From Sphingomonas bacterium (GTDB lineage Bacteria > Pseudomonadota > Alphaproteobacteria > Sphingomonadales > Sphingomonadaceae): 64,000 nt of DNA. Under the pieces are notes generated by a model. It was not told the origin of the DNA. It did not search any database and saw nothing but the letters and a program-made list of their open reading frames with translations. The DNA lies in contig NZ_CAHJWJ010000003.1 of assembly GCF_903642285.1 (NCBI RefSeq), positions 1 to 64,000 on the forward strand. The letters are read 5' to 3'. The position numbers were made by a program, and so were the translations under genes. Shown here piece after piece: positions 1-64,000 of the stretch. The stretch's first letter is position 1. Every line of letters begins with the position of its first letter.

Positions 1-142
1 CGGCGGCGGTCGTCGGCGCGGTGGCGGTGATGCCGGCCGGCGCGGCCGCGGCCTGCGGCGCAGCGGCACCCGCGGTACCGGCAAGCCCGGCCAGTGCCAG
101 CCCGGCTGCGATCGCCAAAGTCCTGAAGCCCATATTGCGCAT
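1..142 (-). CDS. Secreted protein, N-terminal part only (gene runs off the window)
   Basis: The reverse strand from position 142 reads an ATG followed by a classic signal peptide: a short Arg-containing start, a hydrophobic Ala/Leu/Gly core (about residues 8-22) and an AGA-AA type cleavage region near residue 26. After it comes a low-complexity Ala/Pro/Thr stretch that continues past the window edge. Only about 47 residues are visible, so the function cannot be named; it is inferred to be exported. It is divergent from pyrE, with about 245 bases between the two starts in which I see no gene and no clear promoter. Confidence 0.55.
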   Translation of the reverse strand, partial: MRNMGFRTLAIAAGLALAGLAGTAGAAAPQAAAAPAGITATAPTTAA

Positions 143-387
143 CCCTGTCGTCACCCCAAACCGGAAAGCCGCGTATCGACATGGTCCTGGCGGGACATGT
201 GCGGGTTCCCGGACAATAAAATTGCCGGTTCGGCCATGCCTATACGCGGCAGGGGGGTCCGCCTCAAGCACCGAGCGCCGGTTTCTGGCCTACGCGTTGC
301 TTTGCGTTGCGCGACGGCGCGTCGATCCCTAATCGCTGGGCTCGATCAACGCGTTGCGCCCTATGACGCGCGAGGGAGCCGATCCGC

Positions 388-969
388 ATGACCGACGATG
401 ACGTGCTCGCCGAATTCCGCGCCGCCGACGCGCTGCTGGAGGGGCATTTCATCCTGTCGTCGGGGTTGCGCAGCCCGCGTTACCTGCAGTGCGCGCGCGT
501 ATTGATGGACCCGGCGCGGGGGAGCCGGCTGGCCTGGGCGCTGGTCGCGCGATTGCCGGCGGAGGTGCGCTCGGCGATCGACATCGTCGTGTCGCCCGCG
601 ATGGGCGGTGTGATCGCGGGGCACGAGATGGCGCGCGCGCTGGGAGTCGAGGCGCTGTTCCTGGAACGGCCCGACGGCGTGTTCGGGCTGCGCCGCGGGT
701 TCCGGCTGGCACCGGGGCAACGCGTGCTGATGATGGAGGACGTCGTCACCACCGGGCTGTCGTCGAAGGAGGCGATCAAGGCGATCGCCGCGGCGGGCGG
801 CGAGACGATCGCGGCGGCGGCGTTGGTCGACCGGTCGGGCGGCGGCGTCGATCTGGGCGTGCCGTTCTATCCGCTGATCCGCCTGGACGTGCCGACCTAT
901 ACCGCCGACGCGCTGCCGCCGGAACTGGCGGCGATCCCGGCGGTGAAGCCGGGGAGCCGGGCGGCGTGA
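388..969 (+). CDS. pyrE: Orotate phosphoribosyltransferase
   Basis: Transfers phosphoribose from PRPP to orotate to make OMP, the fifth step of pyrimidine synthesis, in the cytosol. The 193-residue protein carries the PRPP-binding loop [13 protein letters not shown] at residues 113-125, with the two acidic residues and the Thr-Thr-Gly turn typical of type I phosphoribosyltransferases. The N-terminal [15 protein letters not shown] segment is also family-typical. Length is slightly below the 213 residues of the E. coli enzyme. It precedes pdxJ by 135 bases, so the two may be cotranscribed. Confidence 0.95.
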
Positions 970-1104
970 TCCCGTCCGTCGTAGCGCTCGCGATCGCGGC
1001 TCGCCCTCACCCTTCCGGCTCGTACGATTTCCCGATCGACGAGATCCGACAGGGCAAGGGCTTCGCCTGCGACCTGTTGAGCGCGGTCGCATGTTGAGGG
1101 TGTC

Positions 1105-1827
1105 ATGTTGAGACTGGGCGTCAACATCGATCACGTCGCGACCGTGCGCAACGCGCGCGGCGTCGGCTATCCCGATCCGGTGCGCGCGGCGCTGCTGGCG
1201 GCGGAGGCGGGGGCGGACGGGATCACCGCACATCTGCGCGAGGATCGGCGGCATATCACCGACGACGATATCGCGCGGCTGGCGGCGGCGCTGACGATCC
1301 CGCTCAACCTGGAAATGGCCGCGACCGACGAGATGCTGGGCATCGCGCTCCGCCACCGGCCGCACGCCGCATGCATCGTGCCCGAAAAGCGCGAGGAGGT
1401 GACGACCGAGGGCGGGCTGGATGCGGCCGGACAGTTCGAGCGATTGGTACCGATGGTGCGCTCGCTCGCGGCGGGGGGGATCCGCGTATCGCTGTTCGTC
1501 GAACCCGACGCGCGCCAGATCGACGCGGCGCTGCGGCTGGGTGCGCCGGTCGTCGAGCTTCACACCGGGCGCTACGCCGATCTGGAAGGCGAGGATCGCG
1601 AGGGCGAACTTCGCCGGTTGGCGGATGCTGCGGCGCTGGCAATGAAGAACGGGATCGAGGTGCATGCGGGGCACGGGCTGACGTTCGACAATGTCGGGCC
1701 CGTCGCGGGGATCCGCCACGTCCGCGAGCTGAACATCGGGCATTTCCTGATCGGCGAGGCGTTGTTCGTCGGGCTGGGCGACGCGGTGCGGACGATGCGC
1801 GATGCGATGGATGCGGCGCGTGGGTAG
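1105..1827 (+). CDS. pdxJ: Pyridoxine 5'-phosphate synthase
   Basis: Condenses 1-deoxyxylulose 5-phosphate with 3-amino-2-oxopropyl phosphate to make pyridoxine 5'-phosphate in the DXP-dependent vitamin B6 route. The 240-residue TIM-barrel protein begins with [16 protein letters not shown]; His43 and Glu70 fall at the positions of the E. coli catalytic pair and His190 corresponds to the distal His (191 in E. coli). It is followed by a 137-bp palindromic repeat and then acpS, the common alphaproteobacterial pdxJ-acpS order. Confidence 0.96.
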
Positions 1828-1833
1828 GCGCGC

Positions 1834-1970
1834 AAATCCTCCCCGGGACGGGGAGGGGAACCAGCGAAGCTGGTGGAGGGGGATCACCGCGAGTGGATCG
1901 CTCGCGGTGATCCCCCTCCACCATCCGCTGAAGAAGCGGATGGTCCCCCTCCCCATATTGGGGAGGATTT
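1834..1970. repeat. 137-bp palindromic repeat, copy A (pdxJ-acpS gap)
   Basis: The element starts with AAATCCTCCCC and ends with the exact reverse complement GGGGAGGATTT, an 11-bp terminal inverted repeat. Inside are a hairpin around ACCAGCGAAGCTGGT, a variable central palindrome and a right-hand hairpin around ATCCGCTGAAGAAGCGGAT. A second copy with the same length and layout lies at 27995-28131. The right end provides GGGAGG six bases before the GTG start of acpS. It looks like a non-coding REP/MITE-type element; no transposase is nearby. Confidence 0.8.
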
Positions 1971-1972
1971 AA

Positions 1973-2383
1973 GTGATCCTCGGTCTCGGTTCCGATCTCT
2001 GCAACATAGACCGCATCCAGGCGTCGCTCGACCGGTTCGGCGACCGGTTCGAGCGCCGCGTCTTCACCGATACCGAACGTGCCAAGGCGGCTAGACGCCC
2101 CTTCACCAAGGCGGGAACGCTCGCCAAGCGGTTCGCCGCGAAGGAGGCGTTCTCGAAAGCGGTCGGCACCGGCTTTCGCCGCGGGGTATTCATGTGCGAC
2201 ATCGGCGTGGTGAACGCAGCTTCGGGCGCGCCCACCCTGGTGCTGACCGGCGGCGCGAAGGCGAGGCTTGACGCGATGATACCGGATGGCCACGGCGCAC
2301 GCATACATCTGACGATGACCGACGATCATCCCTGGGCGCAGGCCTTTGTGATCATCGAGGCGGTTCGGGAACCGGCGATATGA
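1973..2383 (+). CDS. acpS: Holo-[acyl-carrier-protein] synthase
   Basis: Transfers 4'-phosphopantetheine from CoA to apo-ACP, activating fatty-acid synthesis. The 136-residue protein has the AcpS signatures [12 protein letters not shown], with the Mg-binding Asp8, and [16 protein letters not shown], with Glu58. The start is GTG; GGGAGG, part of the repeat's right terminus, sits six bases upstream and is the only plausible ribosome-binding site. The stop overlaps the lepB start by ATGA, indicating translational coupling. Confidence 0.95.
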
Positions 2384-3393
2384 AGGACGTGGCCTTGGAC
2401 GGTGAAGACGGCACGGCCCGGCCGGGCGGCGACGGCATAGCCGCCGATGGCGTCGGCGCCGACGGCAGTGCCGCGACGGCCAAGCGCGGCACCGACTGGT
2501 GGGGCGAGATCAAGGGCATCTTCTGGCTGATCGTGATCGTACTCGGCTTCCACAGCTTCGTCGCCAAACCCTTCTACATCCCGTCCGAATCGATGCTGCC
2601 GGGGCTGCAGGTCGGCGACAGGCTGGTCGTCAGCAAGTTCACCTATGGCTGGTCGTTCGTTTCGCCGACGATCCCCAACCCGGTTGCCATCTTCGACAGT
2701 CTGGTGCTGCACGAGCCCGAGGAAAGCTGGGCGTTTCAACTTCCTTTCATCCACGGCCGGCTTCTCGGTCGCCTGCCGGAACGGGGCGACGTCGTGATCG
2801 TGACGCCGCCGGGCACCAGCAGCGACTATATCAAGCGCGTCATCGGCCTGCCCGGCGACCGACTCGAGGTGCGCGGCGGCACGGTCATCCTGAACGGCGT
2901 CCCGGTGAAGCGCGGCCCGAAGCATGACGTGGATATCGCGCGTTACGGCGGTGACATGACGCCGGACGGCGAAACCTGCGGCGGTGGAACGATCGTGCCC
3001 AATGCCAAGGGATATAATTCCTGCCGCCTTCCCGTGGTCACCGAAACGCTGCCGGGCGGGCGCACCTTCGATACGGTCGACGACATCGATGGCAGCCAGG
3101 GCGACGACTATCATGTCGGGCACCCCATCACGATTCCGGCGGGCCATGTCTTCCTGATGGGCGACAACCGCGACCACAGCGCCGATAGTCGCTTTCCGTT
3201 GGGCGGGATCGAACGCGGTCTGGGTGGCCCGGTGCCGTTCGAGAATATCGGAGGTCGCGCCGAATTCATCACCTTCAGCCTCGACGCTACCGCGGGATGG
3301 AACCCGTTGACCTGGTTCGGATCGCTCCGCGGTAGTCGCGCGGGTCAGTCGCTGCATCCGCAAAACGCCGCGCCGCCGGCCGCCGGCAAATGA
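2380..3393 (+). CDS. lepB: Signal peptidase I
   Basis: Cleaves signal peptides from exported proteins at the periplasmic face of the inner membrane. After a 38-residue Gly/Ala-rich cytoplasmic leader comes one membrane segment (about 46-60), then the catalytic box [12 protein letters not shown] with Ser71 and the general base Lys152 in [23 protein letters not shown] lies nearer the C-terminus. At 337 residues it is long, with an inserted periplasmic loop containing two cysteines about 18 residues apart that could form a disulfide. It overlaps its neighbours on both sides by 4 bp. Confidence 0.95.
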
Positions 3394-4469
3394 GCGGCGA
3401 CGCGCAGGGCGACACGGGGCCCGTGATCGTTCAAGCGCTGGCCCCCAGCGAACTGACCGACCCCGCGATCCGCGCCGAGCTGAAGAAGGCGAGCGTCTGG
3501 CTCGGGCTGATCGCGGCGATGGCACTGGTCATCGTGCTGATCCAGCCGCTGCTGATCATCTTCGCCGGGCTGGTGTTCGCGGCGATGCTGGACGGCGGCG
3601 TCCGGCTGCTCGGACGGGTGCTGAAGATCGGGCGGGGGTTCCGGCTGCTCATCATCGTCCTGCTGGTCGTCGCGTTTCTGCTCGGCACCTTCTATCTGAT
3701 GGGCGTCCAGCTGACCGATCAGTTCGCACAGCTTCAGGCGACGGTGATCGCGCAGGTCGGCCGGGTGACCGGATGGCTGAACGGCAAGGGGATCATGCTC
3801 GGTGCGTCGGACGTCAACGGCATGCTCCACCAGGCGGCGGGGCAGGTCGGCAAGCTGACATCCTGGGTCGGCAGCGCGCTCGGTGTGCTGACGACGGCGG
3901 TGTTCATCCTGGTGCTCGGGCTGTTCTTCGCGATGGAACCGCGCATCTACGAACGCGGGCTGGTGTGGATGGTGCCGAGCGACAGCCGCGCCGAATTCGC
4001 GGTGACGACCAAGCGGATGGGGTCAACGCTCCGCCGGCTGCTCGCCGGACGGCTGGTGGGGATGGCGGCGGAGGGCGTGCTGACCGGGATCGCGCTGGCG
4101 ACCGGCGGCGTGCCGATGGCGCTGGTGCTCGGCATCATCGCGGGGATCATGGCGTTCGTCCCCAATATCGGCGCGTTCGTGACGGGCGCGCTGATGATCG
4201 CGGTCGGGTTCAGCGCCGGACCGCATACCGGTCTGTGGGCGCTCGTCACCTGGGCGATCGTGCAGAGCTTCGACGGCTATGTCGTCGTCCCGATCGTCGC
4301 CCGGCGGACGGTCGACCTGCCGCCCGCATTGACGCTCAGCATGCAGATCCTGGCGAGCGCGCTGTTCGGCATATTGGGGCTGATGCTCGCCGATCCGATG
4401 ACCGCGCTGATCAAGGTCGCGCTGGAACGGCGGTCGGAACGCCAGGGCGACATCGAGGCCGACCGGTAG
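3390..4469 (+). CDS. AI-2E family (PerM/TqsA-like) membrane permease
   Basis: A 359-residue polytopic inner-membrane protein with about seven or eight hydrophobic segments: a pair near residues 35-65, one near 85-105, then a long amphipathic stretch and a C-terminal block from about 175 onward with the family-typical GIIAGIMAFVPNIGAFVTG. Members have been linked to export of AI-2-like signals or to ion antiport; the substrate here cannot be read from sequence. It is translationally coupled to lepB by ATGA. Confidence 0.85.
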   Translation: MSGDAQGDTGPVIVQALAPSELTDPAIRAELKKASVWLGLIAAMALVIVLIQPLLIIFAGLVFAAMLDGGVRLLGRVLKIGRGFRLLIIVLLVVAFLLGTFYLMGVQLTDQFAQLQATVIAQVGRVTGWLNGKGIMLGASDVNGMLHQAAGQVGKLTSWVGSALGVLTTAVFILVLGLFFAMEPRIYERGLVWMVPSDSRAEFAVTTKRMGSTLRRLLAGRLVGMAAEGVLTGIALATGGVPMALVLGIIAGIMAFVPNIGAFVTGALMIAVGFSAGPHTGLWALVTWAIVQSFDGYVVVPIVARRTVDLPPALTLSMQILASALFGILGLMLADPMTALIKVALERRSERQGDIEADR

Positions 4470-4476
4470 CCGGCGC

Positions 4477-5109
4477 ATGGCGATCGTCCTCTACGATTAC
4501 TGGCGCTCCTCCGCCGGCTACCGCGTCCGGATCGCGCTCAACCTCAAGGGGGTCGCCTACGACCGTGTCGCGGTCGACCTGATCGGCGGCGCGCAGGGGG
4601 CGGCGGCGAACGTCGCGGTCAATCCGCAGGGGCTGGTGCCGACGCTGGTCGTCGACGGGACGCCGCTGACGCAGAGCCTCGCGATCGTCGACTGGCTGGA
4701 CCGGACCTGGCCTGATCCGCCGCTCCACCCCGCCGATCCCGTCGCCCGCGCGCAGGCGCTGGCGATGGCCCTGGTCGTGGCGGCGGACATCCATCCGATC
4801 GACAATATGCGCGTGCTGCGGCGGCTGGGGGTGCAGTTCGGCGCGGATCAGGCGGCGAAGGACGATTGGTATCGCCACTGGATCGCGGTCGGACTGGGCG
4901 CGCTGGAGGAGATTGCGCGGCGCGGCGACGGGCCGTTCCTGGGTGGCGCGGCTCCCGGTGTCGCCGATCTGTGCCTGGTGCCGCAGCTCTACAACGCGCG
5001 CCGGTTCGCGGTGCCGCTGGACGGCTGGCCGCGGCTGCTGGCGGCGGAGGCGGCATGTACGGTGCTGCCCGCCTTTGCCGCCGCGCATCCCGATCGCTTC
5101 AAGCCGTGA
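4477..5109 (+). CDS. maiA: Maleylacetoacetate isomerase (zeta-class glutathione transferase)
   Basis: Glutathione-dependent cis-trans isomerase converting maleylacetoacetate to fumarylacetoacetate in tyrosine/homogentisate breakdown. The N-terminal thioredoxin-like half has the zeta-class SSAGYRVRIAL motif (SSCSWRVRIAL in well-studied members, so the second-shell Cys is Ala here) and NPQGLVPTLVVDG; the all-helical C-terminal half follows. The 210-residue length is normal. No other homogentisate genes are next to it, so a broader GST role is possible. Its end overlaps the convergent glycosyltransferase gene by 11 bp. Confidence 0.85.
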   Translation: MAIVLYDYWRSSAGYRVRIALNLKGVAYDRVAVDLIGGAQGAAANVAVNPQGLVPTLVVDGTPLTQSLAIVDWLDRTWPDPPLHPADPVARAQALAMALVVAADIHPIDNMRVLRRLGVQFGADQAAKDDWYRHWIAVGLGALEEIARRGDGPFLGGAAPGVADLCLVPQLYNARRFAVPLDGWPRLLAAEAACTVLPAFAAAHPDRFKP

Positions 5110-6196
5110 CGAGGCTGTGGAACAAGGCGAGATAACGCGCCGCCGAGTCGGCACCCGGCGGCACGACCGGAGCCGGGCGTACGACGTCGTCGGCGAGCCA
5201 ATGGTCGAGTGCTACGACGAGCGCGTCCTGATCGTCGCAGTCGACGATGCTGCCGAGCGAGGCATCGGTCACGATCTCGTCCACCGCCACGCTGGACCGT
5301 GTCGCGACGACCGGGGTGCCGACCGACAAGGCCTCGCGCAGCACCCCCGGCACGCCTTCATATTCGGACGGCAGCGCCAGCACGCACGCGTGCGTCATCG
5401 CGGGGAAGGGATCGGCCGCGTGACCCGGCAGCAGCACGCGGTCCGCCACTCCCAGGGCCGCCGCCTGCGCCTGCAGCGCGGGGCGTTCGGGTCCGTCGCC
5501 CAGGATCGCGAGCACGATATCCCGCCGCGCGAGCCGGGGGATGGCGGCGACCAGCCGGTCCCAGCGTTTCTGAACGACCAGGCGACCGACCCCGAGGATA
5601 TAGGGCCGGTCGGTCGCGACGACGGGCGGCGCGGCCGGGACACCGGGATGCGCGGGCGGATGCGGCATCGCGGGCGGGTTAGCGATCACGCTGATACGCC
5701 CCGCCATCCGCATCGCCGCCGCCGCCGCGACCCCGGTCGCCGCGGTCATCGCCACCGCGTGATCCAGGAAACGGCCGTGCAGCGCCATCCAGGCGCGATA
5801 TCCGGCGGCGAACAGCCGGCCATGATCGGCACGATCGGGCGCGTTCGATACTTTGCCGACGATCGGTGGACGCGAACCGCGCAGCCACAAAGCGGTCCAG
5901 GCGGCGACCGCGGTATAATGATTGCCGGGGCAGAACAGGATATCGGGGCATCGTCGCCGGACGATGACGGGCAGCGCCAGCATCGCCAGATAGCGGCGCG
6001 ACCCGATCGCCACGCGCTCGACCCCCGCCGGGACGTTCGCCATCAACGGCCCTTCCGCTGCACCGACCACCAGCGTCACCCGGTGGCCGGCGGCGATCCA
6101 CCCCGCCGCGAGCCGCAACATCGCCAGCTCCACCCCGCCGCCGCGAAGCGTCTGGGCGTAGGTCAGGATGTGGAGACGAGTCGGTTCAATGGTCAT
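5099..6196 (-). CDS. GT4 family glycosyltransferase
   Basis: A 365-residue GT-B fold enzyme. The N-terminal domain opens LHILTYAQTLRGGGVELA, typical of GT4 acceptor domains; the C-terminal domain has ILGVGRLVVQKRWDRL and the donor-binding PSEYEGVPGVLREALSVG with the E-x7-E arrangement. The chosen ATG (MTIEP) places the Rossmann strand a few residues from the start; longer readings upstream look non-coding. Acceptor and sugar are unknown; the surrounding genes suggest envelope polysaccharide or glycolipid synthesis. Confidence 0.85.
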   Translation of the reverse strand: MTIEPTRLHILTYAQTLRGGGVELAMLRLAAGWIAAGHRVTLVVGAAEGPLMANVPAGVERVAIGSRRYLAMLALPVIVRRRCPDILFCPGNHYTAVAAWTALWLRGSRPPIVGKVSNAPDRADHGRLFAAGYRAWMALHGRFLDHAVAMTAATGVAAAAAMRMAGRISVIANPPAMPHPPAHPGVPAAPPVVATDRPYILGVGRLVVQKRWDRLVAAIPRLARRDIVLAILGDGPERPALQAQAAALGVADRVLLPGHAADPFPAMTHACVLALPSEYEGVPGVLREALSVGTPVVATRSSVAVDEIVTDASLGSIVDCDDQDALVVALDHWLADDVVRPAPVVPPGADSAARYLALFHSLVTA

Positions 6197-6451
6197 CGGC
6201 CGTGCCGCTATACCGGCTTGCGCGCCGGGCGCGAGGATGCGTTCCGCGACCCGCGGCGAGAATATTGCGCGGACCGCGTCGAGCGCGCAAGGGACGCCTG
6301 GATCGTATCCGCGGGCGGCGTCGTTCATCCGCGGGCAATATCGTATATCGTCTAGCCCCGTCGCGCGATCCGTCGGCAACAACGAGAACAGCATGCGCAA
6401 GGCAATCCGAGGGGCTTCCCGCTGACGACCGACACCGCAACCGTACCCGGA

Positions 6452-7384
6452 TTGCTCGCGCCGAAGTCGCTGCCGACCGCAATGCCCGCGGTCGTCGATA
6501 TCGCCGGGCTGGAACCATTGCCGTCCAAGCGCCGCCACTGGTCCGCCATCGCCGGCACGGCGCTGACCCTCGCGATGATCGTCGGGCTCGGGCGGCAATT
6601 GCTCGGCTCCGGGCTGGCGGGGCTCGGCCGCTCGGTGCCGGTCGACTCGCGTTTCTATCTCTTTTTCGCGCTGCTCTACATGTCGCTGCCGATCGGCGAC
6701 TATGTCATCTTCCGTCGGCTATGGGGCATTCCGCTCGGCGGCGGTCTGGCCGCGCTCATCAAGAAGCGGATCGCGAACGACGTCGTCCTCGGATATCTGG
6801 GCGAAGCGTATTTCTACGCCTGGGCACGCGCGCGCGCGACGATGGTCGCGGCACCGTTCGGTGCGGTGAAGGACGTGTCGATCCTGTCCGCCATCGCCGG
6901 CAATGCGGTCACGCTGCTGATGATGGGCGTCGCGCTGCCGCTGGGTCACGCGCTGATGACCACGGGGCAGGTCCAGATGCTCAGCGGGTCGGCGGTGATC
7001 GTCTTCGCGATGTCGCTACCCTTTCTGATCTTTTCGAAACGCGTCTTTTCGCTGTCGCGGCGCGTGTTGTGGTGGATCTTCGGCGTGCATTGCCTGCGCC
7101 TCGTCGCCGGGTCGATCCTGATCGCGTTCGCCTGGCATTTCGCGCTGCCCGAGGTGTCGATCGGCATGTGGCTGTTCCTCGCCGCCGGACGCCTGCTCGT
7201 CTCGCGGCTGCCGCTGGTGCCCAACAAGGACCTTCTTTTCGCCAACTTCGCGATCCTGTTGATCGGGCAGGGGGAGGCGCTGTCGCGGTTGATGGCGTTC
7301 ACCGCAGCGCTAACGCTGCTCGTGCATGTCGTCTTCATCGTGCTGTTCAGCCTGTACGGACTGGCGAAGAGGAAATTCGGATGA
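6452..7384 (+). CDS. Polytopic membrane protein of unknown function
   Basis: About 310 residues with some eight hydrophobic helices spread over the whole length and a basic C-terminal tail. No ATG is available at the likely start; TTG at 6452 or ATG at 6482 are the candidates, the latter losing only ten residues. It overlaps the DUF2141 gene by ATGA and is followed by a GT4 gene, so an envelope-glycan role (flippase- or LPG-synthase-like) is plausible but only inferred from context. I do not recognise a catalytic motif. Confidence 0.7.
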   Translation: MLAPKSLPTAMPAVVDIAGLEPLPSKRRHWSAIAGTALTLAMIVGLGRQLLGSGLAGLGRSVPVDSRFYLFFALLYMSLPIGDYVIFRRLWGIPLGGGLAALIKKRIANDVVLGYLGEAYFYAWARARATMVAAPFGAVKDVSILSAIAGNAVTLLMMGVALPLGHALMTTGQVQMLSGSAVIVFAMSLPFLIFSKRVFSLSRRVLWWIFGVHCLRLVAGSILIAFAWHFALPEVSIGMWLFLAAGRLLVSRLPLVPNKDLLFANFAILLIGQGEALSRLMAFTAALTLLVHVVFIVLFSLYGLAKRKFG

Positions 7385-7920
7385 CGTTCGCGTTCGTGAA
7401 GACTGCCGCCGGTCTGCCCACCCTGGCTATGGCGTTCGGTGTGGCGCTCGGCATGGCGGCACCGGTCGCCGCACAGGCCGAAGCCGAAGCATGTCCGGCG
7501 AACGAAGGGCCCGCGATCCAGGCCAACGTCGCCGGGCTGAAGGACCGGACCGGCATCGTGAAGCTCGAACTCTATCCCGACAATCCGACCGATTTCCTGA
7601 AGGACGACCACGACCTGATCGCGCAGGGCAAGGTCTTCCGCCGCGTCGAGATGAAGCCGCCGGCGACCGGCGAACTGGTGATGTGCATGAAGGTGCCCAA
7701 GCCCGGCCGCTATGCATTGCTGTTCACGCACAATCGCGACGGCAAGAACAAGTTCAGCTTCTGGTCCGACGGTGCCGGATTTCCGAGCAACCACCGGCTC
7801 GGACGGCAGCGACCGAGCGTGGACGAAGCGCTGGTCGAGGTCGGCAAGGGCGTGACGGTGACGAACATCCGCGTGCAATATCTGCGCGGGCTCGCCGGCT
7901 TCGGCCCGCTGACCAATTGA
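7381..7920 (+). CDS. DUF2141 domain secreted protein
   Basis: A 179-residue protein with a signal peptide (hydrophobic core about 15-30, cleavage near the AQA at 31-33). The mature part matches the DUF2141 pattern: a strand reading GIVKLELYPDNPTDFL, a central charged segment, then RYALLFTHNRDGKNKFSFW and a final strand. The family is predicted to be a periplasmic beta-sandwich of unknown role. It is coupled by ATGA to the preceding membrane protein. Confidence 0.8.
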   Translation: MTFAFVKTAAGLPTLAMAFGVALGMAAPVAAQAEAEACPANEGPAIQANVAGLKDRTGIVKLELYPDNPTDFLKDDHDLIAQGKVFRRVEMKPPATGELVMCMKVPKPGRYALLFTHNRDGKNKFSFWSDGAGFPSNHRLGRQRPSVDEALVEVGKGVTVTNIRVQYLRGLAGFGPLTN

Positions 7921-7990
7921 ATCGATGGGGCGGGAGCGGTTTGGCGGCGTCGTTGGTTAAGCAACGCTTGAAGCAATCCTAAGGTCTGCA

Positions 7991-9169
7991 ATGCGCATCG
8001 TCGACGTCAACGAATTCTACGCGCCGGCCGGTGGCGGCGTCCGCACCTATATCGATCGCAAGATGTCGATCCTGTCCGAGATGGGGCATGAACTGACCGT
8101 CATCGCCCCCGGCCGAGCCGATGCGGTCGAGGAGCGTCCGGGCGGCGGGCGGATCCATTACGTCAAGGCGCCGGCGCTGCCGTTCGACGCCAATTACGGG
8201 TTGTTCTGGGACGCGACACCGATCACCGACCTGCTCGACGCGATCGACCCCGATGTCGTCGAATGCTGTTCGCCCTGGCGCCCCGCCTGGATCGTCGGCG
8301 ACTGGCGGGGACGGGCGGTCAAGTCGTTCTTCATGCACAACGACAATGTCGCCGCCTATCCGCAACGCTGGTTCGAAAGCGTGGCGAGCCCGGGGCGGAT
8401 CGAGGACGCGTTCGCCTGGTACAGCCGGTATATGAGCCGCTTCCTGGCGAAATACGATACCGTCCTGACCAACGGGCCCGCGTTGCAGAAGCGGCTCGGC
8501 GCGCGCGGGGTCAGGATCGACGCGGCGATGCCGCTGGGGATCGAGCGCCAGCATTTCTCGCCCGGTTTTCGCGACCTGAAACTGCGCCGCGCGTTGCTGG
8601 CACAGTGCGACCTGCCCGAGGACTCGCTGCTGCTCCTCGGGCTCGGGCGGCATCATCCCGAAAAGCGCTGGCCGATGGTGATCGACGCGGTCGAGCGTGC
8701 GGGCGCGCGCATTCCCGTCGGCATGGTGCAGATCGGCATCGGCGGCGACGGCAAGCGGATGGAGAAACGGATCGCCGGATCGCCGCACATCCGCCTGTTC
8801 CGCCCGGTCTATGATCGCGAGCGGCTGGCGCGGATCATGGCGAGCTGCGATGCGCTGATCCACGGGTCGGAGGCCGAGCCGTTCGGGCTGGTCGCGTCGG
8901 AGGCGATGGCGTCCGGACTGCCGCTGATCGTCCCCGATACCGGCGGTTGTGCCGAGGTCGCCGATCCGCGATCGAGCGAACGCTATACCGCGCGCAGTGC
9001 GGCGAGCTGCGCGGCGGCGATCACCCGGCTATACGCGCGCGACCGGCCCATGCTTCGCCGCGCGGCCGAAGTCGCCGCGACCAGGGTCCGGTCGGACCGC
9101 GAACATGCCGCGGAACTGATCGCCTATTACGAAGCGATGGTCGCGGCGAAACGGGCGCGCGTCGCCTAG
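7991..9169 (+). CDS. GT4 family glycosyltransferase (PimB/SqdX-like)
   Basis: A 392-residue GT-B enzyme. The N-terminus MRIVDVNEFYAPAGGGVRTY holds the Gly-rich acceptor loop; the C-terminal half has LGLGRHHPEKRW, followed by HGSEAEPFGLVASEAMASG with the E-x7-E donor-binding motif. The pattern resembles mannosyl- or sulfoquinovosyl-type transferases acting on lipids, but the substrate is not certain. A short palindromic sequence (CGTTG-GTTAAG-CAACG) lies in the 70-bp gap upstream. Confidence 0.85.
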   Translation: MRIVDVNEFYAPAGGGVRTYIDRKMSILSEMGHELTVIAPGRADAVEERPGGGRIHYVKAPALPFDANYGLFWDATPITDLLDAIDPDVVECCSPWRPAWIVGDWRGRAVKSFFMHNDNVAAYPQRWFESVASPGRIEDAFAWYSRYMSRFLAKYDTVLTNGPALQKRLGARGVRIDAAMPLGIERQHFSPGFRDLKLRRALLAQCDLPEDSLLLLGLGRHHPEKRWPMVIDAVERAGARIPVGMVQIGIGGDGKRMEKRIAGSPHIRLFRPVYDRERLARIMASCDALIHGSEAEPFGLVASEAMASGLPLIVPDTGGCAEVADPRSSERYTARSAASCAAAITRLYARDRPMLRRAAEVAATRVRSDREHAAELIAYYEAMVAAKRARVA

Positions 9170-9170
9170 G

Positions 9171-10619
9171 TCACCCGATCCGCTTGTAGACCGCGATCCG
9201 CTCGCGTCCCATCGGCAGGGTCGCCGACAGCCCGTAGTGAAGACGGATATCGCCCAGCAGCAGCGCCCGGATGTCCGGGCGTTCGCCGCGGAACGGCGGG
9301 CGCATCACGATCATCGCCGGCTGCCTTTCAAGAATGCGGCGTAGCTCGACGGCCTGGTCGATCCCGGTCGCGCCGCTTTCGCGCGCGCGGTTGATATGCG
9401 CCGGCACGACGTAGCGCGACACGCGGCACCGCCCCGTCACCGGATACAGCATCGTCGTTCCCGAATAGACATAGAGGCACCCCGGCCCCGACCCCACCGC
9501 CCGGGCGAGCGCGCGGAGCTGGGGGCCGTCGCCGCGATCGGCGCGGTTGACCAGTACCGTGGCCTGCCCGCCGATCGCGACCAGCAGCAGCACCGCGGTG
9601 CCGATCCGCCGATGGCGGGCCTGCGCGAAGAACCCCGCCGCACAGGCCGTGCCGGGCACCAGGATCGGCAGCCCGTAATGATCGAACCACGGCGGAAACA
9701 ATGCGACGCCGACGATCGCGACGCACAGCCATATCGCCAGGAATCGCCGGACGCGCGCATCGCCGCCCTCCGCGCCACCGCGCGCGCGCGCCGCCATCGC
9801 CAACAGCGGCGACAGGATCAGCAGCAAAGTGCCGATGTTGCGCAACATCTCCGACGCCGGATCGGGATTGCGGTGCAGGACCGACAGGAAATTTGCGTAG
9901 ACGAACGCATCCGTCCGACCGAGTGCCGCATAGACCGCGAGCGCGGCGAGCGTCGGCGCGAGCGCGGCGACGATCAGCAGCCCGCCATGCCCGACGACCG
10001 CGGCGATCGACCGGGTCGTGCGCCATTCCCGCTCCAGCAGCCAGAGCCCGAAGAACACGCCTTCGAACACGACCGAATATTTGATCTGCAGCGACACGCC
10101 GACGAGCAGCATCGCGGCGACCCCCATCGCCCGCCGCCGCGGTCGCGCTTCGCCCGCGACGATCAGCCACGCCGCCCCCGCCATCGGCAGGTCGTAGAAG
10201 ATCGGTGCCTGCCCGCCGACGCCGTTCAGCAGGTCCGGCCACAGCACATAGGCGACCCCGCCGAGCACCGCGCCGCGCCCCCATCCGGCCCGGATCGCGA
10301 GCCGAACGATCAGCCACGCGGTCGCGATCAGGCTGGCGAGCGCCATCGCCTGATAGGTAAGCACCGACCAGGGCAGCGGCAGCGCACCCGCGGGCAGGTA
10401 CAGCAGGAACAGCCCCACAGGCTTGCGGTCCCAGATGTCGACGAACGGCAGCGCACCGTGTCGCATCGCGCTCGCCATGGTGAGGTAGAATTCCTCGTCG
10501 ACATGGATCACCGGATCGCCGAAGCTCGCCGCGCGCGCCGCCAGCGCGACGAGGGCGAGCAGCGCGAGCGTGCGCCAATGGCGATCGACGGTGGGCAGCG
10601 TGGGTGGGCCGGGCATCAA
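9171..10619 (-). CDS. GT-C (GT39/ArnT-like) membrane glycosyltransferase
   Basis: A 482-residue inner-membrane protein with roughly ten to twelve transmembrane helices. The first periplasmic loop after helix 1 contains HVDEEFYLTMASAMRHG, the acidic DE-type catalytic motif of GT-C enzymes, followed by WDRKPVGLFLLY as in the PMT/ArnT group. These use polyprenyl-phosphate sugars on the periplasmic side. It overlaps ubiG by ATGA and faces the GT4 gene end to end with 1 bp between stops. The substrate is not known. Confidence 0.8.
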   Translation of the reverse strand: MMPGPPTLPTVDRHWRTLALLALVALAARAASFGDPVIHVDEEFYLTMASAMRHGALPFVDIWDRKPVGLFLLYLPAGALPLPWSVLTYQAMALASLIATAWLIVRLAIRAGWGRGAVLGGVAYVLWPDLLNGVGGQAPIFYDLPMAGAAWLIVAGEARPRRRAMGVAAMLLVGVSLQIKYSVVFEGVFFGLWLLEREWRTTRSIAAVVGHGGLLIVAALAPTLAALAVYAALGRTDAFVYANFLSVLHRNPDPASEMLRNIGTLLLILSPLLAMAARARGGAEGGDARVRRFLAIWLCVAIVGVALFPPWFDHYGLPILVPGTACAAGFFAQARHRRIGTAVLLLVAIGGQATVLVNRADRGDGPQLRALARAVGSGPGCLYVYSGTTMLYPVTGRCRVSRYVVPAHINRARESGATGIDQAVELRRILERQPAMIVMRPPFRGERPDIRALLLGDIRLHYGLSATLPMGRERIAVYKRIG

Positions 10620-11350
10620 TCCCGGGCGGGGACGGCGGTCATGAAATAATCGAGTTGCGTCGATGTCCCGGTCACGAACCCGCGCGCGGGCGACAGAACC
10701 AGCCCGGTCGTGTCGATGACCCGCAATCCCGCCGCCGTCAGCAGCGCGGTCAGTTCGTCCGGCGTCAGGAAGGCGTTCCAGTCATGCGTCCCGCGCGGGA
10801 TCCGACCCGTCCCCTCCGCGATCCCGATCAGCGCGAGGCGTGACAGCGGCGTGCGGTTGGGGGTCGACAGTATCAGCAATCCGCCGGGCGCCAATGCACC
10901 CGCCAGTCCGGCCACGAACGCCGCGCGGTCGACGACATGTTCGATGACTTCGAGACAGGTGACGAGATCGAACCGCGCGCCCTCCGTCGCTTCGATCCCG
11001 CCCGCGCGGTAGTCGATCGACAGCCCCCCCGACGCCGCATGGTCTCGCGCCACCGCGATATTTTCCGGCGCGGCGTCGATCCCCGTCACCGCCGCCCCCA
11101 ACCGCGCGAGCGGTTCGGCGAGCAGCCCCGCGCCGCAGCCGATATCCAGCGCGGTGCGGCCGGCGAGCGGCGCGAACCCCTGCGCATCGCCGCCCCAATG
11201 CGCGTCCACCGCCGCGCGTATATAGCCCAGCCGGGGCGGGTTCAGCGTGTGCAGCATCGCGGAGGACCCCGCGGGGTCCCACCAATCCTTCGCCAACCGA
11301 CCGAAATGCGCGGCCTCGTGCGGGGCGATCGTCGTGCTTGCGCTTGCCAT
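10616..11350 (-). CDS. ubiG: Ubiquinone biosynthesis O-methyltransferase
   Basis: S-adenosylmethionine-dependent enzyme performing the two O-methylations of ubiquinone synthesis. The 244-residue protein has the UbiG N-terminus (HFGRLAKDWWDPAGSSAMLH), motif I ALDIGCGAGLLAEPLARLG, and the post-motif CLEVIEHVVD. It is divergent from lysC across about 54 bp, a conserved arrangement in sphingomonads as I recall, and is translationally coupled to the downstream GT-C gene. Confidence 0.95.
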   Translation of the reverse strand: MASASTTIAPHEAAHFGRLAKDWWDPAGSSAMLHTLNPPRLGYIRAAVDAHWGGDAQGFAPLAGRTALDIGCGAGLLAEPLARLGAAVTGIDAAPENIAVARDHAASGGLSIDYRAGGIEATEGARFDLVTCLEVIEHVVDRAAFVAGLAGALAPGGLLILSTPNRTPLSRLALIGIAEGTGRIPRGTHDWNAFLTPDELTALLTAAGLRVIDTTGLVLSPARGFVTGTSTQLDYFMTAVPARD

Positions 11351-11404
11351 GGCCGCTTCCTATCAGGATGGCCCCGCCCCCAACAAGGATTATGGCACGC
11401 AGCG

Positions 11405-12658
11405 ATGGCACGGATCGTGATGAAGTTCGGCGGCACCTCGATGGCGGGGATCGAGCGGATCAGGATCGTCGCCGCCCGCGTGAAGCGCGAGGTCGAGGCG
11501 GGCAACCAGGTCGCGGTCGTCGTCTCGGCGATGGCGGGGGAGACCGACCGCCTCGTCGGCTTCTGTCGCGAAGCCTCCGCGCGCTACGATGCACGCGAAT
11601 ATGACGTCGTCGTATCGTCGGGCGAACAGGTGACGAGCGGGCTGCTCGCCATCGCGCTCCAGGCGGCGGGCGTGCCCGCGCGAAGCTGGCTCGGCTGGCA
11701 ATTGCCGATCGGGACCTCGGATGCGCACGCCTCGGCGCGGATCGAGGCGATCGACATGACCGCGCTGGATGCCTCGCTCGCGCAAGGGGTCGTCGCGGTG
11801 ATCCCGGGCTTCCAGGGCGTCGACGGCAGCGGCCGGGTGACGACGCTCGGCCGCGGCGGATCGGACACCTCGGCCGTCGCGGTGGCGGCGGCGATGAAGG
11901 CGGACCGGTGCGACATCTACACCGATGTCGACGGCGTCTACACCACCGATCCGCGAATCGTCCCCCGCGCGCGCAAATTGTCGCGGGTGACGTATGAGGA
12001 AATGCTCGAACTTGCGAGCGTGGGGGCCAAGGTGCTGCAGACGCGCTCGGTCGGGCTGGCGATGAAGGAGGGGGTGCGGGTTCGCGTCCTGTCCAGTTTC
12101 GAGGACGACCGCGACCAAGACGGCCACCGCGGCACGCTGATCGTGGGCGAAGAGGAGATCGACGACATGGAACGCCAGCTCATCACCGGCATCGCGCACG
12201 ACAAGAACGAAGCGAAGATCACGCTGACCAAGGTCAGCGACCGCCCCGGCTCGGTCGCCGCGATCTTCGCGCCGCTGGCGGACGCGGGGATCAACGTCGA
12301 CATGATCGTGCAGAACATCGCGCATTCGACCGGATCGACCGACGTCACCTTCACCGTTCCCTCGGTCGACCTGACGCGGACCATCGACGTCCTGGAGGGC
12401 GCGCGCGACAACATCGGCTATGCGAGCCTGGTCCCCGACACCCATGTCGCGAAGGTATCGGTCGTGGGCGTCGGCATGCGCAGCCATGCCGGCGTCGCGG
12501 CGACGATGTTCACGACGCTGGGCGACCGCGGCATCAACATCCAGGCGATCGCGACGAGCGAGATCAAGGTCAGCGTGCTGATCGAGGAGGATTATACCGA
12601 GCTGGCGGTGCGGGTGCTGCATACGGCTTATGGGCTGGATGCGGTGGAGGGGGCTTGA
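11405..12658 (+). CDS. lysC: Aspartate kinase
   Basis: Phosphorylates aspartate at the head of the lysine/threonine/methionine pathway. The 417-residue protein starts MARIVMKFGGTSMAG with the kinase motif KFGGTS; the catalytic domain runs to about residue 250, with TTLGRGGSDTSAVA and the FTDVDG-like IYTDVDGVYTTDPR, then two ACT domains (about 270-410) for feedback control by lysine or threonine. The last 31 bases overlap the convergent Vsr gene, so the accessory island abuts this gene directly. Confidence 0.95.
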   Translation: MARIVMKFGGTSMAGIERIRIVAARVKREVEAGNQVAVVVSAMAGETDRLVGFCREASARYDAREYDVVVSSGEQVTSGLLAIALQAAGVPARSWLGWQLPIGTSDAHASARIEAIDMTALDASLAQGVVAVIPGFQGVDGSGRVTTLGRGGSDTSAVAVAAAMKADRCDIYTDVDGVYTTDPRIVPRARKLSRVTYEEMLELASVGAKVLQTRSVGLAMKEGVRVRVLSSFEDDRDQDGHRGTLIVGEEEIDDMERQLITGIAHDKNEAKITLTKVSDRPGSVAAIFAPLADAGINVDMIVQNIAHSTGSTDVTFTVPSVDLTRTIDVLEGARDNIGYASLVPDTHVAKVSVVGVGMRSHAGVAATMFTTLGDRGINIQAIATSEIKVSVLIEEDYTELAVRVLHTAYGLDAVEGA

Positions 12659-13080
12659 TCGCCGCTCCATTTCGGAGGCCCCAGGAACGCGCGTAAGCGT
12701 TGGGAAACGGCCGCCTCGTCCTTCAGTTCGCACTCCCAGACGATCGCCGTTGTCCAGTGGTCCGCGACCAGCGCAAGGATGGTTTCGTTGTCACGTTCTC
12801 GGTTGCGCGAAATCTTGGCGTTCCAGAAGTCCGTGTTGGTCTGCGGCAGTCGGCCGCGTGGGCAATCATGCCCATGCCAGAAACAGCCGTGCACCAGCAC
12901 GACCCGCTTGCGATTAATGAAGGCCAGGTCGAGACGCTTGCGTCGAAACGGGAATTGCACCCGAAACCGATAACCCGCTGCGTGCAACATGCGACGGACG
13001 CGGCGTTCGGGCGCGGTATCCCGCCCCTTGACCGCCCGCATCACGGTACTACGTGCCGTCGGGGAGAGCCGATCAGCCAT
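12628..13080 (-). CDS. vsr: Very short patch repair (Vsr) endonuclease
   Basis: Nicks DNA 5' of T:G mismatches that arise when 5-methylcytosine deaminates. With the ATG at 13080 the residues line up with E. coli Vsr numbering exactly: Asp51 (metal), His64 and His69, and the zinc ligands Cys66, His71, Cys73 and Cys117 in HGCFWHGHDC and VWECEL. Length 150 residues. It overlaps the HNH gene by 8 bp. The final nine or so residues are read from the antisense of the lysC 3' end, suggesting the original C-terminus was replaced when the island joined this locus. Confidence 0.93.
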   Translation of the reverse strand: MADRLSPTARSTVMRAVKGRDTAPERRVRRMLHAAGYRFRVQFPFRRKRLDLAFINRKRVVLVHGCFWHGHDCPRGRLPQTNTDFWNAKISRNRERDNETILALVADHWTTAIVWECELKDEAAVSQRLRAFLGPPKWSGDQAPSTASSP

Positions 13081-13639
13081 CGCCGAACTTGGTCGCGAGC
13101 CAATCGTACACCGCGCGTTGCTCGTGCAGCCCGGCACGCCGTATTTGGCTCAGCAGCCAGATCGTGGATGGTTTCTGTGCGGTGATGTTCTTCGCGCCTT
13201 CGTTGCAACCCGAGCAGAGACTCCTGAGATTAGCGAGTTCGTCCTTGCCGCCCAGGCTCTTGTCGACGATGTGTCCGACGTGCATGCGAACCTTGCGCCT
13301 GGTGTCGGGGTCCACGTCGCCCGGCGTCAGCCCGCACATCTGGCAGGTGAACCCGTTGCGATCGAGGACTTGCGCCTTGAGCCTGCCGGAAATCGCGCGG
13401 GAAAAGGCGACGTCCTTGCGTTCGGTCGGCACCGACACCAGCCGGTACTCGCCGGGCTTCAGTGAAGCATCGTCGTTGTGCGAATGGATCGGCCAGCCTT
13501 CCTCGTCGCGCAATTCGCGCAAACGGCGCGCCCATTCGCTGATCCCCGCCGCGGTCCGAACTTGTTCCGCCGTCACGACCTGCCCGACTTTGGCGAGCAA
13601 GAATTGGCGCACGCGCTCTTTGCCGCTCGGCCTAGTCAT
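13073..13639 (-). CDS. HNH endonuclease, probable restriction enzyme
   Basis: A 188-residue protein with a winged-helix-like N-terminal domain (about 10-65: VVTAEQVRTAAG then WARRLRELRDEEGW) and a C-terminal zinc-ribbon HNH fold: Cys99/Cys102, HVGHI (His120, His123), Asn137, Cys142/Cys145-Asn146. Its position between a cytosine methyltransferase and Vsr, with 8-bp overlaps on both sides, makes it the likely cleaving partner of a Type II-like restriction-modification system. The target site is unknown. Confidence 0.85.
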   Translation of the reverse strand: MTRPSGKERVRQFLLAKVGQVVTAEQVRTAAGISEWARRLRELRDEEGWPIHSHNDDASLKPGEYRLVSVPTERKDVAFSRAISGRLKAQVLDRNGFTCQMCGLTPGDVDPDTRRKVRMHVGHIVDKSLGGKDELANLRSLCSGCNEGAKNITAQKPSTIWLLSQIRRAGLHEQRAVYDWLATKFGDG

Positions 13640-14447
13640 GCGTCGCGGCCTCCGTCGTCGCAGTGACGGCGAGGTGCCGCATCAGTGCCAGCCCGACATA
13701 TTCCGTGTAGGCGGGCGGGATGGCCTCGTTGATCTCGCCCTTGGTCATCCATTCGATGCCCATCGCGTCGCGGGCCGATGCCAGCGAGCAGTTACCCCCG
13801 CCGGTCACCTGGACAAAATCCTTCCACTCATCGGTCTTGCCGAAATGAGCCTTCCGCTTATCGAAGGTGTGGACCTTCGGATGCTTCGCATGGGGCGGGG
13901 CCTTCAGCGGGAAATTCGTTTCGAACAGACGGTGTCGCAGGACGCGCAGGCCGGGGAACATCGTACCGCACAGTATGACGGCATCGCGCAAGGGAGCGCC
14001 CTCGACGTTCTCGATCACATACGGCTTGCCCGACCGTTCGAGCAATTCCCGCACCGGTTCCACGAGCCGCGGCCAATCGCCGCCGTTGCCGTTGCGCTTG
14101 GCGAGATCCGAATAGGATTGGCACGGCGGTGAAGCGTGGATCGCGTCGAACAGCGCTACGAACTTCGGGTCCAGCGTCATCGCGTCGGCTTGCAGGAACG
14201 GCAGTGGATTGTTGGGGCGGGGTACGATGTCGACGCCGATCACATCGAAGCCTGCGCGCTGGTATCCCACGCCTGCTCCGCCCGCGCAACAGAACAGGTC
14301 GAGCAGTAGCGGTCGTTGCCGTCCGACCGCCTTCTTGACCGCGCCGTTGGATATGGAGGGCTGCCAATCGTCCAGGGAACGCTGCCGAGCCGGATCGAAC
14401 TCGTCCAAGATATTGGTAATACGGGCTTGCACCGCTTCGTGCAGCAT
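13632..14447 (-). CDS. DNA (cytosine-5) methyltransferase
   Basis: A 271-residue C5-methyltransferase, short for the family. Motif I is LLLDLFCCAGGAGVGYQRAG (about 47-66), motif IV is SPPCQSY with catalytic Cys109, motif VI is IENVEG (about 145-150). The target-recognition region is only about 80 residues. Start MLHEAVQ is chosen; an upstream ATG would add 15 residues. First gene of the methyltransferase-HNH-Vsr operon, consistent with the modification enzyme being made first. Two direct repeats of ATGAAAGCGC lie just upstream. Confidence 0.9.
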   Translation of the reverse strand: MLHEAVQARITNILDEFDPARQRSLDDWQPSISNGAVKKAVGRQRPLLLDLFCCAGGAGVGYQRAGFDVIGVDIVPRPNNPLPFLQADAMTLDPKFVALFDAIHASPPCQSYSDLAKRNGNGGDWPRLVEPVRELLERSGKPYVIENVEGAPLRDAVILCGTMFPGLRVLRHRLFETNFPLKAPPHAKHPKVHTFDKRKAHFGKTDEWKDFVQVTGGGNCSLASARDAMGIEWMTKGEINEAIPPAYTEYVGLALMRHLAVTATTEAATHD

Positions 14448-14460
14448 AACGAATGACCTT

Positions 14461-14489
14461 ATGAAAGCGCAGCGATACCATGAAAGCGC
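14461..14489. promoter_or_regulatory. Direct repeat upstream of the methyltransferase gene
   Basis: ATGAAAGCGC occurs at 14461-14470 and again at 14480-14489, two helical turns apart, in the gap between the divergent methyltransferase gene and the small island gene. This spacing suits binding of a dimeric regulator, as in controller-protein restriction systems, but no controller is proven. A TTGACA at 14537-14542 could be a -35 box for the rightward small gene; its -10 is weak. Confidence 0.4.
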
Positions 14490-14621
14490 CACGATCGATC
14501 GTCGCCGATGCCTTCAAGACTACTCCGTAGCGGTTCTTGACATGCTCTCAAGCCCGATGCGCGAATGGGCACCCTTTGCGCCGAGTGGCATCGATCCTAT
14601 TTCCCGGGAAAGGAGAACGTA

Positions 14622-14939
14622 ATGGGTGGAGCAACCGCAAGATTGGCGGAATTATTCGAAGCTCGGCAGGGCGTTCCGATCTCCAGGAATGAGGTTAGGG
14701 CGGTCGCGTCCCAGCTCGACTATATGAAACGGCTTCGACGAAACGGGGGTGCCCGCGACATTCTCGATCGGCAGGGGATTGTGCTGCTGTGGGGAGTCGG
14801 CGACAGCGAAGTGATCGGACGATTGGGTCTCGGCGATGTCGGCGACGACGAGTTCATTTCCTATACTCCGAAGAACACGGAAGAGTTGAAGATGCTGCGC
14901 GATGCGGGACATCCGTTGAGCCGCCCTCGAGGCTTGTGA
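14622..14939 (+). CDS. Small protein of the restriction island, unknown function
   Basis: A 105-residue protein divergent from the methyltransferase gene. ATG 14622 is preceded at six bases by AGGAG, better placed than any upstream start. No catalytic motif is seen. Its N-terminal half (GVPISRNEVRAVASQL then YMKRLRRNGG) resembles in layout the winged-helix-like N-terminus of the neighbouring HNH protein. The C-terminal half is acidic. It might be a controller or a specificity/anti-restriction partner; that is inference from position only. Confidence 0.65.
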   Translation: MGGATARLAELFEARQGVPISRNEVRAVASQLDYMKRLRRNGGARDILDRQGIVLLWGVGDSEVIGRLGLGDVGDDEFISYTPKNTEELKMLRDAGHPLSRPRGL

Positions 14940-15069
14940 TCGCTGATACCGTCAGGGTTGAATGCCGGGCAGCGCAGCGCTCACTCCTTTTGGTCGCTCA
15001 CCGCGTTTGCTAAATGATCAGGTGAGGGAGAGGATTGCGGATCTTCCCCCTTGCGGGCATGTGCGCGGC

Positions 15070-16122
15070 ATGATCGATACGCTTGCCGAACCACCCGTCT
15101 CCGCGACCATCCGCGCCGACCGCCTGACCGCCCGCATGGCGCGGGGCACCGCGTTTCTCGGGTCCGAGGTCGCGATCCTGTGTGGGGCGATGTCGTGGGT
15201 CAGCGAACGCAACCTGGTCGCGGCGATGTCGAACGCAGGCGGCTTCGGGGTGATCGCATGCGGGGCGATGACGCCCGAACTGCTCGATACCGAGATCGCG
15301 GCGACCAGGGCGCTCACGACCAGGCCGTTCGGGGTGAACCTCATCACGATGCACCCCGGCCTGTTCGATCTCATCGCGGTGTGCGCGAGGCACCGGGTCG
15401 GCCATGTCGTGCTGGCGGGCGGGTTGCCGCCCAAGGGCAGCATCGAGGCGATCAAGGAGACCGGCGCGAAGCTCATCGCCTTCTCGCCCGCACTGGCGCT
15501 CGCGAAGAAGCTGATCCGCTCGGGCGTCGATGCGCTGATAATCGAAGGGATGGAAGCGGGCGGGCATATCGGCCCGGTCTCGACCAGCGTGCTGGCGCAG
15601 GAGATGCTGCCCGAGATCGGCGACCAGGTGCCGGTGTTCGTGGCGGGCGGGATCGGCCGCGGCGAGGCGATCGCGGGCTATCTCGACATGGGCGCGGCGG
15701 GGGTGCAGCTCGGCACGCGCTTCGTCTGCGCGACCGAATCGATCGCGCATCCCAATTTCAAGCGCGCCTTCATCCGCGCCTCCGCGCGCGATGCGGTGGC
15801 GAGCGTGCAGATCGATCCGCGGCTGCCCGTCATTCCCGTCCGCGCGCTGAAGAACGCGTCGAGCGACCTGTTCACCGCCAAGCAGCGCACGGTCGCACAG
15901 AGCCTGGACGAGGGCCGCGTCGCGATGCTGGAGGCGCAATTGGAGATCGAGCATTACTGGGCGGGCGCGCTGCGCCGCGCGGTGATCGACGGCGATGTCG
16001 AGAATGGCAGCCTGATGGCGGGCCAGTCGGTCGGCATGGTGACGAAGGAGGAACCGGTCGCCGCGATCATCGATGCGTTGATGGCGGAGGCGGCATCGGC
16101 GTTCGAGAAGCGCGCGGCGTGA
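15070..16122 (+). CDS. Nitronate monooxygenase family flavoenzyme
   Basis: A 350-residue FMN-dependent TIM-barrel protein of the 2-nitropropane dioxygenase group. Features include an early GAMSWVSERNLVAAMSNAGG, the substrate/flavin motif EGMEAGGHIGP with the catalytic-type His, and the phosphate-binding FVAGGIGRGEAI followed by GAAGVQLGTRFV. Family members oxidise alkyl nitronates or act as enoyl reductase-like enzymes (FabK). The start ATG (MIDTLAEPP) follows a non-coding leader; an upstream frame is open but not protein-like. Confidence 0.88.
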   Translation: MIDTLAEPPVSATIRADRLTARMARGTAFLGSEVAILCGAMSWVSERNLVAAMSNAGGFGVIACGAMTPELLDTEIAATRALTTRPFGVNLITMHPGLFDLIAVCARHRVGHVVLAGGLPPKGSIEAIKETGAKLIAFSPALALAKKLIRSGVDALIIEGMEAGGHIGPVSTSVLAQEMLPEIGDQVPVFVAGGIGRGEAIAGYLDMGAAGVQLGTRFVCATESIAHPNFKRAFIRASARDAVASVQIDPRLPVIPVRALKNASSDLFTAKQRTVAQSLDEGRVAMLEAQLEIEHYWAGALRRAVIDGDVENGSLMAGQSVGMVTKEEPVAAIIDALMAEAASAFEKRAA

Positions 16123-16161
16123 TCCGCTAGCTACGCGCCCCATCCCCTCCCAGTATATTCT

Positions 16162-16177
16162 CCCCCCCCCCCCCCCC
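16162..16177. repeat. Homopolymer tract of 16 cytosines
   Basis: Sixteen C in a row between the nitronate monooxygenase gene and a degenerate gene, at the left edge of a GC-rich inverted repeat. Such tracts slip during replication and are also prone to sequencing error. No start codon or promoter element lies at a position where length change would obviously switch a gene. Confidence 0.95.
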
Positions 16178-16279
16178 GGGCGAAGGCCGGGGTCCATCGG
16201 CGAGACGATAGCGGCGGCGCGAACACCAGTCACGCCTGGTCCAGTCGGGCCCCGGCCCTCGCCGGGGCGGGGCGAGGGG
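16178..16279. repeat. GGCGAAGGCCGGGG inverted repeat, family 3, copy 1
   Basis: GGGCGAAGGCCGGGGTCC on the left pairs with GGGCCCCGGCCCTCGCCG on the right around a central region of about 60 bases. Related copies are at about 26435-26545, 50421-50530 and 54755-54856, always between genes. Non-coding; could act as a bidirectional terminator or REP-type element. Confidence 0.65.
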
Positions 16280-16319
16280 GCCGGCTTGGCAAATGCGGTT
16301 ACCCGGGCTTGCCGTTATC

Positions 16320-16754
16320 CATCGATGCCTTGGTCAGTCGGATGCGTGACGCTTCCCCATCGGTAGCAAGGGGTGGGGTCGCCGCACGGGAGGGGGTCGG
16401 TGCCCGCTTCCGGGCGCGGTTCGGTGCCGACTGGCAGGCGGCGAACGACGCGGCGATGGCGAGGCTCTACAATTCTGGGCACAACCATCCGCACAAGGCG
16501 GCTTTTGCCGCGAGGCAAACGCGGTGCTTCATGAGGCGCAAACGGTTGAACCCGACGATTTTCAGGCCTTCCCCGCGGCGGTCCTGCCCCGGCTGGCGGC
16601 ACCGTTCCTCGCCGCCTTGGCGACAATCGACGAATATCATGTGCGGATGATGCGGTGGAACGACACGCACGGACCGCGTGCGGCGATCGCGACCGTCGCG
16701 GCGGTTACCATGGAAGGCACACCCGGACCGCGGATCGGAACCGAGGGACCGTGA
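16320..16754 (+). pseudogene. Frameshifted, truncated paralogue of the lipoprotein gene at 17198
   Basis: Two overlapping frames together match the neighbouring lipoprotein. The first gives DWQAANDAAMARLYN, comparable with DWRDRYDDAMTRLYN. The second frame then gives FCREANAVLHEAQTV and FPAAVLPRLAAPF, comparable with FCSAAAQVLADAATV and FAAAELPALDRPF. The frame changes near 16495-16503, equivalent to loss of one base. The signal peptide and first 100 or so residues are missing. It is a decaying tandem duplicate, ending at a TGA at 16754. Confidence 0.7.
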
Positions 16755-16766
16755 ATCCCGCGAAGG

Positions 16767-17114
16767 CTAGCGCGCCATCCGCCGCAACCGCACGTAGTTG
16801 ACCGCGAAGAGCGCGGCGAGCGCCACGTCGATCAGCGCGAACGGCACCGGCATCGCGGGTACGCCCTTCGCCGCCAGCCAGAACACCGGCAGCGCGAAGC
16901 TGAGCTTCGAGACGATGCCGATCGGAATGAAGGGGGCATATCGCCGCGGATCGCCGGCGATCAGCAGATAGGCGAGCTGGGTCGCCGCCGCAGCACCCGC
17001 GAACCACCATGCCGCGAGCGTCGCCGCCGACAGCGGCTGCTGGGTATAGACCGCCAGCGTCGCCACCAGCCCGTAGATCCCGGCAAGCGCGAAGCTCGCT
17101 CTCGCAAAACGCAT
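16767..17114 (-). CDS. Small four-helix membrane protein, unknown function
   Basis: A 115-residue hydrophobic protein with four predicted transmembrane segments (about 6-24, 32-52, 62-82, 87-105) and a basic C-terminus (RLRRMAR). No recognised motif. The ATG at 17114 is the natural start, directly before the first helix. It is divergent from the lipoprotein gene at 17198, sharing an 83-bp gap. Confidence 0.65.
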   Translation of the reverse strand: MRFARASFALAGIYGLVATLAVYTQQPLSAATLAAWWFAGAAAATQLAYLLIAGDPRRYAPFIPIGIVSKLSFALPVFWLAAKGVPAMPVPFALIDVALAALFAVNYVRLRRMAR

Positions 17115-17197
17115 GGTTTCTCCCCTGCTTTACGCGGTCTTAACCGAAACGCGTGCAGATGTCCCGTCATGCCGGGGGGCGGAAGGATCGTCGAGTG

Positions 17198-17938
17198 ATG
17201 GCCAGCGTACGTGTCCTGTCTACGAGCGTTTTCGCCGGGATCCTGTCCGCCGCCTTGACCGCCTGCGCCGGGCATCCGCCGATCGTCGCGGTCGCGGTCG
17301 CGCCCGTTCCCGCACCCGTCGCCATCGCCGCGGCACCGGCCTTGCCGCCCGGGGTGTCGCCGACGATGACCGTCCCGCCGATGTTGCCCGACGGCAGCTA
17401 CCAGACGCCCAATCGGGGGCTCAGTCCCGACGGCACCCTGTGGCATTTCCGGGTCGCGCTGAACGTGGCCGCGCTAGCCTGCCGCGGTGCGCAAGGCGAT
17501 GCGATCACGGCTTCGTACAACGCGATGCTGGCTCGCCGGCGCACGACGCTGTCCGCTGCGGAGACGCGCTTCGCCGCGGAATGGCGGGACGGCGGCGGCG
17601 ATTGGCGCGACCGGTACGACGATGCGATGACCCGACTGTACAATTATTTTTCGCTGTCGCCGGCACGTACCGGCTTCTGCTCCGCCGCGGCGCAGGTGCT
17701 GGCGGATGCGGCGACGGTGCCCGACGATGCCCTGCCGGGTTTCGCCGCCGCCGAACTGCCTGCGCTCGACCGCCCGTTCACCGATGTCTACCGCGCGTTC
17801 GATGCGTGGCGCGGCGTGAACCGTCCGGCACCACTCCGCGCGCAGCCGCAGACGGTCGCCGCGATCGCCGTCGCGCCGCATATCGCCGCTGCGATGGCAC
17901 CCCCGCGGCTGGAACTCGACCCGAGCGTCTTTCAGTGA
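17198..17938 (+). CDS. Lipoprotein of unknown function
   Basis: A 246-residue protein with a lipoprotein signal: hydrophobic segment followed by LTAC, making Cys23 the lipidated residue. A Pro/Ala/Val-rich linker (about 27-65) leads to a mostly helical domain with two conserved cysteines (in ALACRG and GFCSAA) and a Tyr-rich middle. GGAAGG lies 11 bases before the ATG. A decayed copy of the same domain is found just upstream. The gene end overlaps the convergent acetyltransferase gene by 7 bp. Confidence 0.7.
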   Translation: MASVRVLSTSVFAGILSAALTACAGHPPIVAVAVAPVPAPVAIAAAPALPPGVSPTMTVPPMLPDGSYQTPNRGLSPDGTLWHFRVALNVAALACRGAQGDAITASYNAMLARRRTTLSAAETRFAAEWRDGGGDWRDRYDDAMTRLYNYFSLSPARTGFCSAAAQVLADAATVPDDALPGFAAAELPALDRPFTDVYRAFDAWRGVNRPAPLRAQPQTVAAIAVAPHIAAAMAPPRLELDPSVFQ

Positions 17939-18408
17939 TCCGGATCGGCGAGACGGCGTAGCGCATCGCCGGTCAGCCGCTGTACCGTCCATTCGTCCAT
18001 GCCGACCGCGCCGATCGACCGGTAGAACCCGATCGCTTCCGCGTTCCAGTCGAGCACCGCCCATTCGAGGCGCGCGCAGTCCCGGTCCACCGCGATCCGC
18101 GCGAGGTGCCGGAGCAGCGCCTTCCCTACGCCGCGACCGCGCGCTGCCGGCGTGATGTACAGATCCTCCAGATACAGTCCGCGCCGTCCGGTCCAGGTCG
18201 AGAAATTGTGGAAGAACAGCGCGAAGCCGATCGCCGCGCCGTCGTCTTGCGCGATGATCGCCTCCGCCGCCGGGGGCACCCCGAACAGCGCCTGGGCCAG
18301 CATCGCCTCGGTCGCGTGCACCGCGTCGGGCGCGCGTTCGAACGCGGCGAGATCGCGGACGAAGGACAGGATGACGCCCACATCCGCCAGGGTCGCTGCA
18401 CGGATCAT
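17932..18408 (-). CDS. GNAT family N-acetyltransferase (diamine acetyltransferase-like)
   Basis: A 158-residue acetyl-CoA-dependent transferase. Motif A is DLYITPAARGRGVGKALL, with the R/Q-x-x-G-x-G/A loop that binds CoA; FALFFHNFSTWTGRRGLYLEDL before it is characteristic of the spermidine/spermine and thialysine acetyltransferase branch. It ends an operon in which every gene overlaps the next by ATGA: AbrB-type antitoxin, PIN toxin, DMT exporter, then this enzyme. Substrate likely an amine, not proven. Confidence 0.85.
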   Translation of the reverse strand: MIRAATLADVGVILSFVRDLAAFERAPDAVHATEAMLAQALFGVPPAAEAIIAQDDGAAIGFALFFHNFSTWTGRRGLYLEDLYITPAARGRGVGKALLRHLARIAVDRDCARLEWAVLDWNAEAIGFYRSIGAVGMDEWTVQRLTGDALRRLADPDH

Positions 18409-19301
18409 GCGCCGGCCTCGCTCATCGGCACCGGCATCGCGCGACGCACCGCGACGATGCACCCGCCGACGATCAGCGCCGCCCCCGCCAGCGTGAAGGA
18501 CGAAACCCGTTCGCCGAAGACCAGATAGCCCAGGATCGCCGACCAGACGAACGCGGTATATTCGACCGGCGCCAGCACCTGCGCCTCGGCCCGGCCATAG
18601 GCCCAGGCCAGGCACACCGACGACACCGTCCCGAGCACCGCGGCCGCGCCGATCGCGGGCCATTGCGTCGCGGCCGGCCAGCCCGAGAACCAGGGCGCGC
18701 CGGCGAGCAGCACGGTACCGATGACGAGACTGGTGAACACCGTCACCTCCAGCGGGTCCGCCGCCTGCGCCTGGCGACGCAGCAGGATCAGGCTGGCGGC
18801 GTAGAGGACGGACGCGACGACGATCGCGACCGTCCCCGCCAGGCTGTCCGCGTTAGCCTCCGCCCGAATCTCGCCCGCGGCGATGACCAGGACGCCGACG
18901 ACCGCGACCAGCGACCCGGCGATCGCCGCGCGGCGGATCGTCTCGCCCAGGAACGCGGCGGCGAGGTACAGCGCGATCAGCGGCGCAAGGAAGGTGAGCG
19001 CGATCGACTGCGCCATAGGCACGCGCTCGAGCCCCCAGAAGAACAGCAGGATACTCGCCCCCGCCGCCAGCCCGCGTGCGATATGGAGGTTCAGCGCGTC
19101 GCGTCCGGGCCACGGCCGACGGCGCGCGAGGAACACCGATCCGGTGATCGCCACCCCCGCGACCGAACGCCACAGCACCGTGCTGTACGCGCCGCTGTCG
19201 ATCGACAGCCGCTTCATGATGGCATCCATGCAGGAATAGATCGCGATGCCGCCGCCCGCGACCATGAATGCGGCCGCGGGGGAGGTTTTGGGATGGGTCA
19301 T
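18405..19301 (-). CDS. DMT (EamA) family transporter
   Basis: A 298-residue inner-membrane protein built of two five-helix EamA repeats (about 10-140 and 155-290). The first repeat has the typical SIALTFLAPLIALYLAAAFLGE, the second PVEYTAFVWSAILGYLVFGE. Such proteins export or import amino acids, amines or other metabolites. It overlaps the PIN toxin gene upstream and the GNAT gene downstream by ATGA, suggesting transport of a compound that the acetyltransferase also handles. Confidence 0.88.
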   Translation of the reverse strand: MTHPKTSPAAAFMVAGGGIAIYSCMDAIMKRLSIDSGAYSTVLWRSVAGVAITGSVFLARRRPWPGRDALNLHIARGLAAGASILLFFWGLERVPMAQSIALTFLAPLIALYLAAAFLGETIRRAAIAGSLVAVVGVLVIAAGEIRAEANADSLAGTVAIVVASVLYAASLILLRRQAQAADPLEVTVFTSLVIGTVLLAGAPWFSGWPAATQWPAIGAAAVLGTVSSVCLAWAYGRAEAQVLAPVEYTAFVWSAILGYLVFGERVSSFTLAGAALIVGGCIVAVRRAMPVPMSEAGA

Positions 19302-19678
19302 CGGATGAGGCGGATGTCGATGCCGAGATCGAGCTCGGCCAGCCGGCGGTCTCCAGTAATGACCGGTTGAAGTCGCGTGAGCGCGAGGGCCAAGCAGGCA
19401 CGATCACCCAGCGATGCACCCGCATGACGGGTCTTCGGACGCAGATCGGCAGCCAGCACCGCCTGTCCCATATCGAAAGGTACCACCGCGATTTCGGCTT
19501 GGCGAAACAACGTCATAACACTCGATGCGGCAAATCCGCGATCCACGGCACGGGCAATACATTCCGACGCGTTAAGGGCGGAAAGTGCGCTTCCCCGCAT
19601 CACATCGATCACGAGATCGCTGCCGGGCTCCTCAAGCAAGACGGCGAGCAGCGCAGATGCGTCGAGAACGACGGTCAC
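19298..19678 (-). CDS. vapC: PIN domain ribonuclease toxin (VapC family)
   Basis: A 126-residue PIN protein. It opens VVLDASALLAVLLEEPG with the first catalytic Asp, has Glu in NASECIARAV and the acidic C-terminal cluster GASLGDRACLALAL and ITGDRRL. These acidic residues bind Mg and cut RNA. It overlaps the upstream AbrB-type antitoxin and the downstream DMT gene by ATGA each. It acts in the cytosol and should be neutralised by the antitoxin. Confidence 0.9.
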   Translation of the reverse strand: MTVVLDASALLAVLLEEPGSDLVIDVMRGSALSALNASECIARAVDRGFAASSVMTLFRQAEIAVVPFDMGQAVLAADLRPKTRHAGASLGDRACLALALTRLQPVITGDRRLAELDLGIDIRLIR

Positions 19679-19920
19679 TCATCGCCCCAATCCGCCCGTC
19701 GCTCGGCGAGAAATTGATCGACGGTGTAATCCTCGCCGACCATTTCTCGGAATTTGCGCTGGCAGTCTTTTACGACCTGGGTGAACGTCCTTATTGAGAT
19801 ACCCCCTTCGGCATCGCGCTCGACGACGAGTGAATCGCCATCCTTGATGCCAAATTCCCGACGCAATTCCGAGGGGATGACGATCTTCCCGCCTGCAATC
19901 ACCTTGGCATGGTAGGTCAT
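19675..19920 (-). CDS. vapB: AbrB/MazE-fold antitoxin (VapB-type)
   Basis: An 81-residue protein with an N-terminal swapped-hairpin DNA-binding domain (YHAKVIAGGKIVIPSELRRE, then GIKDGDSLVVER) and an acidic C-terminal tail ending DQFLAERRADWGDE that would wrap the PIN toxin. Two GACCTAT repeats 14 bp apart just upstream are candidate operator half-sites. First gene of the four-gene chain. Confidence 0.9.
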   Translation of the reverse strand: MTYHAKVIAGGKIVIPSELRREFGIKDGDSLVVERDAEGGISIRTFTQVVKDCQRKFREMVGEDYTVDQFLAERRADWGDE

Positions 19921-19939
19921 ATCGATACTCCCGGTACCT

Positions 19940-19960
19940 GACCTATAGCACAGGACCTAT
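19940..19960 (-). promoter_or_regulatory. Candidate operator of the AbrB/PIN module
   Basis: On the plus strand GACCTAT occurs at 19940-19946 and 19954-19960, a 14-bp direct repeat ending 20 bases before the antitoxin start. The second repeat lies across the stop codon of ispG. Autoregulation by the antitoxin is usual for these modules; binding here is inferred. Confidence 0.45.
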
Positions 19961-21093
19961 TCCGCCGCCACCGGCACCGCCGCCAGCAGGATCGCATCCG
20001 CCGCGTCGATCTCCGCCGCCTTCGCCTCGACCAGCGCGACGATATGCTCGATCATCCCAATATCCTGGACATGATGATCGGTCACACCCGACAGATACAC
20101 CATATGCTTGCCGTTACCGCCGCCGGTGATGCCGATATCGGTCTCGCGCGCTTCGCCGGGGCCGTTGACGACGCAGCCGAGCACCGACAGCGACATCGGC
20201 GTGCGGATATGCTGCAGCCGTTCCTCCAGCGCCTGCACGGTGCGGATCACGTCGAAGCCCTGGCGCGCGCACGACGGGCAGGACACCACGCGCACCCCGC
20301 GGTTGCGGATGCCCAAGGCCTTCAGGATTTCGAACCCGACGCGGACTTCCTCCTCGGGCTCCGCGGACAGCGACACGCGGATCGTGTCGCCGATCCCGTA
20401 CCACAGCAGCGATCCCATCCCGATCGCGGACTTGACCGTCCCGCCGACGAACCCGCCCGCTTCGGTGATGCCAAGATGCAGCGGGCAATCGACCTGTTCG
20501 GCCAGCTGCTGATAGGCGGCGACCGCGAGGAACAGGTCGGATGCCTTCACCGCGACCTTGAATTCGTGGAAGTCGTGATCCTGCAGCAGCTTGATATGAT
20601 CGAGCGCGGATTCGACCAGCGCGTCGGGGCAGGGCTCGCCATATTTCTCCAGCAGGTGCCGCTCCAGGCTGCCGCCGTTCACGCCGATCCGGATCGCGCA
20701 GCCATTCGCCTTGGCTGCGTCGACCACTTCCTTCACGCGCGCCGCCGATCCGATATTGCCGGGGTTGATGCGCAGGCACGCCGCGCCCGCATCGGCGGCT
20801 TCCAGCGCGCGCTTGTAGTGGAAATGGATGTCCGCGATGATCGGCACGCGGGCGGCGCGGACGATCTGTTTCAGCGCCGCGGTCGATTCGACGTCGGGGC
20901 AGCTGACCCGGATCAGGTCCGCGCCCGCATCCTCGCAGCGGCGGATCTGGTCGATCGTCGCGCGCGGATCGCTGGTCGGCGTGTTCGTCATCGTCTGCAC
21001 GGTGACGGGCGCGTCGCCGCCGACGGGGACGTTGCCGACCATGATCTGGCGGCTCGGACGGCGGACGATGTCGCGCCAGGGACGAATGGACAT
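19957..21093 (-). CDS. ispG: 4-hydroxy-3-methylbut-2-en-1-yl diphosphate synthase (flavodoxin)
   Basis: Iron-sulfur enzyme of the MEP isoprenoid pathway converting MEcPP to HMBPP. The 378-residue protein has the TIM-barrel start ([19 protein letters not shown]) and the C-terminal cluster ligands in [10 protein letters not shown] and [11 protein letters not shown], with the third downstream Glu in the same loop. The ATG at 21093 (MSIRPWRDI) is preferred to an upstream in-frame ATG. Divergent from the isoaspartyl peptidase gene. Confidence 0.95.
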
Positions 21094-21169
21094 GGCCGTC
21101 CTTATACGCCGTCCGACGCGCGACCGGAAGCCCATGGCGACGATCGGACGATCGGGTTAAGCGCACGGC

Positions 21170-22102
21170 ATGACGGAGATGAACTGGACGATCGCGGTGC
21201 ATGGCGGCGCGGGCCGCCTGACGCGCGACACGCTGACGCCCGAACAGGATGCGGGCGCGCGGGCGGGGCTGGCGGCGGCGATCGATGCGGGCGCGGCGAT
21301 CCTCGCCCGCGACGGCTCGGCGCTCGACGCGGTCGAGGCGGCGGTGCGCGTGCTGGAGGACGATCCCCGCTTCAACGCCGGGCGCGGTGCGGTGCTGACG
21401 CATGCGGGCGCCATCGAACTCGACGCCGCCATCATGGACGGCCGCGACCGGTCGGCGGGCGCGGTGACGGGGGTGACGCGTACGCGCAGCCCGGTGGCAC
21501 TGGCGCGCGCGGTGATGGCGGACGGACGCCACGTCTTCCTGGCGGGCGCGGCGGCGGACGTCTTCGCCGACGACCAGGGTCTGGACCGCGCCGCCCCCGG
21601 CTGGTTCGAGACCGACGAGCGTCGCCGCCAGCATGCCGAACTGATCGCGGGCGGTGGCGACGGCTTCGACGTCGACATGAAATACGGCACCGTCGGCGCG
21701 GTGGCGCGCGATGCCGCGGGGCATCTGGCGGCGGCGACCTCGACCGGCGGCGTGACCGGCAAGCGCTGGGGCCGGATCGGCGATTCGCCCGTGATCGGTG
21801 CGGGGACCTGGGCGGACGATCGGTCGGTCGCGGTGTCGTGCACCGGGTCGGGCGAATATTTCCTGCGCGTGGGCGTCGGGCACGAGATCGATGCGCGGGT
21901 ACGGCTGGCAGGCGCGACGCTGGCCGCGGCGACCGATGCGGTGCTGGCGGAGGTCGAGGCGCTCGGCGGCACCGGCGGCGCGATTGTCGTCGGGCGCGAG
22001 GGCCCGGCGCACTGGGCGTTCACGACGCCGGGGATGAACCGGGGGATGGTGTCGGCCGGTGGGGCGGCGGTGGTGGCGATCTACGGGGATGAGTGCGGGT
22101 AA
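21170..22102 (+). CDS. iaaA: Isoaspartyl peptidase / plant-type L-asparaginase
   Basis: An Ntn-hydrolase that removes isoaspartyl residues from peptides or hydrolyses asparagine. The 310-residue precursor begins WTIAVHGGAGRL and contains FNAGRGAVLT; autocleavage is expected before Thr174 in KYGTVGAVA, making that Thr the nucleophile of the beta subunit, with TSTGGVTGKRWGRIGDSP following. Length and motifs are normal. A second ATG three codons in is an equally possible start. Confidence 0.93.
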   Translation: MTEMNWTIAVHGGAGRLTRDTLTPEQDAGARAGLAAAIDAGAAILARDGSALDAVEAAVRVLEDDPRFNAGRGAVLTHAGAIELDAAIMDGRDRSAGAVTGVTRTRSPVALARAVMADGRHVFLAGAAADVFADDQGLDRAAPGWFETDERRRQHAELIAGGGDGFDVDMKYGTVGAVARDAAGHLAAATSTGGVTGKRWGRIGDSPVIGAGTWADDRSVAVSCTGSGEYFLRVGVGHEIDARVRLAGATLAAATDAVLAEVEALGGTGGAIVVGREGPAHWAFTTPGMNRGMVSAGGAAVVAIYGDECG

Positions 22103-22147
22103 GAGGCGGATCGGAAGAATGGCGAGAAATGGGTGGAAAGCAGTCGT

Positions 22148-22297
22148 TCAACGCAAAGCGTAGAGGATCAACCCGAGGGCTACGGCGATCAGTAGCAGCG
22201 TTCCAAAAACTGCCGTGATCCAAGCGGCAACCCACCCATGACGTTCGTCCACGACTTTAATTACGTCTTCGACCAGACCAAATAACATGACGTCCAT
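22148..22297 (-). CDS. Single-helix small membrane protein (49 residues)
   Basis: An ATG-TGA frame of 49 residues: a charged N-terminal part (GLVEDVIKVVDERHGW) followed by one strong transmembrane helix (about 24-45, WITAVFGTLLLIAVALG) and a short basic tail. The composition is that of a genuine small membrane protein, but there is no clear ribosome-binding site. It is the last of several tiny ORFs on this strand. Confidence 0.5.
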   Translation of the reverse strand: MDVMLFGLVEDVIKVVDERHGWVAAWITAVFGTLLLIAVALGLILYALR

Positions 22298-22415
22298 GCG
22301 GCGAGCTTACGCGCGTAAGGAGTTTGCGCAAGTGGACGGAAGCGGCTGCACCTACTTGCTGGAAGCGCCGCACTAGAGCCGCGCGGCAACCCCGCCATTG
22401 ATGACATTGCGTACT

Positions 22416-22514
22416 TTACAAACTCTCGTAGCCGAGGTTCAGCACGAAGGCGAATGTGAGGGCCGCGCCGATCCCAGCCAGCACGCCTACAATGGCTAAG
22501 CCGCGACGCTGCAT
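22416..22514 (-). CDS. Possible single-helix small membrane protein (32 residues)
   Basis: MQRRGLAIVGVLAGIG then a hydrophobic run to about residue 26. Two arginines before one transmembrane helix give a clear inside-positive topology. It overlaps the 3' end of the preceding 36-residue ORF by 19 bases. Too short to judge by codon use; supported by its position in a string of similar ORFs. Confidence 0.35.
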   Translation of the reverse strand: MQRRGLAIVGVLAGIGAALTFAFVLNLGYESL

Positions 22515-22606
22515 TCGGAGATCGCGTCAAGCACTATAGAGGCAATAGATAGGGTTATTGCAAGAAGCAGGGCTGTCCCCAGGACAAGGAGGTCGGCGGA
22601 CCTCAC
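22496..22606 (-). CDS. Possible single-helix small membrane protein (36 residues), GTG start
   Basis: Begins VRSADLLVLGTALLLAITLS: one transmembrane helix followed by a short acidic tail with a Cys. The GTG start overlaps the stop of a 13-residue leader frame as GTGA, with GGAG immediately upstream. This stop/start layout repeats the one at 22881-22884. Confidence 0.4.
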   Translation of the reverse strand: MRSADLLVLGTALLLAITLSIASIVLDAISECSVAA

Positions 22607-22644
22607 TCCGGCTTTTCCAGGGACTTAAGTTTTGCCTTTTGCAT
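22603..22644 (-). CDS. Possible 13-residue leader peptide
   Basis: Reads MQKAKLKSLEKPE and stops at TGA inside GTGA, whose GTG opens the next small membrane ORF. The last 18 bases match the end of the leader at 22881 at 16 of 18 positions. Could be a translated leader coupling the downstream ORF, or chance. Confidence 0.3.
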   Translation of the reverse strand: MQKAKLKSLEKPE

Positions 22645-22659
22645 AATTCAAACCCATCG

Positions 22660-22884
22660 TTATGGACGGCGCAACCGACGAAAGTAATTCGACTGCTGCC
22701 GAAGCCGGACAATCACGGCGCATAAGGCGGGGTACAGGATCAACCCGGTAATCGCGAGACGCCGCCAAAGCTCTGACCAGCCGATATCGTCCTGTAGGCG
22801 AGTGTAGTAAGCGGCCCCAATCAGCGCACCCATAACGACGGGCCACATCAAAGCCGCCCGTTTGAGCGTAGAGCGCATTGTCAC
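22660..22884 (-). CDS. Two-helix small membrane protein (74 residues)
   Basis: A GTG start (22884) or an ATG two codons later (22878). Two transmembrane helices, about 10-27 and 43-60, with a basic C-terminal tail (RQQSNYFRRLRRP). GTGA overlap with the preceding 26-residue frame and GGAG upstream. Best supported of the tiny genes in this stretch; function unknown. GC content here is visibly below that of the flanks. Confidence 0.5.
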   Translation of the reverse strand: MTMRSTLKRAALMWPVVMGALIGAAYYTRLQDDIGWSELWRRLAITGLILYPALCAVIVRLRQQSNYFRRLRRP

Positions 22885-22961
22885 TCCAGCTTTTCAAGCA
22901 TCGGCTTCGTGAGCCGTTCCTTGGGCGTTGACCTGTCGGCGGACGGAAAGATCATCTGCAT
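22881..22961 (-). CDS. Possible 26-residue leader peptide
   Basis: Hydrophilic frame starting MQMIFPSADRS and ending PMLEKLE, stopping at TGA within GTGA at the start of the 74-residue membrane ORF. Shares its last 18 bases (16 of 18) with the leader at 22603. Its coding status is uncertain. Confidence 0.3.
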   Translation of the reverse strand: MQMIFPSADRSTPKERLTKPMLEKLE

Positions 22962-23261
22962 ACGACGATTATGCCGGTCTCAACGAACGTTTGCAATCGA
23001 GGTGCGACCCAAAGGCGCGGGAATGGCAAGAGTTGGGCGCAGCAGCCAATTCGACGCTGTCCTACAAACGATGATCCATGCCACGTCCGGGCCATGCTAC
23101 CATCAGTCGGCCACTCAGCTACCACCCCACCAATCAGGCTAAGCCATTCTTTTCACACGAAGTGGAAAAGTGCATGGCACGCCTCCACTTCCTCCACTTC
23201 CGCGGCCATCCGGGCACCCGCGTCCCGCCGATCGCGGCCGGCGGCGACCCATGGTATCGGT
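22962..23261. other. Gap without a recognisable gene
   Basis: Between the tiny ORF cluster and the family-6 repeat I find no convincing frame on either strand. It should contain the promoter for the leftward small ORFs. GAAGTGG and CCACTTCC words recur near its right end. Confidence 0.5.
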
Positions 23262-23408
23262 CTGTCCTACACATTCCGTTCCGTGCCATATCGGCGGCAT
23301 GTCGCATCATCCCGTCCCCGCCGCCCGCCGCCAGCGCTTCGCATCCGCCTTGCGGGAGGTGATTCCGGGCGGGACGTGGCGTGTGGTTCGTCCACTTCCG
23401 CGCATTTG
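23262..23408. repeat. Family-6 dispersed repeat, copy 1 (reverse orientation)
   Basis: Its reverse complement shares GGAAGTGGACGAACCACACG, then ACGTCC, CACCTC and GTGTAGGACAG in the same order with 40205-40350. The span of about 145 bp, with conserved ends and a less conserved middle, suggests a non-coding interspersed element. Here it lies immediately before the nuclease gene start. Confidence 0.6.
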
Positions 23409-23409
23409 G

Positions 23410-24276
23410 ATGACCCGAATCGGCGCCCGCCTCGCCGCCGCCACGCTTGCGGCACTCTCCCTCGCGACCCCCGCCAGCGCCTATTGGGAATATGGCCACC
23501 AGACGATCGCGCAGATCGCGATGGCGAACGTTACGCCCAGAACCAAGACGGCGGTGCGGCGGTTGCTCGCGCGGTCGGCGGTGCTCGACACGCCGACCTG
23601 TCCGGCGACGACGATCGAGGACGCCAGCGTCTGGGCGGATTGCGTCAAGCCGCTCAAGGGCGCGGACGGCAAGTCGCGGTTCGGCTATGCCTATGGCTGG
23701 CATTTCCAGGACGTGGAGATCTGCCGGCCCTTCACGCTGGCCGACGCGTGCAAGGACGGCAACTGCGTGTCCGCGCAGATCACCCGCGACGTCGCGACGC
23801 TGCGCGACCGGCGCGCGGCGACGAAGGACAAGGTACAGGCGCTGGTCTTCCTGATCCATTTCGTCGGCGATCTGCACCAGCCGCTGCATGCGGGCGAGAA
23901 GGCGGACCAGGGCGGCAACAAGGTCGCGGCCGCCTACGGCATCTACGAACCCAAGCGCTTCAACCTGCATTCGATCTGGGACGGTCCGCTGGCCGAGCGC
24001 GCCGCGACCAGCGGGCCGTCGCTGGTCCGGCGCTTTCCGGTGTCGATGCGGGCGAAGGTGGCGGCGGGGACCGTCACGGACTGGAGCCGCGAAAGCTGGC
24101 AGGTCGCGCACGACAGCGCCTATGCCAGCGCGCTGCACGGCGATCCATGCGGTCCGACGCCGGCGCATGTGACGCTGAGCGACGCGGATATCGCCGCGCT
24201 GGTGCCGGTGGCGCGGCTGGAGATCGAGCGTGGCGGCTTAAGGCTCGCGAAGGAACTGGACCGGGCGCTGGGGTAA
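23410..24276 (+). CDS. S1/P1-type zinc nuclease, secreted
   Basis: A 288-residue member of the S1/P1 family, which uses three zinc ions to cut single-stranded DNA and RNA. It has a 24- or 25-residue signal peptide (ATLAALSLATPASA) followed by YWEYGHQTIAQIA; in the family the mature N-terminal Trp binds zinc, so cleavage just before Trp26 would be needed. FLIHFVGDLHQPLHAGE, with its His-x3-Asp and His residues, supplies most zinc ligands, and NLHSIWD another. Probably periplasmic or extracellular phosphate scavenging. Confidence 0.9.
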   Translation: MTRIGARLAAATLAALSLATPASAYWEYGHQTIAQIAMANVTPRTKTAVRRLLARSAVLDTPTCPATTIEDASVWADCVKPLKGADGKSRFGYAYGWHFQDVEICRPFTLADACKDGNCVSAQITRDVATLRDRRAATKDKVQALVFLIHFVGDLHQPLHAGEKADQGGNKVAAAYGIYEPKRFNLHSIWDGPLAERAATSGPSLVRRFPVSMRAKVAAGTVTDWSRESWQVAHDSAYASALHGDPCGPTPAHVTLSDADIAALVPVARLEIERGGLRLAKELDRALG

Positions 24277-24418
24277 TCCCTCTCCCTTCGGGAAGAGGGA
24301 AGGAGCAGCGAAGCTGCGGAAGGGTGAGGGCGATTGGAATGCGATGCGCGTCGCCCTCACCCTTCCCATTCGGCTGCGCCGAGCGGGCCCCTCCCTCTCC
24401 CAAAGGGAGGGGGAGATC
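24277..24418. repeat. Palindromic repeat, family 2 (after the nuclease gene)
   Basis: A roughly 140-bp imperfect inverted repeat: ATCCCTCTCCC at the left and GGGAGGGGGAGAT at the right, with internal AGCAGCGAAGCTGC and the GGGTGAGGGCG / CGCCCTCACCC pair. The layout (outer hairpin, AGCGAAGCT hairpin, central palindrome) parallels the 137-bp elements, so they may be related. It lies between converging genes and may terminate both. Confidence 0.6.
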
Positions 24419-24421
24419 AGC

Positions 24422-24958
24422 TCAGTTCACTACCACCGTCACCGCGCGGCGGTTCTGGGCCCAGCTCTCCTCGTCGGATCCGGTCGCGACCGGGCGTTCC
24501 TTGCCGTAGCTGATGGTGGAAATCCGCGACGGCGAGACGCCGCGGGCGGCCAGATAGTTCTTCGCCGCATTGGCGCGCCGGTCGCCCAGCGCGAGGTTGT
24601 ATTCGCGCGTGCCGCGTTCGTCGCAATTGCCCTCGACCGTGATCCGGACGTTCGGATATCTCGCGAGCCACGTCGCCTGCCCGTCCAGGATCGCACGCGC
24701 GGTCGGATCGATGTCGGACAGGTCGACCCCGAACAGCACGGTGTCGCTCTGCACCGACCGGCGGAAGTCCGCCGCCGATCCCGGGACGACCGCACCGTCG
24801 ACCGAACCGCCGCGATCGGCGGGTGGAGGCGTATAGGGTCCCTGCGTGTCGGTCGGCGCGGGAGGCAACATCTCGGGCCGCTTCTTCGAACACGCGCCCG
24901 TCGCGATCAGCGCGGCGACCAGCAACGTCGCGGCCGGCAATCGGTTGAGATTGGACAT
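24422..24958 (-). CDS. pal: Peptidoglycan-associated lipoprotein
   Basis: Outer-membrane lipoprotein of the Tol-Pal system that holds peptidoglycan and helps constrict the envelope in division. Signal peptide with the lipidated Cys23 (ATGAC), a Pro-rich linker, then an OmpA-like domain with VEGNCDERGTREYNLALGDRR, the peptidoglycan-binding signature, and a final RRAVTVVV. 178 residues. Last gene of the tol-pal operon. Confidence 0.96.
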   Translation of the reverse strand: MSNLNRLPAATLLVAALIATGACSKKRPEMLPPAPTDTQGPYTPPPADRGGSVDGAVVPGSAADFRRSVQSDTVLFGVDLSDIDPTARAILDGQATWLARYPNVRITVEGNCDERGTREYNLALGDRRANAAKNYLAARGVSPSRISTISYGKERPVATGSDEESWAQNRRAVTVVVN

Positions 24959-25013
24959 GAACACTCTCCAGCAGTTGAAAATCTCTGTCCCCCCCAACGC
25001 TCCTTAGCAGCAA

Positions 25014-26396
25014 TCAGGGGCGAAGCGGACCCCAGGCGGGATCCGAGCCGTCGAGCGGCGTCGGGATATGACGTTCGTTGACCCCGGTCAGGTCGACCGA
25101 GCGAAGCGTCTCGTGCCCGCCACCGCCCTGGCCCGACCGGAAGAAGGCGATGACGCGGCCGTTGGCGGACCAGGTCGGCCCCTCGTCCTGCCAGTCGTCG
25201 GTCAGCAGTTTCTCGGCACCGCCATCGGGGTTCATGATGCCGATGCGGAACTTGCCGGCGATGCGGGTGTACGCGATCAGATCGCCGCGCGGGCTCCAGA
25301 CCGGCGTCGCATAGCGCCCCCCGCCGAAGCTGATGCGGTGCTGGTTCGATCCGTCCGCGTTCATCACGTACAATTGCTGCCCGCCCGACCGGTCGCTTTC
25401 GAACACGATCCGCGATCCGTCGGGCGAATAGCTGCCGCCGGTATCGATCCCGGGCGAATGGGTCAGCCGCTGCGGCGCGCCACCGCTGGCCGATACGCGG
25501 TAGATGTTGGTGCTGCCCGACTGCGCCATCGAGAACAGGATATAGCGGCCGTCGGGCGAGAAGCGCGGCGCGAAGGTCAGACTCTGGTTCTCGACGACCT
25601 TGCGCTGCCGCCCCGATCCGATGTCGTAGACATAGATGGCGGGGCGATCGTTCACGTAGCTCATATACACGATCGACTGCTGGTTCGGCGCGAAGCGCGG
25701 GGTCAGGACGATCGCCTGGCCGTTGGTCAGGAAGCGGTGATTGGCCCCGTCCTGGTCCATGATCGCCAGCTTCTTGGTGCGGTGCGCCTTGGGGCCGGTC
25801 TCGGACACATAGACGATGCGGCTGTCGAAATACGGGCCTTCGCCGGTCAGCCGCTGGTACACCATGTCGGCGCATTTATGCCCCGCCCGCCGCCAGTCGG
25901 ACGGCGATACGACGAAGCCGGCGCGCGTCAGTTCGGCCTTGGCGAACACGTCGTAGAGATAGCAGCCGACCGTCAGCGTCCCGTCGCCGTTGGCACGGAC
26001 GAACCCCTGGACCAGCGCTTGCGCGCCCGATGCGCTCCAACCGTCGAACGCGGGCTGGGTGACGTCGGAATAGGCGACCGGGTGAAGCTGGCCGGGCGCG
26101 AGCGGGCTGAACAGGCCCGAGCCCTTCAGGTCGTTGGTGACGATTTCTGCCAGTTGCCGCCCGAGCGCATCGGTGCCGCCCGCCGGGGTGTCGACGGATG
26201 CGTTGGTCGGCATCGGCGGGATCGCGATCGGCATCGGCGCGGAGATGCCGCCGGTGACGGAGACCTCGAGTGGCGGCGGCGTCTGGCCGGGGGCGGGCGG
26301 CTGGGCGGGGGCCGCGGCGGTCTGCGCGAGCGCAGGGGTGGCTGCGGTGAGCAACAGCGGAAGGAGTTTGGCGAGACGGTGCATTGGCATCCTCAT
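25014..26396 (-). CDS. tolB: Tol-Pal system beta-propeller protein
   Basis: Periplasmic TolB: signal peptide (KLLPLLLTAATPALAQ), an extra Pro-rich segment of about 40 residues, the N-terminal alpha/beta domain (about 90-200) and a six-bladed WD-like propeller with repeated FAPRFSPDGRYILF and GSYSPDGSRIVFESDRSG units. The propeller contacts Pal. 460 residues, slightly long because of the Pro-rich insert. Three nearby ATGs (26396, 26390, 26384) make the exact start uncertain. Confidence 0.95.
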   Translation of the reverse strand: MRMPMHRLAKLLPLLLTAATPALAQTAAAPAQPPAPGQTPPPLEVSVTGGISAPMPIAIPPMPTNASVDTPAGGTDALGRQLAEIVTNDLKGSGLFSPLAPGQLHPVAYSDVTQPAFDGWSASGAQALVQGFVRANGDGTLTVGCYLYDVFAKAELTRAGFVVSPSDWRRAGHKCADMVYQRLTGEGPYFDSRIVYVSETGPKAHRTKKLAIMDQDGANHRFLTNGQAIVLTPRFAPNQQSIVYMSYVNDRPAIYVYDIGSGRQRKVVENQSLTFAPRFSPDGRYILFSMAQSGSTNIYRVSASGGAPQRLTHSPGIDTGGSYSPDGSRIVFESDRSGGQQLYVMNADGSNQHRISFGGGRYATPVWSPRGDLIAYTRIAGKFRIGIMNPDGGAEKLLTDDWQDEGPTWSANGRVIAFFRSGQGGGGHETLRSVDLTGVNERHIPTPLDGSDPAWGPLRP

Positions 26397-26434
26397 TATC
26401 CTATCGTCTCGGTGGGCGCTGGACCGCTCGCCAT

Positions 26435-26545
26435 TCCCCAGCCCGGCGAAGGCCGGGGCCAGTTGCCGAGGTTTGTGGAAGGAAGCGGAACATTTGCCAC
26501 GGCTGTCCCGCAACTGGGCCCCGGCCTTCGCCGGGGTGGGTATGA
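26435..26545. repeat. Family-3 inverted repeat, copy 2 (tolB-tolA gap)
   Basis: CCGGCGAAGGCCGGGGCC on the left pairs with GGCCCCGGCCTTCGCCGG on the right over a span of about 110 bp. It sits inside the tol-pal operon between tolA and tolB, so it probably does not stop transcription completely. Confidence 0.65.
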
Positions 26546-26571
26546 AAGAATGGCCAAACCGACCAATCCCA

Positions 26572-27545
26572 TCATCGCAGCTGCCATTTGTAATTGATGT
26601 TGTTCCACCCGCCCGCCGGTGTCGAATAATATTCGCTTGGCAGCTTCAGTGGTGAACAGCCCTTGAACGCGGCGATGCCGATATCGGCGATCTGCTGGAC
26701 ATAGCGTTCGTTGCCCTCGACATTCTGGCGGCGGACGATGCTGGGCGTCGCGGCGAGCGTGCCGTCGGGGTTGAGCCGCAGGTTGAAGGTCACGATGACC
26801 TGCTTCGCGTCGTCGGGAATGCCGCCATTGGATTGCCGATCCGCGCAGGGCTGGATTTGCCGTGCGATCGCCGCCTGGATCGAGGCGAGCGCACGGCCGT
26901 CGATCTTGGCGGCGACGGGGGCGGGCGATTGGCTTTTCGAGGGCTTGTCGGACAGGCCCTTGAGGAAATCGTCGCCGAGCAGCGAGCCGCGCGGGCGGCT
27001 CGTCTTTGCGGCGACCTCGCTGCCGGTGCCCTTCGCAGCAGGCTTGCCGTTCGAGGAGGGCGAAGAGGCGCTCGCCTTGGCCGGTGTCGGCTTAGCGGGT
27101 GCCGTCTTCGCGACGGCCTTCTCCGCCGCGGCAGGTTCGGGTCGAGGCTTCTTGACCGGCGCAGGTTTCGCGGCCGCGACGGGTTTCGGCGCAGGAGCGG
27201 GTTTCGCGACCGGCTTGGGGGGCGCGGGCTTGGGTTTGGGCGGCGCAGGCTTCGGAACGGGCGACGCGGGTTTCGGCTCGGGTTCGGGCTGCGCATCCTC
27301 GGTCGCTTCGGGCGGCGCGGCGTCTTCGGGCGCGCCGCGATCGGGCGCGATCGAGGGGGCGGGGGGTTCGACGGCTTTCGGAGCGGCGGATTGCAGCGCG
27401 ACGTCCTTGACCAGGCTGACCTCGAGCGATTGCTGCTGCACCGGCGTCGGGATCGGCACGGAGAAGAACCGCGCGGACAGCAGCGCGAAGAGCAGCGCGT
27501 GCCCCGCGACCGCTATGCCTAGACCGATCCGTTCGGTGCGGTCCA

Positions 27546-27546
<1 letters not shown>
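26572..27546 (-). CDS. tolA: TolA-like envelope-spanning protein
   Basis: A 324-residue protein with one N-terminal membrane anchor (about 8-30), a long Pro/Lys/Ala-rich linker (about 60-190, with repeated KPAP and PKP units) and a C-terminal domain ending in the TonB/TolA-like LPSEYYSTPAGGWNNINYKW. It couples TolQR energy from the inner membrane to TolB/Pal. Its ATG shares one base with the tolR stop (TGATG). Confidence 0.9.
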
Positions 27547-27989
<443 letters not shown>

Positions 27990-27994
27990 ACTTA

Positions 27995-28131
27995 AATTCC
28001 TCCCCGTTCACGGGGAGGGGGACCAGCGAAGCTGGTGGAGGGGGTTCTCCACGAGCGTTTCGGTTGCTGCACGCCCCCTCCACCACGCCGCTCTGCGGCG
28101 CGGTCCCCCTCCCCGCCAGCGGGGAGGAATT
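27995..28131. repeat. 137-bp palindromic repeat, copy B (between tolQ and tolR)
   Basis: Terminal inverted repeat AATTCCTCCCC / GGGGAGGAATT, then the shared ACCAGCGAAGCTGGTGG hairpin, a variable core, CCCCCTCCACCA and a right-hand hairpin (GCCGCTCTGCGGC). Same length and architecture as 1834-1970. It separates tolQ and tolR, which are adjacent in most relatives, so it has been inserted into the operon. Confidence 0.8.
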
Positions 28132-28143
28132 GGATCGGTCCGC

Positions 28144-28836
28144 TCATCGTGTGCCATCCAGCTGACGGCTGAGCGTCGTGTGAAACCCATCGGCGAAGCG
28201 GGTCAGGCTCGCCTCGATCCGGTTGATGCCGTGGCTGAAGCGGTTGTACGCGATGACCGCAGGGATCGCGGCGAACAGCCCGATCGCCGTCGCGAATAGC
28301 GCCTCCGCGATGCCGGGCGCTACGACGGCGAGCGATGTGTTCTGCGCGCTGGCGATGCCGGTGAACGCGCGCATGATCCCCCAGACGGTGCCGAACAGCC
28401 CGACGAACGGTGCGACCGAGCCGACCGTCGCCAGCACGTTCAGCCGGTCGGACAATCGGTCGATCTCGCTCGCGACCGCGGCCCCCATCGTCGTCGCGAG
28501 CCGCTCGCGCGTGCCCGCCTTGTCGATCGCACCGCTGCCGGTCGAGCGCCGCCATTCGCCGACGCCGGCGGCGAAGACCTTGACCGAAGGCAATTCCTTC
28601 TCGCCCTTCTCTTTGTAGAAGGCATCAATATCCTCCGCCTTCCAGAAATCGCGTTCGAATATCGCCATGCCGCGCCGGGTGCGGCCGATCCGGAACGCGA
28701 ACGCGACGATGATCGACCAGGTCCAGACGCTGGCGATCAGCAGCCCGATCATCACCGCCTTCACCACCCAGTCGGCCTGGAGGAACAAGGCGATCGGCGA
28801 CAGCGATCCCGCGTCGAGATTGAGGGCGGCGTTCAT
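28144..28836 (-). CDS. tolQ: TolQ/ExbB-family proton channel protein
   Basis: A 230-residue inner-membrane protein with three helices: about 25-48, then after a large cytoplasmic loop 132-160 (VGSVAPFVGLFGTVWGIMRAF) and 170-195 (GIAEALFATAIGLFAAIPAV). Forms the proton channel with TolR. GGGAG precedes the ATG by about six bases. The ATG overlaps the stop of a short upstream frame that appears to be a shrunken ybgC. Confidence 0.95.
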   Translation of the reverse strand: MNAALNLDAGSLSPIALFLQADWVVKAVMIGLLIASVWTWSIIVAFAFRIGRTRRGMAIFERDFWKAEDIDAFYKEKGEKELPSVKVFAAGVGEWRRSTGSGAIDKAGTRERLATTMGAAVASEIDRLSDRLNVLATVGSVAPFVGLFGTVWGIMRAFTGIASAQNTSLAVVAPGIAEALFATAIGLFAAIPAVIAYNRFSHGINRIEASLTRFADGFHTTLSRQLDGTR

Positions 28837-29000
28837 TTGTTGCTCCCGTGAGCGGCCAGGCGGTGATAGGATGCGGTCCAGCCGTACGGCCGGCGGTGGG
28901 GTCGTCCGTCGATCGTGTCCGACGGCGGGTGTTGCGGCAATCCCCGCTCGGCTCGGTCGAAGCGCTCTTCGACGGGCTGATCGATGCCGGCGTGCGTCAT
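28833..29000 (-). pseudogene. ybgC: Internally deleted ybgC-like thioesterase remnant
   Basis: A 55-residue frame ends in an ATGA overlap with tolQ, exactly where ybgC sits in typical tol-pal operons. Its N-terminus (DQPVEERFDRAERG) resembles what I recall of sphingomonad YbgC starts, and its C-terminus (DGRPHRRPYGWTASYHRL) resembles their ends, while the hot-dog fold with its catalytic Asp (the YFEDTDLSGVVYHANY region) is absent. Read as an in-frame deletion of about 90 codons; the resemblance is from memory and not aligned by computer. Confidence 0.5.
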
Positions 29001-29120
29001 GGCGGCGGCTGTTAACCCAAGCGCAGCGGCGAAGGAACCCCGGTGACGCTTGCGTCGGCTGCGCAAATGCTGCGAAAGCCTGTCCGGGACTTGCCGGGGC
29101 AGAGCCGGGGGGAAGAGCGA

Positions 29121-30383
29121 ATGACCAGAAGCCTGACCGGCATCGCCGGTATCGCCGTGATCCTGCTGATCGCCTGTGCGCTGTCGACCGACCGCCGCGC
29201 GATCCGCCTCCGCGTGGTCGGTGCCGCGTTCGCACTGCAGGCGGGGATCGCGGTGCTGGTGCTCTACGCGCCCTGGGGACGCGCGGTTCTCGCTTTCCTG
29301 TCGGGCGGGGTTGCCGATCTGCTCGGCTATGCCAATGCCGGCACCAGTTTCCTGTTCGGCGCGCTGGCGGCCGATCCGCTGGGGCACAATTTCGCGATCC
29401 AGGCGCTGCCCGTCATCATCTTCTTCGCTGCGCTCGTCTCGATCCTCTACCATGTCGGCATCATGCAACTCATCGTCCGCTGGCTGGGCGGCGCGATCGA
29501 GCGGGTGATCGGCGTGTCGAAGGTCGAATCGCTGTGCGCGGCGGCCAACATCTTCGTCGGCCAAAGCGAATCGCCGCTCGTCATTCGCCCGTATCTGGCC
29601 GGACTGACGCCCGCGCAGCTGTTCACCGTCATGACCAGCGGGATGGCGGGCGTCGCGGGGACGATCCTCGCCGCCTATGCATCGATGGGCATCCGCATCG
29701 AATATCTCCTTGCCGCGAGCTTCATGGCGGCCCCCGGCGGCATCCTGATGGCGAAGATCATCATGCCCGACCGCGTATTGCCGCCCGACGGCGAACTGCC
29801 GCTCGGCGACCTGCCGGGCGAGGGCGAGCAGATCGCGATCGCCGAGGCCAGCCACGACGAGGAGAAACCCGCCAACATCATCATGGCCGCCGCGCAGGGC
29901 GCGCAGACCGGCGTGAAGCTGGCGGTGGCGGTCGGTGCGATGGTCCTGGCGTTCGTCGCGCTCGTCGCGCTGGCGAACGGGCTGCTGGGGGGCCTGGGCA
30001 ATTTGGTCGGACTGCCCGGGCTGAGCTTCCAGGGGCTGCTCGGCTATGTGTTCAAGCCGGTGATGTTCCTGCTGAACGTGCCATGGAACGAGGCGGGGAT
30101 CGCCGGCGGGTTGTTCGGCGAGAAGATCGTGCTGAACGAATTCGTCGCCTATATCGATCTGGGCAAGCAGACCGCGATGCTGTCGCCGCGCACCGTCGCG
30201 GTCGTGACGTTCGCGCTGTGCGGCTTCGCTAATTTCTCGTCGATCGCGATCCAGATGGCGGTGACGGGCAGCCTCGCCCCCAACCAGCGGCCGATGATCG
30301 CGAAGCTCGGCCTGCGTGCGCTGGCGGCGGGAAGCCTGGCGAACCTGATGTCCGCGGCGCTGGCGGGGTTGCTGATCGGTTGA
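29121..30383 (+). CDS. Concentrative nucleoside transporter (NupC/CNT family)
   Basis: A 420-residue inner-membrane symporter for nucleosides. Signature motifs: FVGQSESPLVIRPY, VMTSGMAGVAGTILAAY, and in the C-terminal half GEKIVLNEFVAYIDL and FALCGFANFSSIAIQMA, the substrate- and cation-binding hairpins. The ATG at 29121 follows GGGGGGAAGAG. Divergent from tol-pal, convergent with a toxin-antitoxin pair. Confidence 0.93.
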   Translation: MTRSLTGIAGIAVILLIACALSTDRRAIRLRVVGAAFALQAGIAVLVLYAPWGRAVLAFLSGGVADLLGYANAGTSFLFGALAADPLGHNFAIQALPVIIFFAALVSILYHVGIMQLIVRWLGGAIERVIGVSKVESLCAAANIFVGQSESPLVIRPYLAGLTPAQLFTVMTSGMAGVAGTILAAYASMGIRIEYLLAASFMAAPGGILMAKIIMPDRVLPPDGELPLGDLPGEGEQIAIAEASHDEEKPANIIMAAAQGAQTGVKLAVAVGAMVLAFVALVALANGLLGGLGNLVGLPGLSFQGLLGYVFKPVMFLLNVPWNEAGIAGGLFGEKIVLNEFVAYIDLGKQTAMLSPRTVAVVTFALCGFANFSSIAIQMAVTGSLAPNQRPMIAKLGLRALAAGSLANLMSAALAGLLIG

Positions 30384-30385
30384 CG

Positions 30386-30781
30386 TCAGACGAGGAGTAC
30401 GTGATCCCCGTAAGGAGCAAGGCGACGATCGTGCGTTACCAAAAGGTAGCCGTCGGACATGGCGATCGACACGAGTAGTCGATCGAAAGGATCGCCGTGA
30501 TGCTGTTCCAAGCGTTCGACCATCGTCAGATGACGGGGTTCGATCGGCAGGATCGTGAACGCAGCTTCTTCAAATTCTGCCTGCGCATCCGCCAGGGTCA
30601 GACCGATCGGGTCCCGAACGACGCGGCCGAGATTGTTCTTCAGGGCAATTTCCCAAAGGCTGGCTATGCTGAGGGTGACAGGCATGGTCTGCCCTACGAT
30701 CAACGTGGTTGCCTGGTCGGACAGCTTTGACGACCCCAGGACTGCCCACAGCGCAATGTGCGTGTCGAGCAGAAGCCTCAC
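30386..30781 (-). CDS. vapC: PIN domain ribonuclease toxin (VapC family)
   Basis: A 131-residue PIN protein: MRLLLDTHIALWAVLG with the first Asp, SLWEIALKNNLGR with Glu, and GDPFDRLLVSIAM plus LVTHDRRL with the remaining acids. Belongs to the PIN subgroup paired with Phd/YefM antitoxins. Overlaps its antitoxin by ATGA. Clearly paralogous to the toxin at 47144. Confidence 0.92.
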   Translation of the reverse strand: MRLLLDTHIALWAVLGSSKLSDQATTLIVGQTMPVTLSIASLWEIALKNNLGRVVRDPIGLTLADAQAEFEEAAFTILPIEPRHLTMVERLEQHHGDPFDRLLVSIAMSDGYLLVTHDRRLAPYGDHVLLV

Positions 30782-31026
30782 TGATCTGACATATGATCGA
30801 ATAGCTTCGCGACATCATCGTCGAGCGCCAAAAAGGCGTCCTCGTCGAAGTTGAACTTGCCCTTCGCCAGTCCCAATCTCACGCGTCGTGCCGGTCGTAC
30901 AGGCACCAACATCGCCGCCGGACGGCCATTACGTGCGATCGTGATCTCCGTCTCCGCTCCCGACTCGATCGCGTCGACCAGTTTCGAAAGCTGGGTCTTG
31001 GCCTCATGCATATTGATATGCTGCAT
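30778..31026 (-). CDS. Phd/YefM-family antitoxin
   Basis: An 82-residue protein with the Phd/YefM fold: MHEAKTQLSKLVDAIESGAE and ITIARNGRPAAMLVPV for DNA binding and dimerisation, followed by a C-terminal toxin-binding tail (FNFDEDAFLALDDDVAKLF). The ATG at 31026 is preferred to an upstream TTG. A TTAGCTAA-centred element 25 bases upstream is shared with the pair at 46.9 kb. Confidence 0.92.
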   Translation of the reverse strand: MQHINMHEAKTQLSKLVDAIESGAETEITIARNGRPAAMLVPVRPARRVRLGLAKGKFNFDEDAFLALDDDVAKLFDHMSDQ

Positions 31027-31040
31027 CGCGATCAACTCCG

Positions 31041-31061
31041 CTTAGTCCAAGTTAGCTAAGC
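31041..31061 (-). promoter_or_regulatory. TTAGCTAA operator of the Phd/PIN module at 31 kb
   Basis: Read on the minus strand, GCTTAGCTAACT is followed after four bases by CTAAGCGGAG. The same layout, GCTTAGCTAAGT then CTAAGGAG, precedes the antitoxin at 46911. TTAGCTAA is palindromic, as expected for a dimeric antitoxin site. The distance to the start codon is 25 bases here and 23 bases in the other copy. Confidence 0.6.
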
Positions 31062-31080
31062 GACTTCGCGGAAGGCGTCA

Positions 31081-31110
31081 AGCGCGGGCGGCATGAACGC
31101 CGCCCGCGCT
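31081..31110 (-). terminator. Hairpin after the fasciclin gene
   Basis: A perfect 12-bp stem, AGCGCGGGCGGC / GCCGCCCGCGCT, with a six-base loop (ATGAAC), begins eight bases beyond the end of the fasciclin gene. There is no T-run after it, so it is terminator-like rather than a classical intrinsic terminator. It lies between two genes on the same strand. Confidence 0.5.
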
Positions 31111-31117
31111 CGATCGG

Positions 31118-31669
31118 TCAGGGCATCATGACCGTGTCGATGACGTGGATCACGCCGTTAGACTGGTACACGTTAGCGATCGTGATCTTGCCCATATCCC
31201 CCTTGCCGTCCATGATCATCAGGCCGCCCATCGCCTTCTTGAACATCAGCGGCTCGCCCTGCACCGTGGTGTAGGTGGCAGTCCCGCCGTGCAGTTTCGC
31301 ATTGGCCAGGATGTCCTTCGCGGTGATGCGGCCGGGGACGACGTGATAGGTCAGGATACCGGTGAGCGTGGCCTTGTTCTCCGGCTTTACCAGCGTGTCG
31401 ACGGTGCCCGCGGGCAGCTTCGCGAACGCGGCGTTGGTCGGCGCGAACACCGTGAACGGACCCGTGCCCGACAGCGTGTCGACCAGGTCGGCGGCCTTCA
31501 CCGCAGCGACCAACGTCGTGTGATCCTTGGAATTGACGGCGTTCTCGACGATGTTCTTCGTTGGGTACATGGCGGCACCGCCGACCATCGGGTCCTTCAT
31601 CTGGGCGCTGACGCTGCCCGCGGCGATCAGGGCGGCGGCGGCGACAGTACTGCGAATGAATGTCGACAT
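31118..31669 (-). CDS. Fasciclin (FAS1) domain secreted protein
   Basis: A 183-residue protein with a signal peptide (STVAAAALIAAGSVSAQ) and one FAS1 domain: HTTLVAAVKAADLVDTLSG, then GPFTVFAPTNAAFAKLP (H1 region) and the terminal YQSNGVIHVIDTVMMP (H2 region). FAS1 proteins mediate adhesion or bind matrix components; the specific ligand is unknown. GGAGAG precedes the ATG at five bases. Confidence 0.93.
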   Translation of the reverse strand: MSTFIRSTVAAAALIAAGSVSAQMKDPMVGGAAMYPTKNIVENAVNSKDHTTLVAAVKAADLVDTLSGTGPFTVFAPTNAAFAKLPAGTVDTLVKPENKATLTGILTYHVVPGRITAKDILANAKLHGGTATYTTVQGEPLMFKKAMGGLMIMDGKGDMGKITIANVYQSNGVIHVIDTVMMP

Positions 31670-31771
31670 GAATTCTCTCCTTCGGCGATATCGATTGTGA
31701 TATCCGAGCGGGAGATACGGTCGATCCGGTCCGAACGACGCAAGCCTCGACATGTCGATCGTCGAGAAACT

Positions 31772-31939
31772 TTATCCAAGATAACCCGAGATGATCCAGC
31801 GACGCGTGACGGTCGACCGGACCAGCGCATGGCCGCATGTCCGGCAACGGGCACGCTGAACGTGCGGATCGGCGGGATCGGCATGACGGCCGCACACCCG
31901 GTGCCCCGCCGCCAGACAGGCGTTTTCGCTGCACCCCAT
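31772..31939 (-). CDS. Cysteine-rich small protein (55 residues)
   Basis: An ATG-to-TAA frame with cysteines at 3, 8, 16, 32 and 35; RCRTCGHALVRS looks like one knuckle of a zinc ribbon, with CSENACLAAGHRVCGRH as a possible second half with added His. Basic C-terminus. No ribosome-binding site is obvious, and the strand is also open in other frames, so coding status is moderate. Confidence 0.4.
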   Translation of the reverse strand: MGCSENACLAAGHRVCGRHADPADPHVQRARCRTCGHALVRSTVTRRWIISGYLG

Positions 31940-32037
31940 CGCCACTGCTCCACCGGCCCATACGGCATTGCGATAGGAGAGAGGTTGTGCCGCGATGTGT
32001 CGCGGATGTGCCGGATTGTCGCGAAATGTCGCAGCCG

Positions 32038-32907
32038 TCAGCGTGTCGGCACGGGCACCGCGCCGGAATAATCGTAGAAGCCGCGCTTCGTCTTGCGACC
32101 GAACCAGCCGGCCTCGACATATTTCACCAGCAGCGGCGCGGGGCGGAATTTGGGGTCGCCCGTCCCCTCGAACAGCACGCGGGTGATTTCCAGGCACGTA
32201 TCGAGTCCGATGAAATCCGCCAGCGTCAGCGGGCCCATCGGATGGTTGAGGCCCAATTGGCAGGCGAGATCGATGTCCTGCATGGTCGCAACGCCTTCGC
32301 CCAGCGCGAAGCACGCCTCGTTCAGCATCGGCATCAACACGCGGTTGACGATGAACCCCGGCGCATCGTTCGCACGCACCACCTGTTTGCCGAGCGCCTT
32401 CGCATAATCCTCGACCGCGGCGACGGTCGCGTCGGCCGTGGCGAGGCCGCGGATCAGTTCGATCAACCCCATCACCGGTACGGGGTTGAAGAAATGCACC
32501 CCCATGAAGCGCGCGGGATCGGGTGCGCCCTGCGCCAGCCGCGTGATCGGGATCGAGGACGTGTTCGACGCGAGGATCGCGTCCTCCCCCAGCACCTTGC
32601 CGACGTCGGCGAAGATCGCGCGCTTGATGGCTTCGCGCTCGGTCGCCGCCTCGATCACCAGCGCGCAGTCGCCCATCGCCGCGACGCTACCGACGGGTTC
32701 GATCGAAGCGAGCGCAGCGTCGCGGTCATCCTCGGCGATCTTCTCCTTGTCGACCAGCCGCGCGAGCGCCTTGGCGATCCCCGCCTTGCCCGCCTCGGCC
32801 CGGTCCAGCGCGACGTCCGCCAGCAGCACGCGAAAGCCCGCCTGCGCGGAGACCTGCGCGATCCCCGCGCCCATCTGCCCCGCCCCGATCACGCCTATCG
32901 TCTGCAT
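32038..32907 (-). CDS. 3-hydroxybutyryl-CoA dehydrogenase (3-hydroxyacyl-CoA dehydrogenase)
   Basis: NAD(P)-dependent oxidation of 3-hydroxyacyl-CoA, linked to beta-oxidation or polyhydroxybutyrate turnover. The 289-residue protein starts [17 protein letters not shown] with the dinucleotide loop; [11 protein letters not shown] and [11 protein letters not shown] carry the catalytic His/Glu region, and the C-terminal dimer domain has [19 protein letters not shown]. Single-domain, as in Hbd/PaaH rather than FadB fusions. Confidence 0.93.
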
Positions 32908-32962
32908 CGTCCCGCTCCGTTCCGTATGTTCGCGCGTTCCATAGCCCGACCGATCGACGCGT

Positions 32963-33943
32963 CTAGGGCGCGGGTCGTTCGGCCTGCGCTTCCGCCAGAT
33001 ACACCGCGAAGTGATCCTCCGGGTCGGTCCAGTGCGCGATCGGGGTCCAGCCACCGCTGCGCAGCAGGATGCGCGCATCGCGGGGGCCGTATTTATGGCT
33101 GTTCTCGGTATGGATCGTCTCCCCGGCCGTGATCGAGAAGCGGCGACCGTCGACGTCGAACGATACGTCGCGCTGTGTCATCAGGTGCATCTCGATCCGC
33201 GCGCGGTCGTCGTTCCACACCGCCTCGTGGCGGAACGAGTCGACGGGAATTGTCCCGTCCAGTTCGCGGTTGATCCGTTCCAGCAGATTAAGGTTGAACG
33301 CCGCGGTGACGCCGGCGGCGTCGTCATAGGCGGAGACGAGGACGTCCGCATCCTTGATCCGATCCATCCCGATCAGCAGCAGCGCGCCTTCGCCGAGCGA
33401 TCCGCGCATCGCGCGCAGCAGATCGACCGCCATCAGCGGGGTCATGTTGCCGATCGTCGAGCCGGGGAAGAAGCCTAGCTTCGGCGTGGTCGCGATCGTG
33501 CGCGGCAGGGTCAGCGGGTGCATGAAGTCCGCCTCGAACGGCAGCACGAGCAGTGCGGGGAATGCCGCCGACAATATGCGTGACGATTCGCGCAGGAAAT
33601 CGCCCGAGATGTCGATGGGGACATAGGCCGATGGACGAACCGCGCGAAGCAGGATCGGAGTCTTGGTCGACGATCCCGAGCCGAATTCGACGACCGCGCG
33701 GCCTTCGCCGGCAAGCGCCGCAATCTCCGGTGCGATCCGTTCGAGGATCGCGATCTCGGTGCGGGTCGGATAATATTCGGGCAGGTCGGTGATCGCCTCG
33801 AACAGTTCGGACCCCCGCCGATCGTAGAACCAGCGCGCCGGGATCGCGCGCGGGCGGCGGGTCAGCCCGGCAAGGACGTCCGCACGAAAGGCGGGGTCGG
33901 CGAAACTGCGAGTCCCGTCCTCGATCTCCGGCTTCAGCATCAA
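32963..33943 (-). CDS. egtD: L-histidine N-alpha-methyltransferase
   Basis: Trimethylates histidine to hercynine, the first step of ergothioneine synthesis. The 326-residue protein has [18 protein letters not shown], the motif I-like [28 protein letters not shown] and the C-terminal [10 protein letters not shown] seen in EgtD. The start ATGATG overlaps the egtB stop, so the two are translationally coupled. Confidence 0.95.
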
Positions 33944-35205
33944 AGATCCTTTGCGAGGCGGACGCCGGTGAACTGCCAGCGTTGGTGGGGATAGAAGAAA
34001 TTGCGGTAGCTGGCACGGGCATGGCCGCGCGGCGTCGCACAGGAGCCGCCGCGAAGGACGAACTGTCCGCTCATGAACTTGCCGTTATACTCGCCGACCG
34101 CCCCTTCGGCGGCACGGAAGCCCGGATAGGGGCGATAGGCGCTGCCCGTCCATTGCCAGACATCGCCGAAAAACGCCGGTGCGGCGACGGCGGGGCGAGG
34201 TTCCACCGGGCCGGCTTCGTCGAGTTGGTTGCCGCCCGCCGGATCATATCCGGCGGCCGCGGTCTCCCATTCGAATTCGGTCGGCAGGCGCACCCCCGCC
34301 CAGCTGGCATAGGCATCCGCCTCGAAGAAGCTGACATGCGTGACGGGGGCCGCGGGGTCGATCGCCCGGCGACCGTCGAGCCCGAAGCGAGTCCAGCCGT
34401 CGTCCCGTTCTTCCCAGTATAGCGGTGCCGCAATAGCTTCTGCCTTCACCCACGCCCAGCCGTCGGCGAGCCAATGGCGCGCTTCGCGGTAGCCGCCATC
34501 GGCGATGAACGCCGCCCATTCGCCATTGGTGACCGTGCGGTCGGCGATGGCGTGGGGCAGGAGCAGCGTGTCGTGGCGCGGCCCTTCGCAATCGAACGCG
34601 AAATCCGCCCGCTCGGTATCCCCGTCATGGCCGATCCCGACGATGCCGCCGGCATGTTCGATCCAGCCGACGGGACCGGGCATCGCCACCGGTACCTTGC
34701 GCGCCGGCGGCCAGATCGCCGGTTCGATGGGATTTTCGCCGAACAGATGCAGCATGTCGGTGATCAGCAATTCCTGATGCTGTTCCTCGTGATGACAGCC
34801 AAGCGCGACCAGTTCGTGTGCCGCGACCGGCAGCCCGGGCAACGCGCGCAGCAGCGCGGCATCGACCGCGGCGCGGTAGCCCCGCACTTCGTCCAGCGTG
34901 GGGCGGGTGACCATGCCGCGCCGATCGCGCGCGTGGCGGCGGCCTTCCGCCTCGTAATAGCTGTTGAACAGGAACGGAAAGCGTTCGTCGTGAAGCACGT
35001 AGCCGGGCAAATAGTCGCGCAATATGAAGGTTTCGAAGAACCAGGTCGTATGCGCCAGATGCCATTTGGTCGGCGAGGCGTCGGGCATCGACTGCCCGGT
35101 GGCATCCGCATCCGACAGGGGTGCGGCAAGCGCGAGCGACAGTCCGCGCACCTTGGCAAAGCGGTCGGCGAGCGCCGACGACAAGGCGGGCATTGGCTTC
35201 AGCAT
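33940..35205 (-). CDS. egtB: Ergothioneine biosynthesis sulfoxide synthase
   Basis: Non-haem iron enzyme joining hercynine with a thiol donor to form a sulfoxide. A DinB-like N-terminal domain provides three iron-binding His: His52 (WHLAHTTWFFETF) and His139/His143 (HHEEQHQE). The C-terminal formylglycine-generating-enzyme-like domain ends FVLRGGSCATPRGHARASYR. 421 residues. No SenB-like partner is present, so ergothioneine rather than selenoneine is the likely product. The lyase (EgtE) is not in the window. Confidence 0.93.
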   Translation of the reverse strand: MLKPMPALSSALADRFAKVRGLSLALAAPLSDADATGQSMPDASPTKWHLAHTTWFFETFILRDYLPGYVLHDERFPFLFNSYYEAEGRRHARDRRGMVTRPTLDEVRGYRAAVDAALLRALPGLPVAAHELVALGCHHEEQHQELLITDMLHLFGENPIEPAIWPPARKVPVAMPGPVGWIEHAGGIVGIGHDGDTERADFAFDCEGPRHDTLLLPHAIADRTVTNGEWAAFIADGGYREARHWLADGWAWVKAEAIAAPLYWEERDDGWTRFGLDGRRAIDPAAPVTHVSFFEADAYASWAGVRLPTEFEWETAAAGYDPAGGNQLDEAGPVEPRPAVAAPAFFGDVWQWTGSAYRPYPGFRAAEGAVGEYNGKFMSGQFVLRGGSCATPRGHARASYRNFFYPHQRWQFTGVRLAKDL

Positions 35206-35270
35206 CGACGGACCCCTGTATGGCGACGCCTCTACCCCGAGGAACGCCAACCTTTACCGGGCGATAGCAA

Positions 35271-35834
35271 TCAGCGCGCAGCCCCCGGAACCCATAGAAC
35301 GTCGCCCCCCGCCTTTTTGTTCACGAAGCGTGCGGCGACGAACAGGAAATCGGAAAGGCGGTTGAGATAGGTTAGCGCCTGCGGGTTGAGCGCCGGGTCG
35401 ACCGCGACCGCGCTCCGCTCCGCCCTGCGGACGATGGCGCGCGCGAGGTGCAGCGACGAAGCGCCGGCCGTGCCCGACGGCAGGACGAAACTGCGCAGCG
35501 GTTCCATCGCGTCGTTCATCGCATCGATCTCGCGCTCCAGCCGCGCCGGCTGTGCGGGAACGATTCGCAGCACCATGTCGGACGGCGTGAAATCCTCGCC
35601 CGGCGTCGCGATATCCGCGCCGAGGTCGAACAGGTCGTTCTGAATTTGCAGCAGCGCCGCGACGATCGGATCGTTTCCGAGTGCGGAGATCGCGACGCCG
35701 ATCGCGCTGTTCGCCTCGTCGACATCGCCGATCGCCGCCATCCGCGGATCGGCCTTCGATACGCGGCTGCCGTCGACGAGGCCGGTCGTGCCGCCGTCGC
35801 CGGTCCGGGTATAGATTTTCGTCAGCCTGACCAA
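35271..35834 (-). CDS. Cob(I)alamin adenosyltransferase, PduO type
   Basis: Transfers adenosyl from ATP to reduced cobalamin to make coenzyme B12. The 187-residue helical protein has the ATP-binding IYTRTGDGGTTGLVDG at residues 7-22, and the later RAIVRRAERS and YLNRLSDFLFVAAR motifs with the Arg/Asp pair of the PduO/MMAB family. Followed 1 bp downstream on the plus side by the small membrane gene's stop, likely one transcript. Confidence 0.94.
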   Translation of the reverse strand: MVRLTKIYTRTGDGGTTGLVDGSRVSKADPRMAAIGDVDEANSAIGVAISALGNDPIVAALLQIQNDLFDLGADIATPGEDFTPSDMVLRIVPAQPARLEREIDAMNDAMEPLRSFVLPSGTAGASSLHLARAIVRRAERSAVAVDPALNPQALTYLNRLSDFLFVAARFVNKKAGGDVLWVPGAAR

Positions 35835-35835
35835 T

Positions 35836-36063
35836 TCAGGTGCGACCCGCGGCGAACAGGATGACGACGACGATCAGGATCGCGATCGCCTGGAAGAAGA
35901 TGCGCTGCTGCATCATCCGGTTCGATTTCAGCGACGCCTGGCTCGGGCCGGTGCCCTTCACCTGCGCGGTCGATTCCTGGAGGAACGCGATGATCCCGCG
36001 AACGAGCGCCACGACGGTCGCCAGCATCGCCGCGATCAGGAGGATGATGAGGAGCGTATTCAT
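35836..36063 (-). CDS. Twin-transmembrane (HIG1-like) small protein
   Basis: A 75-residue protein with helices at about 4-28 and 57-73 separated by a polar loop with KSNRMMQQRIFFQ, the pattern of alphaproteobacterial HIG1-type proteins. Eukaryotic relatives assist respiratory supercomplexes; the bacterial role is not established. Overlaps the gluQ stop by ATGA. Confidence 0.8.
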   Translation of the reverse strand: MNTLLIILLIAAMLATVVALVRGIIAFLQESTAQVKGTGPSQASLKSNRMMQQRIFFQAIAILIVVVILFAAGRT

Positions 36064-36899
36064 ACGTCGGATGTAGGCACTGCCATGTCCGCCCGCAATC
36101 GATCCGCGAGCGCACGACCGTCCGTTCCGGTAACACGCATTGCCGCAAGCGTCGGTGCGCCGTCGCGCTTGGCGAGGCGCTTGCCGTCCGCGCCCAGCGT
36201 CAGCGCGTGATGATGCCAGCGCGGCACCGGCAGATCGAGCAAGGCCTGAAGCAGTCGGTGGACATGCGTCGCGTCGAACAGGTCCTGGCCGCGCACCACG
36301 TCGGTCACGCCCTGCGCGGCATCGTCGGTCACGACCGCGATATGGTAGCTCGTTCCCGCATCCTTGCGTGCCAGCACGACGTCACCCTGCGCGACCGGAT
36401 CAGCGACGATGGTCCGGCCGTGATCGCTCCAGTCGAGCGGCCCCGCCAGCGCGACCGCACGCGCCATGTCGATCCGCCAGCCATGCGGTCGGCCGAGATC
36501 GGGCGCGACCAAACCGCGGCACGACCCGGGATAGACGGGCAGGGCCCCATGCGGTGCGTGTGCGCTCGCCGCGATCTCGGCACGGGTGCAGAAACAGGGA
36601 TAGACGAGATCCATCGCCCGCAGCCGATCGAGCGCCGCGACGTAGAGCGGCAGCCGCTGCGACTGGAACAGCACCGGCCCGTCCCAGGCCAGGCCGAGCC
36701 AGGTCAGGTCGGCGAGGATCGATTCGACATGTACCGCCCGGCTGCGCGTTCGATCGATATCCTCGATCCGAACGAGGAACCGGCCCCCCGCCGCCCGCGC
36801 CAGATCGTGCGCGCGGATCGCGGACACCGCGTGGCCGAGGTGCAATTGTCCGGTGGGGCTGGGTGCGAAGCGGGTCACGATCACACCTGCGCACCCCAT
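36060..36899 (-). CDS. gluQ: Glutamyl-Q tRNA(Asp) synthetase
   Basis: Charges the queuosine base at position 34 of tRNA(Asp) with glutamate. It is a truncated glutamyl-tRNA synthetase lacking the anticodon-binding domain: VTRFAPSPTGQLHLGHA with the HIGH-type box, a zinc knuckle (YPCFCTRAEI and YPGSCRG), and KRLAKRDGAP replacing KMSKS. 279 residues from the ATG at 36899; a GTG five codons later is an alternative. The queuosine link is supported by the transporter gene 1.2 kb away. Confidence 0.92.
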   Translation of the reverse strand: MGCAGVIVTRFAPSPTGQLHLGHAVSAIRAHDLARAAGGRFLVRIEDIDRTRSRAVHVESILADLTWLGLAWDGPVLFQSQRLPLYVAALDRLRAMDLVYPCFCTRAEIAASAHAPHGALPVYPGSCRGLVAPDLGRPHGWRIDMARAVALAGPLDWSDHGRTIVADPVAQGDVVLARKDAGTSYHIAVVTDDAAQGVTDVVRGQDLFDATHVHRLLQALLDLPVPRWHHHALTLGADGKRLAKRDGAPTLAAMRVTGTDGRALADRLRADMAVPTSDV

Positions 36900-37003
36900 T
36901 TGGCGACGAAACGAGCCTTGACCGCGAATCGTCCGCCGTGCTGTCATGGCAGCGTCATCCGGCTGCGTCATTGGCTGCGTCGGCACTGTTGCTGGGAGGA
37001 GTC

Positions 37004-37570
37004 GTGTTTCATCCCGATCTGATCCGCCATCCGGACGGCTGCCCCGCACTCGTCCTCAATGCCGATTATACCCCGCTTTCCTATTACCCCTTGAGCGTGT
37101 GGCCCTGGCAGACCGCGGTCAAGGCGGTGTTCCTCGACCGTGTCGACATCGTCGCGCATTACGAGCGCGAAGTGCGAAGCGCGTCGTCGTCGATGAAGCT
37201 GCCGTCGGTCATCGCGCTCAAGCAGTTCGTGCGGCCGTCGCAATTCCCGGCCTTTACAAGGTTCAACCTGTTCCTGCGCGACCGGTTCACCTGCCAATAT
37301 TGCGGTCACCCCGGCGAACTGACCTTCGATCACGTCGTGCCGCGGGCGCAAGGGGGGCGTACCACCTGGGAGAATGTCGTCACCGCCTGCGCGCCGTGCA
37401 ATCTGAAGAAGGGCGGACGTACGCCCAAACAAGCGACGATGCCGCTTCACCTCGAACCGATCCGTCCGACGAGCTGGCAATTGCAGGAACATGGCAAGCG
37501 CTTCCCGCCGCACTATCTCCATGGTAGCTGGCATGACTGGCTCTATTGGGATGTCGAGCTGGAGGCGTGA
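37004..37570 (+). CDS. HNH endonuclease family protein
   Basis: A 188-residue protein with a GTG start preceded by GGGAGGA. The C-terminal half is a zinc-ribbon HNH: Cys97/Cys100 in FTCQYCG, LTFDHVVPRAQGG with Asp109-His110, Asn124, and Cys129/Cys132-Asn133 in ACAPCN. The N-terminal ALVLNADYTPLSYYPLSVW is typical of a widely conserved, single-copy bacterial HNH group of unknown biological role, distinct from the restriction-type HNH at 13 kb. Confidence 0.88.
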   Translation: MFHPDLIRHPDGCPALVLNADYTPLSYYPLSVWPWQTAVKAVFLDRVDIVAHYEREVRSASSSMKLPSVIALKQFVRPSQFPAFTRFNLFLRDRFTCQYCGHPGELTFDHVVPRAQGGRTTWENVVTACAPCNLKKGGRTPKQATMPLHLEPIRPTSWQLQEHGKRFPPHYLHGSWHDWLYWDVELEA

Positions 37571-37597
37571 TGCGCCTGGCGGGTGACGGGGGCAGGA

Positions 37598-38011
37598 ATG
37601 CGGTGGACGATCGGTGCGATGACGGCGGCGGCGATCATGCTGGCTGCCTGTGGGCCCTCGAAGCAGGAAAAGCGCGCGATCGCGGATGCCAGGGCGGCGA
37701 ATTTCATCCCTCCTTCGGTTACCTCGCGGGCCGATTTCGGCATCTCGGTCGATCGCCGGTTCCACGCCCTGGACCGCAACGGCGACAATTTCATCACCCC
37801 CGACGAGATGCCGGCGAAGAACCGGGCGCGGCTGATGTCGTTCGACAAGGACGGCGACGGCAAGGTCAGCGCGATCGAATTCAGCGACGGCCAGCTGGCG
37901 CGGTTCGACCGCGACGATCTGAACCATGACGGTACGGTGACGTCGGAGGAACATCAGGCGGCACGTGCCGGGGCCGCCCCCGCCCCCACGGGGACGTCCG
38001 CGGTTCCCTGA
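37598..38011 (+). CDS. EF-hand domain lipoprotein
   Basis: A 137-residue protein with a lipoprotein signal (IMLAAC, Cys18) and three calcium-binding loops: DRNGDNFITPDE, DKDGDGKVSAIE and a third, DLNHDGTVTSEE. The Asp/Asn spacing fits canonical EF-hands. Ends with an Ala/Pro-rich tail. A GTG five codons upstream is an alternative start; the ATG has a GGGGG at suitable distance. Confidence 0.82.
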   Translation: MRWTIGAMTAAAIMLAACGPSKQEKRAIADARAANFIPPSVTSRADFGISVDRRFHALDRNGDNFITPDEMPAKNRARLMSFDKDGDGKVSAIEFSDGQLARFDRDDLNHDGTVTSEEHQAARAGAAPAPTGTSAVP

Positions 38012-38092
38012 CGCGGCGCTCCGATCGACGAAAGCGCGGTTGACGAGGGCGCGCGATTGACGAGGGCGCGAAAGCCGGTAGCCTTGCCGGAC

Positions 38093-38767
38093 ATGAACAC
38101 CCAACCGCCTGCGATCCCGCGTTCGCTCTTCGCCCTCTCGATCTTCTACGGCGGCATGGTCTGCATCGCGGGGGTGCTGGGGAACAAGCAGGTGTCGCTC
38201 GGTCCGGTCTCGGCGATCGGGCCGGTCGTCGGGCTCGGTCCGCTGGCGATCGAGGCGGGGATCTTCGCGTTCCTGCTGCTGGTGGTGGTGTCGAGTGCGG
38301 TCGCCGAACTGCACGGCGCTGCGACGGCCAACCGGCTGGTGCGGTTCGGTTTCGTCCCGCTGATCGTGTCGATCCTGTTGTCGCTGGTCATCCTGGCCAT
38401 CCCCGCCGCGCCCGACATGGCCCCCGATCGCCGCGACGCATTCGCGCTGATGATGGGGGGCACGCCGCGCATCTGGGTCGGCGGGATCATCTCCTACGGC
38501 ATCTCGCAGACATTGAACGTGTCGGTCTTCACCTGGCTGAAGGGGCGCGAGGGGTCGCAACTGCTGTGGCTCCGCGCCGGGATCGCCAGCGTGCTGAGCC
38601 AGATCGTCGACACGCTGCTGTTCGTCTCGATCGCGTTTCTGGGCGTCTTCCCGATCCGCGAATTGCTGCTGGGACAGATGATCGTGAAGGTGCTGCTGTC
38701 CGCGGTGCTGGTGCCGCCGCTGATCTATGCGTTCGTGGCGCTCGGGCGGCGGCTGGATCGCGGATGA
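38093..38767 (+). CDS. Queuosine precursor transporter (YhhQ/VUT family)
   Basis: A 224-residue inner-membrane protein with six helices. Motifs of the family include ELHGAATANRLVRFGF after helix 3, the helix GGIISYGISQTLNVSVFTWLK and the C-terminal ASVLSQIVDTLLF. YhhQ relatives import preQ0/preQ1 bases. A gluQ gene is close by, agreeing with a queuosine role. Confidence 0.85.
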   Translation: MNTQPPAIPRSLFALSIFYGGMVCIAGVLGNKQVSLGPVSAIGPVVGLGPLAIEAGIFAFLLLVVVSSAVAELHGAATANRLVRFGFVPLIVSILLSLVILAIPAAPDMAPDRRDAFALMMGGTPRIWVGGIISYGISQTLNVSVFTWLKGREGSQLLWLRAGIASVLSQIVDTLLFVSIAFLGVFPIRELLLGQMIVKVLLSAVLVPPLIYAFVALGRRLDRG

Positions 38768-38770
38768 CCG

Positions 38771-38857
38771 TCTTTCGTCATCCCGGGCTCGTCCCGGGAT
38801 CCAGAGCCCGGCGGGCGTCGCGGCCCCGGATGCCGGGACGAGCCCGGCATGACGGTA
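38771..38857. repeat. Family-4 inverted repeat, copy 1
   Basis: CGTCATCCCGGGCTCGTCCC on the left pairs with GGGACGAGCCCGGCATGACG on the right. Related copies are at 40358-40443, 42023-42107 and 45742-45831. Likely a REP-type element and possibly a transcription terminator between yhhQ and argB. Confidence 0.7.
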
Positions 38858-38908
38858 GATAGCGGGCTCGCCTTCCACTCCCCCCGCACTCCCGCTAAAG
38901 CCCCGCGC

Positions 38909-39808
38909 ATGACCGATCACACCCCGAGCGCGCGGTTGCTGGCGAAGGCGCAGACGCTGACGGAGGCGCTGCCTTATCTCCAGCGTTATGCAGGGGCCAC
39001 CTTCGTCGTGAAATATGGCGGGCACGCGATGGGCGATCCGGCGCTGCAGCGTGGGTTCGCGAATGACGTCGTGCTGCTGAAACAGGTCGGGATCAACCCC
39101 GTCGTGGTCCATGGCGGCGGCCCCCAGATCGGGTCGATGCTGAAGCGGCTCGGCGTCGAATCGCAATTCGTGAATGGCTTGCGCGTCACCGATGCGGAGA
39201 CCGCGCACATCGCCGAAATGGTCCTGGCGGGATCGATCAACAAGGAAATCGTCGGCTGGATCGGCCGGGCGGGCGGGCGCGCGGTCGGCATTTCGGGCAA
39301 GGACGCGGGGCTGGTCCAGGCCGAGAAGGTCGGGCGCTCCGATCCCGATCGTCTGCAGGGAATCGAACGCCACGTCGATCTTGGTTTCGTCGGCGAACCC
39401 GTCGCGGTCGATCGGCGGATCATCGACACGCTGTCCGCCGCCGGCATCATCCCCGTCATCGCCCCGATCGCGATCGGGGCGGACGGGCATACCTACAACA
39501 TCAACGCCGACACGATGGCCGGGGCGATCGCGGTCACGATGCAGGCGTCGCGTTTCTTCCTGCTGACCGATGTCGTCGGCGTGCTGGACAAGCAGGGCGA
39601 CCTGCTGACCGATCTCGACCCCGCCGCCATCGCGGCGCTGCGCGCGGACGGCACGATCACCGGCGGGATGATCCCCAAGATCGAGACGTGCGTCGCCGCG
39701 GTGCAATCGGGCGTCGACGCCGCGGTCATCCTCGACGGCCGCGTGCCGCATGCGATGCTGCTGGAGATCTTCACGTCGGCGGGCGCGGGCACGCTGGTGC
39801 ATCGCTGA
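38909..39808 (+). CDS. argB: Acetylglutamate kinase
   Basis: Second enzyme of arginine synthesis, phosphorylating N-acetylglutamate. The 299-residue amino-acid kinase fold shows FVVKYGGHAMGD, VVVHGGGPQIGSML, the substrate loop INADTMAGAIAV and GGMIPKIETC. The extended N-terminal helix (residues 1-25) is as in arginine-sensitive hexameric enzymes, so feedback inhibition by arginine is likely. Confidence 0.96.
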   Translation: MTDHTPSARLLAKAQTLTEALPYLQRYAGATFVVKYGGHAMGDPALQRGFANDVVLLKQVGINPVVVHGGGPQIGSMLKRLGVESQFVNGLRVTDAETAHIAEMVLAGSINKEIVGWIGRAGGRAVGISGKDAGLVQAEKVGRSDPDRLQGIERHVDLGFVGEPVAVDRRIIDTLSAAGIIPVIAPIAIGADGHTYNINADTMAGAIAVTMQASRFFLLTDVVGVLDKQGDLLTDLDPAAIAALRADGTITGGMIPKIETCVAAVQSGVDAAVILDGRVPHAMLLEIFTSAGAGTLVHR

Positions 39809-39850
39809 GCCGGATCGGCTAGAGACGGGTTTTCCCGTGGAGTGTATTTC

Positions 39851-40159
39851 GTGATCCTGCTGCTTCAGATCCTCCAGATCCTGCTCGACGTCGTGTGGTG
39901 GGTCATCGTCGTCCAGGCGATCCTGTCCTGGCTGATCGCGTTCAACGTCATCAACACGTCGAACGAGGGCGTGCGAACGATCTGGAACGCGCTGCAGCGG
40001 ATGACCGACCCGCTCTACCGCCCGATCCGCCGCGTCCTGCCCGATTTCGGCGCGCTCGACCTGTCGCCGCTCGTCGTGCTGATCGTGATCGCGATCCTCG
40101 ACAAGATCATCCGGGCCGCGATCGTCCAGCAGGTCTATGGCGGAGCGGTCACGGGCTGA
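39851..40159 (+). CDS. YggT family membrane protein
   Basis: A 102-residue protein with two helix pairs (about 3-30 and 62-88) flanking the conserved loop TDPLYRPIRRVLPDFGALDLSPLVVLI, the YggT signature. Linked in other bacteria to osmotic tolerance or division; the role is not settled. GTG 39851 with GGAG eight bases upstream is preferred to GTG 39842. Confidence 0.88.
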   Translation: MILLLQILQILLDVVWWVIVVQAILSWLIAFNVINTSNEGVRTIWNALQRMTDPLYRPIRRVLPDFGALDLSPLVVLIVIAILDKIIRAAIVQQVYGGAVTG

Positions 40160-40204
40160 TCCACGGCACCGGCCCCCGAGTCGCGGGCCTTGTTGTTCCT
40201 TATT

Positions 40205-40350
40205 GCGAACGGAAGTGGACGAACCACACGCTACGTCCGCACCGGAAACACCTCGCGCATGGGTTCGTCGGTGGTTCGTGCTGCGGGGGTGAGGCGAGGG
40301 ATGCGCCATTGTGCCGCATAGATCACAAGTGACGTTGTGTAGGACAGCCA
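40205..40350. repeat. Family-6 dispersed repeat, copy 2
   Basis: Contains GGAAGTGGACGAACCACACG, ACGTCC, CACCTC, GGATGCG and GTGTAGGACAG in the same order as the reverse complement of 23262-23408. Together with the family-4 repeat at 40358-40443 it fills the 368-bp gap between yggT and folD, in which I see no gene. Confidence 0.6.
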
Positions 40351-40357
40351 TTTTTCC

Positions 40358-40443
40358 GTCGTCATCCCGGGCTCGACCCGGGGTCCTGCTTCTTCTTGTC
40401 TGCCGAAGAAGCGGGACCCCGGCTGAACGCCGGGGTGACGGTG
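40358..40443. repeat. Family-4 inverted repeat, copy 2
   Basis: CGTCATCCCGGGCTCGACCC at left and GACCCCGGCTGAACGCCGGG then GTGACGG at right, with a CTTCTTC / GAAGAAG inner pair. Closest to the copy at 45742-45831, which has the same inner arms. Confidence 0.65.
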
Positions 40444-40527
40444 GTGGGATGGCGTCGCGGGAGTGGGCCCGGGGTGACGCGAGAGGGACCATTGCCGCTA
40501 GCGCTCCCACACCGTAGGGGCGCGGGC

Positions 40528-41403
40528 ATGAGTGCTACCATCATCGACGGCAAGGCCTATGCAGCGGCGCTGCGCATCCGCATCGCAGCGGGCGTGGCCG
40601 ATTTCGCCGAAGCCACCGGCCGCCGTCCGGGCCTGGCGGTCGTGCTGGTCGGCGAGGATCCGGCGTCGTCGGTCTATGTCCGTTCGAAAGGCAAGGCGAC
40701 CGAGGCGGCGGGGATGATCGGGATCGAACACCGGCTGCCTGCGGACACGTCGCAGGCCGACCTGCTCGCGCTGGTCGCCGCGCTGAACACCGATGCGACG
40801 ATCGACGGGATCCTCGTCCAGTTGCCGCTGCCCGAGCCTATCGACGAAGCCGCGGTGATCCAGGCGATCGATCCCGACAAGGATGTCGACGGTTTCCACC
40901 CCGTGAACGCGGGCCGGCTGGCGACCGGGCTGCCCGGTTTCGTACCCTGCACGCCGCTCGGTTGCCTGATGCTGCTGAAGGACACGCTCGGCGATCTGGC
41001 GGGGCGCGACGCGGTGGTGATCGGCCGGTCGAACATCGTCGGCAAGCCGATGGCCGCGCTGCTGACGCAGGCGTCCTGCACCGTCACCGTCGCGCACAGC
41101 CGCTCGCGCGACCTGCCGGGCATCGTCGGCCGCGCGGACATCGTCGTCGCGGCGGTGGGACGGGCGAAGATGGTCAAGGGCGACTGGCTGAAACCCGGCG
41201 CGACCGTGATCGATGTCGGGATCAACCGGACCGAAGCGGGCCTCGTCGGCGATGTCGATTTCGACGCGGCGCTGGCGGTCGCGGGCGCGATCACACCGGT
41301 GCCGGGCGGGGTCGGGCCGATGACGATCGCGGTCCTGCTGCGCAACACGCTCGTCTCCGCCGCGCGGCGCGACGGCCATCCGCTCGATGCGGCTTCGCTG
41401 TGA
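40528..41403 (+). CDS. folD: Methylenetetrahydrofolate dehydrogenase / cyclohydrolase
   Basis: Bifunctional one-carbon enzyme interconverting methylene-, methenyl- and formyl-tetrahydrofolate. The 291-residue protein carries [13 protein letters not shown] with the catalytic Lys, [25 protein letters not shown], the NADP site [14 protein letters not shown] and the terminal [13 protein letters not shown]. Its stop overlaps the marC-like start as GTGA. Confidence 0.96.
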
Positions 41404-42017
41404 TCGAGCTTTATGTTTCGACGCTCATCACCTTCTTCGTAGTGATCGATCCGCCCGGCTGTGCGCCGATCTATGCCGGGCTGTCGTCGGGTGCGTCGTC
41501 GACGCAACGGCGCGCGATGGCGTTTCGCGCGGTCGGCGTCGCGTCGGGCATCCTGTTCGTCTTCGCGCTGTTCGGCGAGACGCTTCTGAAGGGGCTCGGC
41601 ATCAGCCTGTCGTCGTTCCGGATCGCCGGCGGGATCATGTTGTTCCTCATCGCGCTGGAGATGGTGTTCGAACGCCGCACCCAGCGCCGCGAGGACCGTG
41701 CCGCGAAGGTCGCGCACGATCATGTCGAGGACGTGTCGATCTTCCCGATGGCGATGCCGATGATCGCGGGGCCGGGATCGATCGCGTCGGCGATGCTGCT
41801 GATGAGCCGCAACGATGGGTGGGAGCGGCAGGGCGTGGTCCTGGCCGCGATGGCGACGATCCTGGTGCTGACGCTGATCGCCCTGCTGGCCGCCGGCGCG
41901 ATGATGCGCGTGCTCGGCACGAAGATCGAGGCGGTCATCACCCGCCTGCTCGGCGTGCTGCTCGCCGCGCTGGCGGTGCAGTTCGTGGTGGACGGCGTGT
42001 CGGAGGTCTTGCGGTAG
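41400..42017 (+). CDS. MarC/UPF0056 family membrane protein
   Basis: A 205-residue six-helix inner-membrane protein: [17 protein letters not shown] in helix 1, LRIAGGI-like [17 protein letters not shown] and [18 protein letters not shown] in the middle. The GTG start overlaps the folD stop. Family function is not settled; the early link to multidrug resistance was withdrawn in later work on E. coli. Confidence 0.88.
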
Positions 42018-42022
42018 GGGCG

Positions 42023-42107
42023 TCGTCGTTCCGGGCTTGTCCCGGGATCCAGGGCCTCGAGAACGTCGCGCGCGGCTCTGGATGCCGGGACGAGCCGGGC
42101 ATGACGG
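42023..42107. repeat. Family-4 inverted repeat, copy 3
   Basis: GTTCCGGGCTTGTCCCGGGA pairs with CCGGGACGAGCCGGGCATGA. It lies between the converging marC-like and GT-C genes, so it may serve as a bidirectional terminator. Confidence 0.65.
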
Positions 42108-42111
42108 AGGA

Positions 42112-43899
42112 TCAATCGATCCGGAACAGCCGTAGCGGCGATCCCCGCGGCAGCGGCAGCGGGGTCAGCCAGTCGAACGTCCTGCCATGCGCGAGCTGGT
42201 CGTAGAAGCCGCCCCGGTTGCGCGCGCGGTAGATCGTGGATTCGGACATGTTCGGGCATACCAGCAGCAACGTCGCGCCGTGTCGCGCCATGATCGCGTG
42301 CGCCTGCAGGGGCGATCCGCCGAACGCATGCTGCACGTCCAGGATCGCGGGCCCGTTGCGGTGATAGGGTCCGGCCACCGCATCGTGATGCGTGATCGTG
42401 ATCAGCCGCGGGCCGAGATCGATGAAGCTGAATACGGTCTGCGCCGGATAGCGGTTCAGCGCAGCCAGGATCGTCGTCCGCACGCAATTGCCCGAGGCGT
42501 AATTCACCCGCTTCGTATAGGCGCTCGGCGGATCGACCTTCAGCATGCCCATGGTCAGACCGACGAACGCGCCCGAGATGACGACGACCGCGGCGACCGT
42601 CCCGAACACGCGGATCAGCATCGAGCCGCTGCCGAGCAATCGCGGCACGAGCAGCCACGCCAGCGCGACCGCCCCCGGCACCGCGAGCAGCTGTGCCCCC
42701 GGTCCGGCGCGGGCCTGCCAGAACAGCATCGCGACCGCGAATGCGGTGAACAGCGCGACCGCGGCCCAGCCGACCGCGCGGTCGGCCCCCGCGCCGCGCG
42801 CACGCCACGCGGCGACCGCGGCACCGATCACCCCGATCACCGGGAACACCGTGATCGGGAATGCGATGCGCAACGGATGCTGATAGATCGGCTTGGCCTC
42901 GCGGATATTGCTCAGCCAGTTGCGTTCGAGTTCGGGCGAGACCTGTTCGGGGCGGCCGAGACATTGCGGGAAGAAATGGACGAAGCCGGCGACGATCAGC
43001 GCGCCCGCGATCACCGCAAGCGCCAATCGGACGATGCGCGACGCCGGGCCGACCCGGGCCAGCACGAACAGCAGCACCCCCGCCGCGATCATGACGCTCA
43101 GCCACACCGGCGTCAGCGCGTCGCAGCGCGCCACCCGGTCGGCATAGGACGCGAACCCCGCATAGCCGACCGCGCTGCCGCCGCCGAGCGTCAGCGCGTA
43201 CGCCGAAAGCCGCCGTGCCTCCTGCCGGTCCCAGATCCAGCGAAGCGCGATGATCGCCCCCGCGCCCGCGCTGAACGGCAGCATCTCGAGCCCGATCGTC
43301 AGCGACGCGGCGCTGGCCAGCCCGACGACCGCGCCCCCGCGCGAATCCCTGGGATCGCACAGCCCCGCGACCGTCAGGCTCAGCATCGCCAGCTGCCAGC
43401 CATGATGGTCGATGCGTTCGGGCAGGAACATCAGCATCGTCGCCGACGTCCCCATCAGGAACACCAAAGCCAGCGGCCAGGCATAGGGGCTGACGAGACG
43501 ACGCACCGTGGCGGACAGCCCGAGCATCGCGACCGACAGCGGCAGCAGCGGCGCGATCCCGCACGCGATCCGCTCCGCCCAGCTGTTGCTCGTGAACAGC
43601 CGCAAGGTCAGGATCAGCGCGGCGATCGGCAGGTCGACTAGCCGGCTCCAATGGATGTCGAACCCGGCCGGCGGGTTCATCCGGTATTGGCGCAGATCAT
43701 ACCAGGGCTGACCATGCAGCAGCGCGCGCACCTGCATGAGGCGCATATTGTCGTCGGTATCGCCAAGCGAAAGCCAGCGGACCTGGTTCCAGTCCTGCGC
43801 GAAGAACCAGATCGAGACGACCGCCCAGAAAACAAGCGTAAGCCGCACCCAGTCGCGATCGAGCGTTTCGCGCCACCATTCGCCCCGAGCGTCAATCAA
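42112..43899 (-). CDS. Large GT-C-like membrane protein
   Basis: About 595 residues with some ten to twelve hydrophobic helices and a C-terminal soluble periplasmic domain of about 150 residues. The first external loop has LGDTDDNMRLMQVRALLHG and, further on, GFDIHWSRLVDLP; the DD and the layout resemble oligosaccharyltransferase/GT-C enzymes. Likely transfers a sugar from a polyprenyl carrier. No ATG fits; TTG at 43899 is taken as start and is uncertain by tens of residues. Part of a sugar-lipid cluster with GtrA and GT2 genes. Confidence 0.7.
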   Translation of the reverse strand: MIDARGEWWRETLDRDWVRLTLVFWAVVSIWFFAQDWNQVRWLSLGDTDDNMRLMQVRALLHGQPWYDLRQYRMNPPAGFDIHWSRLVDLPIAALILTLRLFTSNSWAERIACGIAPLLPLSVAMLGLSATVRRLVSPYAWPLALVFLMGTSATMLMFLPERIDHHGWQLAMLSLTVAGLCDPRDSRGGAVVGLASAASLTIGLEMLPFSAGAGAIIALRWIWDRQEARRLSAYALTLGGGSAVGYAGFASYADRVARCDALTPVWLSVMIAAGVLLFVLARVGPASRIVRLALAVIAGALIVAGFVHFFPQCLGRPEQVSPELERNWLSNIREAKPIYQHPLRIAFPITVFPVIGVIGAAVAAWRARGAGADRAVGWAAVALFTAFAVAMLFWQARAGPGAQLLAVPGAVALAWLLVPRLLGSGSMLIRVFGTVAAVVVISGAFVGLTMGMLKVDPPSAYTKRVNYASGNCVRTTILAALNRYPAQTVFSFIDLGPRLITITHHDAVAGPYHRNGPAILDVQHAFGGSPLQAHAIMARHGATLLLVCPNMSESTIYRARNRGGFYDQLAHGRTFDWLTPLPLPRGSPLRLFRID

Positions 43900-44044
43900 G
43901 CCCCATACCTCGTCCGTCCCGATCTGCTCCCGCGCGGCCGCTCTAAGCGGCAGGCGGCGCGACCGCAATGGGAGGGGCTGGCGGTGCCGCCGTCCGCTCC
44001 CTATCTGCCGGGACGGCGCGGGGGATGCGCATGGGGACGGAATC

Positions 44045-44497
44045 ATGATCACGACGCTGATGATCGGCCTGTGGCTGGCGATGACGATCGCACCGGCGAC
44101 GCCGATCGCACGCACGTTGCGGGTTTGGATGGTCGATCGACCTGCGGCGTTGCTTGCGCGGATTACGCGGGGTCATGTCGTGATGATGGCCGGCGTAGTC
44201 CTCGTGACGTTCGCCGCCGCCCGCTGGCTCGGTGACGACATAGTCGCTTTCCTCGGCATGGGCGCGCCAGAATTCGTGGCGTGGAGCGTTGCGTTCGACG
44301 TCGCGACCTATGCAGACGTGGCGGTCGCGGTTTTGCTGATATCCTCGACGGTGCCGTTGCGACGCTTCGCGTCGCGTGTCGTGGCTCCAATCCGTCACCT
44401 GGCTTCACGCCATCGCCGCATGCGAAGCGTCTCGCGCGGTTCGCGGCGATCCGCGGCAAATGACGATGAAGAAGGACGATTGCCAACCGCCGCCTGA
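44045..44497 (+). CDS. Small membrane protein, unknown function
   Basis: A 150-residue protein with three probable helices (about 1-20, 45-62, 85-102) and a strongly basic, Ser/Arg-rich C-terminal third. No recognised motif. The frame continues unbroken and the ATG sits right before the first helix. It stands between the divergent GT-C gene and gtrA. Confidence 0.55.
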   Translation: MITTLMIGLWLAMTIAPATPIARTLRVWMVDRPAALLARITRGHVVMMAGVVLVTFAAARWLGDDIVAFLGMGAPEFVAWSVAFDVATYADVAVAVLLISSTVPLRRFASRVVAPIRHLASRHRRMRSVSRGSRRSAANDDEEGRLPTAA

Positions 44498-44559
44498 TCG
44501 CGGCGTTGCGGATATCGTCCGCGGACTCTAGGTCGATCGCGACATTTGGAAGGGCGGAC

Positions 44560-44988
44560 GTGACGGCGCTGTTGCGACGATTTGATGCGATGCGGGCGAG
44601 CGGTGTGCTGGGGCAGCTGGTGCGCTTCGGCATCGCCGGCGGGGTGTCGAGTATCGTCTATTCGCTCGTCTATCTGCCGCTCACGCATTTCGTGTTCCCG
44701 GGCACGCGCGCGGTGCTGGCGGTGCCCTTTGCGTTCGCAGTCGCGGTGACGGTCGGGTTCGTCCTCCACAGCAAATGGAGCTTCAAGGATCACGGCACGC
44801 GCGACGGCGGCTTCGTGCAGCATGGCAAGTTCGTCGCGGTCCAGGCGTCGGGACTGGCGCTGAACGCGGTCGTTACCTGGATCGGCACCGCGCAGTTGCA
44901 CCTGCAACCCTGGGTTCCGCTGATCCCGGCGATTTTCCTGGCCGCGATCGTCACGTTCCTGCTCAACCGCTTCTGGGTGTTCGGCTGA
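44560..44988 (+). CDS. GtrA family membrane protein
   Basis: A 142-residue protein with four helices: LVRFGIAGGVSSIVYSLVYL starts the first, SKWSFKDHG is the conserved loop after helix 2, and FLLNRFWVFG closes the protein, both GtrA hallmarks. GtrA proteins are thought to flip polyprenyl-linked sugars made by a GtrB-type GT2 enzyme. A GT2 gene lies 0.8 kb downstream on the other strand. GTG start preceded by GGAAGGG. Confidence 0.88.
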   Translation: MTALLRRFDAMRASGVLGQLVRFGIAGGVSSIVYSLVYLPLTHFVFPGTRAVLAVPFAFAVAVTVGFVLHSKWSFKDHGTRDGGFVQHGKFVAVQASGLALNAVVTWIGTAQLHLQPWVPLIPAIFLAAIVTFLLNRFWVFG

Positions 44989-44989
44989 T

Positions 44990-45718
44990 ATGGACCGCAT
45001 CGTCTACGACCGCATGGCGGCGCATGATTCGACGCATTGGTGGTACCGCGCGCGCCGCGATATCCTGGCCGATTACCTGACCCGCTATGCCGATCTGCCC
45101 AAGGGCGCGCGTATCCTGGAGATCGGGTGCGGGACCGGGCACAACCTGCCGATGCTGAGCGGGTTCGGCAGCGTGGACGCGATCGAGATCGATCCCGCCG
45201 CGCGCGCCATCGCCAGCAAGCGGCTGGGCAAGGCGGTCGGCGCGGCACCGCTCCCCGAACTGCCGGGCGTGCCGCGCGCCGCTTACGACCTCGTCGCGGT
45301 GCTCGATGTGGTCGAGCATATCGAGGACGACGTCGCCGCGCTCGCCGCGATGGCGAAATGCCTGAGGCGCGGCGGCAAGATCCTGATCGCGGTGCCCGCG
45401 CACCAATGGATGTGGAGCGCGCACGACACCGTCAACCATCATCACCGGCGCTATTCGAAGACGACGCTGGTCGCCGCGATCGGGGCGGCGGGGCTGAAGC
45501 CGGTAAAGCTCGGTTATTTCAATTCGCTGCTGTTCCCGCTCGCCGCGGCGGCGCGGGTCGCCGGGCGGCTGACGGGGCGCGACGACAGCGACGATTCGCC
45601 GCCGGCCAAGCCGATCAACGCGTTGTTCGAACGCATCTTCCGGCTGGAACGGCATCTGGTCGGGCGGGTGCCGATGACGCCGGGGGTATCGATCGTGACG
45701 CTGGCGGTGCCGAAATAG
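44990..45718 (+). CDS. SAM-dependent methyltransferase (class I)
   Basis: A 242-residue protein with motif I RILEIGCGTGHNLPMLSGFG, an acidic end of strand 2 (AIEIDP) and LVAVLDVVEHIEDD; AHQWMWSAHDTVNHHHRRY is typical of methyltransferases found with polyprenyl-sugar genes. Begins one base after the gtrA stop. Substrate unknown. Confidence 0.85.
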   Translation: MDRIVYDRMAAHDSTHWWYRARRDILADYLTRYADLPKGARILEIGCGTGHNLPMLSGFGSVDAIEIDPAARAIASKRLGKAVGAAPLPELPGVPRAAYDLVAVLDVVEHIEDDVAALAAMAKCLRRGGKILIAVPAHQWMWSAHDTVNHHHRRYSKTTLVAAIGAAGLKPVKLGYFNSLLFPLAAAARVAGRLTGRDDSDDSPPAKPINALFERIFRLERHLVGRVPMTPGVSIVTLAVPK

Positions 45719-45741
45719 ATACCTACCTGGTCGAGTTAACG

Positions 45742-45831
45742 CTATCGTCGCTCCGGCCTCGAGCCGGGGTCCTGCTTCTACTGAACGCTCGAAGAAGCGG
45801 GGCCCCGGGTCAAGCCCGGGGTGACGAAGCG
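45742..45831. repeat. Family-4 inverted repeat, copy 4
   Basis: CTCGAGCCGGGGTCCTGCTT pairs with GAAGCGGGGCCCCGGGTCAAG; the right arm runs into the last codons of the GT2 gene, so the final residues of that protein (ASSPRA) are repeat-encoded. Confidence 0.65.
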
Positions 45832-46817
45832 GGAACGCCCTCCACCGGTTCCGCCCGAAACCCCAAGGTCGCCCGCCCCAGCACCGGCCCCGCCACGTCG
45901 GCGACGATGTACAGCGGCCGGTGCTTCGATTCGATGTAGAGCCGCCCGAGATATTCGCCGATCATCCCGAGCACGAACATCTGCACCGCGCCCAGCAGCA
46001 CGACGACCAGCATCGTCGAGGTCCAGCCCTGCACCGCGCTGCCGGTGAAGAAGCCGATCGCGATATAGACGAACAGCAATAGCGACGCGGCCGTGAGCGC
46101 CAGCCCGGCATGGCTCGCGAAACGGAGCGGTGCGGTCGAAAAACCCGTCACCGCGTCGAAGGCGAGCCGGATCATCTTGCCGATCGGGTAATTGGTCTCG
46201 CCCGCATGTCGTTCCGCGCGGTCGTACGGGAACGGCACCTGGCGGAAACCGACCCAGGCGACCATGCCGCGGATGAAGCGTGCCTGTTCGGGCAGCGACA
46301 GGAACGCATCGAGCGCACGCCTGCTCATCAGCCGGAAATCGCCGGTGTCGAGCGGGATCGGCGTGTCGGTGACACGGTCGAGCACGCGGTAGAACACGGC
46401 GGCGGTCGCCTTCTTGAACAGCGTCTCGCCGTCGCGCTTGCGGCGGACGGCATAGACGACGTCGGCGGCCTGAGCGACCATCGCCGCACGCATGTCGGCA
46501 AGGAGTTCGGGGGGGTCCTGCAGGTCGGCGTCGATGATGAGGATCTGCGCGCCGCCGCACAGGTCCAGCCCCGCGGTCAGCGCCAGTTGATGGCCATGGT
46601 TGCGCGACAGGTTGATCGCGACCAGTTTCGGATCGGCGGCGGCGAGCCGCTGCATCACCGCCCAGCTGTCGTCGCGCGAGCCGTCATTGACCAGGACGAT
46701 CTCGTAATCCGCCCCCACCGCCGCGTGTGCCGCATCGGTCACGCGTCGGTGCAGCGGCTCCAGACACGCCGCCTCGTTGTAGCAGGGTATGACGATCGAC
46801 AGCGCTGGACGGTGCAT
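45810..46817 (-). CDS. GT2 polyprenyl-phosphate glycosyltransferase (GtrB/DPM1-like)
   Basis: A 335-residue enzyme with a cytosolic GT-A domain (LSIVIPCYNEAACLEPL, VLVNDGSRDDSW, IIDADLQDPPEL with the metal-binding acids) and two C-terminal membrane helices (about 232-258 and 268-292). It makes polyprenyl-phosphate sugars for GtrA-type flippases. Normal length except for a short C-terminal extension read from a repeat. Confidence 0.9.
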   Translation of the reverse strand: MHRPALSIVIPCYNEAACLEPLHRRVTDAAHAAVGADYEIVLVNDGSRDDSWAVMQRLAAADPKLVAINLSRNHGHQLALTAGLDLCGGAQILIIDADLQDPPELLADMRAAMVAQAADVVYAVRRKRDGETLFKKATAAVFYRVLDRVTDTPIPLDTGDFRLMSRRALDAFLSLPEQARFIRGMVAWVGFRQVPFPYDRAERHAGETNYPIGKMIRLAFDAVTGFSTAPLRFASHAGLALTAASLLLFVYIAIGFFTGSAVQGWTSTMLVVVLLGAVQMFVLGMIGEYLGRLYIESKHRPLYIVADVAGPVLGRATLGFRAEPVEGVPASSPRA

Positions 46818-46878
46818 GGCGTGGATAGGTAGCGGCGGCGCGCGGAGGCGTCACCATTTTGTTGAAAGCCCGCGCCCG

Positions 46879-46901
46879 CTTAGCTAAGTAAGATGGCTAA
46901 G
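46879..46901 (+). promoter_or_regulatory. TTAGCTAA operator of the Phd/PIN module at 47 kb
   Basis: CTTAGCTAAG is a perfect 10-bp palindrome (46879-46888), followed by CTAAGGAG, which merges into the ribosome-binding site. The same two-part element occurs before the antitoxin at 31026. A possible -35, TTGAAA, is at 46862-46867; the -10 would overlap the palindrome. Confidence 0.6.
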
Positions 46902-46910
46902 GAGCAGGCC

Positions 46911-47147
46911 ATGGCGACGACGGTCAAGATGCACGAAGCGAAGACCCATCTGTCGAGCCTCGTCGCGCGCGCGGTGGGCGGCGAGGAGATCGTCATCGCG
47001 CGCGGCGACAAGGCGCAGGTCCGGCTGGTACCGGTCGAGCCCAAACCGAAGCGCGTCTTTGGATCGATGAAAGGGCAATTCGCGGTTCCCGACAGCTTTT
47101 TCGATCCTTTGCCGGAAGACGAATTGCGTCGTTGGGAAGGCGGATGA
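46911..47147 (+). CDS. Phd/YefM-family antitoxin
   Basis: A 78-residue antitoxin: VKMHEAKTHLSSLVARAVGG and IVIARGDKAQVRLVPV form the DNA-binding dimer fold; the tail GQFAVPDSFFDPLPEDEL would occupy the PIN active site. AAGGAG lies six bases before the ATG. Overlaps its toxin by ATGA. Confidence 0.92.
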   Translation: MATTVKMHEAKTHLSSLVARAVGGEEIVIARGDKAQVRLVPVEPKPKRVFGSMKGQFAVPDSFFDPLPEDELRRWEGG

Positions 47148-47530
47148 AGCTTCTTCTCGATACGCACGCGATATTGTGGTGGCTGCTGGGCGATGTGAAG
47201 TTGAGCGTCGAAGCGCGCAAGGCGATCGGCGCGCCTGAAGCACGCGTCCTGGTCAGCAGCGTGTCGGCCATGGAAGTCGGAACCAAATATCATATCGGCA
47301 AATTGCCCCAGGCCGCAGCGATCGCTGGGCTGATGGCCGCTCGAATTGCGGAGCATGGTTTTGAACCGCTTGGGCTGACGATCGCACATGGCGATCTGGC
47401 CGGCATGTTGGACATCCCGCACCGCGACCCCTTCGACCGGCTGCTGATCGCCCAGGCGCAGATCGAGGACGCGATGCTGGTCTCCAACGAAACCCTGTTC
47501 GACACGTTCGGCGTACGCCGCCTCTGGTAG
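47144..47530 (+). CDS. vapC: PIN domain ribonuclease toxin (VapC family)
   Basis: A 128-residue PIN toxin: MKLLLDTHAILWWLLGD, SAMEVGTKYHIGKLP with Glu, and DPFDRLLIAQA followed by LVSNE. Catalytic acids are in place. Paralogue of the toxin at 30386, sharing LLLDTH, KLS and DPFDRLL blocks. Confidence 0.92.
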   Translation: MKLLLDTHAILWWLLGDVKLSVEARKAIGAPEARVLVSSVSAMEVGTKYHIGKLPQAAAIAGLMAARIAEHGFEPLGLTIAHGDLAGMLDIPHRDPFDRLLIAQAQIEDAMLVSNETLFDTFGVRRLW

Positions 47531-47564
47531 GGGGCGTCCGGTCCTTTTAAGGTTGATCCGATGC

Positions 47565-47642
47565 TTTTCCGTTCGCCCTGAGCCTGTCGAAGGGCGCGCC
47601 AAGCGCGATATGTCGCTTCGACACGCTCGGCACGAACGGGAT
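47565..47642. repeat. REP-like sequence with CCTGAGCCTGTCGAAGGG
   Basis: CGTTCGCCCTGAGCCTGTCG is followed by CGACACGCTCGGCACGAACG, an imperfect palindrome. This motif is a common extragenic repeat in sphingomonads and related genomes as I recall. It separates the converging toxin and rsh genes. Confidence 0.6.
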
Positions 47643-47659
47643 GCGGCAATCGGCGGCCG

Positions 47660-49774
47660 CTACACCCGCTCCGCCTTCGTGCAGACATCGGTCGCGCGCA
47701 GCGCCGCGAGCAGGCGCATCAGTTGCGGGACGTCGTGCACCTCGACGTCGATGATGTTGGTGTGAAGCCCGGTGTCGCGGTTGTCGAGGCGCAGGTTGAG
47801 GATATTGGCCTTGTGCGCGCCGATGACGGTGGCGAGTGTGCCGAGCGCGCCGGGTTCGTTCTTTACCTCGACCGCGATCCGTGCGGTCGCGCCTTCGGTC
47901 TTGTCGCCCCAGGACACGTCGACCCAGTCGGTCTCGTCCTGCGATCGCTCGGCGAGATCGGACAGCGTCGCGCAGTCGATGGCGTGAACCTCGATCCCCG
48001 CGTCGGGCCGCCGAAGCCCGACGATCCGGTCGCCGGGCACGGGGTGGCAGCAGGTGGCGAGGTCATAGGCGACGCCCGGGGTCAGTCCCTTGATCGAGAT
48101 CGCGCTCGACTGCGGGGCGAGCGCATGCGGCTGTGCGACGTCCGCCCCCGCCGAACCCGGCATCAGCGCCTCCATCACCGCCGCATCCGACAGCGTCCGC
48201 CGGGCGATCGCGATCATCAGCGAAGATTCGTCGGGCAGTTTGAGGCGTTTGAGCGCATGCCCCATCGCCTCGCCGCCGATCTGCGCGGGCAGCCGGTGGA
48301 CGATATTGACGTACAGCGTGCGGCCGAGCTTCACCTGTTCGTCGCGCGCGGTGTGGCGCAGATGGCGGCGGATCGCGGCCAGCGCCTTGCCGGTGATCGC
48401 GAAGTTCAGCCAGCCCGGCTGCGGCGACTGGCCCTTCGAACGCAGGATCTGGACCTGGTCGCCATTCTCGATCGGGGTGCGCAAGGGCACGACGCGACCG
48501 TTCACCTTCGCGCCGACGGTCTGGTCGCCCAGATCGGTATGCACCGCATAGGCGAAATCGACCGGGGTCGCGCCCTTCGGCAACTGGATCAGTTCGCCCT
48601 TGGGGCTGAAGGCGAAGATGCGATCGGCGTACATCGCCATCTTGGTATGTTCGAGCAGTTCCTCGGGGCTCTCCGCGGTCTCCAGGATCTCGACCAGGTC
48701 GGCGATCCAGCTCTGCTGCGTTTCGGGCCGCACGCCGCTTTGCTTGTAGGCCCAGTGCGCCGCCAGCCCGAACTCCGCTTCGGCATGCATTTCGGCTGTG
48801 CGGATCTGGATTTCGACGCGCGCATTCTCGGCATGGATGACGGTCGTGTGAAGCGACCGATAGCCGTTGCGCTTGGGCGTCGAGATATAATCCTTGAACC
48901 GCCCCGGCACCATCGGCCAGCGGCGGTGGATGACGCCGAGCGCCGCATAGGCGTCCTCGACGGTCGGCACGATCGCGCGGAACGCCATGATATCGGAGAG
49001 TTGTTCGAAGCTGATGTGCCGTTCGGCCATCTTCTTCCAGATGCTGTAGGGATGCTTCTCGCGCCCGGAGATATCGGTGTCGATCCCCGACCGGGCGAGC
49101 AGCAGCTTCAACCCCGATCCGATCTTCGCGATCCGGTCGCCGCCACCGCCGTCCTTGAGCTGTGCCAGGCGGCGGGTAATGGACTCGTACGCCTCGGGTT
49201 CGAGTTGCGCGAAGGCGAGCGTCTGCATCTCCTTCATGAACTCGTACATCCCGATCCGCTCGGCGAGCGGAGCGTAGATGTCCATCGTCTCCTTCGCGAT
49301 CCGCCTGCGCTTCTCGGGTTTTGCGATGTGGTGGAGCGTGCGCATGTTGTGCAGCCGGTCGGCGAGCTTCACCAGCAGCACGCGGATGTCGTCGGACATC
49401 GCCAGCAGGAACTTGCGCAGATTCTCCGCGGCGCGTTCGTTCTCGGTCTGCGCTTCGATCTTGCTGAGCTTGGTGACCCCGTCGACCAGCCGCGCGACCG
49501 ATGCGCCGAACACCCGCTCGATCTCCTCGGGCGTGGCGACCGTGTCCTCGACGGTGTCGTGCAGGATCGCCGTCGCGATCGTCTCGTCGTCGAGATGCAG
49601 ATCGGTCAGGATGCCGGCGACTTCGATCGGATGGCTGAAATAGGGATCGCCGGACGCGCGTTTCTGCGACCCATGTGCCTGAAGCGAAAAGACATAGGCG
49701 CGGTTGAGCAGCGCCTCGTCGGCGTTGGGATCGTAATCGAGGACGCGATCGACGAGTTCATATTGGCGCAGCAC
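47660..49774 (-). CDS. rsh: Bifunctional (p)ppGpp synthetase/hydrolase
   Basis: Stringent-response enzyme making and degrading (p)ppGpp. An N-terminal HD hydrolase (His48, then LHDTVEDT with His72-Asp73), a synthetase domain (GYRSLHTTVIH, EIQIRTAEMHAEAEFGLAAHW), a TGS domain (about 390-455, FSPKGELIQLPKGATPVDFAY) and a C-terminal ACT domain. The HD motif is intact, so hydrolysis should work. GTG 49774 (VLRQYELVD) is preferred on family resemblance, giving 704 residues; GTG 49813 would add 13. Confidence 0.94.
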   Translation of the reverse strand: MLRQYELVDRVLDYDPNADEALLNRAYVFSLQAHGSQKRASGDPYFSHPIEVAGILTDLHLDDETIATAILHDTVEDTVATPEEIERVFGASVARLVDGVTKLSKIEAQTENERAAENLRKFLLAMSDDIRVLLVKLADRLHNMRTLHHIAKPEKRRRIAKETMDIYAPLAERIGMYEFMKEMQTLAFAQLEPEAYESITRRLAQLKDGGGGDRIAKIGSGLKLLLARSGIDTDISGREKHPYSIWKKMAERHISFEQLSDIMAFRAIVPTVEDAYAALGVIHRRWPMVPGRFKDYISTPKRNGYRSLHTTVIHAENARVEIQIRTAEMHAEAEFGLAAHWAYKQSGVRPETQQSWIADLVEILETAESPEELLEHTKMAMYADRIFAFSPKGELIQLPKGATPVDFAYAVHTDLGDQTVGAKVNGRVVPLRTPIENGDQVQILRSKGQSPQPGWLNFAITGKALAAIRRHLRHTARDEQVKLGRTLYVNIVHRLPAQIGGEAMGHALKRLKLPDESSLMIAIARRTLSDAAVMEALMPGSAGADVAQPHALAPQSSAISIKGLTPGVAYDLATCCHPVPGDRIVGLRRPDAGIEVHAIDCATLSDLAERSQDETDWVDVSWGDKTEGATARIAVEVKNEPGALGTLATVIGAHKANILNLRLDNRDTGLHTNIIDVEVHDVPQLMRLLAALRATDVCTKAERV

Positions 49775-49890
49775 CGGATTAGGATGAGACCGTCCGGTGC
49801 TGCTTTGCAACACAATACGGCGTCATTTCGTCTTCAAACGGTTGCAAGACAAAACCTATCGGCGCTGGGCAGGATGGCCGATCTGCGGTA

Positions 49891-50391
49891 ATGGGCGCTC
49901 AGAGGATGTCGTCGATGGGATTGCGCGAACCGTTGCTGAAATGCAGCCTGCCCGCCGCGCTGGAGGCGGTGGGCGAACGCTGGTCGTTCCTGATCCTGCG
50001 CGCGGCGTTCAACGGGCTGCACCATTTCGAGGAATTCCAGTCCGAACTGGGCATCGCGCGCAACATCCTGGCGAACCGGCTCGGCCGGCTCGTCGAGCAT
50101 GGCATATTGGCGCGGCAGACGATCCCCGAGGATCGACGCAAGATCGCCTATGGCCTGACCGACAAGGGCTTCGCATTGCTGCCGACGATGATCGCGCTGC
50201 GGCAATGGGGCGAGCGGTGGGAGACGGGCGTACCCGCCTATCCGATCCTGGTCGACGAACGCGATCGGCGGCCGTTGCAGCCTATATCGGTGCTGTCGCA
50301 GGACGGCCGCGTGCTGGGGAAGGGCGATCTGATCTGGGCGCTGCCGGGAGATGTGGCGCGGGACCCGGACGAGATGCAGGCGGCGGAATAG
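49891..50391 (+). CDS. HxlR family transcriptional regulator
   Basis: A 166-residue winged-helix protein: CSLPAALEAVGERWSFLILR, the HxlR start with its single Cys, then FEEFQSELGIARNILANRLGRL and the wing GILARQTIPEDRRKIAYGLT. A C-terminal extension of about 50 residues follows. HxlR proteins often sense oxidants or aldehydes. Divergent from rsh; target unknown. ATG 49906 is an alternative start. Confidence 0.9.
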   Translation: MGAQRMSSMGLREPLLKCSLPAALEAVGERWSFLILRAAFNGLHHFEEFQSELGIARNILANRLGRLVEHGILARQTIPEDRRKIAYGLTDKGFALLPTMIALRQWGERWETGVPAYPILVDERDRRPLQPISVLSQDGRVLGKGDLIWALPGDVARDPDEMQAAE

Positions 50392-50420
50392 GGGTTAGGG
50401 TACCCACCGCCCGCGCTTCA

Positions 50421-50530
50421 ACGCCATTCCGGCGAAGGCCGGAGCCCAGTCGCAAGACGATCGTGGCGGCACGATACGCTCTATTACCGAAAACTTGGCA
50501 ACTGGGCCCCGGCCTTCGCCGGGGTGGCGG
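50421..50530. repeat. Family-3 inverted repeat, copy 3
   Basis: CCGGCGAAGGCCGGAGCCCA pairs with TGGGCCCCGGCCTTCGCCGG about 110 bp apart, between the converging hxlR-type and aminotransferase genes. A termination role is plausible. Confidence 0.65.
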
Positions 50531-50556
50531 GCTCTCCGTAAGCGTTTGCCTAGACT

Positions 50557-51768
50557 CTACCCCGCCCCCTGCGCCGGCGTATTGATCCCCATCGATTGCA
50601 GATACCGCCTGACGTTGCGCGCCGCCTGGCGCAGGCGCTGTTCGTTTTCGACCATGGCGATCCGCACATAGCCTTCGCCATTCTCGCCGTAACCGACCCC
50701 CGGCGCGACCGCGACCTGGGCGTGGGTCAGCAATTGCTTGGTGAATTCCAGGCTGCCCAGGTGCATCAGCGCAGGCGGCAACGGGGCCCAGGCGAACATC
50801 GAGGCGCGCGGGGACGGGATGTCCCACCCTGCTCGCCCGAAGCTTTCGACCAGCACGTCGCGACGCTTGTGATAGAGTTGCCGGTTCTTCTCGACGATAT
50901 CCTGCGGACCGTTGAGCGCGGCGCATGCCGCCGCCTGGATCGGGGTGAACGCGCCGTAATCCAGATACGACTTCACCCGGGTCATCGCCGCGATCAGTTT
51001 CGTATTGCCGACCGCGAAGCCCATCCGCCAGCCGGCCATCGAATAGGTTTTCGACAGCGAGGTGAATTCCACCGCGACGTCCTTCGCGCCCTTCACCTGC
51101 AGGACCGAGACCGTCGGCTTGCCGTCGAAATACAGTTCGGAATAGGCGAGATCGGAAACGATCCAGACCTGGTTCGCACGCGCCCAGTCGACCAGCCGCT
51201 CGTAGAACGCGAGGTCGACCGTCTCCGCGGTCGGGTTCGACGGATAGTTCACGACCAGCACGCTCGGCCGCGGCACGGTGAACGCGATCGCGCGCTCCAG
51301 GCTTGCGAAATACGCTTCGTCGGGGGTCGTCGGCACCGCGCGGATCGTGGCACCCGCGATGATGAAACCGAAAGTGTGGATCGGGTAGCTGGGGTTGGGC
51401 GCGAGCACGACATCGCCCGGCGCGGTGATCGCGGTGGCGAGGCTGGCGAGCCCCTCCTTCGATCCCATCGTGACCACGACCTCGGTCTCGGGATCGAGAT
51501 CGACGCCGAAGCGGCGGCCGTAGTAATTGGCCTGCGCGCGGCGGAGGCCGGGAATGCCCTTGGATTGCGAATAGCCGTGCGCGCCGGGCTTGCGCGCGAC
51601 CTCGATCAGTTTCTCGATGACATGCGACGGCGGCGGCAGATCGGGATTGCCCATGCCCAGATCGATGATGTCCTCCCCGCCGGCGCGCGCCGCCGCCCGC
51701 ATGCCGTTGACTTCGGCGATGACGTAAGGCGGCAGGCGTTTGATGCGGTAGAATTCGTCGTCTGACAT
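50557..51768 (-). CDS. Class I/II PLP aminotransferase (AlaC-like)
   Basis: A 403-residue fold-type I aminotransferase with LGMGNPDLPPP, VVNYPSNPTAETVDL, the Asp-x-Ala-Tyr SDLAYSELYFDG and the PLP lysine in SLSKTYSMAGWRMGF. Close to AlaC-type glutamate-pyruvate aminotransferases; in this lineage often annotated next to homoserine dehydrogenase, which is not seen here. The precise amino donor is uncertain. Confidence 0.9.
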   Translation of the reverse strand: MSDDEFYRIKRLPPYVIAEVNGMRAAARAGGEDIIDLGMGNPDLPPPSHVIEKLIEVARKPGAHGYSQSKGIPGLRRAQANYYGRRFGVDLDPETEVVVTMGSKEGLASLATAITAPGDVVLAPNPSYPIHTFGFIIAGATIRAVPTTPDEAYFASLERAIAFTVPRPSVLVVNYPSNPTAETVDLAFYERLVDWARANQVWIVSDLAYSELYFDGKPTVSVLQVKGAKDVAVEFTSLSKTYSMAGWRMGFAVGNTKLIAAMTRVKSYLDYGAFTPIQAAACAALNGPQDIVEKNRQLYHKRRDVLVESFGRAGWDIPSPRASMFAWAPLPPALMHLGSLEFTKQLLTHAQVAVAPGVGYGENGEGYVRIAMVENEQRLRQAARNVRRYLQSMGINTPAQGAG

Positions 51769-51911
51769 GGGGGACCCTTTCGCCGCATCGTTTACATCAC
51801 CCGTCACCCTTACGAAAGCGGCGGTCTCGCGATCGTCGGGCCGGCATCCCCAAGAGATGCCGACTTTCGCCGGCATGACATTTGGGGGTAGGAGACGGCC
51901 AGGAGATGCGC

Positions 51912-53627
51912 ATGGCCGAACAAACGCCACCCGACGATTCGCCGCCGCCCGTGGGCGATTGGCCGCAGCGGATGCTCGAGATGCAGCGTGCCGCGGTCGA
52001 GGCCGGGATCGCCGCGCTGGAACGGCCGGGTGCGGTGCCGATCGTCCCCGGCGTGACCGACCCCGCCGCGCTGGCACGCGCACGCGATTTCTGGCGCGAC
52101 GGGTTCGCGCTGTGGGAGCGGCTCCTCGACCCCGTCCCGCAGCAAAGCGACGCGCCCGAACGCGACAAGCGTTTCAAGGCGGTGGCCTGGCGCGAGCATC
52201 CGGGTTTCGACCTGATGCGCCGAAGCTACGACCTGACATCGGCGCATCTGCTGCGCGCGGTCGATGCGGTCGAGGGGATCGACGATGCCGCACGCGAGCG
52301 GCTTCGCTTCGCGGCGCGGGGGATTATCGATGCGACCAGCCCCGCCAATTTCGCGCTGACCAATCCGGAGGTGATCGCGAAGACCATCGCCACGCGCGGC
52401 GACAATCTGGTCAAGGGGATGTCGCATTTCCTCGGGGATCTCGCACGCGGCCAGCTGACTCATGTCGCGGACGACGCCTTCGAAGTGGGGCGCAACCTGG
52501 CGACCACGCCGGGTCAGGTCATCCACCGGACGCCGCTGTACGAACTCATCCAATATGCGCCGACGACCGACGCGGTGCTGGCGACCCCGGTCGTGATCTT
52601 CCCGCCATGGATCAACCGCTTCTACATCCTCGATCTGACGCCGGAGAAGAGCTTCATCCGCTGGGCGGTCGACCAGGGGCTGACGGTGTTCATGGTGTCG
52701 TGGAAATCCGCCGACGCGAGCATGGTCGACGTCGTGTGGGACGATTACATCGCCGCGCAGCGCGACGCGGTCGATACGGTGCGCGCGCTGCTGGACGTGC
52801 CCGCGGTGCATGCGATCGGTTACTGCGTGGCGGGTACGACGCTTGCCGCCACGCTCGCGGTCCAGGCGGCGGAGGGGCAGGCGGACCGCGTGGAAAGCGC
52901 GACCTTCTTCACCGCGCAGGTCGATTTCGCCGATGCGGGCGAGCTGAAATTGTTCGTGACCGACGACCAGCTCGCGCTGGTGAAGGCGCTGTCGGCGGAC
53001 GGGTACCTCGACGGGCGCTACATGGCGATGACGTTCAACGCGCTGCGCGGGCGCGACCTGATCTGGAATTACGTCACCAACAACTACCTGCTCGGGCAGG
53101 ATTATGCAGCGTTCGATCTGCTCCACTGGAACGGCGATACCACCAATCTGCCGGGCAAATGGCATCTGAGCTATCTGACCGACCTGTACCGCGACAATCG
53201 GCTGGTCGAGCCGGGCGCGCTGTCCGCGGGCGGTACGCCGATCGATCTGCGCAAGGTCAAGACGCCGGCCTATGTCCAGGCGGGGCGCGAGGACCATATC
53301 GCCCCGGCGGCGAGCGTGTGGAAGATCACCGACCAGTTCACGGGTCCGGTGCGGTTCGTCCTCGCCGGCTCGGGCCATATCGCGGGGGTGGTGAACCCGC
53401 CCGCGTCGGGCAAATATCAATATTGGACGAACGACGCGCCGGCGGCGACGCTGGATGACTTCGTCGCAGGCGCGACCGAGACGAAGGGCAGCTGGTGGCC
53501 CGACTGGATGGCGTGGCTGCAGGGGTTCGGCGCGGCGACCGTGCCGGCGACGGGCGCGCGGTTGCCCGGCGCGGGAACGCTGCCCGCGATCGAGGACGCG
53601 CCCGGCAGCTATGTCCGGACACGCTGA
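51912..53627 (+). CDS. phaC: Class I poly(3-hydroxyalkanoate) synthase
   Basis: Polymerises 3-hydroxyacyl-CoA into storage granules. The 571-residue protein has the lipase-like box GYCVAG with nucleophile Cys305, Asp461 in GREDHIAP and His489 in GSGHIAG, the C-D-H triad. GGAG seven bases upstream supports the ATG at 51912. A phasin gene follows after 88 bp, forming a granule module; phaA/phaB are not in the window. Confidence 0.95.
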   Translation: MAEQTPPDDSPPPVGDWPQRMLEMQRAAVEAGIAALERPGAVPIVPGVTDPAALARARDFWRDGFALWERLLDPVPQQSDAPERDKRFKAVAWREHPGFDLMRRSYDLTSAHLLRAVDAVEGIDDAARERLRFAARGIIDATSPANFALTNPEVIAKTIATRGDNLVKGMSHFLGDLARGQLTHVADDAFEVGRNLATTPGQVIHRTPLYELIQYAPTTDAVLATPVVIFPPWINRFYILDLTPEKSFIRWAVDQGLTVFMVSWKSADASMVDVVWDDYIAAQRDAVDTVRALLDVPAVHAIGYCVAGTTLAATLAVQAAEGQADRVESATFFTAQVDFADAGELKLFVTDDQLALVKALSADGYLDGRYMAMTFNALRGRDLIWNYVTNNYLLGQDYAAFDLLHWNGDTTNLPGKWHLSYLTDLYRDNRLVEPGALSAGGTPIDLRKVKTPAYVQAGREDHIAPAASVWKITDQFTGPVRFVLAGSGHIAGVVNPPASGKYQYWTNDAPAATLDDFVAGATETKGSWWPDWMAWLQGFGAATVPATGARLPGAGTLPAIEDAPGSYVRTR

Positions 53628-53715
53628 CCGCCTGGCGATGCTGCGCTGCACAAGGACTTGATTTCAAGCGGCGACGGCATTATTGTGCGCCGCAGCATAA
53701 GCTGGAGCGACGCGC

Positions 53716-54252
53716 ATGACCATCCCCACCGCCAAGGCCGTGACCGCCGCCCCGAAACGGAAATCGCCCGTCCGGGCGGCCATCATCATCGAGGACACTG
53801 CCATGGAAGACATGATCAAGAACGCCGCCGAAGAGACCCAGGCCAAGGCGACCGCGATGTTCGCCGATGTCGGCGATCGCGCCAAGGGTGCGATGGAACA
53901 AGGTGCCAAGATGGTCGAAGAGATCAACGCGTTCGGCAAGGGCAATGTCGAGGCCGTCGTCGAATCGGGCAAGATCGCCGCGCGCGGCATCGAGACGATG
54001 GGCCAGGATTCGGCCGCTTATGCCCGCAAGTCGTTCGAGGGCGCGACCGCCGCGATCCGTACGCTCGCGTCGGTCAAGTCGCCGACCGAATTCATGAAGC
54101 TCCAGTCCGATTATGCGCGCAGCATGTTCGACGCGATGGTCGCCGAGACGTCGCGTTCGACCGAAGCGATGCTGAAGCTGGCGGGCGAAGTCGCGCAGCC
54201 GATCTCGAACCGCATGGCGATCGCCGCCGACAAGATGAAGGTCGCCGCATAA
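53716..54252 (+). CDS. phaP: Phasin (polyhydroxyalkanoate granule protein)
   Basis: A 178-residue helical protein. After a basic N-terminal segment comes an amphipathic region with EDMIKNAAEETQAKATAMF, INAFGKGNVEAVVESGKIAARG and SPTEFMKLQSDYARSMFDAM, matching the phasin family. Coats granule surfaces made by PhaC. An internal ATG at residue 30 is a possible alternative start. A strong terminator follows. Confidence 0.92.
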   Translation: MTIPTAKAVTAAPKRKSPVRAAIIIEDTAMEDMIKNAAEETQAKATAMFADVGDRAKGAMEQGAKMVEEINAFGKGNVEAVVESGKIAARGIETMGQDSAAYARKSFEGATAAIRTLASVKSPTEFMKLQSDYARSMFDAMVAETSRSTEAMLKLAGEVAQPISNRMAIAADKMKVAA

Positions 54253-54285
54253 GCGACCGTCCACTTGGGTGAACGCGACCGACGA

Positions 54286-54320
54286 AAGGGCGGCCGTCCG
54301 GCAGGGACGGTCGCCCTTTT
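54286..54320 (+). terminator. Intrinsic terminator after the phasin gene
   Basis: AAAGGGCGGCCGTCC, loop GGCA, GGGACGGTCGCCC and then TTTT. A stem of about 13 pairs with one G-T mismatch position and a short T-run: the clearest rho-independent terminator in the window. Separates the granule genes from clpS. Confidence 0.85.
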
Positions 54321-54369
54321 ACCGTTCGGGCCCTTGCCCTTGCGTCGCCATTTGCCATATCTGCGCGCT

Positions 54370-54720
54370 ATGCAGCCAGACTCGACCAGGATGGCCCAGC
54401 GCCGCGACGACGACCAGGAAGACGGCACCGGCACCGGTATCGCCACCAAGACGCGCAGCCGAACCAAGCAGCCGACGCCTTACCGCGTGCTGATGCTGAA
54501 CGACGACTATACGCCGATGGAATTCGTCGTCCTGTGCCTCCAGCGGTTTTTCCGGATGAACATGGAAGAGGCGACGCGGGTCATGCTTCACGTCCATCAG
54601 AAGGGTGTGGGGGTGTGCGGCGTGTTCAGCTACGAAGTCGCGGAGACGAAGGTCGGGCAGGTCATGGACTTCGCCCGGCAGAACCAGCACCCGCTGCAAT
54701 GCACGCTGGAGAAGGCGTGA
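54370..54720 (+). CDS. clpS: ATP-dependent Clp protease adaptor ClpS
   Basis: A 116-residue adaptor that delivers N-degron proteins to ClpAP. The core reads [20 protein letters not shown], with the substrate-pocket Asn-Asp-Asp, then [15 protein letters not shown] and [17 protein letters not shown] disordered acidic N-terminal part of about 35 residues precedes it. clpA, often adjacent, does not follow here. Confidence 0.95.
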
Positions 54721-54754
54721 CCTGTTTTCCGCCGGATCGATCAGCTCCCCCCTC

Positions 54755-54856
54755 CCCGGCGGGATGCCGGGGCCCGATAGCCAAGGTCGTCGTCACCGCG
54801 TTCGAAGCGCCGCGTTCGTCTCGCAGCAGAGCCCCGGCCTTCGCCGGGGTGGGGAA
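54755..54856. repeat. Family-3 inverted repeat, copy 4
   Basis: CCGGCGGGATGCCGGGGCCC at left and AGCCCCGGCCTTCGCCGGGG at right, in the clpS-ABC transporter gap. Left arm more diverged than in other copies. Confidence 0.55.
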
Positions 54857-54932
54857 GCGGGCAAGCTAGCCGCTTGTCTTCCCCCGCTATCCTTCGCTAC
54901 CCTGCCGCGGCGGCGTCCACCGCGCCGGGGGG

Positions 54933-55865
54933 ATGGATTTGAACAACGGACTGGCCATTGCGGCCAATGGCCTCGTCAAGCGCTTCGGTGACCGGCGTGT
55001 GGTCGACGGCATCGATATCGCGGTGCCGGCGGGGACGATCTACGGCGTGCTCGGCCCCAATGGCGCGGGCAAGACCACGACGCTCAGGATGCTGCTCGGG
55101 ATCATCGAACCCGATACGGGCGATCGGGTGTTGCTCGGCTGTGCGCATCCGCGCGATGCCGGGGACCGGGTCGGCTATCTGCCCGAGGAGCGCGGACTGT
55201 ACCCGGCGATGAAGGCGCGCGACGCGATCGCGTTCATGGGCGCGCTTCGCGGGCTCGACTGGAAGACGGGGCGCGCGCGGGCGGTGGAGTTGATGCAGGG
55301 CGCGGGGCTGGGCCACGCGACCGACACCAAGATCCGGAAATTGTCGAAGGGGATGGCGCAGCTCGTCCAGCTGCTCGGCTCGGTCGTCCACCGGCCCGAT
55401 CTGCTCGTGCTCGACGAACCCTTTTCGGGGCTCGATCCGGTCAATCAGGAACGGCTCGAAGCGATGATCCTCGCCGAGCGCGACCGCGGCGCGACGATCC
55501 TGCTGTCGACGCACGTCATGGCGCATGCGCAGCGGCTGTGCGACCGGCTGGCGATCATCGCCGGGGGCAAGCGCCGGTTCGAGGGGACGGTGGACGAAGC
55601 GCGCGCGACCTTGCCCGACCGGGTGCAGTATCGGCCGCGCCATGCCGACGCGGACATCGGGGCGTCGCTGCCGCCGGATGCGGTGCGCGACGGCGGCGAA
55701 TGGCGCTTCGCGTTGCCCGCCGGGGGGATCGAACCGCTGCTCGTCCGATTGATCGATGCGGGCCACGGCATCGCCGGCCTGTCGATCGATCGCCCGGGAT
55801 TGCACGAGGCGTTCGTTCGGATCGTCGGCGAACAGGCGACCGCGCCGCTGGGGGATGCGGCATGA
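54933..55865 (+). CDS. ABC transporter ATP-binding protein (NatA-like)
   Basis: A 310-residue ATPase: Walker A GPNGAGKTT at 41-49, signature LSKGM at 137-141, Walker B LLVLDEP at 157-163, and switch His in LSTHVM. A C-terminal extension of about 80 residues is typical of the NatA/drug-exporter group. Coupled by ATGA to its permease. Confidence 0.92.
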   Translation: MDLNNGLAIAANGLVKRFGDRRVVDGIDIAVPAGTIYGVLGPNGAGKTTTLRMLLGIIEPDTGDRVLLGCAHPRDAGDRVGYLPEERGLYPAMKARDAIAFMGALRGLDWKTGRARAVELMQGAGLGHATDTKIRKLSKGMAQLVQLLGSVVHRPDLLVLDEPFSGLDPVNQERLEAMILAERDRGATILLSTHVMAHAQRLCDRLAIIAGGKRRFEGTVDEARATLPDRVQYRPRHADADIGASLPPDAVRDGGEWRFALPAGGIEPLLVRLIDAGHGIAGLSIDRPGLHEAFVRIVGEQATAPLGDAA

Positions 55866-57094
55866 GCGACCTGCGCCGGAGCATCCGCCAGACGCTGACC
55901 ATCGCGCGGCGCGATTTCATCGCGACGGTCTTCACGCCGATCTTCCTGCTGTTCCTGTTCGCGCCGGTCATCATGGGGTCGTTCGGAGCGATCGGCGGCA
56001 TGGGCGCGGCGAGCGTCGCGGACGGCGGCGGGGGCGACAAGTCGCGGATCGTCGCGATCGTGCCGTCGACGCTCGCCGCCCCGATCGCTGCCGCCGATGC
56101 GCGGCTCCGTGGGGGATTTCGCCCCGACGAGGCACCCCCTGCGCTGCGGACGACCGCGCCGGCGGACGATCCGGTCCGACAAGCGCGTGCCGCGTTCGAC
56201 GATCATGGCTATGAAGCCGCGGCCGTGCTGTACGGGCCGCTCGACCGCCCGACCATCCTCTACGGCGCGCGCGGATCGCGGGCGGCGGACTATCTCGCGC
56301 TGCTGGCACAGACGACGCTGGCGGCGCAGCAGCTGGGCGGCGCGCTGCCGACGGTGGCCGCGACCAAGCAACCGATCGTGCGCGGGCATGCCACGCCGGG
56401 TGGGCGGCACCAGTCGGCGTTCTTCGCGGTCTTCGGCATCTTCTTCCTGACCTTGTTCCTCGCGGGGCAAGTCGTCGGCACGATGGCGGAAGAACGCAAC
56501 AACAAGGTGATCGAGGTACTGGCCGCCGCGGTGCCGCTGGAAAGCGTGTTCCTGGGCAAGCTGCTCGGCATGTTCGGGGTCGCGTTGCTGTTCGTCGCCT
56601 TCTGGGCGACGGTCGTCAGCCAGGTGTCGATGCTGCTGCCCCAGTCGATCGCGGCCGGGCTGCACGATCTGGCACCAGCGGTCGGCACGCCGATGTTCGC
56701 GGTCCTGTTCATAGCCTATTTCGCGATGGCGTATCTGCTGCTGGGATCGGTATTCCTCGGCGTCGGTGCGCAGGCGTCGACGATGCGCGAGATCCAGATG
56801 CTGTCGCTGCCGATCACGATCCTGCAAGTCGCGATGTTCGCGCTGTCCTCCGCGGCGGCGGCGCATCCGGGAAGCGCGGTCGCGACCTTCGCCGAAATCT
56901 TCCCGCTGTCGTCGCCCTTCGCGATGGCGGGGATGGCGGCGAACTCGGCAACCTTGTGGCCGCATCTGTTTGCGCTGGCCTGGCAGCTGCTATGGGTCGC
57001 GATCTTCATCACGATCGGCGCGCGGCTGTTCCGCCGCGGGGTGTTGCAATCGGGCAGCGCCCGGCCGTTCCGGAAGCGCGCCAAAGCCAATTGA
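55862..57094 (+). CDS. ABC-2 type transporter permease (NatB-like)
   Basis: A 410-residue membrane protein: one N-terminal helix (about 22-45), a large extracytoplasmic domain to about 175, then five helices. The GTMAEERNNKVIEVLAAAVP segment after helix 2 is the ABC-2 coupling helix. Partner of the preceding ATPase; probably exports sodium or a hydrophobic compound. Its stop lies inside a palindrome preceding the P450 gene. Confidence 0.9.
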   Translation: MSDLRRSIRQTLTIARRDFIATVFTPIFLLFLFAPVIMGSFGAIGGMGAASVADGGGGDKSRIVAIVPSTLAAPIAAADARLRGGFRPDEAPPALRTTAPADDPVRQARAAFDDHGYEAAAVLYGPLDRPTILYGARGSRAADYLALLAQTTLAAQQLGGALPTVAATKQPIVRGHATPGGRHQSAFFAVFGIFFLTLFLAGQVVGTMAEERNNKVIEVLAAAVPLESVFLGKLLGMFGVALLFVAFWATVVSQVSMLLPQSIAAGLHDLAPAVGTPMFAVLFIAYFAMAYLLLGSVFLGVGAQASTMREIQMLSLPITILQVAMFALSSAAAAHPGSAVATFAEIFPLSSPFAMAGMAANSATLWPHLFALAWQLLWVAIFITIGARLFRRGVLQSGSARPFRKRAKAN

Positions 57095-57119
57095 CAAGAA
57101 TGTCAGTTAGCGCTTTCCT
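57091..57119 (+). promoter_or_regulatory. TGACA-N4-TGTCA operator before the P450 gene
   Basis: TTGACAAGAATGTCA contains an inverted repeat of TGACA (57092-57096) and TGTCA (57101-57105), overlapping the permease stop and a possible -35 TTGACA. TetR-family regulators of lipid or terpene metabolism bind such sites. No regulator gene is adjacent; the -10 is weak. Confidence 0.5.
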
Positions 57120-57138
57120 GTTACCGAGGAGAGAAAAC

Positions 57139-58380
57139 ATGGCGACGCTGGTGCCGGATGCGGCTCACGATATTCCGGTCGATCCGCTGGATGTCAGTCG
57201 TGCCGAACTCTACCGCGACGATGTCTGGCAGGCCCCGTTCGCGAAGCTGCGTGCCGAAGCCCCGGTCTATCGATGCGAACATAGCGACTATGGCCCCTAT
57301 TGGTCGGTGTCGGCGTACAAGCCGATCGTCGAGATCGAATCGCTGCCGGAGCTGTATTCGTCCGAAGTCGGCGGGATCGCGCTCGCGGATTTCCTGCCCG
57401 ACAGCAATGTCCGGCTGCCGATGTTCATCGCGCGCGACCGGCCGGTGCATACCGGGCAGCGCCGCACCATCGCCCCCGCCTTCACGCCGTCGGAAATGAC
57501 GCGCCTTTCGGGCGACATCCGCGCGCGGACCGCCGCGATGCTCGACAGCCTCGAGATCGGCACGCCGTTCGACTGGGTCGATACCGTCGCGATCGAACTG
57601 ACGACGCAGATGTTGGCGCTGCTGTTCGATTTTCCCTGGGAGGACCGGCGCAAGCTGACATTCTGGTCGGACTGGGCGGGCGACATCGAACTGGTGAAGA
57701 CCGAGGCGCTTCGCAAGGAACGGCTCGGCTACATGTTCGAATGCGGGGCCTATTTCCAGCAATTGTGGAATGCGAAGGTCGGCCAGGAACAGACCCCCGA
57801 CCTGATTTCGATGATGGTCCATTCGGACGCGATGGCGCAGATGGATCAATATGAATTCATCGGCAATCTGATCCTGCTGATCGTCGGCGGCAACGACACG
57901 ACGCGCAACACGATGTCCGCGCTGGCCTACGGGCTCGACATGTTTCCCGACGAGCGCGCGAAGCTGGAGGCGGATCCGGCGCTGATCCCCAACGCGGTGA
58001 GCGAGCTTATCCGTTGGCAGACCCCGCTCGCGCATATGCGCCGCACCGCGACCGCGGATACCGAACTGATGGGGCAGCAGATCAAGGCCGGCGACAAGCT
58101 GGCGCTGTGGTACATCTCGGCAAACCGCGACGAGAGCGTGTTCGGCGACGATGCCGACGCGATCCGGGTGGACCGGCCAAACGCGCGGCGGCATCTGGCG
58201 TTCGGGCACGGCATCCATCGCTGCGTCGGCGCGCGTCTCGCCGAACTGCAGATCGGCATCTTGCTGGAGGAAATGGCGAAACGGCGAATGCGGGTGAATG
58301 TGGTCGGTGAGCCGACACGGGTCGCGGCGTGTTTCGTCCACGGCTACCGCGCGTTGCCGGTGGAGATCAGCCGGTATTGA
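57139..58380 (+). CDS. Cytochrome P450, CYP153-like
   Basis: A 413-residue soluble haem monooxygenase. The I-helix reads LLIVGGNDTTRN (Gly250-Gly251-Asn252-Asp253-Thr254), and the haem loop FGHGIHRCVGARLAEL contains the ligand Cys362. GGNDTTRN with RCVGARLAELQ is characteristic of CYP153 alkane/terpene terminal hydroxylases as I recall; family membership is not checked by alignment. Needs ferredoxin and reductase, not encoded nearby. GAGGAGAG precedes the ATG. Confidence 0.88.
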   Translation: MATLVPDAAHDIPVDPLDVSRAELYRDDVWQAPFAKLRAEAPVYRCEHSDYGPYWSVSAYKPIVEIESLPELYSSEVGGIALADFLPDSNVRLPMFIARDRPVHTGQRRTIAPAFTPSEMTRLSGDIRARTAAMLDSLEIGTPFDWVDTVAIELTTQMLALLFDFPWEDRRKLTFWSDWAGDIELVKTEALRKERLGYMFECGAYFQQLWNAKVGQEQTPDLISMMVHSDAMAQMDQYEFIGNLILLIVGGNDTTRNTMSALAYGLDMFPDERAKLEADPALIPNAVSELIRWQTPLAHMRRTATADTELMGQQIKAGDKLALWYISANRDESVFGDDADAIRVDRPNARRHLAFGHGIHRCVGARLAELQIGILLEEMAKRRMRVNVVGEPTRVAACFVHGYRALPVEISRY

Positions 58381-58414
58381 TGCTTTCGGGGACCCGCTCT
58401 CGCGGAGGCATCAC

Positions 58415-58696
58415 TCAATTCGGCTTGATCGTCTCCACCCGCACCGTTTCGATATCGCCCGAACAGTCCCCGTTGCCGCGCGCCTGTACGGCAACGGGAT
58501 TTGCGCGGCCCATCGTCCAGTTCGCCTGCATCCGCACGCGAGGGTTCGGCGCGCACCAGATTTCGCCGGTGTCGTTGATCGCGGTGACCCAGATCAGGTT
58601 ATGCTCCTGCCCGTAATCGATGACCGCGATGGCGAAACCGGCACCCTTGTCGAGGACATGAACCGGGATCGGCGGTTCCAGCTGCTGAAAGCTCAA
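58415..58696 (-). CDS. Small conserved-looking protein, unknown function
   Basis: A 93-residue frame with a TTG start preceded by AGGAAA. Composition is that of a folded beta-rich protein (GFAIAVIDYGQEHNLIWVTA, GEIWCAPNPRVRMQ); GDIETVRVETIKPN ends it. No signal peptide or helix bundle. Convergent with the P450 gene and divergent from msrB. Confidence 0.65.
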   Translation of the reverse strand: MSFQQLEPPIPVHVLDKGAGFAIAVIDYGQEHNLIWVTAINDTGEIWCAPNPRVRMQANWTMGRANPVAVQARGNGDCSGDIETVRVETIKPN

Positions 58697-58797
58697 TTTC
58701 CTGCTCCAAATTAGCTTCCGCCAATCGCTCGGCCCGACGGGAAGTTCCCGGCGACGACCCACTGGCACCGACAATCGGGCCAACCTATATCAGTCGT

Positions 58798-59298
58798 ATG
58801 AAACATGCCGCGAACCGCCGAGATTTCCTGACCATCGCCGGCACCGGCACTGCGGGCCTCGCGCTGTTCGGGTGCAGCAGCGCGCCGGCACGCGCCGCGG
58901 AAAAATTTCCTTACGCGCTGACCGACGCGCAGTGGCACAGGAAGCTGTCCCCCGCCGCCTATGACGTGCTGCGCAAGGAAGGGACCGAGCGTGCCTTTAC
59001 CAGTCCGCTGAACGACGAGCATCGCGCGGGCATCTTCGCGTGCGGGGGCTGCGCTTTGCCCGCCTATTCGTCGCGGACCAAGTTCGACAGCGGCACGGGC
59101 TGGCCTAGTTTCTGGCAGCCGCTGCCGAACGCGGTCGCGTCGCGGACCGACACGTCGCTGGGCATGGACCGCGACGAGATCCATTGTCGCCGCTGCGGCA
59201 GTCATCTCGGCCATGTGTTCGACGACGGGCCCAAGCCCACGGGCAAGCGCTACTGCATGAACGGCGTCGCGCTGACGTTTACGGCGGCGAAGGGGTAA
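58798..59298 (+). CDS. msrB: Peptide methionine (R)-S-oxide reductase, exported
   Basis: Reduces methionine-R-sulfoxide. A twin-arginine-like signal (NRRDFLTIAGTGTAG) ends with FGCSS, so the protein is probably Tat-exported and perhaps lipidated at Cys26. The mature domain has zinc pairs Cys82/Cys85 and Cys130/Cys133 (HCRRCGSHLGHVF) and catalytic Cys153 in RYCMNGVALTF, where most MsrB have CINSAAL. Likely repairs periplasmic proteins. 166 residues. Confidence 0.92.
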   Translation: MKHAANRRDFLTIAGTGTAGLALFGCSSAPARAAEKFPYALTDAQWHRKLSPAAYDVLRKEGTERAFTSPLNDEHRAGIFACGGCALPAYSSRTKFDSGTGWPSFWQPLPNAVASRTDTSLGMDRDEIHCRRCGSHLGHVFDDGPKPTGKRYCMNGVALTFTAAKG

Positions 59299-59425
59299 TG
59301 CTTTGCCGACGGCGGGGTCCGCCGTTGCACTGACTTGCCGCGCGCGAGAAAACTACCCCTTCCGGGCCTTCGCCGGGAGGGGAATGATCTCGGACGGCGA
59401 TGGTATTCAAGCGGCGGACGCCACC

Positions 59426-59959
59426 TTACTGGACGTCGTTCACCAGCGTGAAGATGCCGCGGGGGTCGGTCGGGCCGTGCTGCGCGATCTGGGTCGCGGG
59501 CAGGTCGTGGTCGCCATAGATGAACCCGTTGGTCGCATAGGCCGAGGTGCCGAGCGCGCCTTGCGGCGCGTACCACACCTTCACCATGCTCCAGTCGCCG
59601 GCATCCGAGACGTCGACCGCGCGGACGTCGGTTTCGATCCGGCCGGGATGCGACCAGTTGGCATGCGTCAGCAGGACCTCGCGGTCGCCGACGATTTTCG
59701 ATACCATCGCGACATGGCCGACGCGCATCCGGTGCGACGCCTGGAACGCGAGGACGGCACCGACCTTGGGGGTATGACCACGGTCGTAATGACCGGCCGC
59801 CTGGCCCCACCAGGTGTTCGCGTTGCCGCGGATCTGGATGCCCGATACTTCGCGGGCATAGGGTGCGCACTGCCAAAACTGGGCGGCGGCCGGAGCGGCC
59901 ATCGACAGGGCGCACGATACCATCAGCGCGAATCGCGCCGTCAAAGCCTTGAATGTCAT
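59426..59959 (-). CDS. CHAP domain amidase/peptidase, secreted
   Basis: A 177-residue protein with a signal peptide (ALMVSCALSMAAPAAAQ) and a CHAP domain: FWQCAPYAREVSG with nucleophile Cys31, then GAVLAFQASHRMRVGHVAMV with His82, and LLTHANW. CHAP enzymes cut peptidoglycan cross-links or stem peptides. The start ATG at 59959 is right before the signal. Confidence 0.9.
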   Translation of the reverse strand: MTFKALTARFALMVSCALSMAAPAAAQFWQCAPYAREVSGIQIRGNANTWWGQAAGHYDRGHTPKVGAVLAFQASHRMRVGHVAMVSKIVGDREVLLTHANWSHPGRIETDVRAVDVSDAGDWSMVKVWYAPQGALGTSAYATNGFIYGDHDLPATQIAQHGPTDPRGIFTLVNDVQ

Positions 59960-60194
59960 GAGACCCCCCAAAGGTCGCTGGACGGTTGTTGATCCTGGGC
60001 TAGGGGGATCGCCGACTAATGGGAAGGGCGGCGGGAACCGTTTCCGACGAACGGTGTTTCAGCGGCGACGATCCGGGATGCGCGGTTTCGCCTCGCTCGA
60101 TTGGTCGTTCCAGCCCCTCCGTTCATCGTCGAACCCGCCGGTGCCGTTCCGGCGAAGCGTCGACCGACGCTGCGGTACCCGAGCCGCGACCGGC

Positions 60195-60234
60195 GATTCG
60201 CGTGCTTTACGGTCGAACGGAAAGCACGCGAATC
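60195..60234. repeat. Perfect 14-bp inverted repeat
   Basis: GATTCGCGTGCTTT and AAAGCACGCGAATC flank a 12-base loop. There is no T-run, so it is not a standard terminator. It lies in the 800-bp gap between the CHAP gene and the acyl-CoA dehydrogenase gene, outside the known repeat families of this window. Confidence 0.7.
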
Positions 60235-60321
60235 CGGTCATCCGAACGAGTCGAGCGCGGTCAGGAGCGACGGCATCGGCATCCCAGTTCGCGCGCGTGC
60301 CGATCGTCGGGCCGCCGTCGA

Positions 60322-60635
60322 TCAGATATGCGTGCCGGCGGAGATGGTGTCGATCGGCTCGCGCGCTCCCCGGCCCCTGCATTGTTGAACAGGATGTCGA
60401 GGTCGCCGGCATCGTCCGCAAGCTTGAGCAGCGCGACGATGTCCGCCTCGCTGGTAACGTCGCAGCGCCGGAAGACGATCCGGCCGTTCGATTCCTGGGC
60501 GATGGCGCGGCGGCCCGCCGCGTCGATATCGCCGATGACCACCTGCGCGCCGTCGTCCGCCGACCGGCGCGCGGTCGCGCGGTCGATGCCCGATGCACCG
60601 CCGGTCACGACCGCGCTTGCCTGGAAACCGCATCC
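60322..60635 (-). pseudogene. Short-chain dehydrogenase remnant, frameshifted and truncated
   Basis: The start ATGCGGTTTCCAGGCAAG would give MRFPGK, as in SDR N-termini; the frame then shifts so that AVVTGGASGI, VVIGDIDAAGRRAIA, FRRCDVTSEADI and DILFNNAGAG follow. A second shift near 60375 gives EPIDTISAGTHI and a stop. The YxxxK catalytic region is missing. Two frame changes and loss of the C-terminal two thirds mark it as a pseudogene. Confidence 0.75.
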
Positions 60636-60761
60636 TCATCGTCCTTTTTTCGGGATCATAGTATGGGGTTCGGGATGGTCGATCGCGCGTCTTTAGAAAA
60701 ACCGGTTTGCAGGCGGGAGGCGACGATACTACCAGCCGGTCATCCTGCTGGCGGAGCGCTT

Positions 60762-61907
60762 ATGTCCCTCGACCCCGAAACCTTCGACGCGCTGATCGAC
60801 ACGCTGCGCCGCTTCGTCGCCGAACGGCTGCGCCCGCTGGAGGCGGAGGTCGAGGCGAACGACGCGATCCCCGCGGGCGTGATCGCCGAGATGAAGGACA
60901 TGGGGCTGTTCGGCCTGTCGATCGCGGAGGAATATGGCGGTCTCGGCCTCACGATGGTCGAGGAATGCCGCGTCGCGATCGAGATGGGGCGCACGACGCC
61001 CGCGTTCCGCTCCACGTTCGGCACCAATGTCGGGATCGGCAGCCAGGGGCTGGTGATGGCGGGGACGCCCGAGCAGAAGGCGCAGTGGCTGCCGCGGATC
61101 GCGAGCGGCGAGGTAGTGACGAGCTTCGCCTTGACCGAGCCCGATATCGGATCGGATTCGGGCGCGGTGAAGACGCGGGCGGTGCGCGACGGCGACGTCT
61201 ACCGCCTGTCGGGCACCAAGCGCTACATCACCAATGCCGACAAGGCGGACCTGTTCACCGTCATGGCGCGCACCGGCGAGGAGAAGGGTGCGCGGGGCGT
61301 CTCCGCCTTCCTGGTGCCGCGCGACCTGCCGGGCGTGACGATCGGCGAGCCGGAAAAGAAGATGGGGCAGAAGGGTGCCAAGGTCGCGGACGTCAATTTC
61401 GACGACGTCCCCGTCCCCGCCGCGAACCGGCTCGGCGCGGCGGGCGAGGGCTTCAAGATCGCGATGCGTGTGCTCGACCGCGGCCGGCTGCACATCTCGG
61501 CGGTGTGCGTCGGCGTCGCCGAGCGGCTGATCGCGGACAGCGTCGCCTATGCCAGCGAGCGTCACCAGTTCGGCCACCCCATCGCCCAGCACCAGCTGAT
61601 CCAGGGCATGATCGCCGACATGAAGACCGAAGCGCTCGCCGCGCGCGCGCTGGTGATGGAAACGGCGGCGGCGAAAGATGCCGGCAAGGACGTCGTGCTG
61701 GAGTCCGCGGCCGCGAAGTATTTCTCGTCCGAGATGGTCGGCCGCGTCGCGGACAAGGCGGTGCAGATCTACGGCGGCGCGGGCTATATCGCCGATTACG
61801 GGATCGAGCGGCTGTACCGCGACGTGCGGCTGTTCCGCATCTACGAAGGGACGAGCCAGATCCAGCAGATCATCATCGCGCGCGAGACGATCAAGCGGGG
61901 CGGCTGA
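60762..61907 (+). CDS. Acyl-CoA dehydrogenase
   Basis: FAD enzyme performing the first oxidation of beta-oxidation or of branched acyl-CoAs. The 381-residue protein has FALTEPDIGSDSG, RYITNADKADLF, the C-terminal YGGAGYIADYGIERLYRDVR and catalytic Glu362 in RIYEGTSQIQ. Length and motifs are standard. Followed after about 60 bp by an SDR gene, probably one operon. Confidence 0.94.
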   Translation: MSLDPETFDALIDTLRRFVAERLRPLEAEVEANDAIPAGVIAEMKDMGLFGLSIAEEYGGLGLTMVEECRVAIEMGRTTPAFRSTFGTNVGIGSQGLVMAGTPEQKAQWLPRIASGEVVTSFALTEPDIGSDSGAVKTRAVRDGDVYRLSGTKRYITNADKADLFTVMARTGEEKGARGVSAFLVPRDLPGVTIGEPEKKMGQKGAKVADVNFDDVPVPAANRLGAAGEGFKIAMRVLDRGRLHISAVCVGVAERLIADSVAYASERHQFGHPIAQHQLIQGMIADMKTEALAARALVMETAAAKDAGKDVVLESAAAKYFSSEMVGRVADKAVQIYGGAGYIADYGIERLYRDVRLFRIYEGTSQIQQIIIARETIKRGG

Positions 61908-61969
61908 CCGACCGGACCGCCCACCCTATCCGTCCCCGGGGCGACGAAAGAGCACAAGGGAGAGACTTC

Positions 61970-62758
61970 ATGGACACCACCAACCTGTTCCGCCTCGACG
62001 GTCGTGTCGCGCTCGTCACCGGGGGCAGTCGCGGGATCGGCAAGATGATCGCCGCGGGCTTCATCGCGCAAGGGGGCAAGGTCTACATCTCCGCGCGCAA
62101 GGCCGACGTCTGTTTCGCGACCGCGGAGGAACTGGGCCCGAACTGCATCGCGCTGCCGCAGGACGTCTCGACCGTCGCCGGCTGCAAGGCGCTCGCCGCG
62201 CAATTCGCCGAACATGAGACGAAGCTCGACATCCTCGTCAACAATGCGGGTGCCGCCTGGGGCGAACCGTTCGAGAATTTCCCCGAGAAAGGCTGGGACA
62301 AGGTCATGGACCTGAACGTCAAGTCGCCCTTCTTCCTCACGCAAGCGCTGTTCGACGCGCTGAAGGCGAGCGGGTCGGCGGGGCGACCGGCGAAGGTCAT
62401 CAACATCACCTCGATCGACGGCCAGCGGCTGAACCCGTGGGAGACGTACAGCTATCACGCCTCCAAATCCGCGCTGATCTATCTGACCAAGCGGATGGCG
62501 GCGCGGCTGGTGAAGGACCATATCAACGTCACCTCGATCGCGCCGGGCGCCTTCGCGAGCGAGATGAACAAGGCCGCGCGCGATCACGGCGATACGATCG
62601 CCAGGGGCATTCCCGCCGGCCGGATCGGCGTCGACGAGGATATGGCGGGCGCTGCGATCTATCTCGCGAGCCGGGCCGGGGACTATGTCGTGGGCGACAC
62701 GATCACGGTCGACGGCGGGCTGGTGCATGCCGCGCTGGGGACGTCGATCGACGCGTAG
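61970..62758 (+). CDS. Short-chain dehydrogenase/reductase
   Basis: A 262-residue classical SDR: LVTGGSRGIGKMIA (cofactor), ILVNNAGAAWGEPF, the Ser in INITSID, YSYHASKSALIYL with the Y-x3-K pair, and APGAFASEMN, DTITVDGG near the end. The RK after strand 2 (SARKADV) suggests NADP. In an operon with acyl-CoA dehydrogenase; substrate unknown. AAGGGAGAG precedes the ATG. Confidence 0.92.
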   Translation: MDTTNLFRLDGRVALVTGGSRGIGKMIAAGFIAQGGKVYISARKADVCFATAEELGPNCIALPQDVSTVAGCKALAAQFAEHETKLDILVNNAGAAWGEPFENFPEKGWDKVMDLNVKSPFFLTQALFDALKASGSAGRPAKVINITSIDGQRLNPWETYSYHASKSALIYLTKRMAARLVKDHINVTSIAPGAFASEMNKAARDHGDTIARGIPAGRIGVDEDMAGAAIYLASRAGDYVVGDTITVDGGLVHAALGTSIDA

Positions 62759-62759
62759 G

Positions 62760-63191
62760 TCAATCGGGGAGCGATCGGCAGGTGATGCCGATCGCTTCGG
62801 CCGCATCGATCATGCCGTGATCGAGCGTCCAGACCATCTCGCCGGTTCGGTATGCGACGGCGAGGTGAAGAGCATCGCCAGCCCGCAACGTCGTACGATG
62901 ATCGTCGATGAATGCAGTGGCACGCGTGTAATCCGCCGTCGTGATCGTCTCGACGTGCAAAACGCCCCGCGACACGAGTAAGTTGAGCGAGGCGATTGCC
63001 CGGCGCCGGTCTGTCTCGGGTAACGTACCATGCCGAAACTTGACCGCTAGGCCGGAGGAAAATTCGACGATGGTCCAACCGCTGATCCGTAACGCGCCGC
63101 CCGACCGATCGCCGAGCCAGCGCTGTGCCCGATCGGTCGCGGGCTCGATCGTCAATGCCGCGATAAGGAGAGACGTATCGGGATAGGCCAT
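62760..63191 (-). CDS. vapC: PIN domain ribonuclease toxin (VapC family)
   Basis: A 143-residue PIN protein with YPDTSLLIAALTIEP (Asp5), WTIVEFSSGLAVKF (Glu) and LRAGDALHLAVAYRTG plus WTLDHGMIDAAEAIG. Starts directly after the antitoxin stop (TGA-ATG, no gap). Closer to a different PIN subgroup than the 30 kb and 47 kb toxins. Confidence 0.9.
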   Translation of the reverse strand: MAYPDTSLLIAALTIEPATDRAQRWLGDRSGGALRISGWTIVEFSSGLAVKFRHGTLPETDRRRAIASLNLLVSRGVLHVETITTADYTRATAFIDDHRTTLRAGDALHLAVAYRTGEMVWTLDHGMIDAAEAIGITCRSLPD

Positions 63192-63463
<272 letters not shown>

Positions 63464-63492
63464 CATAGCATCGATCCACGCCGCCGACAACG

Positions 63493-64000
63493 CTACCGCG
63501 CAATCCCCCCCGCCGCCAGCACCGCCAGCGTGACCAGTTCGCTGGCGGTGGCGGTCATCGCCGCGATCTGGACGGGTTTCTCCATCCCGATCAGCATCGG
63601 CCCGATGACATTATCCCCGCCCAGTTCGCGCAACAGCTTGGCGGAGATATGCGCCGACTGGAGGCCCGGCATTATGAGCACATTGGCCGGCCCCGACAAA
63701 CGCGCGAAGGGATAGTTGGCGAGTTGCTTGGGGTTCAGCGCGACGTCGGGCGGCATCTCGCCCTCATATTCGAAGCCGACCCGGCGGCCGTCGAGCACGG
63801 TCACGGCCTCGCGGATATTGTCGAGGAACACCCCCCTGGGATTGCCGAAGGTCGAATAGCTGAGGAACGCGACGCGCGGTTCGTGGCCCATCCGCCGCGC
63901 CACGGCGGCGGTCTGTTCGGCGATATCGGCCAGCTGTTCCGCGCTCGGCCGCTCGTTGACCGTGGTGTCGGCGATGAAGACGGTGTGGCTCTGCCCGACC
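63493..64000 (-). CDS. maeB: NADP-dependent malic enzyme, C-terminal phosphotransacetylase-like part
   Basis: The open frame continues to the window edge and ends at 63493. It matches the C-terminal PTA-like domain of MaeB fusion enzymes: FIADTTVNERPSAEQ, VAFLSYSTFGNPRG, FEYEGEMPPDVAL, GPANVLIMPGLQSAHI and GPMLIGMEKPVQI. In these fusions the domain is regulatory and lacks phosphotransacetylase activity. A stand-alone phosphotransacetylase cannot be excluded because the N-terminal malic domain is outside the window. Confidence 0.85.
   Translation of the reverse strand, partial: VGQSHTVFIADTTVNERPSAEQLADIAEQTAAVARRMGHEPRVAFLSYSTFGNPRGVFLDNIREAVTVLDGRRVGFEYEGEMPPDVALNPKQLANYPFARLSGPANVLIMPGLQSAHISAKLLRELGGDNVIGPMLIGMEKPVQIAAMTATASELVTLAVLAAGGIAR

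Follow-up and report, generated by a model that had tools for sequence, protein, structure and literature searches.

The window (the whole stretch of 64,000 nucleotides that was analyzed, contig C3 of a host genome assembly of 3.05 Mb in 54 contigs) contains a cluster of very small minus-strand frames between two plus-strand genes. The gene at 21170 to 22102 is presumably isoaspartyl-peptidase-like, and the gene from about 23410 is one that we take to be S1/P1-nuclease-like; both names are read from the sequence. The features between them are as follows.

22103 to 23409: island between the peptidase-like and nuclease-like genes, most likely inserted (basis: the gap in relatives)
23055 to 23209, minus strand: array-head sequence (GGAAGTGGAGGAAGTGGAGGCGTGCCAT ... 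TGTAGGACAGCG), parts of which recur at contigs C34, C23, C20, and C25
23021 to 23052, minus strand: degenerate 32-bp site 1 (GAATTGGCTGCTGCGCCCAACTCTTGCCATTC), aligned by eye to GAAYGTCCGCTTTCGCCCANTTGCGGACRTTC and weak alone
22962 to 23014, minus strand: half-site and predicted leader 1 promoter, TTGCAA (22996-22991), 17 nt, CATAAT (22973-22968), 6 nt, ATG
22881 to 22961, minus strand: leader ORF 1, 26 aa, ending LTKPMLEKLE
22660 to 22884, minus strand: 74-aa two-helix membrane frame, GTG start in GTGA, no convincing homolog
22603 to 22644, minus strand: leader ORF 2 (MQKAKLKSLEKPE and stop), tail shared, among 151 genomes, with G022 only
22496 to 22606, minus strand: 36-aa single-helix frame, GTG start in GTGA, no convincing homolog
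22416 to 22514, minus strand: 32-aa single-helix frame overlapping the 36-aa frame, no convincing homolog
22298 to 22349, minus strand: site 3 and predicted promoter of the 49-aa gene, TTGCGC (22331-22326), 16 nt, TAAGCT (22309-22304), 6 nt, ATG
22148 to 22297, minus strand: membrane protein of 49 aa from a conserved family
22117 to 22149, minus strand: cassette tail or terminal site GAACGACTGCTTTCCACCCATTTCTCGCCATTC, overlapping the 49-aa stop codon and matching GAACGTCCGCTTTCCACCA at 16 of 19 positions

Comparison with relatives indicated that the two flanking genes normally lie close together. A search of 60 genomes gave peptidase matches in 49 genomes other than this one, and the 29 best of these loci were compared. 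A nuclease motif was found 59 to 217 nt past the peptidase match (i.e., at less than 300 nt) in 21 of these 29 relatives and at 356 and 1167 nt in two further ones; in the other six, none appeared within 1.5 kb of the peptidase. In the window, the gap from the peptidase to the nuclease motif is 1382 nt. Because of this difference, ~1.3 kb was most likely inserted here between two otherwise close genes. The island is also the lower-GC stretch that a sequence-only reading of this DNA had described, with a GC content of 0.566 compared to 0.669 for the window.

Relatives of the 49-residue protein were detected by sequence in 8 other genomes of 150 (E ≤ 0.01), and a profile (E ≤ 1e-4) found them in 29 of 295 congeneric genomes, its own among them. 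At E ≤ 0.01, the profile reached 45 of 295 genomes, many of these being short matches inside long frames. The better relatives share [W]V[DE][DE]RFGR-AAW followed by one hydrophobic stretch, and dN/dS within the family was 0.17 to 0.43 (seven pairs of relatives). This frame belongs to a real family under purifying selection. AlphaFold2 predicted helices at residues 3 to 20 and 22 to 48 (mean pLDDT, 81.5; pTM, 0.46). A match to DUF1206 was rejected at 22.2 bits, below the Pfam gathering threshold of 26.2.

The sequence-only reading had counted up to four small membrane proteins. Its frames of 32 and 49 residues are indeed present (22514-22416 and 22297-22148, minus strand), and the membrane-protein claim stands for at least the 49-residue frame; the 74-, 36-, and 32-residue frames had no convincing homolog in 150 other congeneric genomes. 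Conservation of frame with biased substitution, the check that this reading had proposed, was found for the 49-residue family and not for the others. The 74-residue frame, which has two hydrophobic stretches by eye and an alternative ATG start at 22878 preceded by GGAG, had no homolog in genome contigs, viral contigs, or plasmids; in the congeneric genomes, five matches at E values of 0.003 to 0.009 were dropped, as they lay inside frames of 415 to 732 aa. The 36- and 32-residue frames gave weak matches only, again inside long frames. Because these two overlap and carry one hydrophobic stretch each, they may be coupled genes or a single two-helix gene split by a frameshift. The GC3 of the three frames is 0.62 to 0.76, in a genome with a GC content of ~67%. 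The small frames matched DUF1206, AcrZ, FixQ, and holins only weakly or below the cut-off, and these matches were rejected. The suggestion of toxin-like proteins was not borne out, since no toxin-like feature was found and the family matches were all of this kind. Two RNA family matches near the island were at chance level, far below gathering.

The leaders were recovered as they had been read: two on the minus strand, ending in LEKLE and LEKPE, with stop codons inside GTGA sequences that open small frames. Leader 1 reads MQMIFPSADRSTPKERLTKPMLEKLE and a stop, and its GTGA opens the 74-residue frame; that of leader 2 opens the 36-residue frame (22606-22496). The 16-of-18-base agreement of the leader ends, with its GGAG, was likewise confirmed, and a match this good arose in 1% of 200 shuffled islands. 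When related genomes were searched, the leader 2 tail with an RTGA overlap turned up in one other genome of 151: TGGAAAAGCCNGARTGA occurred twice (window and G022) and 0 times in the reversed control. The leader 1 tail differs from the pattern searched. In G022, TGGAAAAGCCNGARTGA ends a 14-residue leader (MNERMTHKPMEKPE and stop), a two-helix protein of 64 residues begins at the ATGA of that leader, and the module lies directly after a gene of the 49-residue family. The start codon sits at the identical position after the leader tail, GTG in the window and ATG in G022; the 74- and 64-residue proteins showed no similarity to each other. The shuffled islands and the recurrence in G022 place the duplicated leader/GTGA module beyond chance. 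Under looser settings, stop/start leaders were found at 8 of 206 sites, including the window's, several of them doubtful (e.g., L160, L158, and L138), so coupling of the main gene to a short leader is uncommon.

Short repeated sites separate the units. The order in a unit is head (CGCCCANTTGCGGACATTC), small gene, tail (GAAYGTCCGCTTTCCACCA), with the head supplying the −35 element; a tail followed by a head forms an imperfect palindrome of ~32 bp with an asymmetric center. The sites of the window are degenerate. In 404 kb around family members plus the own genome, a 23-base consensus gave 15 matches at a score of at least 18, compared to 0.33 expected, and site 3 was its sole match in the window at that score (matches listed from 17). 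There were 34 occurrences of the exact head, spread over 24 of 151 genomes, with none in the own genome and 0 in the reversed control. Among 84,980 species, it was found in 75 stretches, 64 of them Sphingomonadales by title; ten were named outside this order, with 7 to 8 estimated by chance, and one was named only Alphaproteobacteria. Eight of the 75 were excluded as non-Sphingomonadales from the counts of ORFs, spacing, orientation, arm pairing, cargo, and leaders. L169 (named Microvirga sp. SRT01) and L189 (named a Massilia MAG) were first excluded and then kept because each has a second direct copy of the site; they may be Sphingomonadales DNA. The exact head was also seen in five IMG/VR viral contigs (L227 to L231), one of which has two copies 2.2 kb apart. 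The 32-nt consensus had no match in phage records at E ≤ 0.1 and one match in plasmid records (Sphingomonas sp. MM-1).

The arrangement of the sites was examined in loci L108 to L119 and L152 to L226, which formed the pool for the ORF, spacing, and orientation counts. Neighboring sites up to 2.5 kb apart were co-oriented in 45 cases and opposite in 0, with a median gap of 538 bp. The cassette ORFs had a median length of ~105 aa and a mean GC content of 57.7%, compared to 62.8% for the loci. No ORF of at least 30 aa began within 75 nt of the site at 21 of 119 sites, and some arrays (e.g., L165, L114, L190, and L221) end in a site without an ORF behind it.

The distance from the head to the start codon is regular. 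An ATG lay 28 to 30 nt past TTGCGG at 59 of 119 distinct sites, compared to about 1.9 per other position, and [TC]ANNNT lay at a spacer of 16 to 18 at 46 of 119, compared to about 2.4 per other position. In the 49-residue family, TANNNT ended exactly 6 nt before the start codon in 20 of 28 loci; for this count, several starts were set by hand, L077 was excluded as having no ATG, and the start of L088 was placed wrongly by a few bases, as it also was in the promoter-plus-start profile. With the window excluded from training, that profile ranked the window's 49-residue start first in the 64 kb, with 23.4 bits compared to 16.0 for the runner-up. The leader 1 site, at 12.0 bits, was the best minus-strand match of the element profile in the window; three plus-strand matches outscored it (14.8 at 22380, 12.8, and 12.7 bits), and ~1 window match of 12 bits is expected by chance. 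The 14.8-bit match, the highest of this profile in the window, lies inside the island and opposite to the cassettes.

Given this fixed spacing, leaderless mRNAs are predicted, the promoter-to-start geometry of the cassette genes apparently leaving no room for a 5′ UTR. According to a study of Zymomonas mobilis, also of the Sphingomonadales, mapped promoters there have TTGNNN, most often 17 bp, TANNNN, and most often a 6-bp discriminator, and 119 of 2,675 TSS-gene pairs are leaderless (PMC7566282). By this geometry, transcripts would start on the A of the ATGs considered here. The cassettes resemble the leaderless transcripts of that study in having TTGNNN-17-TANNNN and a 6-bp discriminator (PMC7566282), and differ in that promoter and start lie in a repeated unit that appears to be mobile and in that the starts are predicted from sequence.

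Tails were found where cassettes end. A tail matching GAAYGTCCGCTTTCCACCA at 13 or more of 19 positions lay within 100 nt after the stop codon in 59 of 100 cassettes, compared to 5.5 expected from their own loci; the reverse strand of these segments gave 0 of 100. The exact tail alone occurred five times in 151 genomes (control, 0). In three of these five loci, a head matching at 16 or 17 of 18 positions sits 376 to 533 bp upstream in direct orientation; the other two had no good upstream head, and an ORF of at least 45 aa ending within 70 nt of the exact tail was present in only two of the five.

The same cassettes also appear in different surroundings. Homologous cassette proteins had unrelated flanking DNA in 10 of 10 pairs, to the extent of the loci (120 to 800 bp compared upstream and 60 to 760 bp downstream, and much less for L187 and L176). 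A good example is a pair of Novosphingobium loci with 98% identity over 467 bp, from TCGCCCACTTGCGGACATTC to AACGGCAGCTAGCCACCAT, that differ on both sides. In a second pair, with 78% identity, homology also stops at the CCACCA of the tail, and four relatives in the 49-residue family diverge at the same place, just past C-N-C-C-C-A. Since homology stops there in all three cases, the exchange points probably lie in the center of the composite site. At L187, a lone cassette is found between flanks without a recognizable site. The cassettes are co-oriented and appear to be mobile as units; excision or transposition itself was not seen.

Elsewhere in the own genome, ten element-like matches were found (one with one mismatch and nine with three; control, 1). 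Parts of the array head lie upstream of four other element loci (C34, C23, C20, and C25), whereas the 157 kb sampled and the remainder of the window gave no match; the six element matches lacking it may be due to chance. The one-mismatch site, at C23, has an Imm53 gene behind it at leaderless spacing (E 4.8e-31, above the cut-off) and then a tail. The sequence TGTAGGACAG (window 23055-23209 and 23262-23301, also at 40210 and 40337) was seen before arrays including L218 and L165 and also elsewhere, and a GGAAGTGGACGAA..CCACG piece recurs at 40210 in the window and at 2532 in L105.

For cargo, 100 cassette proteins were scanned, namely, 57 of 64 ORFs and 43 of 69 ORFs, those dropped being likely wrong frames or members of the 49-residue family. 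Most match no family. In the first 57, Pfam gave three families and NCBIfam six, with one member each at E ≤ 0.01 (best NCBIfam match, SCO4402, 7e-14). In the other 43, Pfam at E ≤ 0.001 gave DUF7336 (two proteins), Imm53, CdiI_3, two glyoxalase models, SnoaL_3, AtzH-like, and Sel1, and NCBIfam gave TIGR02246 in one. Immunity families account for 2 of the 100, one Imm53 protein from this genome and one CdiI_3 protein from G108; immunity proteins are therefore present yet not dominant among recognizable cargo. By eye, a second small two-helix cassette family recurs (first ORF of L239, MSEGYRGGGTTGGKWGC...; L075 at about 1209; L178; and L199), and it also occurs near a gene of the 49-residue family in G067.

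No common linked recombinase was found among the recombinase regions and neighbor families listed. Among the matches listed, the integron integrase TIGR02249 exceeded its cut-off in 1 of 151 genomes (G052:C15:13996-14940, 508 bits), and no cassette site lay in the 14 kb around it (L242/L271). Of 20 recombinase regions fetched, chosen from the matches listed, only the one in G108 had sites nearby. The neighbor there (L131/L252, G108:C1, about 3660260-3661425) is in our reading an IS91-type element with a transposase and a tyrosine recombinase. It lies ~320 bp upstream of, and divergent from, the array with CdiI_3, an integron-like layout that seems accidental because three other copies of the element have no site. 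The wider neighborhood was covered by 86 ORFs of at least 170 aa at 26 array loci, selected with a rough coding filter. These were mainly ordinary chromosomal genes (best 25 of 103 Pfam and 25 of 78 PHROG families). Among the families listed, no Pfam recombinase family had two or more of the 86 neighbors, and PHROGs gave one transposase family in two and one integrase family in one.

Arm pairing did not exceed shuffling (0.534 versus 0.527, shuffle maximum 0.542, 157 sites), and palindrome covariation was negative at three site thresholds, the loosest (250 sites) giving 0.483 against a shuffled mean of 0.461 and maximum of 0.485. As arm pairing equals that of shuffles, the palindrome may not be functional. 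Rfam at gathering found only a tRNA in nine array loci.

Integron cassette arrays (IntI/attC, including CALIN) consist of head-to-tail, co-oriented small genes, mostly of unknown function, with a repeated site between them. The arrays described here share the co-oriented head-to-tail small genes, the repeated site, and the presence of the same cassettes in different contexts. Unlike integron cassettes, however, these carry their own leaderless-type promoter and a site of ~32 bp, occur as short arrays in several places within a single genome, and show no conserved hairpin like that of attC, their arms pairing no better than shuffles; the integrase, in 1 of 151 genomes among the matches listed, has no site near it. 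The rAID arrays of Bacteroidales are similar in other ways. As described in PMC12247911 (see also PMC10470768), they have co-oriented short genes, conserved intergenic motifs, some immunity cargo, and low GC. The co-oriented short genes, the motifs, and the low GC recur here, and a few cargo proteins match immunity families, although most match no family. In contrast to rAID arrays, no common linked tyrosine recombinase was found (1 of 20 regions and one integrase match among 86 ORFs, among the families listed), only 2 of 100 cargo proteins were recognized as immunity proteins, the order of bacteria is different, and the promoters are of leaderless type. REP sequences in BIMEs are likewise short, dispersed, imperfect palindromes, but they alternate in orientation (PMC2817692), whereas here 45 of 45 neighbors are direct and genes lie between the sites. 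The system works like integron or rAID arrays and fits neither definition. Among the matches listed from the open-access literature, no fitting description of such arrays was found, no paper joined Sphingomonas with leaderless and small proteins or TSS, and the letters of the site occurred only under unrelated titles.

We put at roughly 60% the probability that mobile gene cassettes make up the island as a short array, a type found mostly in the Sphingomonadales. What points to this in the DNA itself is the insertion, the unit boundaries, the tails after stop codons, the single orientation, the unrelated flanks, and the promoter geometry. Beyond these lie our inferences, from better to less supported: a recombinase, movement of the cassettes in living cells, transcription of leaderless mRNAs, coupling through the leaders, and a role in defense. 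The earlier finding holds but was incomplete. The tiny membrane genes probably represent the cargo of an inserted cassette array, and what links the frames, missed at first reading, is the direct-repeat sites, the leaderless-type promoters, and the insertion between two genes. A putative trans-acting recombinase (Xer-like or element-borne) would excise and insert cassettes at the site center, the asymmetry of which would fix their orientation. The head would then drive each gene as a leaderless mRNA (TTGCGG, 16 to 17 nt, YANNNT, 6 nt, start codon), so that genes would work at any place of landing. Where the start of a main gene is not at the transcript end, a short leader ORF, itself leaderless and ending in RTGA, would precede it and pass on the ribosome by coupled reinitiation; the LEKxE/GTGA module would be such a leader. 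The cargo would form a lineage-specific pool, and the small membrane proteins may, quite speculatively, be orphan immunity or defense genes against toxins of neighbors.

Several other explanations must be weighed. The head may be no more than an extended −35 element shared by a regulon of leaderless genes, and the tail may be a hairpin resembling a terminator, with ordinary recombination moving the genes and the repeats not being recombination sites. The head does act as a promoter by its position and fits the mapped Sphingomonadales promoters (PMC7566282), and the missing common recombinase among the regions and families listed, like the absent arm covariation, is what such a promoter class would give. 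Yet divergent genes should then yield inverted neighbors, none of which were seen in 45, the homology of the 98% pair stops inside the site at both ends, and some arrays end in an ORF-less site; we consider this account unlikely, though it has to be taken seriously. Precise unit ends and the lone cassette at L187 would also suit a MITE-like or IS200/IS605-like non-autonomous transposon that has GCGGACRTTC/GAAYGTCCGC as subterminal inverted repeats, carries a passenger gene, and depends on a transposase acting in trans, but strict head-to-tail arrays in a single orientation make this improbable.

Two further possibilities concern the frames themselves. If the island were noncoding low-GC debris, its frames would be accidental save for the 49-residue gene; the lack of convincing relatives for the 74-, 36-, and 32-residue frames and their GC3, low for a genome of ~67% GC, agree with this. 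However, the leader tail recurs exactly in G022 beside the 49-residue family, with the same RTGA overlap and a 64-residue two-helix protein, which leaves debris only a small chance. That the 49- and 74-residue proteins are membrane toxins of addiction modules is very improbable: small size and helix content are all that speak for it, whereas no family match rose above the cut-off and the recognized array cargo includes immunity families.

Extending the cassette-array reading, it is possible, if tentative, that these loci belong to a previously unrecognized gene-capture system of Sphingomonadales, in which the recombination site is itself a leaderless promoter, a putative recombinase acts in trans, tiny orphan genes (immunity genes and small membrane proteins) are arrayed at many chromosomal loci, and coupled leader peptides adapt genes that are unable to start at the transcript end. 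If true, this would explain how tiny lineage-specific genes move and are expressed at once on landing, with no need of the resident platform promoter on which integrons depend. Small, easily missed leaderless genes would become findable via the head and tail, and the Sphingomonadales, which are common plant and water bacteria, would gain a system for capturing genes, along with a set of candidates for orphan defense proteins.
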